Source of the DNA: a virus
Virus record (IMG/VR): IMGVR_UViG_3300043425_000189
Span: 1 to 29,687 of that record
Length of the DNA stretch: 29,687 nt
Reading direction: 5' to 3' (one strand)
Part shown: positions 1 to 29,687 of the stretch, in pieces
Layout of the letters: every line of letters starts with the position of its first letter
Position numbering within the stretch: the first letter of the stretch is position 1
Program-made: the position numbers and the translations under genes
Notes under the pieces: model-generated
What the model saw: the letters and a program-made list of their open reading frames with translations, nothing else
Told to the model about the DNA's origin: nothing
Database searches by the model: none

Positions 1-139
1 TGCCATACATACCACGCTCCTCCTTTCTTTGTGTATGCTCCAAGTGCTGTATAGAAATCGTACAGGAATTGATAAAATGCAGAGTCTCCCATGCTGTCAT
101 TCATGATCGTTAATGCTTCCTTCGTTCCTCCTTGGTAAT
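1..139. repeat. terminal direct repeat, left copy
   Basis: Bases 1-139 recur at 29549-29687 with a single difference (C at 127, T at 29675). The repeat joins the two halves of one methyltransferase gene in frame, so the window is a circular or terminally redundant genome opened inside that gene. An assembly overlap is the simplest explanation; a true terminal redundancy cannot be excluded from sequence alone. The mismatch changes Gly195 to Glu in the methyltransferase. Confidence 0.95.
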
Positions 140-710
140 TCACGTTGTATGGTGGATCTGTCATAACCATATCAGCTAGTTCGTCTCCAAATAGTTTATC
201 ATAGGTGTCCATTATTGTCGAGTCTCCGCATAATAATCTGTGCGGTCCTATTTCGAAGAAGTCTCCTAGAACGATATCTGTTTCTCGACCTCCCACTGGC
301 ATTTCGTAGTCATCCTCCTCGGCCTGCAATTCAACAACCGAGACGTCAATTGGTAAATCCAATCCCCACTGTTCGAGTTCATCTGTATCCCATTCGTTCG
401 CCAGAACATCCCAGTTCCATTCTCCAAACCCTACATTATCTTTGATGATAAATTCTCGCTTCTGGTCCTCTGTAAGCTCGTTTGCTTTGATAATATATAT
501 TTCAGTCAGTCCTGCTGTTTTGCATGCGGCATATCGCATGTTTCCTCCCAATATAACCATCTCTTCATCGACAACGATTGGTCGAAGTTTAAGCATCTCT
601 GGGAAGTCTTTTATTGATTGTACTAGTTGTTTGAACTTGGCATCCTTGATCGTTCTAGGATTGTTCGTGTTTGGCTTGATTGCCGATATTGTAATTAACT
701 CTGCCTGCAT
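1..710 (-). CDS. ParB-domain DNA methyltransferase, N-terminal part
   Basis: This is the first 236 residues of an adenine- or cytosine-N DNA methyltransferase cut by the contig end; the rest lies at 28963-29548, giving about 431 residues. Residues 1 to about 90 look like a ParB/sulfiredoxin-type domain (ILGGNMRYAA at 53-62), a common N-terminal partner of phage methyltransferases. The catalytic motif DPPY is at 185-188, before the SAM-binding motif, which is the beta-class order. The ATG at 710-708 follows the stop of the HAD-fusion gene by 4 bases. Likely roles are protection of phage DNA from host restriction or regulation; the target sequence cannot be read here. The partner ParB domain may bind DNA, but that is inference. 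Confidence 0.9.
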   Translation of the reverse strand, partial: MQAELITISAIKPNTNNPRTIKDAKFKQLVQSIKDFPEMLKLRPIVVDEEMVILGGNMRYAACKTAGLTEIYIIKANELTEDQKREFIIKDNVGFGEWNWDVLANEWDTDELEQWGLDLPIDVSVVELQAEEDDYEMPVGGRETDIVLGDFFEIGPHRLLCGDSTIMDTYDKLFGDELADMVMTDPPYNVNYQGGTKEALTIMNDSMGDSAFYQFLYDFYTALGAYTKKGGAWYVW

Positions 711-714
711 AAAT

Positions 715-1146
715 CTAAAATAATCGACCAACTCCATCTAGGGAATTAATCACGTCTGTATTGTTATCGTAGTGGATTGCGATGTTTAAATCTTTAACCT
801 TCTGTATTTTTGCTTCGTTGCTCCCTGTGGCATATACCCTGCTGTGTGGTATTCCTAGTTTGTCTGCTGTTCCATACATTCCATCGGCTGATTCACGTGC
901 GCTGATAATATACACCACCGATCCGTTTGATATAAGTGCTTCTGCTCGCTTTTTTCCTCTCTCCGTAGACAATGTTCCATCGTAGTCAAATGAGACCTTC
1001 TGTCCTTCTAATTGAACGCGATAGGCATCGTAGCAGATTGCTGCTCTTTGCTCTTCTGGATACTCCGCTTTCATTTTTTCATCGGCCATGCATCGTTGCA
1101 TGAAGTCCGATTGCTTCTCATTGCTATTTGGTTTCGGTATCGGCAT
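715..1146 (-). CDS. HAD-like phosphatase with N-terminal MPIPKP domain
   Basis: The protein has 143 residues and two parts. Residues 1 to about 45 carry a short module (MPIPKPNSNEKQSDFMQRCM, then Tyr-Pro and an Arg-Ala-Ala-x-Cys segment) resembling a motif seen in phage head and portal-associated proteins. Residues 50-140 look like a small HAD-superfamily hydrolase: FDYDGTLS at 53-60 is motif I with the two Asp residues, YIISAR at about 79-84 fits motif II, and a later Lys followed by HYDNN fits motifs III and IV. A phosphatase or nucleotidase role is plausible, but the substrate is unknown. It overlaps the upstream gene by 23 bases and is followed directly by the methyltransferase. Confidence 0.75.
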   Translation of the reverse strand: MPIPKPNSNEKQSDFMQRCMADEKMKAEYPEEQRAAICYDAYRVQLEGQKVSFDYDGTLSTERGKKRAEALISNGSVVYIISARESADGMYGTADKLGIPHSRVYATGSNEAKIQKVKDLNIAIHYDNNTDVINSLDGVGRLF

Positions 1147-1558
1147 AGGTGCTATGTACTTTTGTTAATTTGTGGATGAAGTCGCGCCAGCAATCTGCGC
1201 ATGAAGTTGGCTCTTGTTGAAGGCCAAAGATGCGGTTATACATTTTCAGTAAGACCATTTGCTGGGTTGGTCGTATTGTTTTGGTGTTCAATGCCAGAAA
1301 CTCGGAGAAGTAATTAAACTCATCCTCTGTCATGCACTTTGGTTTTTTGTAAGGGAAGAGCTTGTTAAGTAATTCCTTTCGCTCCTCGCATCCGCAGTCA
1401 TCTCCTGCCAGCCAATGGACCAATTTTTTAATTCCAGTTGCTTCTGTGATCGCTTCGATTGTATCTCCTAGTCCTTCTGGAGAAGTGCTGTATACTTTTT
1501 GAGCTTGGTCCTGTCGGATCTGCTCTTTAGTTCGTCTCTTTCTTTTCGGTTTTTCCAT
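1124..1558 (-). CDS. conserved hypothetical protein, Cys-containing
   Basis: The product has 144 residues and I do not recognise an assigned function. It begins with a strongly basic tail (MEKPKRKRRTKEQIRQ) that could bind nucleic acid. A central block, GDTIEAITEATGIKKLVHWL, is followed by CGCEERKELLNKLFPY; proteins of this look are common in Bacteroidota phages and prophages. The cysteines (CGC near 56-58, CADC near 121-124) could bind a metal, but the spacing matches no zinc finger I know. It overlaps the genes on both sides by 23-32 bases, so it is translated within the same late unit. It sits between a sigma-like factor and the terminase genes. Confidence 0.7.
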   Translation of the reverse strand: MEKPKRKRRTKEQIRQDQAQKVYSTSPEGLGDTIEAITEATGIKKLVHWLAGDDCGCEERKELLNKLFPYKKPKCMTEDEFNYFSEFLALNTKTIRPTQQMVLLKMYNRIFGLQQEPTSCADCWRDFIHKLTKVHSTYADTETK

Positions 1559-1763
1559 TTCGCCATCTATTAAATTCGGTTGATAAATCTTTCAGATCAT
1601 TTCGCAAGATTAGATTTTGTTGGGTTCTTTCTGCTAATTGTCCATGCACCCATTCATTCTCTCTTTCCAATTCCTTTATTTGTTCTTTGAGTTCATTGAT
1701 GCGTTTTGTTTTGCTGCCAACAAGTAGCACCAGTTCCATTATTGCTGTTTTATATTCGCTCAT
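1527..1763 (-). CDS. small coiled-coil protein
   Basis: The product has 78 residues. Residues 1-60 are almost entirely predicted helix with heptad-like hydrophobics (for example INELKEQIKELERENEWVHG), so a coiled coil is likely. There is no signal peptide or membrane segment. The ATG at 1763 overlaps the end of the sigma-like gene by 14 bases, and its own end overlaps the next gene by 32 bases. The function is unknown. A partner of the sigma-like factor is possible from position alone, but that is a guess. Confidence 0.6.
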   Translation of the reverse strand: MSEYKTAIMELVLLVGSKTKRINELKEQIKELERENEWVHGQLAERTQQNLILRNDLKDLSTEFNRWRNGKTEKKETN

Positions 1764-2283
1764 ATTCTCCGTTTATTAAATCCTCGAAATCCTCGCCTAT
1801 TTCATTTCGCAGTCTCTGCTTGCAGTTTTTGATCGTGTTAAATATCGACTTCAAAGAGATATCAGTTCCTGCTGCAATGTTCCGCATGCTTCTTTCTCCT
1901 TGCACGTGGACTTCAAATAATTTTCTATCGTATGTATGCCATCTGTACATTTCAGCTTCGATGTTATCCTGTATTGTATTCAGTGCCCTGTGGTATGTCT
2001 CATCTGTTTCCTCCGAACTCAAATACACCAATGCATCGATATCTACTTTGTGGACCTTTGCTTTCTGCTTCTGGTAAGTGATGAAGGTGTTTTTTAAGAT
2101 GCTCCAGATGTATGCTCTGTTTGGTTCTCCGTTTATTACTACTTTGTCTCCTGCGTTGCTGTTATGAATTCGGACATACATCTCCTGTACAATGTCCTCC
2201 GCATAGTTGTTCTCTCCGAAGTTCTTAACAATGGAAGTCCACTCTTTGTGGTGCTTGCAGAGAATTGATGCCCAATTATTCAA
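1750..2283 (-). CDS. phage sigma-70-like factor
   Basis: The product has 177 residues and the size and layout of a small ECF-type sigma factor. The N-terminal half has a region 2-like helix set (YAEDIVQEMYVRIHN at 28-42, then AYIWSILKNTFITY), which in the family contacts core RNA polymerase and the -10 element. The C-terminal part has a region 4-like helix-turn-helix (ERSMRNIAAGTDISLKSIF, then KNCKQRLR). The only start that keeps region 2 is a TTG at 2283; the nearest in-frame ATG is inside region 2. It probably redirects host polymerase to late phage promoters, which fits its place at the head of the late genes. Homology is judged by pattern only. Confidence 0.75.
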   Translation of the reverse strand: MNNWASILCKHHKEWTSIVKNFGENNYAEDIVQEMYVRIHNSNAGDKVVINGEPNRAYIWSILKNTFITYQKQKAKVHKVDIDALVYLSSEETDETYHRALNTIQDNIEAEMYRWHTYDRKLFEVHVQGERSMRNIAAGTDISLKSIFNTIKNCKQRLRNEIGEDFEDLINGEYERI

Positions 2284-2310
2284 TTGCGTTTATATCTGGT
2301 TGTAAATGTA

Positions 2311-2511
2311 CTATTTTTTTAACTTGCTGATGTACCTATCGAATTTATTGATCGTCTCGATTGATACAGGCCTTCCCTGAAGGAACTTATCTATTTGGAA
2401 TTGATGCATTTTTTCTCCTCCTGCTTTTATTTCGGTTACTACTTGGTTTCTGGTTTTGGTGAGCAGAACTGCTTTTAGTTCGCTCCTTAATTGTTCGTCA
2501 TTGATGTACAT
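2311..2511 (-). CDS. small XRE-like helix-turn-helix protein
   Basis: The product has 66 residues and is largely helical. The C-terminal half (MHQFQIDKFLQGRPVSIETI) has the look of the recognition part of a lambda-repressor-like HTH, where a short turn is followed by a conserved Ser-x-x-Thr helix. It is the first gene after the terminator at 2521-2564 and lies 27 bases before the sigma-like factor, so it may regulate the early-to-late switch. It could equally be a small DNA-binding structural protein. The ATG at 2511 is only about 10 bases after the terminator T-tract. Confidence 0.6.
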   Translation of the reverse strand: MYINDEQLRSELKAVLLTKTRNQVVTEIKAGGEKMHQFQIDKFLQGRPVSIETINKFDRYISKLKK

Positions 2512-2520
2512 ATTGTCTTA

Positions 2521-2564
2521 ATTAAAAACCCCCCAGAGCGACCAATAAATGCTCCGAGGGGTTT
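2521..2564 (-). terminator. intrinsic terminator after the recombination module
   Basis: Read on the minus strand, arms at 2564-2551 and 2539-2526 form a 14-bp stem (AAACCCCTCGGAGC with GCTCTGGGGGGTTT, including G-U pairs) around an 11-base loop, followed by a T-run. It separates the DUF736-like gene from the HTH and sigma-like genes. The next start codon is about 10 bases downstream, which leaves no room for a separate promoter. Confidence 0.88.
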
Positions 2565-2580
2565 GGGTTGCAGCAAATCG

Positions 2581-2814
2581 TTAAAATGGTATTCCTGTGC
2601 TGGTTTTAGTTTGGTTGGTTGGTTGTTCCTCTGGCTTTGTCATTGGAGAAACTTTCAAAGATAGGAACTTTCCTATTTTGTCTGATTGTTTTGTCCATCC
2701 TGCGAGTTCGTATTCCACTCCGTTGATGTTGATCTTTCCTTTAACATCTGGATGATTGTCCATGCTCTTTTTGTTTGTGAAAAGAACTCCTGTATTCGTA
2801 TTGTCGTAGTTCAT
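2581..2814 (-). CDS. DUF736-like small protein with SSB-like tail
   Basis: The product has 77 residues. Segments VLFTNKKSMDNHPDVKGKI and VEYELAGWTKQSDKIGKFLS match the look of the DUF736 family, a small beta-rich family common on phages and conjugative elements beside recombination genes. The C-terminus ends in Ile-Pro-Phe, like the tip of bacterial SSB proteins that recruits DNA repair partners, though the usual acidic residues before it are missing. It is the last gene before the terminator at 2521-2564 and follows the YqaJ/ERF recombination genes, so a role in handling phage DNA is reasonable. Biochemical function is unknown. Confidence 0.7.
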   Translation of the reverse strand: MNYDNTNTGVLFTNKKSMDNHPDVKGKININGVEYELAGWTKQSDKIGKFLSLKVSPMTKPEEQPTNQTKTSTGIPF

Positions 2815-2816
2815 CT

Positions 2817-2978
2817 TTAATTTTCTTTTTGTTCGTAACTGATTATTTTAGCTTCTATCATTTCATTGATCTCCTCGTATAATTCTGTGGGGAGTAATTG
2901 GTCCGTTGTAAATTGAAAAGTTACTACATAATATAATCGGCCATATTCTAGATTTACTTTTTGTTCCTGTCTGGTCAT
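2817..2978 (-). CDS. small hypothetical protein (53 aa)
   Basis: This short open frame runs from an ATG at 2978 to a TAA at 2819-2817, two bases before the ATG of the DUF736-like gene. The protein begins MTRQEQKVNLEYGRLYYVV, has a beta-like first half, and ends in a charged helix (ELYEEINEMIEAKIISYEQK). I do not recognise it. The frame fills a gap that would otherwise be about 160 bases without a gene in a densely packed operon, and its start lies 3 bases after the stop of the previous gene, which supports it as real. Confidence 0.6.
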   Translation of the reverse strand: MTRQEQKVNLEYGRLYYVVTFQFTTDQLLPTELYEEINEMIEAKIISYEQKEN

Positions 2979-2981
2979 TTT

Positions 2982-3095
2982 CTAGTGTATTAAATTGTTT
3001 ATCATTGCCTGCCATCCTTCTGATAATTCTCGGCTGGAGAACATTACGGCTGCTGCTCCCATTCCTGCCATGAAGTATAAAACCTTGTTTTTCAT
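2982..3095 (-). CDS. tiny hydrophobic protein (37 aa)
   Basis: This frame encodes 37 residues with one hydrophobic stretch (VLYFMAGMGAAAVMF, residues 5-19) after a short basic N-terminus (MKNK), so an inner-membrane peptide is possible. Its ATG overlaps the TGA of the exonuclease gene as ATGA (3092-3095), the same 4-base coupling used elsewhere in this genome. That coupling is the main support for it. The function is unknown. Confidence 0.5.
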   Translation of the reverse strand: MKNKVLYFMAGMGAAAVMFSSRELSEGWQAMINNLIH

Positions 3096-3784
3096 TTTCC
3101 GATTTTTAATCCGTTGTAATACTCTCTGCATAATTCTATGCGCTCCTTGATTCTCTGGATAACATCCTCATCCTTCTCGATTAAAAATCTGCGTACACGG
3201 TCCTCCTTGGGGATGTGATCAAAGTTATGCTTTGCTCTCACGTACTCCTCGATATCTGGATCTTCATCGATTGCGTTCTGCTTCCAGTTCTCTCTCCTGA
3301 TCTCATCCAGAACCATTAGCTCTGGTGTATTCACAAGGCAAAAAACAAGCTCGCTCACTTCGATTCCAGAAAGCCACATATAACCTTGCAGCTGGTAAAA
3401 ATAAATGTTTGGTATGTCATCCGTAAACCATGGGAAGGTGTTTGCATCGTAGCTGCATTTAATGTCCGCTAGAAGTCCGTTTGTGCAGATGTCTGTTCTA
3501 CCTGTCACGTATTCATTTTCGAACGTCTCCTGTCCTCCCTGTTCGATGTAGTGGAAAGGTAAACCCCAGCCCAGTACTTCATTGGCCAGTGCTATGCCAT
3601 CCTTCTCGCATTGAATTCCTTTGTCGGTATACCTGCTCCAGAAATCTTTTTTAATGCCGTAGTTATTTTCGAGGTATAATTCGTGGAGATAATTTTTCGC
3701 AGTTTGGGAGAGAATCTCTCCCTTGCTGCGTGGGTTCGTCATAATGTCTCCGAGCTTGGAGCATCTGATTTTAATATTTGTCAT
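3092..3784 (-). CDS. YqaJ/RecB-like recombination exonuclease
   Basis: The product has 230 residues and resembles PD-(D/E)XK exonucleases of phage recombination systems (YqaJ/lambda-exo superfamily). Candidate catalytic residues are Glu60 in the helix QCEKDGIALANE, Asp98 in GRTDIC, and Asp107/Lys109 in ADIKC, the order and spacing of the fold. Such enzymes degrade one strand of duplex DNA to produce 3' tails for a single-strand annealing protein. It sits just downstream of the ERF-type annealing protein with one small gene between, and is coupled to both neighbours by ATGA overlaps at 3781-3784 and 3092-3095. A RecB-like nuclease for DNA processing is the alternative. Confidence 0.8.
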   Translation of the reverse strand: MTNIKIRCSKLGDIMTNPRSKGEILSQTAKNYLHELYLENNYGIKKDFWSRYTDKGIQCEKDGIALANEVLGWGLPFHYIEQGGQETFENEYVTGRTDICTNGLLADIKCSYDANTFPWFTDDIPNIYFYQLQGYMWLSGIEVSELVFCLVNTPELMVLDEIRRENWKQNAIDEDPDIEEYVRAKHNFDHIPKEDRVRRFLIEKDEDVIQRIKERIELCREYYNGLKIGK

Positions 3785-4110
3785 TGCTCCTCCCAGTTTA
3801 GTTTAAGAATTTTGTATCCTTTCTCCTTGAGGTATTGGATGCACTCTTGTTCGTATGTTAATTCAGGAACTGTATCAAAAATTATTTCATCAACTCTTTC
3901 AATTGGTTGATATACTTTAACATCTTTCTTAATCCATGATCTAGTTCCTTCTATGATATTTGCATGAATATAAAGAAATGAAGTTGGTATTCCTTTTTTA
4001 ACAATATCTGGATCAATTCCATATTCAATACATTTTTTACAGAATTGTTTACCTGAAAATGTGCTTGGCATTTCATCTAATAGCGAAATTAATTGTGGTT
4101 CGTAACTCAT
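3781..4110 (-). CDS. hypothetical protein between ERF and exonuclease
   Basis: The product has 109 residues and no function I recognise. The first part (MPSTFSGKQFCKKCIEYGID) reads like a small helical domain of the type seen in DNA-binding proteins. The C-terminus (CIQYLKEKGYKILKLNW) has a helix-then-strand pattern common in small phage proteins. It is visibly more A+T-rich than the exonuclease gene. Both ends overlap neighbours by 4 bases, so it is translated together with the recombination pair and could be an accessory to it. Confidence 0.65.
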   Translation of the reverse strand: MSYEPQLISLLDEMPSTFSGKQFCKKCIEYGIDPDIVKKGIPTSFLYIHANIIEGTRSWIKKDVKVYQPIERVDEIIFDTVPELTYEQECIQYLKEKGYKILKLNWEEQ

Positions 4111-4691
4111 AGTTCGTTTAATTTAAGTTTTTGGGTTGTAGTTAAAAGGTAATTCTGGAGAAGTTCCTCCTTGGTGTATTTGCCTGTTTTGATCGCTTCG
4201 ATTGCATTATCAAATCTTTCGTTTGAAAGTCCATCTAGATTCTTTGATGGTGCTGTTTGTTCTCCTCCTGCATCCAAGTCCTTATCTGTAACAAGGCCCA
4301 AAATCGAAGCCAAACTGTACCTTCTGAAGTAGGTAACAGCAGAACCATAAACTTGAAACTCATTCATTCCTTTGAGCTGCACTCCCTGTGGTATTCTGGT
4401 GATTGATTCCACCTGCTCTCCTGTTTCTGTGTGAAAGATGATCGTCTGGATGCTGTCTCCTTGTAGTGGCTGGATAAACCCTAGATTGTGTTTTTTAAGA
4501 TAAGGTGTAATTACTTGGAGCACTTTTGAAATGTCCGCATAGGTGTATCCGTATCCTTGCGTTGCTTTGTGGATGATTGGTACATCCTGCTGGAAGTCTG
4601 CAATTGCTTTCCAGATAGTTGTCGGTGTTTTTGGCTCTTTGCCTTGCACCTCATCGAGTTTGACCTCGGCTGCTTGTTTGGTTGTTCTCAT
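4107..4691 (-). CDS. erf: ERF-family single-strand annealing protein
   Basis: The product has 194 residues and matches the ERF superfamily of phage single-strand annealing proteins. The family signature GSAVTYFRRYSLASILGL is at 116-133, followed by an acidic TDKDLDAG segment, and the N-terminal GYGYTYADISKVLQVITPYL fits the family core. These proteins coat single-stranded DNA and anneal complementary strands during phage recombination and genome circularisation or concatemer formation. The ATG at 4691 lies 23 bases downstream of a clear promoter element at 4715-4722, so this is the first gene of a unit running to the terminator at 2521-2564. The exonuclease partner is two genes downstream. 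Confidence 0.9.
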   Translation of the reverse strand: MRTTKQAAEVKLDEVQGKEPKTPTTIWKAIADFQQDVPIIHKATQGYGYTYADISKVLQVITPYLKKHNLGFIQPLQGDSIQTIIFHTETGEQVESITRIPQGVQLKGMNEFQVYGSAVTYFRRYSLASILGLVTDKDLDAGGEQTAPSKNLDGLSNERFDNAIEAIKTGKYTKEELLQNYLLTTTQKLKLNEL

Positions 4692-4701
4692 TTATTTGAT
4701 G

Positions 4702-4722
4702 TTTAATTTATACGCAAATATA
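4702..4722 (-). promoter_or_regulatory. Bacteroidota-type promoter for the recombination operon
   Basis: On the minus strand 4722-4707 reads TATATTTGCGTATAAA, containing the Bacteroidota -7 consensus TAnnTTTG. The same 16-base core occurs before two other early units, at 10446-10431 (identical) and 6557-6542 (two changes). A -33 TTTG element is not obvious. The predicted leader to the ERF start codon is only about 15 bases. Confidence 0.75.
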
Positions 4723-4726
4723 AGTA

Positions 4727-5155
4727 TTAAAATGTAATTAAGCCCCACAGTATTGTAATTTTTCTGCGCTGTTTTTCTGGCTGCTCCTGTGCTTTGTACT
4801 TCTCTTCGCTCTGTGAGAAAAGGTCTAGGTTCGTTTGCACCTTGTTTGTCATCTCCAGTCGCTTGTTGAGGTTCTTTCGCTTCAAATATTCCCTCTGGTG
4901 GTTTACTACATCGGAGTTGAATTCGTGGATCAATGATTCTGTTATCTCTCCTCTGTTCCATTGAAAGATTTTTTTCCTTCCTGTAGTTATTTGGGTGATG
5001 TATCTTTTGCGCATCAAAACTGTAAAAATGCAGTCACTGGTTTTGAATGCTCTAGTGATGTGCTTTGGTATGATCGGCTCTTCGTTTATGCAATAGTGCC
5101 GTATCATTATAAGCATCTCATTGTACTTGTTTAATAATTGTTCCTGTCTATTCAT
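4727..5155 (-). CDS. hypothetical protein, possible winged-helix
   Basis: The product has 142 residues. The middle part (AFKTSDCIFTVLMRKRYITQ, then a Gly-Arg-Lys-Lys turn and IFQWNRG) looks like a helix followed by a beta wing, so a small winged-helix DNA-binding fold is possible. The C-terminal third is charged and glutamine-rich. I do not recognise a family. It is the last gene of the small-gene cassette started by the promoter at 6537-6557; its stop lies within the promoter region of the ERF operon. An overlapping alternative minus-strand frame at 4692-4961 was rejected in its favour. Confidence 0.6.
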   Translation of the reverse strand: MNRQEQLLNKYNEMLIMIRHYCINEEPIIPKHITRAFKTSDCIFTVLMRKRYITQITTGRKKIFQWNRGEITESLIHEFNSDVVNHQREYLKRKNLNKRLEMTNKVQTNLDLFSQSEEKYKAQEQPEKQRRKITILWGLITF

Positions 5156-5173
5156 CGTATTTAAGGTTAAAAG

Positions 5174-5323
5174 TTACAGTGTTGTAAAAAGTGAAAGAAG
5201 CAGAGCAATTGTCCCCAAGGCAAGCACTCCATACCACCCAAAAAGGTGAAATGCCAAACTCCAAATTGAAGTCAAAAAAATTACTGCCATGAGCAGCAAA
5301 AAAAGTTCTTTCCAATGTTTCAT
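5174..5323 (-). CDS. small membrane protein with two helices (49 aa)
   Basis: This 49-residue frame is strongly hydrophobic: helix one is about 7-26 (LFLLLMAVIFLTSIWSLAF) and helix two about 31-49 (GVLALGTIALLLSLFTTL), separated by a short His/Gly/Trp-containing turn. It begins MKHWKE, and its ATG overlaps the stop of the upstream gene as ATGA (5320-5323), matching the whole cassette. An early two-helix membrane peptide could act in superinfection exclusion, host membrane modification or as a holin-like protein. The canonical holin is elsewhere (11325-11750), so the function is open. Confidence 0.6.
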   Translation of the reverse strand: MKHWKELFLLLMAVIFLTSIWSLAFHLFGWYGVLALGTIALLLSLFTTL

Positions 5324-5577
5324 AGGTGTAGTAATATTTGTTTCACTTCGTTCCAGAATTTTGATTCTGTTTGAAATTGCTTTCCTGCATTTTGTGTGAT
5401 CTCCTCCAGCTGTTCAATAATCCGTTGTTCAAATTCGAGCATTTCATCCACACATTTCATTGCATACTTTCTCGCCTGTCTGGTTCGCCAGTCGCAGGGC
5501 ATTCCTGCTGCTGCATACATGTAGCTGTCAACATAGAACTTGCTGATAAGTTCCTTTGCTTTATCTTCTGGTGTCAT
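5320..5577 (-). CDS. small helical protein, MTPxxKAxEL family, copy 1
   Basis: The product has 85 residues and is one of two paralogs (the other is 6186-6383). Both start MTP(E/K)(D/E)KA(K/E)EL, have a central Cys with a (V/A)DEM segment, and end in a Trp-containing helix followed by VK and a run of hydrophobics. Proteins of this form are frequent in Bacteroidota phages and have no known function. This copy is longer than its paralog by about 20 residues. It is coupled to both neighbours by 4-base ATGA overlaps. Confidence 0.6.
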   Translation of the reverse strand: MTPEDKAKELISKFYVDSYMYAAAGMPCDWRTRQARKYAMKCVDEMLEFEQRIIEQLEEITQNAGKQFQTESKFWNEVKQILLHL

Positions 5578-5801
5578 TGCTCTTCTAATTGATTCAGGTG
5601 ATTATAGATTTGTTCTGCTTCGCCATCCTTTAATGGGAGATGAAATAAACTGTCATGATATTTTCTGATAAACTCAATTGATTGCTGTTTCTCCATCTCC
5701 TTGGCTTCCTCAATTATTCTATTTAATTGCTGCCAGTCATCATCGAATAAAAATAGAAACTCATCCAATTCCTGACTTAACAATTCTACTGCTGTCTTCA
5801 T
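5574..5801 (-). CDS. QAKEMEK-family small protein, copy 1
   Basis: The product has 75 residues and belongs to a family with four members in this genome (5574-5801, 5998-6189, 9146-9379, 9376-9564). Members share a TAVEWL-like start (here TAVELLSQEL), a variable middle with a Trp, and a helix (Q/E)AKEMEK(E/Q)Q. At DNA level the start region (about 5771-5796) matches 9521-9546 at 25 of 26 positions, which argues for duplication or exchange between the two cassettes. Function is unknown. Coupling to neighbours is by ATGA overlaps. Confidence 0.6.
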   Translation of the reverse strand: MKTAVELLSQELDEFLFLFDDDWQQLNRIIEEAKEMEKQQSIEFIRKYHDSLFHLPLKDGEAEQIYNHLNQLEEQ

Positions 5802-6001
5802 TGTTGTTCTTTTTTAATTGAGTAAATACCTGTTTTCTTATTAAAAGACACCATGTCTTTATCTATAATCTTAACCTCGCTGATAAGTATTTTACAAGGC
5901 TCATCCATATACCAAATGTAATCAGTGTCTGATTCGTGAATCATTCCTACTTCACAGTACTCAGGTTTAATTCCTTGTGGTTGAAAATAAACTACATTCA
6001 T
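5798..6001 (-). CDS. small hypothetical protein (67 aa)
   Basis: The product has 67 residues, begins MNVVYFQPQGIKPEY and is mostly beta-like with several aromatic and acidic residues, ending in a basic tail (SIKKEQQ). I do not recognise it. It lies inside the ATGA-coupled cassette with 4-base overlaps at both ends and is more A+T-rich than the structural genes. Confidence 0.55.
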   Translation of the reverse strand: MNVVYFQPQGIKPEYCEVGMIHESDTDYIWYMDEPCKILISEVKIIDKDMVSFNKKTGIYSIKKEQQ

Positions 6002-6189
6002 TTCTTTTCTGATTTAAAGGTTTCATTATAGTATTGCTCTGCCGTCATCATTGATATATGACTTGTCTGATAAGCATCTTCAATTTGTTCCTTCTCCATT
6101 TCTTTGGCTTGTTCAATTAACTGTGGAGGCAATTGTGCTTTTAAAATTGGCCATTGCTCAAATAACCATTCTACTGCTGTCTGCTTCAT
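5998..6189 (-). CDS. QAKEMEK-family small protein, copy 2
   Basis: The product has 63 residues, starting MKQTAVEWLFEQWPILKAQL and carrying the family helix QAKEMEKEQIEDAY. I chose the ATG at 6189 because it overlaps the stop of the previous gene as ATGA, as in the rest of the cassette; a longer frame starting at 6222 lies inside the previous gene. Two stretches are shared at DNA level with the copy at 9376-9564: 28 identical bases (6089-6116 and 9437-9464) and 18 identical bases (6163-6180 and 9529-9546). Function is unknown. Confidence 0.6.
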   Translation of the reverse strand: MKQTAVEWLFEQWPILKAQLPPQLIEQAKEMEKEQIEDAYQTSHISMMTAEQYYNETFKSEKK

Positions 6190-6383
6190 AGCTGTTCGAT
6201 TTCGTTTTTTACTTGTTGCCAATATTCAAGTTGTTTTTGGTAACCATAAGCTAAATGAAATCTGATCTGGTGCATCATTTCATCTACTGTAATTAAAGCG
6301 CATTGTTTTATTTCAATTGACATTAATCCAGTGGGTAAATTAAACTTGTCCAATAGTTCTTCTGCTTTTTCTTTTGGTGTCAT
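6186..6383 (-). CDS. small helical protein, MTPxxKAxEL family, copy 2
   Basis: The product has 65 residues, the shorter paralog of 5320-5577. It has the same layout: MTPKEKAEELLDKFNL, a central CALITVDEM segment, and the C-terminal YWQQVKNEIEQL helix. Both copies sit directly in front of a QAKEMEK-family gene or the membrane peptide, within the same coupled cassette. No enzymatic motif is visible and no function is known. Confidence 0.6.
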   Translation of the reverse strand: MTPKEKAEELLDKFNLPTGLMSIEIKQCALITVDEMMHQIRFHLAYGYQKQLEYWQQVKNEIEQL

Positions 6384-6532
6384 AGCTGTTCGATTTTTTT
6401 AATTAGTGGTGGATAAAGGTCTGCTCTCTTTCTGGCATCTTCAATTGAAACGGCATGCACCGTTTTGAAGGTAAGAGTCCACCTTGCTTTGGGGGTTGCT
6501 CTGTGCATGTAGGTTACTTTGTATGTTCTCAT
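6380..6532 (-). CDS. MRTYxVTY small protein, copy 1
   Basis: The product has 50 residues (MRTYKVTYMHRATPKARW, then a helix with EDARKRADLYPP and IKKIEQL). It is related in design to 9796-9969, which starts MRTYHITYFIHRG: a strand, a charged turn, a helix and a final strand ending in (E)QL or VEL. The ATG at 6532 is chosen because the promoter at 6537-6557 lies directly upstream; a longer frame from 6589 would include the promoter. It is the first gene of the ATGA-coupled cassette that runs to 4727. Confidence 0.65.
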   Translation of the reverse strand: MRTYKVTYMHRATPKARWTLTFKTVHAVSIEDARKRADLYPPLIKKIEQL

Positions 6533-6536
6533 ATAA

Positions 6537-6557
6537 TTTAATTTATATACAAATATA
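6537..6557 (-). promoter_or_regulatory. Bacteroidota-type promoter for the small-gene cassette
   Basis: Minus-strand bases 6557-6542 read TATATTTGTATATAAA, the TAnnTTTG -7 element in the same extended context as the promoter before the ERF gene; the 21-base blocks differ at two positions. It lies 5 bases upstream of the ATG at 6532, so the transcript would be nearly leaderless. No clear -33 element was seen. Confidence 0.7.
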
Positions 6558-6595
6558 AACATAATTTGTTTGATAAAACATTTAGGCAAAAAAAA

Positions 6596-7123
6596 TCAAA
6601 AATATTTTATCCGCTCCTTGTATTCTGTAATCAGCTCTTTTAGCTCCTCCTTGGTAAACTTCCGAGTCTGGTTCGATAGTTCGTCTAATCGCTTAATTCT
6701 GGCATCTCCGATTCGTTCTTGAAGTCCTTTGCGATACTGGATCAAGTTTCCATGTAGGTGCTGGTTGCACGTGATGCAGCTGCTGTGGACATTGTCCTCA
6801 TCAAATCGCAGGGTATAATGGTTGTTCGCGTTGTAATAGTGGGAAGCGTTCACTCTGCCTGTAATTGGTTTGAAGCAGGAGATGCAGTCCTTTCCTTTGT
6901 CGCGCAGGTTGATATACTTATTGAAGACCTGCTGGGCAAGTTTCAAATAATCGGCTAGTGTCAGTAGGTCCTCTTTGGCTTGCTTCTTTTTTTCTTTTTT
7001 TATTTTCTCCAAGTTTTTCATTGCCTGCTTCGTTCTGGAGCACACATAGCAGAATTTATCGAAGGTGCGGTAAGGTGTAAATTGTTCACCGCAATTTTTG
7101 CATGCTTTATCGTAGTCTGTCAT
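6596..7123 (-). CDS. ninG: NinG/Rap-like recombination nuclease
   Basis: The product has 175 residues and follows the lambda NinG (Rap) pattern. An N-terminal zinc ribbon is formed by C8, C11, C25 and C28; a lysine-rich helix follows; then come C80-x2-C83, a His in NASHYY (H95), NVHSSCITCN (N111, H113, C116, C119) and a C-terminal helix set starting with YRKGLQERIG. NinG proteins are structure-specific endonucleases that act on recombination intermediates, so this complements the ERF and YqaJ genes. The start overlaps the stop of the coiled-coil gene as ATGA. A T-rich stretch but no hairpin follows the stop. Confidence 0.9.
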   Translation of the reverse strand: MTDYDKACKNCGEQFTPYRTFDKFCYVCSRTKQAMKNLEKIKKEKKKQAKEDLLTLADYLKLAQQVFNKYINLRDKGKDCISCFKPITGRVNASHYYNANNHYTLRFDEDNVHSSCITCNQHLHGNLIQYRKGLQERIGDARIKRLDELSNQTRKFTKEELKELITEYKERIKYF

Positions 7124-7392
7124 ATAATTTCGTTTAGGTCCTTGTTCTGCTTTTTTAATTCCAGATTCTCCCTGTGCAAATCGTAGAGCTTCGTGATAAT
7201 CATTTTGTGTTCATTCTCTAATCTTAAATAGGTCAGGTGTATTTCATGCAGCTCCGCTAGTCGCTTCTCCATGCTCTGGATCAAATCCATTCGATGTGGG
7301 TTGTTCTCTTTGATATCGTTTATTGAATTCTGGAGAACAAGTTTAATCATTCTCATCTGGGAATTCGCCAGCATCAAGTCTAGTTCTTTCAT
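7120..7392 (-). CDS. coiled-coil protein (90 aa)
   Basis: The product has 90 residues and is predicted almost wholly helical. The C-terminal 50 residues carry a leucine/isoleucine heptad pattern (LRLENEHKMIITKLYDLHRE and following), so it is probably an oligomeric coiled coil. It is coupled by ATGA overlaps to the helicase upstream and NinG downstream. Helicase accessory or loader is possible from position only. Confidence 0.6.
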   Translation of the reverse strand: MKELDLMLANSQMRMIKLVLQNSINDIKENNPHRMDLIQSMEKRLAELHEIHLTYLRLENEHKMIITKLYDLHRENLELKKQNKDLNEII

Positions 7393-8237
7393 ATTGCGTT
7401 TTCATCGTTACATAAAAATTGCGTACCGTTCTGGAGTTTGAAACGGACAGGATCGTTCATTAAAGTTGGTAATCCTCCGCTTTCTGTTTCCTTCACTTTT
7501 TTAACGTGTATGTGGGTATACATCCAGTTGTCTCTGTCTGCGATGTACCTGTGCGCTACAATAAAATCATCGGCCCTGTTTCCCCATTTTCCTCCTCCTT
7601 CTGCATCACTCATGTTTGGTGGCATTGGGTGTCCTTTGAAGTCTCCATCCGTATGCACCTTGCGAAGAGCATCTGTGCTGGCATGTATGCAAAGGTAGAC
7701 AGCTGTTCGTTTGATCTTACAAAATAAGCGGAGTTTTGTGGCCATCTCATAGTCGTAGTCATGTGCATTCGTTCCTCTGGGCCTTAAAAATGAATTGTGA
7801 GGATCTATCATTAAAACATCGTAGTGCTTTTTGTTCTGGACCTCCTGCATGAACTCCTCGATTGTCCATGCTTTGTTGGTGTCTATGAAATCAAAGTGAT
7901 GCTCTATAAAGTCCTTGGCTTGCTGGAGCTCCTTCTGGTTCATTCCTTTAATCTTTCGACCTGCATATAACTCGATGAGGTTGCGCTTTATTCCTTGGAC
8001 AGTATTCTCCGAGGAGTAGATAAGGTTCAGGTGTTTATGTCGCACGCTGTGCGCTAATAAATACCATAAAACCCAGTATGTCTTTCCGACATTTGCGTGT
8101 CCGAGCACGATGTTAAAATTTCCATCTTTAAATCGGAGGTGATTGTCTAGGTGTATTCCTAGTCCTTTGCCTAGGGGAACTTGGTCCAGTCGGAGCATCT
8201 CCAAGTACTCATCCTGCTTTCTGTGATCTACAAACAT
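7389..8237 (-). CDS. DnaB-type replicative helicase ATPase domain
   Basis: The product has 282 residues and consists of a RecA-like ATPase core of the DnaB/gp4/Twinkle type. Walker A is GHANVGKT at 46-53 and Walker B is YDVLMIDPHNSF at 139-150; later segments with TAVYLCIHAS and RADDFIVAHR fit the sensor and arginine positions. It lacks the N-terminal domain of full DnaB, so it is a minimal helicase. It would unwind the fork during phage replication. The ATG at 8237 is preferred over a TTG at 8246; it overlaps the end of the upstream gene by 10 bases. A RadA/KaiC-like recombination ATPase is a less likely alternative. Confidence 0.85.
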   Translation of the reverse strand: MFVDHRKQDEYLEMLRLDQVPLGKGLGIHLDNHLRFKDGNFNIVLGHANVGKTYWVLWYLLAHSVRHKHLNLIYSSENTVQGIKRNLIELYAGRKIKGMNQKELQQAKDFIEHHFDFIDTNKAWTIEEFMQEVQNKKHYDVLMIDPHNSFLRPRGTNAHDYDYEMATKLRLFCKIKRTAVYLCIHASTDALRKVHTDGDFKGHPMPPNMSDAEGGGKWGNRADDFIVAHRYIADRDNWMYTHIHVKKVKETESGGLPTLMNDPVRFKLQNGTQFLCNDENAI

Positions 8238-8674
8238 ACCGTGCAAAATAAAGCGTTTATTGCTTTCCTCCTACCGCATTTGCAGACATTTTGATTCTTT
8301 CCAATCTCAAATCCGTAAATATCCAATTTTGCGCCTGCGTACTCTTTCTCTTGTTCTTTCCCTTTACCTTTCTCTTTCCCTTTCTCTTTCTCTTGTCCTG
8401 AAGGGGGTACGGTAGGTCCTTGGCTAGGGGGTTCGGCAGGGGGTTGCGTAGGGGGTGTTAAAGGGGTGTTCATTTTTGTTTCGTAACCTTTGACCTGCTG
8501 GTCGATGGAGTGCTTCTGGCTGATGTATGCGAACTTTGCCATTCCTTCAAGTTCCAGCTCTTCGCCTGTGAACTGTCTAGTAAGGATCGCTTTGATGTAT
8601 GCCAGTTGTTCCTCCTCTGGAAGCTGGAGCATAACATCGTAGTAGCTCCTGTAAAAATTAAATGCTTTTCTCAT
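8228..8674 (-). CDS. DUF6291-like replication protein with zinc knuckle
   Basis: The product has 148 residues. Residues 1-68 (MRKAFNFYRSYYDVMLQL onward to SIDQQVKGYETKM) match DUF6291-type proteins, which sit beside helicases in Bacteroidota phages and may be loaders or initiators. A proline-rich linker (PPTQPPAEPPSQGPTVPPSG) and a Lys/Glu/Gly repeat (about 93-110) separate this from a C-terminal Cys cluster C131, C133, C144 and C147, a likely zinc knuckle. The ATG lies 8 bases after the T-run of the terminator at 8682-8737, so expression probably depends on read-through of it. The loader role is inferred. Confidence 0.75.
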   Translation of the reverse strand: MRKAFNFYRSYYDVMLQLPEEEQLAYIKAILTRQFTGEELELEGMAKFAYISQKHSIDQQVKGYETKMNTPLTPPTQPPAEPPSQGPTVPPSGQEKEKGKEKGKGKEQEKEYAGAKLDIYGFEIGKNQNVCKCGRRKAINALFCTVCL

Positions 8675-8681
8675 AGGGAAT

Positions 8682-8737
8682 AAAAAACCCCTCCATTCGC
8701 CTTGCAGGTCTCACGTTGCAATTGGAATAGAAGGGTT
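8682..8737 (-). terminator. terminator-like hairpin in front of the replication genes
   Basis: On the minus strand a 13-bp outer stem (8737-8725 with 8698-8686) and a 5-bp inner stem (UUGCA 8721-8717 with UGCAA 8706-8702) enclose a 10-base loop (8716-8707); six T follow. It lies between the DnaA-like gene and the DUF6291-like gene. The start codon follows after 8 bases, so this can act as an attenuator. Confidence 0.85.
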
Positions 8738-8782
8738 AAAAAATCGTTTAATTCGTGGGTGTGAGACCGAACTATACTGCAA
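8707..8782 (-). promoter_or_regulatory. possible antiterminator or pseudoknot with the hairpin loop
   Basis: In the RNA, GGUCUCAC (8768-8761) is exactly complementary to GUGAGACC (8714-8707), which fills 8 of the 10 bases of the apical loop of the terminator. Just upstream UUGCA (8782-8778) can also pair with UGCAA (8706-8702), the 3' side of the inner stem. The alternative fold has 13 pairs with a 9-base bulge and excludes the inner terminator stem. A loop-receptor pseudoknot is the other reading. Confidence 0.55.
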
Positions 8783-8784
8783 TG

Positions 8785-9159
8785 TTAATAATAATTATTC
8801 AATATCTGGTTTTTGATTATCTCCAATTTTTTCAAAGTGGTGCACTTGAGGACTTCCTCCTTTAAGTTGTATTCCTGTGGGGTGATGTAGATTTCAGCTT
8901 TCACTTGAACTATCAGCATCTCATATACTTTGTCCTTGTTTTTGGAGTATCGTTTGTGCATTTTGATTCCGTGGAGAACCGTTGCATGGTCCTTTCCGAA
9001 AATTCGACCAATTGCAGAAAGCGAATACTTGGCATCTCGAAGCAAGGAGTAGATGTAATAGCGTGGGTATATAATCTCCTGCTTTCTGCTGACTTTTTTT
9101 AGGTCGTATCTTTCCACCACCTCCAGAACATTCTGGATAAAATCTTTATTTGTTTCCAT
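8785..9159 (-). CDS. stand-alone DnaA domain IV-like protein
   Basis: The product has 124 residues. Residues 43-70 (SLSAIGRIFGKDHATVLHGI) carry the signature helix-turn-helix of DnaA domain IV, where Asp57-His58-x-Thr60-Val61 corresponds to the DnaA-box contact segment. The AAA+ ATPase domain is absent. It could bind DnaA-box-like sites at the phage origin, either to recruit replication proteins or to compete with host DnaA. It is followed by a structured leader and then by the loader-like and helicase genes, which supports a replication role. Its start overlaps the previous gene by 14 bases. Confidence 0.85.
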   Translation of the reverse strand: METNKDFIQNVLEVVERYDLKKVSRKQEIIYPRYYIYSLLRDAKYSLSAIGRIFGKDHATVLHGIKMHKRYSKNKDKVYEMLIVQVKAEIYITPQEYNLKEEVLKCTTLKKLEIIKNQILNNYY

Positions 9160-9379
9160 ACTCTTGTTCGTAGTAGGCTTCGCCTGTTAATCCAAATGGA
9201 TAATAAGCGGAGTAGAGTCCATCCTCATAAAATTCGATTAATTGTCCGCGCTCCATTTCCTTTGCTTGTTGGATAATTGTTTCTAATAATTGCCAGTCCT
9301 GATTGATGACAATTTTGCCTAGTTTGTCTTTGAGTTCAAATTCGAACCATTGCATTGCTGTTTGATTATCTGCTCTCAT
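9146..9379 (-). CDS. QAKEMEK-family small protein, copy 3
   Basis: The product has 77 residues, starting MRADNQTAMQWFEFELKDKL with the family helix QQAKEMERGQLIEFYEDGLY and a C-terminal GEAYYEQEYGNK resembling the EQYYNETF tail of copy 2. The ATG at 9379 is chosen because it overlaps the stop of the previous gene as ATGA; a longer frame to 9406 runs into that gene. Its end overlaps the DnaA-like gene by 14 bases. Function is unknown. Confidence 0.6.
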   Translation of the reverse strand: MRADNQTAMQWFEFELKDKLGKIVINQDWQLLETIIQQAKEMERGQLIEFYEDGLYSAYYPFGLTGEAYYEQEYGNK

Positions 9380-9564
9380 TTCGTTTCGTTTTTCCATTCT
9401 TTCCATGTATCAAAATCTTTTAATACTTCCAGCTGCTCCTTCTCCATTTCTTTGGCTTGTTCAAAAACTTTGTTTATTTTCTCCCATTCGCTTGGATATA
9501 ATTCAATAATATTATTCAACTCCTGACTTAACCATTCTACTGCTGTTTGTTTATTTGCTTTCAT
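9376..9564 (-). CDS. QAKEMEK-family small protein, copy 4
   Basis: The product has 62 residues, MKANKQTAVEWLSQELNNII followed by a Trp and the helix EQAKEMEKEQLEVLKDF. It is tandem with copy 3, and at DNA level it carries exact or near-exact segments found in copies 1 and 2 in the other cassette (9437-9464, 9521-9546). The coincidence of tandem position and shared DNA suggests duplication and exchange. Function is unknown. Confidence 0.6.
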   Translation of the reverse strand: MKANKQTAVEWLSQELNNIIELYPSEWEKINKVFEQAKEMEKEQLEVLKDFDTWKEWKNETK

Positions 9565-9799
9565 CTTGATCTCCTATTTTATACCAGTCAATATATACAC
9601 TTTCATAGTCATGGTTTAGTTTGTGCTTTCCGTGAATGTATCCGTTATTGTATGCCCATTGCTGGTGGTTCTTCTCCTGCTTCATGAAAATCTCCAGCCA
9701 TTGTTCTTTTAATTCTGGGCGCATGTTTTTGAAGTCGAACTCCTGCATGGTTTCGAACATGTGCGCTACTGGTGTCTGGGGTGTTTTTTTTGTGCTCAT
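9551..9799 (-). CDS. small hypothetical protein (82 aa)
   Basis: The product has 82 residues, begins MSTKKTPQTPVAHMFETMQE and is helical and aromatic-rich toward the middle (WLEIFMKQEKNHQQWAYNNG). I do not recognise it. It overlaps copy 4 of the QAKEMEK family by 14 bases and the MRTY-type gene by 4 bases (ATGA), so it belongs to the same transcript. Confidence 0.55.
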   Translation of the reverse strand: MSTKKTPQTPVAHMFETMQEFDFKNMRPELKEQWLEIFMKQEKNHQQWAYNNGYIHGKHKLNHDYESVYIDWYKIGDQDESK

Positions 9800-9969
9800 A
9801 ATTCTACGATGTATTTGATTTCTGATTCCTGTACTTTGTTCTCATTTAGAAATCGACCTATTGCTAGTATGATCGACTCCGCTTCTAGTGTTACTCCTCC
9901 GAGTAGTGGTTTTTCGTTTTGTTCTACGTCTCCTCTGTGGATGAAGTAGGTGATGTGGTATGTTCTCAT
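9796..9969 (-). CDS. MRTYxxTY small protein, copy 2
   Basis: The product has 57 residues (MRTYHITYFIHRGDVEQNEK, then a strand and a helix ending IKYIVEL). It has the same plan as 6380-6532: MRTY-strand, charged turn, helix, final strand. The ATG at 9969 is chosen to match that homologue and because upstream sequence is A-rich leader; a longer frame reaching 10158 runs through the zinc-cluster gene. Function is unknown. Confidence 0.6.
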   Translation of the reverse strand: MRTYHITYFIHRGDVEQNEKPLLGGVTLEAESIILAIGRFLNENKVQESEIKYIVEL

Positions 9970-9979
9970 TTGTTCTGGT

Positions 9980-10168
9980 TTAATTTTCATCGTCATTGTA
10001 ATCCTCATCCTCTTCTGTAAAGCTGCCAGTGCCATTGCACTCTTCGCATTCAACGGTCCTGTAGCATCCTCCGCAGCACATCGATGCTGGCTTAAGGCAT
10101 TCTGGTCCGACTTCGATGTAACCTTCTCCTTCGCATTCTGGGCAGGTCCTTGTAACATAGTGTTTCAT
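9980..10168 (-). CDS. small DnaJ-type zinc-cluster protein
   Basis: The product has 62 residues with two CxxCxGxG elements of the DnaJ zinc-finger kind: CPECEGEG at 9-16 and CEECNGTG at 41-48, plus further Cys residues between them. The tail is acidic (EEDEDYNDDEN). It probably folds around one or two zinc ions; proteins like this are frequent in Bacteroidota phages, with no assigned job. A 13-base TTTTAACCTTAAA element lies just upstream of its ATG and recurs before the gene at 4727-5155. Confidence 0.7.
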   Translation of the reverse strand: MKHYVTRTCPECEGEGYIEVGPECLKPASMCCGGCYRTVECEECNGTGSFTEEDEDYNDDEN

Positions 10169-10225
10169 TTTGTTTTTGTTTAAGGTTAAAAAAATATGCG
10201 TTGAAAAGTCGCACCCCTTTGGTTT

Positions 10226-10414
10226 TTATAATCTCTTCAACATAAAATTTTGGATCTCTTCAAAAGTTCTTAAATCAACGTACCAGAAAGCATCATCTAA
10301 AGTTCTAGCAATCTTTTGTCTTTCTCCGTTCTCCTGCAATGGTATTGCTTCGATAATTGAGTGCAATTGTTCAGTTGTGGTTGCGTTTTCGATTTGTTCT
10401 TTAAGCGTTTTCAT
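10226..10414 (-). CDS. small helical protein (62 aa), first gene of its unit
   Basis: The product has 62 residues, MKTLKEQIENATTTEQLHSI and a second helical half ending FEEIQNFMLKRL. I do not recognise it. The ATG at 10414 is chosen over one at 10459, because the promoter element at 10431-10446 lies between them. It is the first gene after the promoter, about 57 bases before the zinc-cluster gene; that gap (10169-10225) contains a T-rich stretch but no clear hairpin. Confidence 0.6.
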   Translation of the reverse strand: MKTLKEQIENATTTEQLHSIIEAIPLQENGERQKIARTLDDAFWYVDLRTFEEIQNFMLKRL

Positions 10415-10425
10415 GTGTTTTTCGT

Positions 10426-10446
10426 TTTTGTTTATACGCAAATATA
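10426..10446 (-). promoter_or_regulatory. Bacteroidota-type promoter for the replication unit
   Basis: Minus-strand 10446-10431 reads TATATTTGCGTATAAA, identical over 16 bases to the core before the ERF operon. The TAnnTTTG -7 element lies 24 bases before the ATG at 10414. The unit would run through the DnaA-like and helicase genes. Confidence 0.75.
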
Positions 10447-10515
10447 GAAATAAAATCATACGTAGAGCACTTATTCACAAAATAAATTTAATTCAAGTTA
10501 AAAAAAGTTTGTTGA
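10447..10515 (-). other. AT-rich intergenic region with a DnaA box, candidate origin
   Basis: This gap between the lysis-side gene and the early promoter is very A+T-rich and contains TTATTCACA at 10471-10479 on the plus strand, a full match to the DnaA-box consensus TTATnCACA. Together with a phage-encoded DnaA domain IV protein it is a candidate replication origin. One such box is expected by chance in a genome of this size, so the support comes from its position. Confidence 0.35.
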
Positions 10516-10755
10516 TTAACCTCTGCGCTTGGCAATATTGCGAATCGCGATGCCCACTGCTTTGATAATTTTTTCTCCGAATTCTGGAGTGGTTTCAACA
10601 TCGAGGTCCAGTTTTTCTCCTTTGCGCTTGCGTACTTTCACATCGATGTTCTTTGTATCCAGCTCCGCATTAAGCTCTCCATCTATTCTGGTGATGTGAA
10701 CGTCTACGTTCTTTGTATCAATATTGATATTTAGGTCCTTTTTTTTCTTTGCCAT
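10516..10755 (-). CDS. small basic protein (79 aa)
   Basis: The product has 79 residues: a basic start (MAKKKKDL), two similar beta-type repeats (NINIDTKNVDVHI and NAELDTKNIDVKV), and a C-terminal helix (GEKIIKAVGIAIRNIAKRRG). The internal repeat is clear: both units carry a DTKN(V/I)DV core. The ATG at 10755 follows an A-rich leader. An in-frame extension to a TTG at 10854 would add 33 residues with a hydrophobic segment (see findings). Function is unknown; it follows the endolysin, so a lysis-related role is possible. Confidence 0.6.
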   Translation of the reverse strand: MAKKKKDLNINIDTKNVDVHITRIDGELNAELDTKNIDVKVRKRKGEKLDLDVETTPEFGEKIIKAVGIAIRNIAKRRG

Positions 10756-10855
10756 TTTGCGTTTGTTTAATGCATTAAAAACGTAATCGATAAGCAATCC
10801 TGCGGTATTGATTAGAAAAGCTCGCAGAACGTATAAAATGTTGGTCTGTTTCAAT

Positions 10856-11323
10856 TTATTGCCCTATTTCAAAGTGCATCCAGTCATAGTTCTTCTCTTT
10901 GCCTAATCCAATGAAGCCATGCTTATAGAAAATGTCGATCATTGGTTTGTATTCTGGTCTAGCAAAGCGAGCGGTCTTTGAAGTTTCATGCAGCTGGTTT
11001 CGAACTGGATCTAGGTCGATTGCTATACCCCATGAATGTCTGCTGTATTCGTTTCCTCCTCGCATCTTTCTAAACGTGAAGCATCCTCCAAACAAATCAA
11101 TGCCGAGCTCCTTGATTTTAATGTATCCGTATTCCTTGAGCAAGTCATTAAAAACTGCTTCGAACTGGTCCTTCACTAATTTGTGGCATCTCATTCTGGT
11201 GACCTGTGTTTCCAAATCCCAAGCTAGGCGCATAGGGTATGGTAATGTCAAAGTTACAAGGTAGTCTGCTCCTGTGATCGTAGGCACTCCGTATTTGGCT
11301 GTCACTTGTTTTGTAGTCATCAT
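10856..11323 (-). CDS. M15-family peptidase endolysin
   Basis: The product has 155 residues and matches the VanY/M15 peptidases used as phage endolysins (L-Ala-D-Glu or D-Ala-D-Ala peptidases of peptidoglycan). The zinc ligands are His96 and Asp103 in SRHSWGIAIDLD, and His150 in YDWMHFEIGQ. There is no signal peptide, so release depends on the holin encoded next to it. Its ATG follows the holin stop by one base. In the cell it cuts peptide cross-links at lysis. Confidence 0.9.
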   Translation of the reverse strand: MMTTKQVTAKYGVPTITGADYLVTLTLPYPMRLAWDLETQVTRMRCHKLVKDQFEAVFNDLLKEYGYIKIKELGIDLFGGCFTFRKMRGGNEYSRHSWGIAIDLDPVRNQLHETSKTARFARPEYKPMIDIFYKHGFIGLGKEKNYDWMHFEIGQ

Positions 11324-11324
11324 A

Positions 11325-11750
11325 TTATTTAATTTTATCCTCCTCCTGTCTGGCTCTCTGCACGAAAGTTACAAAACTATTCCATAGGTTCTTTCCTGTA
11401 ACGGCATGGTAGCTTTCATTTATTGATTTGGCTTCTGTGGTCAAACAAAAAAGTGTAAAGGCCTTGGTAAGTAAAAATTTGATATTCATGTACTGCTCCA
11501 TTAATCCTTTCAAGATAAAAATCTCGGCCAGAAATATCATAACGATTCCGCCAACGTACAGAAGTGTTTTTGTGATCGTGTCAGATAACCTTCTGGAGCG
11601 AACTGCTCTCCATCCGAATAAACGGATTGTTTTCCAAAGTCCGAAGTATAAATCCAGAATGATCGCTGCAAAGGCCAATAAAACAAACGGAACGATTGGA
11701 GTGAAAATCGTAAGCAGGGAGATGGTGATTGCCATTAAATAAGTTCTCAT
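11325..11750 (-). CDS. phage holin
   Basis: The product has 141 residues with hydrophobic segments at about 4-33 (AITISLLTIFTPIVPFVLL and following) and about 62-83 (TLLYVGGIVMIFLAEIFIL), separated by a basic loop (WRAVRSRRLSDTIT). This is the layout of the larger phage holin families (Phage_holin_4 type) common in Bacteroidota phages. It would form the inner-membrane lesion that lets the endolysin reach peptidoglycan. It starts inside the end of the previous gene (ATGA overlap) and is directly followed by the endolysin. Confidence 0.85.
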   Translation of the reverse strand: MRTYLMAITISLLTIFTPIVPFVLLAFAAIILDLYFGLWKTIRLFGWRAVRSRRLSDTITKTLLYVGGIVMIFLAEIFILKGLMEQYMNIKFLLTKAFTLFCLTTEAKSINESYHAVTGKNLWNSFVTFVQRARQEEDKIK

Positions 11751-11974
11751 ACCGCGTACTTTTGTAGTTCTGTTAATGTCCAGATTTGCACCTCCTCATC
11801 TGTCCAGTCTGCGGTGTAAGTAAATCCTGAAAGTGTCACTCCAAAATTTGCCGCTTCTGTCTGGAGAAGAACCTCCACGCTACATTCCTTGGCTGATATA
11901 TTATCTAGTACTTGAACTACCGAGATTTGCGGATCGGTGATGTCAACATTAAATTGTATAAATTTGTATGTCAT
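11747..11974 (-). CDS. small hypothetical protein (75 aa)
   Basis: The product has 75 residues, begins MTYKFIQFNVDITDPQISVV and is beta-rich with two Trp near the C-terminus (ADWTDEEVQIWTLTEL). I do not recognise a family. It sits between the adhesin-like gene and the holin, and overlaps the holin start by 4 bases. It may be a fibre-associated or assembly protein, but that rests on position only. Confidence 0.55.
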   Translation of the reverse strand: MTYKFIQFNVDITDPQISVVQVLDNISAKECSVEVLLQTEAANFGVTLSGFTYTADWTDEEVQIWTLTELQKYAV

Positions 11975-11978
11975 ATTT

Positions 11979-12593
11979 TTAAGATAAAGTTGTTCCTGTT
12001 ACGGTAAAAGTTCTTACTCTAAAATAGGTAAAAGCTACTGAACTTGTTTTTGTTTGTACAGCAGTTTGTCCAATATTGCTTAATGTATATGCTTGGCTTG
12101 TTAAAGCTAGATTTGTAGTAGAACTCCAATAAATTCTACCAACTGAAGATAAATTCAAAGGGGAGTAATTCAGAAGATTATTTTGGTCATTTCCAAAATT
12201 CATCAAATTAAATATTTCTCTAATATTTGCTAATCTCCAGCCACTGGTAAAGCTACCAATTGAATAAGAAAGTGAATTATCAATGGCTTGATTCCAAGTA
12301 TTACCTGTAGCAATTGCTAATCTAGAAATACCTAGCACATCAGTTCCGTTATAAGTACTCCAATCAATGACTATATTATTTGTATATGTCTGCCCACCTA
12401 ACTCGTCTGTAAATCGGTTGGTATTTCCGAAAGGATTGTTAGATGCAAGTACAGTGAATGATGTTGCTCTACCTGCTTCTAAATCTCCGTCATCGCCAGT
12501 GCGAAAGGATGCTGTCTGGTTCGATTTTATCAAAGTTGCACCAACAGAAGCAGTAGGAGTACTAGATTCAGCTTTTATATATAAATCTCTCAT
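11979..12593 (-). CDS. Lcl_C/DUF1566-like putative adhesin
   Basis: The product has 204 residues. The C-terminal part resembles the Lcl C-terminal (DUF1566) fold: GWRLANIREIF at 118-128, followed by a loop and IYWSSTT at 154-160, then alternating beta strands. Such domains occur in tail-tip and receptor-binding proteins. The N-terminal part is Ser/Thr/Asn-rich and probably a fibre-like extension. The gene is visibly more A+T-rich than its neighbours, consistent with exchange of host-range genes. The start overlaps the end of the preceding fibre gene as ATGA. No reverse transcriptase or template repeat is present. Confidence 0.7.
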   Translation of the reverse strand: MRDLYIKAESSTPTASVGATLIKSNQTASFRTGDDGDLEAGRATSFTVLASNNPFGNTNRFTDELGGQTYTNNIVIDWSTYNGTDVLGISRLAIATGNTWNQAIDNSLSYSIGSFTSGWRLANIREIFNLMNFGNDQNNLLNYSPLNLSSVGRIYWSSTTNLALTSQAYTLSNIGQTAVQTKTSSVAFTYFRVRTFTVTGTTLS

Positions 12594-12961
12594 AACTGCG
12601 TGATGTTTAAATTAACCACTGCTGCTGTGGAGACCGTTATTGTGATCATGTCTCCGATTGCAATTGAAGTTCCAAGAATGTATGCACTGCTGTTTTTCTG
12701 GAGCGTAGTGCTCGGAGAATTCTTAACGTTTGAAACCGTATCTATCTGCATCGCAAAAGGCGCATATACATCGATTGTCAATGTAGCCATTAAATCAATG
12801 GTCCATACCACTGGTGCAAGTAGGCGAAGTGATTGAGCTGCATCCTGTCCTGTGATGTTTCTGGAGTCATATCCAGTTCCATTGTATTCACTTGTTATTA
12901 GTAGGTCGCTTGCTGCTATCGTTCCTGTCGTTCCGAGCTCCGATATTCGTTTGTTTTGCAT
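12590..12961 (-). CDS. fibre or head-appendage protein N-terminal-type
   Basis: The product has 123 residues. It begins MQNKRISELGTTGTIAASDL, a start common in phage tail-fibre and appendage proteins (a short KISEL-type strand then a DLLITSEYNG segment) that anchor to the virion. The rest is beta-type with many Thr/Ser/Ile residues, fitting a trimeric appendage. It is coupled by ATGA to the adhesin-like gene and probably connects that adhesin to the virion. The link is inferred from context. Confidence 0.7.
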   Translation of the reverse strand: MQNKRISELGTTGTIAASDLLITSEYNGTGYDSRNITGQDAAQSLRLLAPVVWTIDLMATLTIDVYAPFAMQIDTVSNVKNSPSTTLQKNSSAYILGTSIAIGDMITITVSTAAVVNLNITQL

Positions 12962-13037
12962 CGCTATTTTGAGATAAGTAGATTTCTAACTTTTTGATGT
13001 TATCGTTCTTGGGTTTGTATTGCTTTATAGATGCCAT
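12888..13037 (-). CDS. possible overlapping small ORF (49 aa)
   Basis: A frame from an ATG at 13037 encodes MASIKQYKPKNDNIKKLEIY followed by a polar tail. It fills the 63-base gap between the connector gene and the fibre gene and then overlaps the fibre gene in another frame by 74 bases. The first 25 residues look protein-like; the rest is composition-biased. It may be a real small gene, or a remnant. Confidence 0.3.
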   Translation of the reverse strand: MASIKQYKPKNDNIKKLEIYLSQNSDAKQTNIGARNDRNDSSKRPTNNK

Positions 13038-13522
13038 CCAGTAAAAAAATTATCGTGCCGAGGGTACACATCGCCACTCTGGTTCGTATTGTATTCTGGG
13101 TATTGATATCCGTATGTGGTCATGTGATCGAGAAACCTTTGTGAATAGCTCTGTGCTATTTGTCGCTCCTTCTCCACCAAATAATCCACTTCTGTTTTTT
13201 CTACGTTCTCGGCATTCTCCGAGCTGTGTTTGTATACTCCTTTGTTTGCGATGGTGTAAGCTGCAAAAGGTAAATATTCAACCATAGCCCAGTGGATTAA
13301 AAGTGGTTTGACGTAAGTGACCACCAATGAAAGATACGGCTCGGCCAAGTCATCATTCAAAATGTCCGTTTGTATTTTCTGGAGTAAATTCGTTCCTAGA
13401 TAACCTTGCACATGGATGTCCTGCGCTATTTTAATAAATTGAATGAATTTATCTGTATCCACCGAACCTCCAAGGGCCGTAAGTGATACGATGTCGTTTC
13501 TGGATATGAGTAGTGCTTCCAT
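13025..13522 (-). CDS. DUF6712-type head-tail connector protein
   Basis: The product has 165 residues and has the layout of the DUF6712 family, a head-completion or adaptor protein in Bacteroidota phages. The helical segments (DKFIQFIKIAQDIHVQGYLG, then a long middle helix region) and a Tyr/Pro-rich C-terminus fit that fold. It follows the portal gene, sharing one base with its stop, where an adaptor is expected. It would bind the portal after DNA packaging. Confidence 0.75.
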   Translation of the reverse strand: MEALLISRNDIVSLTALGGSVDTDKFIQFIKIAQDIHVQGYLGTNLLQKIQTDILNDDLAEPYLSLVVTYVKPLLIHWAMVEYLPFAAYTIANKGVYKHSSENAENVEKTEVDYLVEKERQIAQSYSQRFLDHMTTYGYQYPEYNTNQSGDVYPRHDNFFTGWHL

Positions 13523-15306
13523 TATTTGCGTACGTCAGATGGTAAGTTTGGGTTATTTGGTGAGAAACCTTTGAGGGGTAATTGGTTCGGATAAAATGAA
13601 ACTTCGTAGGGGTTTGTAACTTTATATCCTTTGATCTCCGCAGCGCGAGTTCCTATCTCCTGATAACCATCCTCGATGCGGTTCAGGTCCAGCATGAAGG
13701 TCACTCTTTGCCATTTGTGGTGGCATCGCGGTCCTCCTTTAAACTTAAAAATGTCATAGGTATTTGCTCCATGTTCTCCGAATCCAGCGTTCACTGATTT
13801 TTTACTCATTGCATCGATGTCCTCCTTCCTGAACAAGCGGTCCTGTTTGGCCATCATTGCTTTGCAGAAGTCTCTCTCTGGGGTTTTGTTTCCAGTGTAT
13901 CTGTAGCGCACTTTGAAGTATTTTAATTCCTTCACATTTTTGTCCTGTGAGCTCTTTAATTTCGGCAGTGGGTTTCCTGTCTGCACTAGGTTGATAACCT
14001 TGCTTAAAAACGAAGTCTTGGGTTCTAGTGCGCTTTCTGATTCTATCAGGTGCTGGTCCAGTTGTTCGTCATCGTCTCCGACCTCTCTTTCATCAACAAG
14101 CACCCACTCATCCGATAACTGGTTGCGGTCCACCTCATCCAGTATTATTTGTAAGTCATTCTGGGATGATAATTGCATTTCCTCCACTTTGCCATCTGCT
14201 CCTTGGAACTCCAAAGGTTTCAATGTCTCAAAGTATAATTTTAATTTAATTCCGTTGAAAGCTAGTATCTGGTTGTAGGCATCAATGACTAGGTCCTGAT
14301 AAGGTCTAATAACCATATTGTAGTAAAGCACGAAGCTATTTTTTAGCTCATCCGCATTTGAGGAGAAACCGTTGCTGGAGGAAACTCCAAAAAGTAGCGG
14401 TGATGTAACGTTGTGGCCTAGCATGATCTTTCGCATGCACTCATCTGCAAGATATTCATAGTGCTGTGGTGCATCGTTCAATGGAATGTCATCGACTGTG
14501 GTCTTTTGTGCATCGGAATGATTAAATGAGACAATCACTCGCTTTCCTTTGCTCCCTGTCAGTTTGTTTGTAACCTTACTTTCGGTGTCATCCATCTCTT
14601 CTGGAGTAGGGATGCCATTATTGAAATTGATAATTTTTGTGCCTGAAAATCCATTTTGGACCTCATTGATAAGATAATCTGCGATCTCTTGCTCCAAGGT
14701 GCAATAAGGAAGAGAACCTTGGTAATCCACCAATGAAAAATATTTCATTCCTACCGAGTAGGGTTGCACCATTAAGATTTCAAGTGGTTCATTTGAAAGT
14801 CCGAACGCTGGAATTCGTTTTGGTTTAAACTTTTTGGTGTCGCTCCAATTGTCCGAGTAATAGTATGCTTCTATAACTCCATCTTTATTGCACTTCTCTG
14901 GTCTCAATAGCTGCACTGGTATGTGCGCTGTTTTGGCGATGGTCTTTCGGTCCTTTGCGTAGATAACTTGTATCGCAAATTGGCCCAGCATTTTCGCATC
15001 CATGATTTGTCGCTTCGTCTCATCCTTTGGAAACAAAGTGATCATGTTTGCGTATTCGTTTGGCTTGGCAGAAGCATCCAATGCGCGAAGTCCTCGGCCA
15101 TAAATCAAACGTGAAATATTATTTATGATCGCATTATTTGTAGGCGAGTAGGTGTAGCGGTCTATCAAATATTGATAGTAGGAGTCGTTCTCTCCGTAGG
15201 TCACCCAGTCCTCTCTGTTGCTTTCCTGAATAATTGGTGCTTGGTATTTCGATAGCTCCACCACTCGGATGTTATTGTATTTATTCTCCATAGGTAAGGA
15301 AGTCAT
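13522..15306 (-). CDS. portal protein
   Basis: The product has 594 residues, a length typical for portals with a C-terminal extension. The N-terminal half has the portal-like wing and stem features (NNAIINNISRLIYGRG, a helical crown region and many Asn/Asp loops). The C-terminal 130 residues (RYRYTGNKTPERDFC, later NAGFGEHG and GPRCHHKWQRV) resemble the minor-head or F-like part fused to some portals. It would form the dodecameric DNA channel and anchor the terminase. The ATG at 15306 is used; one at 15291 (MENKYNN) also fits and would still overlap the upstream gene. Confidence 0.85.
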   Translation of the reverse strand: MTSLPMENKYNNIRVVELSKYQAPIIQESNREDWVTYGENDSYYQYLIDRYTYSPTNNAIINNISRLIYGRGLRALDASAKPNEYANMITLFPKDETKRQIMDAKMLGQFAIQVIYAKDRKTIAKTAHIPVQLLRPEKCNKDGVIEAYYYSDNWSDTKKFKPKRIPAFGLSNEPLEILMVQPYSVGMKYFSLVDYQGSLPYCTLEQEIADYLINEVQNGFSGTKIINFNNGIPTPEEMDDTESKVTNKLTGSKGKRVIVSFNHSDAQKTTVDDIPLNDAPQHYEYLADECMRKIMLGHNVTSPLLFGVSSSNGFSSNADELKNSFVLYYNMVIRPYQDLVIDAYNQILAFNGIKLKLYFETLKPLEFQGADGKVEEMQLSSQNDLQIILDEVDRNQLSDEWVLVDEREVGDDDEQLDQHLIESESALEPKTSFLSKVINLVQTGNPLPKLKSSQDKNVKELKYFKVRYRYTGNKTPERDFCKAMMAKQDRLFRKEDIDAMSKKSVNAGFGEHGANTYDIFKFKGGPRCHHKWQRVTFMLDLNRIEDGYQEIGTRAAEIKGYKVTNPYEVSFYPNQLPLKGFSPNNPNLPSDVRK

Positions 15307-15640
15307 TTGCTGAATTATTCGATTTGTATTTGCTTTGTCCGTTTGGCTGATTGTTCACGGAGAAGTCCTGTGCAGTTTGCGATGTAACGTAGATGCGATC
15401 CTTGTATGAGATGGTGTCATCTCCTGCAAAGATTGTAAGGTCATAATATCGATTCTCCAGCAAGGCGGTAACCAGTTCGAATTGAACGGTAAAGTACCAC
15501 TCGCCAACAATCAAATTGTCGATGGTATATGTCTCTGTGGTATTGTTCGAATCATCTCTCAAAGTGATGTAGGCCATATTCTCCTCCCTTGGGATAAGGT
15601 TTAAGGTTTTTGTACCGACTTCTGGTGTCATTATTATCAT
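15281..15640 (-). CDS. small structural protein, beta-type
   Basis: The product has 119 residues from the ATG at 15640 (MIIMTPEVGTKTL); a TTG at 15646 and another ATG at 15631 are alternatives. The protein is beta-rich (ENRYYDLTIFAGDDTISYKD and IYVTSQ) and ends in an Asn/Ser-rich tail. Proteins with this YxLTIF...YKDRIYV pattern recur next to capsid and portal genes in Bacteroidota phages and may be head fibres or decoration. It overlaps the portal start by 26 bases and begins 33 bases after the terminator. Confidence 0.6.
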   Translation of the reverse strand: MIIMTPEVGTKTLNLIPREENMAYITLRDDSNNTTETYTIDNLIVGEWYFTVQFELVTALLENRYYDLTIFAGDDTISYKDRIYVTSQTAQDFSVNNQPNGQSKYKSNNSANDFLTYGE

Positions 15641-15672
15641 AAACAATTAACTAGAAATTGGTGGTTTGTTCC

Positions 15673-15703
15673 AAAAAAAAAGGAGAAAGCCGTAGCTCTC
15701 TCC
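15673..15703 (-). terminator. intrinsic terminator with TACG tetraloop
   Basis: On the minus strand a 9-bp stem (15703-15695 with 15690-15682, one G-U pair) closes a TACG loop and is followed by nine T (15681-15673). It follows the gene at 15728-16267 and precedes the start at 15640 by 33 bases. It would reduce expression of portal and lysis genes relative to the capsid unless read through. Confidence 0.9.
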
Positions 15704-15727
15704 CTCTCCGTTTATACATGGCAGGTA

Positions 15728-16267
15728 TTATGCTGTAATGATATCTGCTCCTGCGAAAACCGCAGCGAGGTCTGTTTCATTATCACAATCTAGGAAATTG
15801 GCAGGCCCATTCTCCATGGCCGTGAAGGTCAAATTATAACCATTGAAGTCACCCAAGTTTGTACCACTTGAGATAGTTCCTGCTGTCATGTCTGCTCCTC
15901 TTTCAAGTCCTACAATGAAGAATTGAAGTGATCGCGTGCGAACAACAATGTGCGGTCTCCCATAAGCCAAAAGTTTGACTGTTTTGTGTGTTGGGATGTC
16001 CTGTTTTTTTAATTGGGCAACCACCACCTGCTCAAAGTAGGTAGTTCCATTATCGCGAGATGTCTGGATTGTCTGCTCGAATGAGTTTGCTCCTTTCAGC
16101 TCGTATTTGTATAGTTCTGTGATTCCAGTCACTGCTGTAACAACTCCATCCACATCTGTGGTGACGTTCTCTGGTGCAATGCCGTAATTAATGAAGTAGA
16201 TAGCATCAAGTCCAGAAACTGAATCCTTGCATGTCTCTAATCTTCCGTGTGAAATATCGCAGGCCAT
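15728..16267 (-). CDS. structural protein, possible tail-tube or head-associated
   Basis: The product has 179 residues: MACDISHGRLETCKDSVSGL, later NSFEQTIQTSRDNGTTYFEQ, YGRPHIVVRTR and GYNLTFTAMENGPANF. This family is common in Bacteroidota phages directly after the major capsid gene, and is a likely abundant virion protein (tail tube or head decoration). A 14-base leader ending at its start codon (CAAAGACAAATGGC) is identical in the capsid gene leader. A terminator (16288-16322) separates it from the capsid gene. Confidence 0.7.
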   Translation of the reverse strand: MACDISHGRLETCKDSVSGLDAIYFINYGIAPENVTTDVDGVVTAVTGITELYKYELKGANSFEQTIQTSRDNGTTYFEQVVVAQLKKQDIPTHKTVKLLAYGRPHIVVRTRSLQFFIVGLERGADMTAGTISSGTNLGDFNGYNLTFTAMENGPANFLDCDNETDLAAVFAGADIITA

Positions 16268-16287
16268 TTGTCTTTGTTTTTGTAGTT

Positions 16288-16322
16288 AAAAAATGGGGAG
16301 CAGGAAACCACCCCCACTCCCC
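16288..16322 (-). terminator. intrinsic terminator after the capsid gene
   Basis: On the minus strand GGGGAG (16322-16317) pairs with CTCCCC (16300-16295) around a G-rich loop, followed by six T (16293-16288). The next start codon (16267) is 20 bases further on. This fits a partial terminator that makes the capsid message more abundant than the following genes. Confidence 0.8.
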
Positions 16323-16339
16323 TTTATGTTTGTGGTCGA

Positions 16340-17290
16340 TTAGTCGATGAAGTAAACAACGCAATCCTCCAAGATGCCGATTTGAGTACCTGCTGTGAAT
16401 CGCATTACAAAACGAACATTTTGTGATCCATCGATGTTTGCCATGTCGATGATTTTCACCTCTTGGCTGTCATTCAACAATCCTGTTCCGAAGTACAAGT
16501 TATCTGAAGTTGTAGCCAACATCTCATTGTTCTGCAATCCGTTTGCTACGAAAACTGGAACTCCATCGAAAGACAAGCCAGCTCCTGCTCCGTACCATTG
16601 CGTTCCTTGAGCGTTTGTTCCTGCACCACCAACTCCTGCTGCTGCAAATCCACCCAATGCGCGAACGTATGCACGTGCTACATTTTGTGAAACATAAAGT
16701 TTCAAACCTTCCTTACCGTAAAGGCGAGCAGGGATTGCATCAACCACTTTGCCCATCTCCGCGATAACGTTTGAAGCAGTAATGGCAGTACCTCCTACAA
16801 CTTGTCCTGCAGGAATTCCTGTTCCTGCTTCTGCGATTGCCTGTGTGAAGATTCCTGTGAATTCTCCATTGTTTGCATTCGCTCCATGCCAGATGTTATT
16901 TTCTGTAGCTTCTGCTACTTGACCTAGCATTCGTGCCAAAAGGAAATCCTGAAAAGATTTAGGAAGTACATCGTATGCGCTGTAGCCCATTTCGATTGCG
17001 TTCCAATCCGAGCGGAAATCTTTTTTACAAAGAAGAACGTTAACGTCTAGCTCCTTTGGCTCGATTACTCGCTCCGTTAATGTGATTGTGCTGGATGCAG
17101 TGAAGTCGCATGAAGCATCTTTCAAAAGGTCCGAGCTATCGAAACGTTTGATCGTAGAACGAAACTTGATGTTAGGCATCACCTGAACTCCTCCGTTCTC
17201 GATGGTGTTTGCAGAAAGCAATGCAGCACCGATATATTTACCTGCTGATTCTCCTGCGTAAGTTGTTGTAATGTCTAATGTTGTAGCCAT
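16340..17290 (-). CDS. major capsid protein (HK97 fold)
   Basis: The product has 316 residues and is the best candidate for the major capsid protein. It has an N-arm (about 1-60), an E-loop-like region with FRSTIKRFDSSDLLKD, a P-domain with a long helix region around AYDVLPKSFQDFLLARML, and a Gly/Ala-rich A-domain segment (ALGGFAAAGVGGAGTNAQG) before the C-terminal strands (IGILEDCVVYF). It follows a scaffold-like gene and precedes a terminator, as expected for the most expressed gene. The protease upstream suggests maturation cleavage. Confidence 0.88.
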   Translation of the reverse strand: MATTLDITTTYAGESAGKYIGAALLSANTIENGGVQVMPNIKFRSTIKRFDSSDLLKDASCDFTASSTITLTERVIEPKELDVNVLLCKKDFRSDWNAIEMGYSAYDVLPKSFQDFLLARMLGQVAEATENNIWHGANANNGEFTGIFTQAIAEAGTGIPAGQVVGGTAITASNVIAEMGKVVDAIPARLYGKEGLKLYVSQNVARAYVRALGGFAAAGVGGAGTNAQGTQWYGAGAGLSFDGVPVFVANGLQNNEMLATTSDNLYFGTGLLNDSQEVKIIDMANIDGSQNVRFVMRFTAGTQIGILEDCVVYFID

Positions 17291-17311
17291 TTGTCTTTGG
17301 GTTTTATTTTG

Positions 17312-17905
17312 TTAATACAATTTATTTAATACTCTGTCTAGAGAGTCCTGTGCACGTTTTGTTCCGTACTTAAAGACCTCTGTTTTTTGTTCATTTTCTG
17401 GGTTGTAAGCGATTGGAGCAACTGCTGGTGTAGATAGCTCCACTTTTTTACTTTCGAGCTCTGTAACAAGCGCATCCTTCTCTGCTTTCAATGCTGCAAG
17501 CTCGGCCTTGATCGTTTCCAATTCAGAAGAGAAGTGATGTTCTTTAACCACTGATTCAATGGTGCGCTTTGGCTGTCTGTCAGTAGTTTCATTTGCTGCT
17601 TCTACTGGAGCTTCCTCTGGTGCTTCTGGTGTCACTTCCTCCTCCTCGGCTGCTGCTTCCTTGATCTCTTCGATAATTCCTTCTGTAGCCACTACGAGAA
17701 TCATTCCATTTTCAAGTTCGTATTCGCCTACTGGAACTGGTACGTTTCCATCTGGTGTAACAACGTACACCTCCATTCCTGCTTCGAATGCATCCGCTTC
17801 TAAAACGGTCACTCCATCAGCTAACTTCATTTGTGCGAGTTCAATCACTACGGCCTTGCCTAGAATGATCTTTCCAATTGCTGCTAGTTTTTCTTTAGTT
17901 GTCAT
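17312..17905 (-). CDS. scaffold-like protein
   Basis: The product has 197 residues. Residues 1-80 form a beta-rich domain (AVVIELAQMKLADGVTVLEA, then PVPVGEYELENGMILVV), 84-105 are acidic, 125-157 form a coiled coil (AELAALKAEKDALVTELESK), and the C-terminus ends in VLNKLY. An acidic, helical protein with a conserved C-terminal peptide just before the capsid gene fits a scaffolding protein. IELA (21-24) and VELS (155-158) match motifs in the two preceding genes and are possible protease sites. It could also be a prohead-internal component. Confidence 0.7.
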   Translation of the reverse strand: MTTKEKLAAIGKIILGKAVVIELAQMKLADGVTVLEADAFEAGMEVYVVTPDGNVPVPVGEYELENGMILVVATEGIIEEIKEAAAEEEEVTPEAPEEAPVEAANETTDRQPKRTIESVVKEHHFSSELETIKAELAALKAEKDALVTELESKKVELSTPAVAPIAYNPENEQKTEVFKYGTKRAQDSLDRVLNKLY

Positions 17906-17912
17906 TTGCTTA

Positions 17913-18314
17913 TTATTTACCTAGTGTAGAAATAGTATTTTTAATGTTATCAAAAGAATCTTGGATTTGACCTAGAAACTGATAAGCATCTTGAATACTT
18001 TTAAATACTTGTGTAGATTTAGGATCAACTCCCATATCTGCAGCTAATTTGTTAAGGTTATTTGAAATAGAATCTACTTTAGAAGTTTTAACCTTAGCGT
18101 AATTCAAATTTTGACCGATATTTTTGTATGCAGCATTTAACTGCTCAGCAGCTTTAACGATTTTATTATTTGCATCGTTAGCCATTTTAAGCATCTGATT
18201 AATAGATTTCAATTCTGATGCGATTTCATCAGTAACTGCTAAATCTACTTTAACCTCTGCAAGCTCCACCTTGCTTTCAATGCGAGCAAGTTTGTTTAGT
18301 ACGTCTTTGTTCAT
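17913..18314 (-). CDS. coiled-coil protein with scaffold-like N-terminal peptide
   Basis: The product has 133 residues: MNKDVLNKLARIESKVELAE, then VKVDLAVTDEIASELKSIN and a helical remainder. VLNKL is repeated at the C-terminus of the scaffold-like protein, and VELA (16-19) resembles its IELA. The gene is visibly richer in A+T than the neighbouring capsid and protease genes. The probable paralog is 18320-18673. A role as an internal capsid (cargo) protein, targeted by the N-terminal peptide, is my inference; other readings are a head chaperone or a minor scaffold. Confidence 0.6.
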   Translation of the reverse strand: MNKDVLNKLARIESKVELAEVKVDLAVTDEIASELKSINQMLKMANDANNKIVKAAEQLNAAYKNIGQNLNYAKVKTSKVDSISNNLNKLAADMGVDPKSTQVFKSIQDAYQFLGQIQDSFDNIKNTISTLGK

Positions 18315-18319
18315 CTGTT

Positions 18320-18673
18320 TTATTTTAATTTTCGAAGTCCATCTACTCGATCAAAAACTCCTTGAATGTCATATCGAATGAGTAAATCCTTGGCGGCTTT
18401 ATAATCTTTATTTTCGTTAACATCAATACCTAACTCTTTTGCTTTTGCTTCAAATTGTTTCAATGCATTTTCTATTTGAGCTGCATTTTTGTAATATCCT
18501 TCTCCTGCTGTAATTGCTTGGTTCTTTTGAGCATCAATAATTTTATATGCCGCTAGAAAACCATCGATTGATTTGCTGGCTACATCATATGATTTTTTAA
18601 TGTCATCAACAATTGCCAGCTCCACTTGGATCTCTTCGCCTTTGTAGAGTTTTGATAAAACGTTCTTCTCCAT
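18320..18673 (-). CDS. coiled-coil protein, paralog of 17913-18314
   Basis: The product has 117 residues: MEKNVLSKLYKGEEIQVELA, then IVDDIKKSYDVASKSID. It has the same N-terminal plan as 17913-18314 (VLSKL, VELA, then an acidic DDI/DEI segment), with related but divergent bodies: both have an (A/K)xE/DxG(I/V)D segment (AKELGIDVNE here, AADMGVDPKS there). Both genes are AT-rich and lie between the protease and the scaffold-like gene. The function is not known. Confidence 0.6.
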   Translation of the reverse strand: MEKNVLSKLYKGEEIQVELAIVDDIKKSYDVASKSIDGFLAAYKIIDAQKNQAITAGEGYYKNAAQIENALKQFEAKAKELGIDVNENKDYKAAKDLLIRYDIQGVFDRVDGLRKLK

Positions 18674-18711
18674 ATTCCTTAAAACTTCTTTGATTTATAT
18701 TGTTCCATTTT

Positions 18712-18888
18712 CTAGTTGCGGATAATCTGGCGGACTACTATGGTCTGCTGCTTGGTGGTGTTATGTCCTCCTTCAAGTGCACCGATGCCCTGTGCAGAAA
18801 GTTCTCCTGTGCAACATTTTGAGGAGTAGGTATTGTCCTTGCATAGGCATCCGCGTTTCCCTCCTCTTGGACTTGATTTCGATTTCAT
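18712..18888 (-). CDS. small Cys-rich conserved protein (58 aa)
   Basis: The product has 58 residues: MKSKSSPRGGKRGCLCKDNT, then YSSKCCTGELSAQGIG and a polar tail. The segment RGCLCxDxTYSxKCC is a pattern I recognise from small proteins of Bacteroidota phage structural modules; the four cysteines may bind a metal. The ATG shares one base with the stop of the preceding gene (TAATG). It is short enough to be missed by length filters. Function unknown. Confidence 0.65.
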   Translation of the reverse strand: MKSKSSPRGGKRGCLCKDNTYSSKCCTGELSAQGIGALEGGHNTTKQQTIVVRQIIRN

Positions 18889-19511
18889 TAGAATGCTTGT
18901 TGAATAGTGAATTTAGCACCCCAAACTTTCCCTGCATGCGATGGGAAGATGTATAGTTTGATTCCTTCTGCTGTGCTGCTGTCACCTACAATTTGAAATG
19001 TTCTTGTAAATTCGTGCGCAACCCCGTTGCCTTTGGCATAAATTAAAACATCTGAATCACCATTGTAAGGGATTCCAGAATAGCCAAAAAATAACTGTGC
19101 GTGCGCATTGTTTGTCGTTACTAACGAAGTGAATGAAAGTGTAACGGTATAAATTGTTCCTTCTCTAAAGAAAAATTGACGGCCATCATAACAACCCATT
19201 GTTCCTAATGAAGTTCCTACATTATTCATTACCACTTGTTCAACTGCGTTTATATTTTGAGCATTATTTGTATTCGTGTGGTCAGTATCATACGCAACTT
19301 GATAGCCGTTTTGATAGGTAGGTATATCATTCATTGTGGCCAGTTGCACCCATCCTTCTCCATCACCAATAAAAGGAGAACCTTGGACAGAAATCAATGC
19401 ACCAACTTCAGGAACATTTGTAAAAAATTGCTCCTCTGTATTGACCTGCTCCAGCTGATTGTCAAACTGGGAGTTTCGTGTTTGTCTCTCTTCGATGTTC
19501 TGGTTTATCAT
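18888..19511 (-). CDS. putative virion appendage protein
   Basis: The product has 207 residues. After a polar N-terminus (MINQNIEERQTRNSQFDNQL), the rest is beta-rich with Thr/Asn/Gly and aromatic residues (QFFFREGTIYTVTLSFTSL, then AQLFFGYSGIPYNGDSD and AGKVWGAKFTIQQAF), the look of a jelly-roll or decoration domain. It lies between the protease and the small Cys-rich gene and is ATGA-coupled to the protease. It may decorate the head or act as a fibre; no family is certain. Confidence 0.55.
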   Translation of the reverse strand: MINQNIEERQTRNSQFDNQLEQVNTEEQFFTNVPEVGALISVQGSPFIGDGEGWVQLATMNDIPTYQNGYQVAYDTDHTNTNNAQNINAVEQVVMNNVGTSLGTMGCYDGRQFFFREGTIYTVTLSFTSLVTTNNAHAQLFFGYSGIPYNGDSDVLIYAKGNGVAHEFTRTFQIVGDSSTAEGIKLYIFPSHAGKVWGAKFTIQQAF

Positions 19512-20086
19512 TGTTCTAAAATTTGTAAGATTGCTTTCAAGATATCCTCATCTGTTCTCTGGGCAGATAACGTTGCTTCCTTTGGTTCGAAGTATCCTTC
19601 AATGGAGAAACCTTTGATCTCTCCAGCTTTAACTTTATTCCAGACCTCATCATTATCGACCTTCATTGAAATCATCCACGTTCCTACTGGAAGTGAAAAA
19701 TTGTAGAGGGCAGATTTGTCCATCTTCTCATCCTCGATTATCCAACTTTCAACAACCGACATTCCATCAATTTTCATCTGGTGCTCATAGGTAGCATTGT
19801 TCTGGTTTGATCGCTTTAAGAAAATTTGCGATGCTTGGCGGATTGTATCCTTGGAGAAATAAATATAAAATTCTCCATGCTCTTTGTCCTTGCGATAGAT
19901 TTGCTTGTTTGGAACAAGGGCCGCACCCATAAGGATTCGCTTCTCTTCATCGATTGCTTTCAATTCAACGTATTGCTTATTTAAAGCGATCCAGTTCTCC
20001 TCAATTGCTGGAGACTCAACAACGGAGACCGCATGGATTCCATGTTTGACGTTCTCCTCATTTAATACCATTTCGATTATATTCAT
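19508..20086 (-). CDS. XkdF-like prohead protease
   Basis: The product has 192 residues and resembles the XkdF-type putative serine proteases found before phage scaffold and capsid genes. Conserved segments include GAALVPNKQIYRKD at 54-67, FYIYFSKDTIRQAS, a His in TYEHQM, SVVESWIIEDEK, and KAGEIKGFSIEGYF, where the Ser (in GFSIEG) and the His are likely catalytic. It would process scaffold and other prohead proteins during maturation. It lies upstream of the scaffold-like and capsid genes, as expected. Catalytic residues are assigned by pattern only. Confidence 0.8.
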   Translation of the reverse strand: MNIIEMVLNEENVKHGIHAVSVVESPAIEENWIALNKQYVELKAIDEEKRILMGAALVPNKQIYRKDKEHGEFYIYFSKDTIRQASQIFLKRSNQNNATYEHQMKIDGMSVVESWIIEDEKMDKSALYNFSLPVGTWMISMKVDNDEVWNKVKAGEIKGFSIEGYFEPKEATLSAQRTDEDILKAILQILEQ

Positions 20087-20106
20087 AACTTCAAAACTTT
20101 GATTTT

Positions 20107-22038
20107 CTAGAATGTAGCGTTTTTTATTCTGTTTCTATCTAGTGACTGCGCTGTGGTAACTTGGCCGCTTACAACGTATGCCTGCACTGGCTGTGCTCCA
20201 AGTTGCGCGAGCTGGTTCACTGGGTTATTTCCTACTATATTAAAATTTGGTGACATGATCGATGCTGCTCCTCCTACATCTGATATTCCTCCACCACCAC
20301 CTCCATCTGCTGGTATTGTTCCTCCTTCGAACTTTGTAGCTGCGATTTTCTTGATGTTCAGCAATCCTGCGGCCACTGCTGCTGCGGCTGCGGCTGCTCC
20401 TAAAACTGGACCGACTACTGGAATGCTGGCCATTGAACTATAAGCTCCTGTAGCTGCTTTGAATGTGTCGATGGTGGCTTGACCTATCTGTGCTGCTTTC
20501 TGGACCTTAAATGCTCGCTCCTGCGCTTTCTGGCTCTTTCCTTGGAATAATTCAGAGAGACTGCCAAGCGTGGCGAACATATTACTCGCTCCGTTTATCA
20601 TTCCTTCTGTCATCTCCTTGCGGTGGGTTCGCATTCCTTCGGCCCACTTCATCTGGAGTGTTTCTAAAGTGCTGAATGTTTCCTCTTGGACATCGACTAT
20701 TTCAGAATTCAAATCCGCGCTGTTTGCCAGCTCCTCATTCATTAGTCGGATTGCTTCCTCATTCGCTAGTCGCTGTCTTTCAGCTTTATCTGCTTCTATT
20801 TTGGCATTCTCTTCATCTATCGATTTTTGTAATTCTAATTCAGTCAGGTAGATCTCTTTCTTTGCTTCGTGCTCTGCTTGCGCTGCTTCAAGTTCTGCCT
20901 GTCTAGCTTCTGATGCTCTTTGTTCTGCTTCCTTTCTAGCAGTGATATCCAGAACCTTCAAATCTGTTTGAGCATCCTCTAGGTCACTCTTCATTTTTTT
21001 AAGGTCCGTTTCTGCTTGGTCCACGATGTCCTTTAATCCTTTGGCCATCCATCCACTTTGCTCCTGTACGAACTTGATCGCTGCGATAGAATTCTCCATC
21101 TCTTTGATTTGTTCTTTCTGGTAAGCAATCGAACCCTGTATTTTTTGCTTCTGGAGTCCGAGTGTTGATTTTCCTTCTGCTTCTGCTAGTGCTATTTGCC
21201 GATCAAAGTTTTTCTGTTCGTTCTCGAAGTTTTCCTTTCGTTTTTTGGCCGCTTCTGCTTCTAGGGCCATCTGGTCCTTCGTGCGAGCATAGTTTGCTTT
21301 GGCATTCGCTTTACGAGCTTTCTCTTCATCGCTTTCTATAATGCCCAGAGCAACCATCGCAGATTTTACTGCTTCTATCATTATGATCAAAGGCATGAAG
21401 GCAATGGTGATAAGGGTTTTTATTCCTTGGCCCATTCCTTCAAACTTCTTTTTTGCCCAGTCAACAATTCCAGCCAGCTTATCAAAGTTTGCGTAGATTG
21501 CTCCGATTGCTATTACCAGAAGTCCTATTCCTGTAGCTCCAATTGCTCCTTTGATTCCATTGAAGGCAGATATTGCCGTTGTACCCATAGCTTTGAATGC
21601 TGGCACTGCTTCTCTGATTCCTTGCACCCCTTGGGCCATTGCCATCGCACTCTGAACTTTCAGGAGGGCCTGCTCCACCTCTGCGCTATCAGCACCCATC
21701 GCTCCCATTGCTCCTTGCACCAACTCAAAGCCAGAAGCTACTCCTCCGAGTGCTCCTCCGAGCTTTCCAGAAGTGGTCATTGATAATGCTTCGATTCCTG
21801 CATCTGTTTCTCTGATCGTCTTTCGCATTCCAGCGACCTGCTTCGATAGGTTTTTGAACTCCTCGGAGCTGGTGTCTCCTGCATGGGCCATGAGCATCAA
21901 TTTATCCTCCATCTCTCCCATCTGGGAAGTCAGAGGTACGAGCTCATCGCTTACTCCTTCTATTGCATCGCCTAGGTTATTTATTGACTGGGTTGCCGAT
22001 GCGGTGTCAATGGTGACCTTTGCTTTATACTCTTCCAT
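20107..22038 (-). CDS. tail tape measure protein
   Basis: The product has 643 residues, the second-longest protein here, with the layout of a tape measure. Residues 1-160 are helical and Gly/Ala-rich; hydrophobic segments are at about 165-183 (GATGIGLLVIAIGAIYANF) and 207-222; a long coiled coil spans about 240-460; a third hydrophobic stretch is at about 539-560 with an Ala run; and a glycine stretch is at 579-584. The protein would set tail length and help DNA entry. By its length a tail of modest size is expected. Its ATG overlaps the preceding small gene by 14 bases. Confidence 0.85.
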   Translation of the reverse strand: MEEYKAKVTIDTASATQSINNLGDAIEGVSDELVPLTSQMGEMEDKLMLMAHAGDTSSEEFKNLSKQVAGMRKTIRETDAGIEALSMTTSGKLGGALGGVASGFELVQGAMGAMGADSAEVEQALLKVQSAMAMAQGVQGIREAVPAFKAMGTTAISAFNGIKGAIGATGIGLLVIAIGAIYANFDKLAGIVDWAKKKFEGMGQGIKTLITIAFMPLIIMIEAVKSAMVALGIIESDEEKARKANAKANYARTKDQMALEAEAAKKRKENFENEQKNFDRQIALAEAEGKSTLGLQKQKIQGSIAYQKEQIKEMENSIAAIKFVQEQSGWMAKGLKDIVDQAETDLKKMKSDLEDAQTDLKVLDITARKEAEQRASEARQAELEAAQAEHEAKKEIYLTELELQKSIDEENAKIEADKAERQRLANEEAIRLMNEELANSADLNSEIVDVQEETFSTLETLQMKWAEGMRTHRKEMTEGMINGASNMFATLGSLSELFQGKSQKAQERAFKVQKAAQIGQATIDTFKAATGAYSSMASIPVVGPVLGAAAAAAAVAAGLLNIKKIAATKFEGGTIPADGGGGGGISDVGGAASIMSPNFNIVGNNPVNQLAQLGAQPVQAYVVSGQVTTAQSLDRNRIKNATF

Positions 22039-22195
22039 CTTTCAATGCTTTTTTCATTTTGCGTTCGCGGATCGCTTGATTAAATACCTCTTTCACTGTG
22101 GTGGGTATTTTGTATTTGCCCTTGGCTATTTCTATGTTCTCCGAAAGGCCGTAGTGGTTTCCTAATCGGAGCATGTTCAAAACGTTTGATATCAT
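22025..22195 (-). CDS. small basic protein before the tape measure (56 aa)
   Basis: The product has 56 residues: MISNVLNMLRLGNHYGLSEN, then IPTTVKEVFNQAIRERK and a basic tail ending DGRV. The ATG at 22195 overlaps the stop of the large tail gene as ATGA, and the end overlaps the tape measure start by 14 bases, so it is embedded in the tail operon. I do not recognise a family. A tail assembly accessory is possible from position. Confidence 0.65.
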   Translation of the reverse strand: MISNVLNMLRLGNHYGLSENIEIAKGKYKIPTTVKEVFNQAIRERKMKKALKDGRV

Positions 22196-24540
22196 CCTGC
22201 TTGGGTTATTTGAATGTATTGTATTGTAGTTGTTCCATCGTAATTTTCTAGTGTCATTGGTATGGTGTATATAACCTCGCGGCCCTCTTCGTTTACCAGT
22301 CCGCTTGCATCCTCTGTAATTAAAATATTGGCATCCTCTGTAATAAGTTGATAAATCGGATTTGTATTCTCTGGGAGAACTATGTCGATTCTGGCATCCT
22401 CGAAGAACTCCGTTTGTGAAACCGATATAACTCCTGTTCCTGTAATGTCCAGCGTGATTCTGTACGTGCCATTTGGAACGGTCACAGCAGTGTTAATCAA
22501 AGCTGTTCCTCCCACTCCGATTGGTGCTCCCACTTCTCTGTTTGGAGCTAGTGGCCTGAAGTCATTTATCAAAGTAAATTCAACCTCTCCACTGGTGAGG
22601 TCGCTCTTCATCTCATTGATAATATATCGTTTGTCTCTGATAACAAGGCGGTCATTTAAGCGGAGCGATGTCAGTATCGTTATTGGAAGATTCACTTTAA
22701 TGTAGGTCAGTCGGTTCTTTTTGTTAAAAAGGTTGACAATGTAATTAAAGTAGTAGGTCTCGTATAATCCGTTGGTGATTGGAACGTTCCAGAGGGTGCT
22801 GGTCTCTGCTCCCCAATTCAAACTATAATCAACTCCTGAAACTTGGAGGTCCTGTCCGAATGCCATATAACTATTGATCGCATCTACCGTAGTGCCATTA
22901 TCAAAATACCATGTGTTCACTCCAATTCCACCGAACTTGTATAGCAAGATTGGCTTTGGCACATAGGGTTTGAATTCTGGTCCTGTTCCGAGTGCGTATC
23001 CTACCTGTATATCCTCATTTTCAAATCTGTTAAATAAAAGATTTTCGAACGGCACTTCTATGGTGTACTCATCGCCATCGTATGGATATGAATAGTCGAG
23101 GTCTCCGTATTGGCGATTAAAAAATTGTTTGAACTGCTGGTTTATGAAGGAGAGCGACTCTTGGTATTTAAACTTGATTGTTCTATATAATTTGATTCGC
23201 TCGATGTCGATGTTCTCCACCATGGTGTATCTGGTGATGTCGATTATTTGTCCTTTCTGATACCAGTCCTCCAGTGGTTCGACTTGATAAACATTTTCAG
23301 AAAGTCCGTAGCATGTGAGGTCCATCTCTTTGAGCAATCCTGCGAAAAAATCAGCGACCTTCATGTCTGGCATAAGGTCCGCAAGGTTCACATAAGCCAT
23401 TGCTGTCTGGTTCGCGTTGTAGATAATATAAATAGGTAGGTTGACTGGAATGTATCCTCCTACAATTCCTGTAAAGTAGCTATTGATTACCGAGTCAAAT
23501 GTAAGCGTGCTCTGGGCTCGCAGAACAAAGTAGCATGTGTTATTTATTCCTTCGCTATTGTCATCTGTCACTAGATTGTATGTGGTGTCTCCTGCTCCTG
23601 TGATCGTGTTAACAAGAGTGCCGTTGATGTAGATATCAATCCAATAAGTTAATGTGGTATCCGATGTTCCTGAAATCGTTAAATCGATGAAGTGCTGTTG
23701 ATTTTCGAGCACTGATTCTGTGGAGGTGTATTGTATTGTATTCGCGGTTAAATCGATGCTGGTATAATCTGCTGCTGCTGGATCGTAAAAGTTCACATAA
23801 ATAAAATCGATTGGTGTAGCTTGAGAAGTAAATTGCGGAACTTCTGCTTTTTTAAGCCAAAGAAAAGCGGAGGTAAATCTGGGATCTGATAAGAATGTTC
23901 CTTGGAATGTCACTCCGTAGGTGCTCTGGATAACTCCTAGAATATTTCGCACTCGATAAGCTGGGAGCAGTTCGTCATAAACAATCGCTCCTGCTGCTGT
24001 ATCGATATTGTCATCTGGTGTGGTGATGTTATTCCATTGCCACACTCGCTTGCTGGAAATTAAAGGGTAGCATACATCGTAGTCTGTGGCGGTGTTTTCG
24101 ATTCGTAGCTGCACCTCGCTTCCTATGTATTCGTGGCTGTCTGCTGAATAATCCAACGAAGATAATTTGTCCTCTCCGAACTTGTCCTTCAAAGCCAGAA
24201 CATCGCCATAGAAAGTAATCGAGTAATTTTCAACTTTGCCGTTTTTTAGATTTGCTTTTTCGAGTTGTATCTTTCCTCTCCTGAAAGGTGTTAAGTCTAT
24301 TTCGATGTAGGCATCTCTTCTCAAATTATGGTTCACCGTTCCATCGTAGTCCGTATTATAGAAGTGCTGGAAGATGGTGTTATTGTTCTGCGAAGCTGGA
24401 ACTGTGAAGCTCTGTGAGAAGTCCGTGAAAACTTTTGAAATGTCAGCAATATTTTGAACGGAAGAGTTAACGTTGATTTTCTCATCGTTGAATAATTCTA
24501 GGCGGTTTCCTTCAATGTAAATTTGTACGTTCCGTTTCAT
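22192..24540 (-). CDS. large tail protein, distal tail or baseplate-hub type
   Basis: The product has 782 residues. The opening (MKRNVQIYIEGNRLELFNDE, then ISKVFTDFSQSFTVPASQNN) is a family hallmark I recognise in Bacteroidota phages near the tape measure gene; the rest is beta-rich with repeated Tyr/Thr/Asn strands and no enzymatic motif. It is likely a major component of the tail tip or hub. Its ATG shares one base with the stop of the preceding tail gene. The exact role is not known. Confidence 0.7.
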   Translation of the reverse strand: MKRNVQIYIEGNRLELFNDEKINVNSSVQNIADISKVFTDFSQSFTVPASQNNNTIFQHFYNTDYDGTVNHNLRRDAYIEIDLTPFRRGKIQLEKANLKNGKVENYSITFYGDVLALKDKFGEDKLSSLDYSADSHEYIGSEVQLRIENTATDYDVCYPLISSKRVWQWNNITTPDDNIDTAAGAIVYDELLPAYRVRNILGVIQSTYGVTFQGTFLSDPRFTSAFLWLKKAEVPQFTSQATPIDFIYVNFYDPAAADYTSIDLTANTIQYTSTESVLENQQHFIDLTISGTSDTTLTYWIDIYINGTLVNTITGAGDTTYNLVTDDNSEGINNTCYFVLRAQSTLTFDSVINSYFTGIVGGYIPVNLPIYIIYNANQTAMAYVNLADLMPDMKVADFFAGLLKEMDLTCYGLSENVYQVEPLEDWYQKGQIIDITRYTMVENIDIERIKLYRTIKFKYQESLSFINQQFKQFFNRQYGDLDYSYPYDGDEYTIEVPFENLLFNRFENEDIQVGYALGTGPEFKPYVPKPILLYKFGGIGVNTWYFDNGTTVDAINSYMAFGQDLQVSGVDYSLNWGAETSTLWNVPITNGLYETYYFNYIVNLFNKKNRLTYIKVNLPITILTSLRLNDRLVIRDKRYIINEMKSDLTSGEVEFTLINDFRPLAPNREVGAPIGVGGTALINTAVTVPNGTYRITLDITGTGVISVSQTEFFEDARIDIVLPENTNPIYQLITEDANILITEDASGLVNEEGREVIYTIPMTLENYDGTTTIQYIQITQAG

Positions 24541-25619
24541 TAGACCACTGAATTTATAATGTCATTTGCGTATTCAAACTCCACTGAATAGTTAATGATT
24601 TTCTGGTTGATCATCTTTAGTTTGGCGAGCTGTCTGCTGCGCAATTTTACAGGGAGACCATTTAATAATATTCGCTCCGATAACATTAGCTGCTGGAGTG
24701 GTTCGTTCATGCTCTCATCTCGTATTCCTGTATTTAATGTGATCGACTTGATACCATTCGCGTTAAATTCCTTCCTTTGTCCTTCGCGCACATCGTAATC
24801 TACGAGGTCCGTTTGTAATAGGTTGTATGTGGTGGCTGTGCTTTCTATTCGCTCATTGGAAGCACCAAAGAAAAACTCCCTTTGCCATGCTCCGAACTTG
24901 TTTACAAAATCGCAGACAAAAACTTCATTTCGGCATTCGTGTATTGGTTTGAAGACGTACTCCGCCAATGTTCCGAATGATGAATTTAGCACTTTTAACT
25001 TATTACCATCGGCATACCACAGTGGGTAAACTCGAAATGTATCTTTGATTGCAGAACCTGTTAATGGTGTTAAACCTACCGATGTCTGTGCTCCTGTTCG
25101 CAGATTGGTCCATTCAAGCCATGCTGCTCCTGTTCGTTCTAATGTGAAATGTCCTGCGCTATCTAGTTGCGTTGCTCCAATGGTAGCGTTCTCATCGTAG
25201 TGGTAATAGTACGTGCCCTCTGTAAGCATAAATTGTCCGAGGTTGATATTGTATCCTTCCTCGTAGTATCCGTAGCCATCAAATCCGAAGTAGGTAGTTG
25301 TATCCAGCAAGGTATAAACTCCTCCTGCTAATTTGTATCGTTTCACTTTGACATTGCACCATTGTTTGTTTGGGGTGTCCGTTGTGGTATTGTATATTGT
25401 CTGCCATGTATTATGGTTGATGAATTCTCGAATGTACGGAGAAATGTTATAGGTGGTTTGTATTTTGGTCAGTGATGGTATCGGCTTTGATAATTTGTGC
25501 TGGGGTACAATTGGTGCGCTCCCTGAATTCCATAGGAAGATTTCGATTTTACTCCCTGCTTGCCCTATCTCATTTACCTCGATAATGTAAGGCGATCTTG
25601 CGAATATATTATTAGCCAT
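24540..25619 (-). CDS. tail-associated structural protein
   Basis: The product has 359 residues, opening MANNIFARSPYIIEVNEIGQ, a start I associate with a tail-tip family in Bacteroidota phages (FARSPYxI). The body is beta-type with aromatic-rich strands (TYFGFDGYGYYEEGYNINLG), a Cys-containing segment ECRNEVFVCDFVNK, and a C-terminal helix-strand module. It precedes the large tail gene and probably forms part of the tail tip with it. The assignment of position in the tip is inference. Confidence 0.65.
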   Translation of the reverse strand: MANNIFARSPYIIEVNEIGQAGSKIEIFLWNSGSAPIVPQHKLSKPIPSLTKIQTTYNISPYIREFINHNTWQTIYNTTTDTPNKQWCNVKVKRYKLAGGVYTLLDTTTYFGFDGYGYYEEGYNINLGQFMLTEGTYYYHYDENATIGATQLDSAGHFTLERTGAAWLEWTNLRTGAQTSVGLTPLTGSAIKDTFRVYPLWYADGNKLKVLNSSFGTLAEYVFKPIHECRNEVFVCDFVNKFGAWQREFFFGASNERIESTATTYNLLQTDLVDYDVREGQRKEFNANGIKSITLNTGIRDESMNEPLQQLMLSERILLNGLPVKLRSRQLAKLKMINQKIINYSVEFEYANDIINSVV

Positions 25620-26157
25620 TTAATTTAAAGTTTTCATTCATAATTCTATTGAGTGTTTTTTGCATGTCGAGTCCGTAGGCATCCATAAAATCCGCAGGGA
25701 GACGTTTTAAGGCGGCTTGGAATGGTTTTGTAAAGAACAGCGAGGACTTCATTCCTTTGTGGTAAATTGATCGTGTAATTAAAAACGCGGTAGATTTGTA
25801 TGTCAGCTTCCTTCCTGTTTCTTTGTCGCGAAATCTGATACCTCGCATTCGCACCCATTTGTTTATTCCTTTGGTCAGTCCTCCTTTCTTTCCTGTTCCT
25901 GTTCCAAATCTAAAGGGTGATGCTGGTGCTTTGCTGCCACTGGTCTTTCCTTTCACACCGAGGTCCTGATACCATCCGTAGTCCTCCATGCTGAAAGATA
26001 GGCGGATGCTGTTTGGGTATGCTTTAACATCTCCTTCAATTGATTTGTAGAGTTTCTTACTGGTGTTTTTTTTCATCCGAGTAAGGTTGCTCCTCGATTG
26101 CTGGATTACATACTTTCTGAACTCCTCCAGAACTTTCTGTGTTTCCTCTTGGTTCAT
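25612..26157 (-). CDS. HK97 gp10-like tail completion protein
   Basis: The product has 181 residues and resembles the head-tail joining or tail-completion type. A helical N-terminus (EEFRKYVIQQSRSNLTR) precedes KLYKSIEGDVKAYPNSIRLS, then a loop with YGWYQDLGVKGKTSG that is typical of gp10-like proteins, and a basic C-terminal half (RFRDKETGRKLTYKST). It would terminate or stabilise the tail tube. It overlaps neighbours by 1-8 bases. Confidence 0.7.
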   Translation of the reverse strand: MNQEETQKVLEEFRKYVIQQSRSNLTRMKKNTSKKLYKSIEGDVKAYPNSIRLSFSMEDYGWYQDLGVKGKTSGSKAPASPFRFGTGTGKKGGLTKGINKWVRMRGIRFRDKETGRKLTYKSTAFLITRSIYHKGMKSSLFFTKPFQAALKRLPADFMDAYGLDMQKTLNRIMNENFKLNG

Positions 26158-26609
26158 CAGCAGATGCTCATTTCATTTGGCAGAATAATATCCAATGTCA
26201 TTGCCCATCCTGCGAGGTAGTTCTCGAAGCGTTCCGTGAAAGGTTCGCATGTAGCTATTCCATCTATTTCGATTCTGTCATTTAATTCTCCTCTTCTCAA
26301 TAATTCAGCTACACGGATCAAGATTATTCCTGTGGTATTCAGGACCTCCTGCTCATTATCGTTTCCTTTGAACTTATCGATTGTCTGGCTCTTTGAAATG
26401 TCGACTACATCCATCGAAAGAATGGTAACGTTGAAGCGCAAAATATTTGCTTCTGGTGACATGGTGTTGACCATTATGTGGATAAGTGGGAACAAGGTCT
26501 GCTTGTAATTATCAATGTCATCGATGCTTCCTGTCGAAACGGTTGTAACTAGAGGGATGTCCTCGAATGCTTCGCGTAAGGTATCGATTAAGTAGGTGTA
26601 TGCTTTCAT
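26157..26609 (-). CDS. minor tail protein, tail-terminator-like
   Basis: The product has 150 residues: MKAYTYLIDTLREAFEDIPL, a strand-rich middle (LFPLIHIMVNTMSPEANIL), NDNEQEVLNTTGIILIRVAE, and a C-terminal GWAMTLDIILPNEMSIC. The order is typical of small tail proteins before gp10-like genes in Bacteroidota phages. The final Asn/Pro/Cys stretch recurs in this family. Function in tail termination is inferred. Confidence 0.6.
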   Translation of the reverse strand: MKAYTYLIDTLREAFEDIPLVTTVSTGSIDDIDNYKQTLFPLIHIMVNTMSPEANILRFNVTILSMDVVDISKSQTIDKFKGNDNEQEVLNTTGIILIRVAELLRRGELNDRIEIDGIATCEPFTERFENYLAGWAMTLDIILPNEMSIC

Positions 26610-26884
26610 ATTTTGGCTCTTCGTCTTATTTCGTTTACTTCTATCTGGTTCTTTTGCTTCTCAAATGTTAAGAATGTGAATGCGTGATGAATGGTAAGTC
26701 TAGTGACCTCATCGAACTTTGTAACATCTCCCTTTGCAGCTGCATATATTGATGAATACCAGCCCCATCGTTGGTTAAATTGAGCTCTTTCGCTATAATC
26801 TGTAGTTCCTCCTTGCTCATCTCCTTCATCTGCTCCTGTAAAAAGTTCATCGTAGCGTCTAGTAATTCCGTTCCTAAATTCCAA
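26606..26884 (-). CDS. tail-assembly chaperone T-like frame, by -1 frameshift
   Basis: This frame has no good start of its own (first codon TTG at 26884) and lies in the -1 frame relative to 26668-27375, overlapping it by 217 bases. Translation continuing after a -1 slip on the T9 run at 26883-26891 would give Leu-Glu-Phe-Arg and then this segment. It ends with a Trp-containing helix (FNQRWGWYSSIYAAAKGD) and a charged tail. The fusion would be about 256 residues, as in lambda gpG-T. See findings for the site. Confidence 0.7.
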   Translation of the reverse strand: MEFRNGITRRYDELFTGADEGDEQGGTTDYSERAQFNQRWGWYSSIYAAAKGDVTKFDEVTRLTIHHAFTFLTFEKQKNQIEVNEIRRRAKI

Positions 26885-27375
26885 AAAAAAACATTCGCGG
26901 AGATTGCTACGTTCAAAGGCATCGCTTTCATGACCTCGCTGTAGTTGATGCTGGATTCGTACTCTTCTATCTGGTATCGTTTTCCTTTACTTTTTGTGAT
27001 CGGGCGGAATAGAACAGCCATTGCGTTGTTCATCGTTTGCCAGTCGCTCATGTACTTCTCGGCATCCATGTATTCTCCCCAGCTCATGGTTTCTAGTGAT
27101 GGAATAAAACCGAACTCCCTACCTCCAAGTTTGAAGCGGTGGATAAGGTCCTGCTCGTAGCTGGAGAACATTTTATTAAATCTTTCGAGCAATTCCATTA
27201 TGGAGTTCCTTTCAATTTTCACTACTGCTGAAAGTGGTATTTTGCACAGCACCGATATCATTTTTCTGGCTTGCGTATCCTCATCGTCTTTTGCGCTGGT
27301 AATTTTCATCAGGTACTGGTATTGTTCCAGTGTGATCTCCGATAGTGATGTGGGAATGTAGATTTTCGCTTCCAT
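26668..27375 (-). CDS. tail assembly chaperone, G-like protein
   Basis: The product has 235 residues, helical and charged, with MEAKIYIPTSLSEITLEQYQ at the start and FFWNLGTELLDATMNFLQEQ near residue 163-182. Its position before the tail genes and the -1 frame overlap with the next frame follow the lambda G/GT arrangement. The zero-frame protein ends at 26668; the fusion arises from slippage at residues 162-164. Such chaperones bind the tape measure during tail assembly. Confidence 0.7.
   Translation of the reverse strand: MEAKIYIPTSLSEITLEQYQYLMKITSAKDDEDTQARKMISVLCKIPLSAVVKIERNSIMELLERFNKMFSSYEQDLIHRFKLGGREFGFIPSLETMSWGEYMDAEKYMSDWQTMNNAMAVLFRPITKSKGKRYQIEEYESSINYSEVMKAMPLNVAISANVFFWNLGTELLDATMNFLQEQMKEMSKEELQIIAKELNLTNDGAGIHQYMQLQREMLQSSMRSLDLPFITHSHS
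26883..26891 (-). other. slippery T9 run, putative -1 frameshift site
   Basis: Nine consecutive T (minus strand) form the heptamer T TTT TTT in the correct zero frame (Val162-Phe163-Phe164-Trp165 = GTT TTT TTT TGG). A -1 slip reads TTG next and enters the overlapping frame exactly at its first codon. No stimulatory hairpin was verified. Confidence 0.65.
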
Positions 27376-27390
27376 GTCTTTATAACTTGT

Positions 27391-27422
27391 TTTGGTTTAT
27401 TTGTATGCGATTGGTATATTTG
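27391..27422 (+). promoter_or_regulatory. plus-strand promoter in the terL-tail gap
   Basis: TTTG at 27391-27394, a 20-base spacer and TATATTTG at 27415-27422 match the Bacteroidota consensus (TTTG, 19-21 bases, TAnnTTTG) on the strand opposite to all genes. A terminator follows at 27461-27490. This is the best -33/-7 pair in the window. Confidence 0.65.
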
Positions 27423-27427
27423 TCCAG

Positions 27428-27490
27428 CTTGTTCTCAAAGCATAGTTTAGTTTATAGGTTAAAGGGGGTTCTTTGGAGCTCCCTTTTTTT
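27428..27490 (+). ncRNA. candidate antisense small RNA (about 63 nt)
   Basis: A transcript from the plus-strand promoter would start near 27428 and end in the T-run at 27484-27490. It contains no coding frame of note, is antisense to the terL-chaperone intergenic message and reaches the terL stop codon. Expression is unproven. Confidence 0.5.
27461..27490 (+). terminator. plus-strand intrinsic terminator
   Basis: AAAGGGGGTTC (27461-27471) pairs with GAGCTCCCTTT (27476-27486) in an 11-bp stem with two G-U pairs and a TTTG loop, and the T-run continues to 27490. On the minus strand the hairpin is followed by AACC, so the terminator polarity is plus. Confidence 0.75.
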
Positions 27491-28634
27491 ATCGAACGTG
27501 ATACTTTCCTCTGTTTGGGTTGCTCACTGCCATGTAGATAAAATATCTGGCTGCATCGATGCAGTGATTCCACTCATCCTTTGGTATGCTCTTGTTGGTT
27601 TTTTCAACCCATGAATAATTGTTGAATTCCTTTATCATGTTCTTTGAGTCTTTATCCAGAATAATCTGGTATTCGTTCATCAAAGATATTCCTGCTGTAA
27701 CGCTGCCTGCTCCTTTCTCCGCTTCCATGATGTTTAAACCTCTTTGTCGGAGCTCTGATATCAACCTTGGCTCTGCGCTGTCTCCTATGATAAGTAAACG
27801 GTCCGCATGTTCCTTCGTGTATTGGTATAATTGTCCTGTGTTTAGTCCTTGCTCATAGAAGCATTCCTTCAAGTAGATGATTTTTTCCTTTCGTTTAATC
27901 GATACCTTGATTAAGGTAGATGGATCATTGCTGAAGCCGTAGTCCTGTCCGAAACCGACAATGTCTCCATCCTGATATTCTCCTATGCTCCAATTGGAGA
28001 AGATTGCACCTGTTGGTTGCGCTCTTTCTCCTGTTCCATAAACTTTCCACCAGTAGGCATTCGTTACTTTGCTTTCAATGTCATCTACCTGCGCTCTGGT
28101 GAGGTGAGGATTGTCTTTGTAGGTTGTAATGAAAGGAGGGAACTTCTCGATGTATTTGTCCAGCCAGTGCTCCTGTGGAAGTGCTGGATTGTAATCTGCA
28201 ATTATGCGGTATCTGGTCCTTGGGAATAATTGGTCGATTGTTTCCTCTGGGAACTGGTGAGCTTCGTTAATCCACAGTATATCTCTGGACCGACCATGTA
28301 TTTTATCTGGGGTGTCTGCTCCGTAGTAAGAAATGTAGTTTCCGAATAAATTATAGATGTGATCGGTTTTATTATGGTTCTCATCTCTGTACAAGTCATG
28401 CTTGATTAAAATGTCTTTGATGTCTTTCCAAGCGGTAGATTTTAATGCGGTGTAGGTGTCGCGCACTATATCGATCTCCATTCCTGCATTCTCATATTCC
28501 TTGCATAGCCATAAAATATAATAAGCTACGGAGTAGGTCTTTCCGCTTCGCGTTCCTCCTTGCAGAAGTGTAAACCGATTATCTGGAACTGATCGCTTGA
28601 GGAATGTAAAGTTAGGATTTGCTTTCTGCATCAT
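27489..28634 (-). CDS. terL: terminase large subunit
   Basis: The product has 381 residues and combines the ATPase and nuclease domains of the packaging motor. Walker A is GGTRSGKT at 26-33, Walker B is ILWINEA at 119-125 with the catalytic Glu, and nuclease Asp residues are D231 (GQDYGFSND), D285 (IIGDSAEP) and D360 (NHCIDAARY). It resembles the PBSX-type (Terminase_3) family. It would cut and pump DNA through the portal. The ATG overlaps the small subunit end by 23 bases. The length is on the short side for TerL but covers all motifs. Confidence 0.93.
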   Translation of the reverse strand: MMQKANPNFTFLKRSVPDNRFTLLQGGTRSGKTYSVAYYILWLCKEYENAGMEIDIVRDTYTALKSTAWKDIKDILIKHDLYRDENHNKTDHIYNLFGNYISYYGADTPDKIHGRSRDILWINEAHQFPEETIDQLFPRTRYRIIADYNPALPQEHWLDKYIEKFPPFITTYKDNPHLTRAQVDDIESKVTNAYWWKVYGTGERAQPTGAIFSNWSIGEYQDGDIVGFGQDYGFSNDPSTLIKVSIKRKEKIIYLKECFYEQGLNTGQLYQYTKEHADRLLIIGDSAEPRLISELRQRGLNIMEAEKGAGSVTAGISLMNEYQIILDKDSKNMIKEFNNYSWVEKTNKSIPKDEWNHCIDAARYFIYMAVSNPNRGKYHVR

Positions 28635-28944
28635 TCATCCATTCTGGGAGGTTGGACTCGATGTTCTTTTGTTCTATCTGCTGAAGTGGTGCTCCGTATC
28701 CAGAGTCCATTAATGCTTTGTATGCATTCACGTCTCCTTCTCTGGCTCGCTTAATTAAAGCCAAGGTCATGAGGTCCTCCTGTGACATTCGTTCTACCTC
28801 GCTGGTAAGTGGGTTTTTCAGGTCCTGTTCGACTTCCAGCCACTTTTTGGCGATGGTGCTTCTGTTTTTGCTACCTACTGGTCTGCCGTTCTGGTTTCCG
28901 CTTTGACCCTTCTGGAATGGTTTAAGATTTTGTTCGTTTGCCAT
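28612..28944 (-). CDS. putative terminase small subunit (DUF5681-like)
   Basis: The product has 110 residues: KPFQKGQSGNQNGRPVGSKN near the N-terminus is the DUF5681-type motif that accompanies terminase large genes in many phages, and the rest is helical with an acidic tail. It probably recognises phage DNA for packaging. Its end overlaps terL by 23 bases, and it follows the methyltransferase by 18 bases. Assignment as small subunit rests on motif and context. Confidence 0.75.
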   Translation of the reverse strand: MANEQNLKPFQKGQSGNQNGRPVGSKNRSTIAKKWLEVEQDLKNPLTSEVERMSQEDLMTLALIKRAREGDVNAYKALMDSGYGAPLQQIEQKNIESNLPEWMNDAESKS

Positions 28945-28962
28945 GTCTCTGTTTTTTCACTG

Positions 28963-29687
28963 TTATTTCGCTTCTGGTTCTGTAGGCAGAATGTACTCCT
29001 CTCCGTTTCTTTTAATCTTCAAGTCTGGATCTAGTTTAATCATTCGTTCCAGAATCACTTGGCAATATCGAGGATCTAGTTCCAAGCCATAACACCTTCT
29101 GTTTAATTGGTGAGCTGCTACCATTGTTGAACCGCTCCCTAGGAATGCATCGCCTACTATTTCATTCTCTTTGCTGCTGTTCTCGATTAAAGGTGCAAGC
29201 AGGAGGATTGGTTTCATTGTTGGGTGTATGTCATTCTTTACTGGTTTGTCTGCTCGGAGAATTGTTGTTTTGACATCCTCTGATAACATCTCTGTGAGCA
29301 TCTTTTGGAGTTCGATTTTGCTTAATTTTTTAATGTCGATTTTGTCCTCGATGACTGTTGTTCTGGTTCTATCATTTCCGAAGTAGTGAGCTGCTCCTGC
29401 TTTCCATCCATATAGGCATGGTTCGTGTTTCCACTGGTAGTCTTGCCTACCCATCACTAAACTATTTTTTACCCAGATAAGGCATTGCTTCACTAAAAGT
29501 CCAGAGTCCTGCATCGCTCTCCTGAAGTTTGCACCTTCGATATCTGCATGCCATACATACCACGCTCCTCCTTTCTTTGTGTATGCTCCAAGTGCTGTAT
29601 AGAAATCGTACAGGAATTGATAAAATGCAGAGTCTCCCATGCTGTCATTCATGATCGTTAATGCTTCCTTCGTTTCTCCTTGGTAAT
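28963..29687 (-). CDS. ParB-domain DNA methyltransferase, C-terminal part
   Basis: This is the remaining part of the gene that starts at 710, in frame across the terminal repeat (the last 139 bases duplicate 1-139). The SAM-binding motif FLGSGS corresponds to residues 372-377 of the full protein, followed by AAHQLNRRCYGLELDPRYC. It carries Glu at the mismatch position 29675, where the left copy has Gly195. The stop lies 18 bases before the small terminase gene. Confidence 0.9.
   Translation of the reverse strand, partial: YQGETKEALTIMNDSMGDSAFYQFLYDFYTALGAYTKKGGAWYVWHADIEGANFRRAMQDSGLLVKQCLIWVKNSLVMGRQDYQWKHEPCLYGWKAGAAHYFGNDRTRTTVIEDKIDIKKLSKIELQKMLTEMLSEDVKTTILRADKPVKNDIHPTMKPILLLAPLIENSSKENEIVGDAFLGSGSTMVAAHQLNRRCYGLELDPRYCQVILERMIKLDPDLKIKRNGEEYILPTEPEAK
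29549..29687. repeat. terminal direct repeat, right copy
   Basis: This is the right copy of the 139-base repeat described at 1-139, with one mismatch at 29675. Removing one copy gives a unique circular length of 29,548 bases. Confidence 0.95.

Follow-up and report, generated by a model that had tools for sequence, protein, structure and literature searches.

The internal proteins Ip1, Ip2 and Ip3 of phage T4 have only a leader in common; they show no homology beyond it and block different GmrSD enzymes (PMC12373910, PMC3012670). A short conserved leader is thus carried by dissimilar small proteins, and both the set and the number of these proteins vary between related phages (PMC12373910, PMC3012670, PMC7697877). 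In phage P1, an N-terminal signal directs the Dar proteins into the head (PMC9024508). In SPN3US and phiKZ, the prohead protease removes N-terminal propeptides from internal proteins, the portal and other proteins, with a preference for valine at P4 (PMC10052503). Head cargo in a Bacteroidota phage is described for a crassvirus, namely gp45, gp46 and RNA polymerase (PMC10172136).

Here we describe a locus of siphophage-type Bacteroidota viruses in which two small genes, A and B, occupy a variable slot next to the scaffold gene. Two features of the T4 type were found: a conserved leader sits on unlike bodies, and the leader is under amino acid selection. Two others were not, as the protease does not belong to the gp21 family and the slot proteins did not match a known internal-protein family in Pfam, PHROGs or PADLOC. 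The T4 protease is gp21, whereas the protease here belongs to Peptidase_S78_2. The slot leader is also longer than that of T4 (≈ 28 residues), contains VEL(A/S) repeats and resembles the C-terminus of the scaffold. A single helical plan is common to the slot bodies, in contrast to those of Ip1-3, and packaging of the slot proteins is putative. The best reading by analogy is that the slot system would work like the T4 internal proteins while being unrelated to them by sequence or protease family. The Dar proteins differ in that they are a fixed set of antirestriction proteins, some of them very large, whereas the slot proteins are small and hypervariable. SPN3US and phiKZ are giant myoviruses with another protease, another motif and conserved internal proteins. 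The crassvirus cargo proteins are large and broadly conserved, and a short shared leader is not described in the available part of that report.

The window analyzed is the whole record of an uncultured virus (IMG/VR IMGVR_UViG_3300043425_000189; 29,687 nucleotides, 29.7 kb). Its ends (1-139 and 29549-29687) have an overlap of 139 bp that is 99% identical, and the record is therefore probably a complete, circularly assembled genome; a single mismatch masks the exact terminal repeat. The genes of the head module are ordered portal, p121, p179, major capsid protein, scaffold, B, A, a 58-aa Cys-rich gene, a fibre-like gene, the XkdF protease and the tape measure. The same order is kept in relatives found via the scaffold; the group is one of uncultured, lake-type Bacteroidota phages. 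The 58-aa protein is encoded directly upstream of the slot in nearly all of these relatives. It has no Pfam or PHROG match and may be a small virion or assembly protein that binds metal. Coordinates are given in Table 1.

Table 1. Features of the head module (positions in the window; all on the minus strand)
Feature	Position	Strand	Remark
Portal protein	13522..15306	-	phrog_33693, E 1.2e-98
Portal N-terminal VELS, residues 16-19	15250..15261	-	in relatives conserved as (V/I)xL(A/S)xY
Major capsid protein	16340..17290	-	inferred from phrog_11320/phrog_1623 and synteny
Scaffold-like protein, 197 aa	17312..17905	-	N-terminal helix, beta domain, acidic linker, coiled coil, C-terminal helix
Scaffold C-terminal DRVLNKLY, residues 190-197	17315..17338	-	in predicted helix 188-196
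Scaffold VELS, residues 155-158	17432..17443	-	directly after coiled coil in model
Scaffold IELA, residues 21-24	17834..17845	-	start of beta domain
Slot gene B, 133 aa	17913..18314	-	long helix, LG turn, helix; begins MNKDVLNKLARIESKVELAEVKVDLAVTDEI...
Variable body of B	17916..18227	-	same body family on other N-termini in L002, L017, L090, L095
Putative address region of B, residues 1-29	18228..18314	-	MNKDVLNKLARIESKVELAEVKVDLAVTD
VDLA of B, residues 23-26	18237..18248	-	proposed cut motif 2; borders conserved part
VELA of B, residues 16-19	18258..18269	-	proposed cut motif 1
VLNKL of B, residues 5-9	18288..18302	-	
Slot gene A, 117 aa	18320..18673	-	coiled-coil protein with putative N-terminal address plan; begins MEKNVLSKLYKGEEIQVELAIVDDI...
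Putative address region of A, residues 1-24	18602..18673	-	MEKNVLSKLYKGEEIQVELAIVDD
VELA of A, residues 17-20	18614..18625	-	proposed protease cut motif
VLSKL of A, residues 5-9	18647..18661	-	like scaffold C-terminus
Cys-rich gene, 58 aa	18712..18888	-	usual upstream edge of variable slot; begins MKSKSSPRGGKRGCLCKDNTYSSKCC... / GCLCKDNTYSSKCC...
Head maturation protease, Peptidase_S78_2 (XkdF)	19508..20086	-	E 5.7e-19
Protease C-tail ATLS, residues 171-174	19565..19576	-	TELS, EELS or TKLS in relatives
Protease VELK, residues 40-43	19958..19969	-	upstream flank of catalytic domain

Both A and B are open reading frames with the plan M-x-K-x-VLxKL … VELA … D(D/E), as the initial annotation had it. 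That annotation also placed a VELA at about the same position in the two proteins. The motif is indeed present in both, but B has two tandem copies, VELA and VDLA, and the single VELA of A aligns with the second of these. The 5' ends of the genes have a higher GC content than the remainder (0.41 in the first 66 nt of A versus 0.32 in the rest; 0.39 in the first 84 nt of B versus 0.29). We propose, with a probability that we put at roughly two in three, that A and B are interchangeable proteins, small, basic and helical, each headed by a cleavable peptide that addresses it to the capsid, that they sit in a payload slot of the head module, and that the body is probably ejected with the DNA. The first ≈ 28 residues of each would be the address.

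Among 23 non-redundant slot proteins, the median pairwise identity was 0.54 in the N-terminus and 0.23 in the body, the latter compared with 0.21 for shuffled bodies. In 20 pairs with an N-terminus identity > 0.8, body identity was still 0.24. The conserved stretch covers approximately the first 28 residues of the 44 distinct proteins, which fall into about 30 body families at 38% identity. The break is also visible in the DNA. In pairs with near-identical scaffolds, DNA identity was mostly 0.8-1.0 up to ≈ bp 84 and ≈ 0.2-0.6 across the body, with a return to high values from the stop codon onwards; the break lies directly after codon 28. One body is common to B of the window, L002, L017 and L090/L095, where it follows different N-termini; other bodies are shared by A and L006, by L009 and L087, and by L011 and L037. 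The N-terminus correlated with scaffold lineage (Mantel r = 0.585; body, r = 0.154), the permutation p-values being optimistic for related sequences such as these. The expectation that the peptide would be better conserved than the bodies was thus borne out by identity, by the sharp DNA boundary and by the tracking of lineage, and the bodies are evidently swapped between lineages.

Members of one lineage have almost the same DNA in the first 84 bp, which can therefore serve as homology for exchange. This would also fit a conserved 5' end that is a DNA or RNA element, such as a recombination arm or a translation signal, instead of a functional peptide. The peptide, however, is kept at near-saturated synonymous sites: pS was 0.66 and pN 0.22 across lineages (12 N-termini), and the corresponding values in the H-type lineage were 0.57 and 0.08. 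Since amino acids are kept while synonymous sites approach saturation, we judge that purifying selection acts on the leader peptide rather than on the DNA, and we consider the nucleic acid element extremely improbable.

Slot occupancy was counted in the 41 scaffold-selected loci in which the 58-aa gene can be seen. Taken as the interval from that gene to the scaffold, the slot holds no ORF in 12 loci, one in 19 and two in 10. The plan is present in 38 of 39 slot ORFs of the scaffold-selected loci. A helix plus a VELA motif within the first 36 residues was found in 43 of 44 slot proteins versus 7 of 372 control ORFs, the expression applied to the slot being slightly wider. With the 33-residue peptide as the only query, IMG/VR yielded 47 loci, and in each of the 13 new loci inspected, the peptide is carried by slot proteins within the same head module. 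Two slot genes, both with the plan, are also present in L097, a distant relative in a Bacteroidetes MAG. Nonlabens phage P12024S has no slot; its 349-aa protease-scaffold protein is directly followed by the next head gene. A prophage search of 395 Bacteroidota genomes gave three matches: the L097 genome, L099, where the match lies outside any recognizable head module, and L100, which has a ClpP-scaffold fusion and no slot gene. No match to A or B was found by tblastn in 50,697 phage records.

The address peptide resembles the scaffold. As proposed initially, VLNKLY is the extreme C-terminus of the scaffold, and IELA and VELS are also present in this protein. In the proteome of the window, VL[NS]KL occurs three times (0.01 expected), in A, in B and within the final six residues of the scaffold. 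When a position-specific matrix for VLxKL was built solely from other loci, the scaffold C-terminus was the best 8-mer outside the slot; it came third among 8,148, with only A and B themselves above it. Profile-profile alignment by hhalign independently paired cargo residues 4-14 with scaffold residues 188-198 at a modest P of 0.022. The cargo-free loci L039-L050 still have a VLxKL-like scaffold C-terminus, and this peptide is therefore independent of cargo. The scaffold VELS is conserved as (V/T/L)EL(S/N) in most relatives and is absent from L039-L050. The scaffold IELA is a weaker candidate cut site because some relatives have VKLE instead. By eye, the N-terminus of the scaffold (helix plus VELA strand) is also similar to the address peptide. 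We did not adopt it as the source, since the C-terminus is the better match in profile comparison and the HMM of the slot N-termini favours the C-linker VELS and the protease.

The scaffold is a homologue of the C-terminal portion of proteins in which protease and scaffold are fused (phrog_24921, Nonlabens phage P12024S). Its beta domain forms one protein with an XkdF protease in P12024S (L055:179-1228) and with a ClpP-like protease in L100 (751-1875); one scaffold type is thus combined with two protease families.

The protease of the window is a member of Peptidase_S78_2 (PF14550, 68.8 bits; gathering cut-off 24). The motif [VI]EL[AS] occurs five times in the 8,421-aa proteome of the window, compared with 0.85 expected from shuffles. 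All five lie in head proteins, against an expectation of 0.27 for these proteins, and none of 500 shuffles placed more than two there. An HMM of the slot N-terminus was searched against the 708 non-slot ORFs of the same loci, of which 86 are protease or scaffold. Of the 34 top matches, 33 were protease or scaffold, and the remaining one was an odd slot protein of L015. Outside the slot the matches were individually weak (best E 0.018) but notably specific, and the 33 count as two families rather than 33 events because they are homologous within each family. The aligned sites are in the scaffold linker past the coiled coil (VELS), just before the catalytic domain of the protease (e.g. VKLSKQKMELATVD) and in the protease C-tail (SKTELS). 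The scaffold-linker and protease-flank sites are where scaffold cleavage and self-cleavage would be expected. In the H-type lineage, both scaffold and cargo have KTELS. Motif counts and HMM matches together support the earlier suggestion of a VEL(A/S) signature common to slot proteins, scaffold and protease. The portal VELS (16-19) and protease VELK (40-43) that had been listed with it were found as well, and these may be ordinary structural residues.

The motifs are short and the profile significance is modest, as would be seen if the VLxKL and VELA likeness between scaffold and slot proteins were due to chance and the slot were tied to the head by gene position only. Such a coincidence is highly improbable in view of the concentration of HMM matches in protease and scaffold, the restriction of [VI]EL[AS] to head proteins and the tracking of scaffold lineage by the N-terminus.

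The slot protein of L015 (5275-5616) has an ILKKLA N-terminus and consists of a domain, RAQQLANxExxSxxTIKRMYSYLSRAE...WGG (phrog_2859), that is fused to the C-terminus of the protease in L039-L050 (e.g. L042:4697-5605) and in L054. It is as if the address had replaced a covalent fusion.

These similarities suggest how a cleavable address could work. The short helix K-x-V-L-x-K-L/M, being like the C-terminal anchor of the scaffold, would recruit the protein into the assembling prohead, at the inner shell or the scaffold lattice. The XkdF-type protease would then cut at the V-(E/D)-L-(A/S) motifs, of which one or two follow the helix, and would likewise cut the C-linker of the scaffold and its own sequence on either side of the catalytic domain. 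The body, which is small, basic, helical and free of Cys, would thereby be released inside the head, stay with the DNA and probably be ejected with it. If this is correct, a cleavage motif can be predicted for head proteases of the XkdF type; neither a cut site of these enzymes nor such a locus was found described in the open-licence papers searched. The peptide would also provide a sequence handle for finding injected effectors of uncultured phages. A possible role against host defence is suggested only by the diversity of the bodies and by the T4 precedent. More tentatively, and with somewhat less than even odds, the locus may represent an independent modular virion-delivery system of Bacteroidota siphophages, in which a ≈ 28-residue, scaffold-anchor-like peptide bearing the cut sites loads exchangeable effectors, diversified as cassettes against host defences, for injection. 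Variable proteins that share a cleavable leader and are packaged and injected would then be no peculiarity of T4, having arisen separately in small-genome Bacteroidota phages.

The AlphaFold model of B consists of two helices, the first of them long, that are joined by a turn at LG, with pLDDT mostly > 85 in the body and about 70 in residues 1-30. An LG-type turn is present in all 44 bodies, 28-46 residues before the C-terminus, and the bodies therefore probably represent one fast-diversifying architecture rather than arbitrary payloads. They are Lys-rich (13.9% versus 7.2%; median pI 9.0) and practically free of Cys and His, with Cys in only 1 of 44. For 43 slot proteins, the matches in Pfam, PHROGs and PADLOC were scattered coiled-coil background, and we therefore did not assign a function to any body. 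A sequence search of the PDB also returned coiled-coil background. Foldseek against viral models gave one clear match for B, an uncultured Caudovirales protein of 59% identity that has no assigned function.

The common helix-turn-helix plan, the position of the slot beside the scaffold and the peptide shared with scaffold and protease would all suit accessory scaffold or core proteins, whose N-terminus binds the shell or scaffold while the body provides helical bulk in the prohead core and is not delivered. We regard this as unlikely. The slot genes are dispensable, as there are 0, 1 or 2 per locus, and alleles are exchanged as discrete cassettes. Furthermore, pairs that share a body show amino acid constraint (pN 0.15-0.26 versus pS about 0.6), which does not fit mere bulk, and the bodies are basic whereas the scaffold linker is acidic.

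Alternatively, the N-terminus could anchor A and B on the virion exterior as decoration or head-fibre proteins with bodies that vary for surface binding. A conserved anchor on a variable body is typical of fibres, and the adjoining fibre-like gene is also strongly length-variable among relatives. The motif partners of the slot proteins, however, are the protease and the scaffold, which are both internal; the bodies are predicted to contain helices only, with no beta-rich binding domain, and the proposed cut motifs would free an external body. An exterior location is thus very unlikely, and a cleavable address for interior cargo remains our preferred reading.

The fibre-like gene itself (18888-19511, minus strand) adjoins the protease gene. 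Its product ranges from ≈ 200 to 431 aa among relatives with a conserved N-terminal part, and the gene is a second variable locus that probably encodes a head fibre. In L097, a short HAD-like protein (FDYDGTLST...) is encoded between protease and slot (5647-5940), and a similar sequence is found in another module of the window (715-1146).

Follow-up and report, generated by a model that had tools for sequence, protein, structure and literature searches.

What could a promoter and a terminator on the plus strand be doing in a gap whose flanking genes are both read from the minus strand? The window, by which we mean the whole stretch of 29,687 bases of the virus record analysed here, hosts such a candidate small-RNA cassette in the 113 bases (27376-27488) between terL (27489-28634, minus strand; phrog_2, 2e-40; stop codon at 27489-27491) and a gene of no known function (26668-27375, minus strand; phrog_32199), which a sequence-only reading had called a tail gene, a label that we find unsupported. 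That reading gave the length of the gap correctly and described in it a perfect plus-strand TTTG-N20-TATATTTG promoter, which is present at 27391-27422, followed by an 11-bp hairpin with a seven-base T-run of plus polarity, which is present at 27461-27490. The -33 element TTTG (27391-27394) is separated by exactly 20 bases from the -7 element TATATTTG (27415-27422), which is of the sigma-ABfr type, TAnnTTTG. The primary sigma factor of Bacteroides has this consensus, with a TTTG near -33, while in Flavobacterium johnsoniae the -7 part alone was confirmed (PMC7366714). The positions of promoter and terminator predict an RNA of about 61-64 nt (27428-27490), in agreement with the earlier estimate of about 63 nt. 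Between the -7 box and the hairpin lie 38 bases that include a first seed, UUGUUCUCA (27429-27437), complementary to (A)UGAGAACAA at start codons; a second seed, UUUAGUUUAUA (27446-27456), the complement of the leader UAUAAAUUAAA with one G-U pair; and a UAGGUU core (27455-27460) that is retained across the wider family described below. The intrinsic terminator (27461-27490) consists of a hairpin of 11 pairs, some of them G-U, with a four-base loop (27461-27486) and a run of seven U (T-run, 27484-27490). Elsewhere in the window, a DNA methyltransferase gene (28963-29652, minus strand; phrog_498, 5e-72) adjoins the packaging genes, and the gap that follows gene 15728-16267 contains a strong minus-strand intrinsic terminator (15647-15727; -16.8 kcal/mol, nine T), a likely transcription-unit end.

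Taken singly, the parts of the unit are at chance level: the TTTG-N20-TATATTTG string occurs once on the plus strand, with 1.4 expected, and the window has seven terminator-like sites, with nine expected. A promoter and a strong terminator in the right order and at the right distance occur once in the window and in none of 400 dinucleotide shuffles, both strands considered. None of 200 shuffles of the plus strand folds as well as the predicted RNA (z -3.6), whereas the minus strand has no folding excess over shuffles (z -0.26), and the terminator energy is -15.0 on the plus strand vs -7.3 on the minus strand; most of 13 relatives show the same clear advantage of the plus strand for the terminator. 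The terminator is clear, and the 5' part of the RNA is weakly folded, with a hairpin around GUUCUC in relatives L002, L037-L045 and L066, in which the first seed takes the form GUUCUCAU.

Relatives were collected by their TerL and the neighbouring protein, the motif not being used as a criterion. About 13 distinct relatives carry the cassette at the same site, in gaps of 106-134 bases (one contig ends inside the gap), and share the plus-strand -7 box (TATATTTG, TAAATTTG or TACCTTTG), an AGGU(U) motif and the terminator, whose sequence varies while its pairing is maintained. Conservation of both elements in relatives, which the sequence-only reading proposed as a check, holds for the -7 box and the terminator, but not throughout for the -33 TTTG. 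Alignments of the variable 5' part (MAFFT) were too poor for a covariance model. The TerL had no match in GTDB genomes, all named phages with a TerL match were less than 60% identical, and no homologous element was recovered when named phages were searched at the nucleotide level with the gap and three other elements. We consider it nearly certain that the gap downstream of terL contains a small RNA gene; good support for the predicted plus-strand RNA, with a promoter and a terminator of its own, comes from the polarity of the terminator, from conservation at the same site in the relatives and from the recurrence of the same layout elsewhere.

This layout, consisting of TATATTTG, a stretch complementary to start codons, (U)UUAGGUU and a terminator, turns up, in one orientation or the other, in Bacteroidota chromosomes and many unrelated viral contigs. 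Scanning viral contigs with the pattern TATATTTG N18-48 TTTAGGTT N12-42 T6 yielded at least 120 loci, mostly unrelated to the window. Among the matches listed, 86 of 123 loci and 27 of 53 sequence clusters were intergenic with a strong terminator, while under the same criteria a permuted core, TTTGGATT, gave 2 of 108 loci and 2 of 72 clusters (Fisher 1e-30 for loci and 1e-10 for clusters). A terminator also accompanied 16 of 49 listed chromosomal matches in Bacteroidota and allied groups, as assigned from record titles, vs 0 of 71 in others. The strict pattern is rare in chromosomes, being found in 2 of 148 genomes of the phylum, in one of which it resembles the element. The stretch before the core is enriched in CAT, the complement of AUG: of 36 clusters, 23 have TCAT between promoter and core (9.9 expected) and 13 have TCATA (2.2 expected). 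The core stays constant across the family while the seed varies. A large set of viral contigs (L170, L173, L174, L178, L187, L194, L205, L218, L221 and their kin), with 16 loci in one cluster, has a near-identical layout around an TTTAGGTT small RNA; one member, tested against named phages, had no nucleotide match.

The nearest known kind of RNA is the Bacteroides FopS/GibS group. FopS of B. thetaiotaomicron (RF04319; PMC11697453, PMC7366714) is about 65-70 nt long, a length similar to the 61-64 nt predicted here, and has a TAnnTTTG promoter (TATATTTG in the window), an AGGUU-containing stretch, a terminator and an open 5' part with a CAU-containing seed for start codons, as is predicted for the window RNA. 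It represses SusC messages by pairing at their start codons, an action opposed by RbpB (PMC11697453), and it is present in many copies per genome, some of them antisense to genes by position. GibS of Bacteroides thetaiotaomicron shares the start-codon mode that we predict for the window RNA. The differences are that the R1/R1' seed of FopS is UUUUUCAUGG, in place of GUUCUCA in the window, that the FopS core is UUUAAGGUUAA, in place of UAUAGGUUAA, and that the window RNA is phage-borne with phage early genes as its predicted targets, whereas FopS targets SusC transporters. RF04319 matches the window RNA weakly over its full length (27429-27493), beginning at the expected first base, with 14.2 bits against a cut-off of 56; we therefore suggest that the window RNA works like FopS, and do not call it FopS.

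When all start sites of the window were ranked against the open 5' part, the gene at 4107-4691 (minus strand) came first. It encodes an ERF-family single-stranded-DNA-annealing protein (PF04404, E 1.7e-22; phrog_155), lies near an exonuclease gene (3092-3784) and has a promoter box TATATTTG (4722-4715) and a short leader upstream. In the predicted duplex UUGUUCUCA pairs with UGAGAACAA at the ERF start codon and UUUAGUUUAUA with the leader UAUAAAUUAAA, at -18.8 to -22.6 kcal/mol according to which stretches are taken, these RNAduplex energies taking no account of accessibility. A second predicted target, a 50-aa ORF starting AUGAGAAC (6380-6532, minus strand; promoter box TATATTTG at 6557-6550), forms a duplex of -20.9 kcal/mol. 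Both classes are also among the best partners in two related lineages, and the ERF genes of G258 (the phage of L003) and of the G032 lineage (the phage of L037) likewise begin AUGAGAAC. Pairing of each RNA with its own ERF leader reaches -20.5 kcal/mol in the window, -21.1 in G258 and -23.1 in G032, and in none of the three did any of 3000 dinucleotide-shuffled RNAs do as well, although it should be noted that the ERF target was picked after viewing the duplex list. The ERF start site is best, tied or second-best in four related phages. More generally, the early TATATTTG..TATAA leaders that pair strongly (-19 to -23) all begin AUGAGAAC and belong to ERF genes and to ORFs of 50-55 aa (window 6557/6532, G258 16410, G032 10301 and 4491), while other early-type leaders of the same phages reach -8 to -14. 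In the G032 lineage, with AAAACCUAAAAAAUGAGAACA as the ERF leader and both UGUUCUCAU and UUUUAGGUUUU in the RNA, the core itself would be a seed. The window has seven occurrences of ATGAGAAC, all on the coding strand, vs 1.8 expected. ORFs of 50-55 aa beginning ATGAGAAC are located at 6380-6532 (minus strand) in the window and at 16378 in G258, 4467 and 10268 in G032 and 22211 in G058, the copies in the first three sitting behind early-type TATATTTG/TATATTCG..TATAA promoters; further ATGAGAAC sites within other genes or at their starts (window 9845, 9969 and 11750, minus strand) are kept in G258 (19696, 19820 and 21658, minus strand).

Across 18 small RNAs, start sites of the own phage were stronger pairing partners than foreign ones (mean rank 4.3 of 18; by permutation, p = 5e-5 when the top three sites are averaged and 0.002 when the best site is taken), in a measure of residual pairing that includes the related window and G258 and in which recurrence of a leader in one phage raises that phage's own score. 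In G020, which has a different small RNA (CAUCUUGU), pairing is best with early genes that begin ACAAGAUG. Against shuffled RNAs, the best duplex over all start sites had p 0.01-0.045 in the window and p 0.15-0.18 in G058. The ERF leaders of four relatives without the cassette (L674, L678, L680 and L681) pair with the window RNA about equally well (-18 to -22), so shared ancestry of the leaders explains part of the match and the pairing in the window and G258 is no proof of co-evolution; a clear preference for the own leader is found in the G032 lineage only. ERF as a universal target was rejected, as the RNAs of the cassette lineages L009, G020 and L041 do not pair with it.

Based on these results, we propose that the RNA probably silences early genes of its own phage in trans, including the two named here, by pairing at their start sites. 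Host RNA polymerase with the Bacteroidota primary sigma factor would start at about 27428 and stop near 27490, giving an RNA with the terminator as its 3' half and a 5' half that is open or shows GUUCUCA in the loop of a weak hairpin. GUUCUCA(U) would then pair across the AUG of messages beginning AUGAGAAC. A second stretch (UUUAGUUUAUA in the window, UUUUAGGUUU in the L037 lineage) would pair with the 5' leaders of these messages, which are very short, and together the two pairings would keep ribosomes from starting. The targets would be the ERF gene, which heads the recombination genes, and the 50-aa ORF, which heads a run of small genes. The likely effect would be to turn early genes down, perhaps when the structural genes come on, although this late timing is a guess, since the promoter of the small RNA resembles early promoters. 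VpdS of VP882 and PreS of lambda are also phage-encoded and act in trans by base pairing, as proposed here, but they use Hfq in Proteobacteria, and PreS acts on host dnaN (PMC12197685).

The likeness to FopS raises the alternative that the RNA acts on host messages, for instance those of SusC-type transporters, or on the host's own small-RNA control, hijacking the host network. The architecture and the predicted start-codon mode are alike, and the authors of the FopS study found a FopS copy in one Caudovirales phage (PMC11697453); true FopS sequences are also present in G001 and G006. In motif-bearing viral records RF04319 matched weakly but over its full length at 20 places with E <= 0.02, the best at 2.7e-6; two of these places are in the window or a relative, though outside the gap. 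A set of 50 control records gave no match at 0.05, but these records lacked terminators, which favours the test set, so the hairpin may account for part of the difference. Even the best-scoring member in viral contigs (L231, 37.5 bits) stays below the cut-off of 56, as do the in-place matches to the chromosomal members L448, L403, L441 and L481, and searching Rfam at gathering scores gave no match in the window and none at the elements of 14 other loci. Aligned to the phage spacers, the 5' part of FopS was significant in some clusters only (7 of 36, combined p 0.02). Against host targets speak the window seed, which is unlike the R1' seed of FopS, the low score of the window RNA, and the better fit of the seeds to start sites of their own phage than to those of other phages; we regard this alternative as unlikely. 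An RF04319 match at 10160-10228 (plus strand, 21.6 bits) was rejected as a second small RNA, having no promoter and a poor terminator; its minus strand reads as the leader UUAACCUUAAAC...AUG of gene 9796-10158, a target-like site.

The position of the unit suggests another possibility, put forward in the sequence-only reading, namely a cis-antisense RNA on the message of terL and the next gene that would tune packaging against tail proteins or affect decay of the long late transcript; lambda OOP and aQ would be comparable RNAs. The unit is indeed antisense to the intergenic part of this minus-strand message, but its overlap with terL is confined to the last 2-3 bases, so that the description "antisense to the terL 3' end" hardly applies. 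Phage RNAs of 68-220 nt (OOP 77, sar 68/69) control phage genes by base pairing, lambda OOP and aQ acting on the gene that they overlap and P22 sar on ant (PMC12197685), whereas the targets predicted for the window RNA are at other loci, about 21-23 kb away; the elements of the family run the same or the opposite way relative to neighbouring genes. Many relatives that share the gene order lack the cassette, their gaps being 15-43 bases long. On the TerL tree the cassette requires four gains or losses (3-5 in bootstraps), and L009 carries it while L031, L010 and L024, with near-identical TerLs, do not. The unit is thus an autonomous cassette, kept where present and dispensable to the terL/next-gene arrangement, which argues against a basic role in that message. 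With its conserved parts fitting start sites of the phage's own early genes elsewhere in the genome, we consider control of terL or the next gene by this RNA very improbable and its antisense position incidental.

We give equally little weight to the idea that the RNA is a sponge, in which the UUUAGGUU core would bind and titrate a host RRM protein such as RbpB. A constant core beside a variable seed would suit this idea, and RbpB binds FopS and GibS (PMC11697453); however, the window has the variant core UAUAGGUUAA, and conservation of the core may itself reflect pairing, since in the G032 lineage it is predicted to pair with the target leader (AAAACCUAAAA). Least credible of all is the absence of any regulator, with a promoter-terminator pair whose only effect is to block or disturb transcription through the gap: the promoter and the terminator do stand out as the strongest features, but the stretch that they enclose is both conserved and complementary to start sites.

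Bacteroidota phages are common, yet little has been published on the timing of their genes and hardly any of their RNAs have been described; the review of phage RNAs cited above (PMC12197685) contains no occurrence of a Bacteroides or Bacteroidota phage RNA. We put at even odds the broader proposition that these phages widely carry genes for small RNAs of ~60-80 nt, built on the FopS-type plan, gained and lost as cassettes and bearing seeds against their own early genes. If true, this would be a post-transcriptional shut-off of early genes, which is not known in Bacteroidota, and it would carry the plan of FopS beyond gut Bacteroides, to phages and to other host lineages. A class of RNAs that target the phage's own genes and have a recognisable promoter, core and terminator would make early-gene control directly testable, and may provide ready-made start-codon silencers for Bacteroidota.
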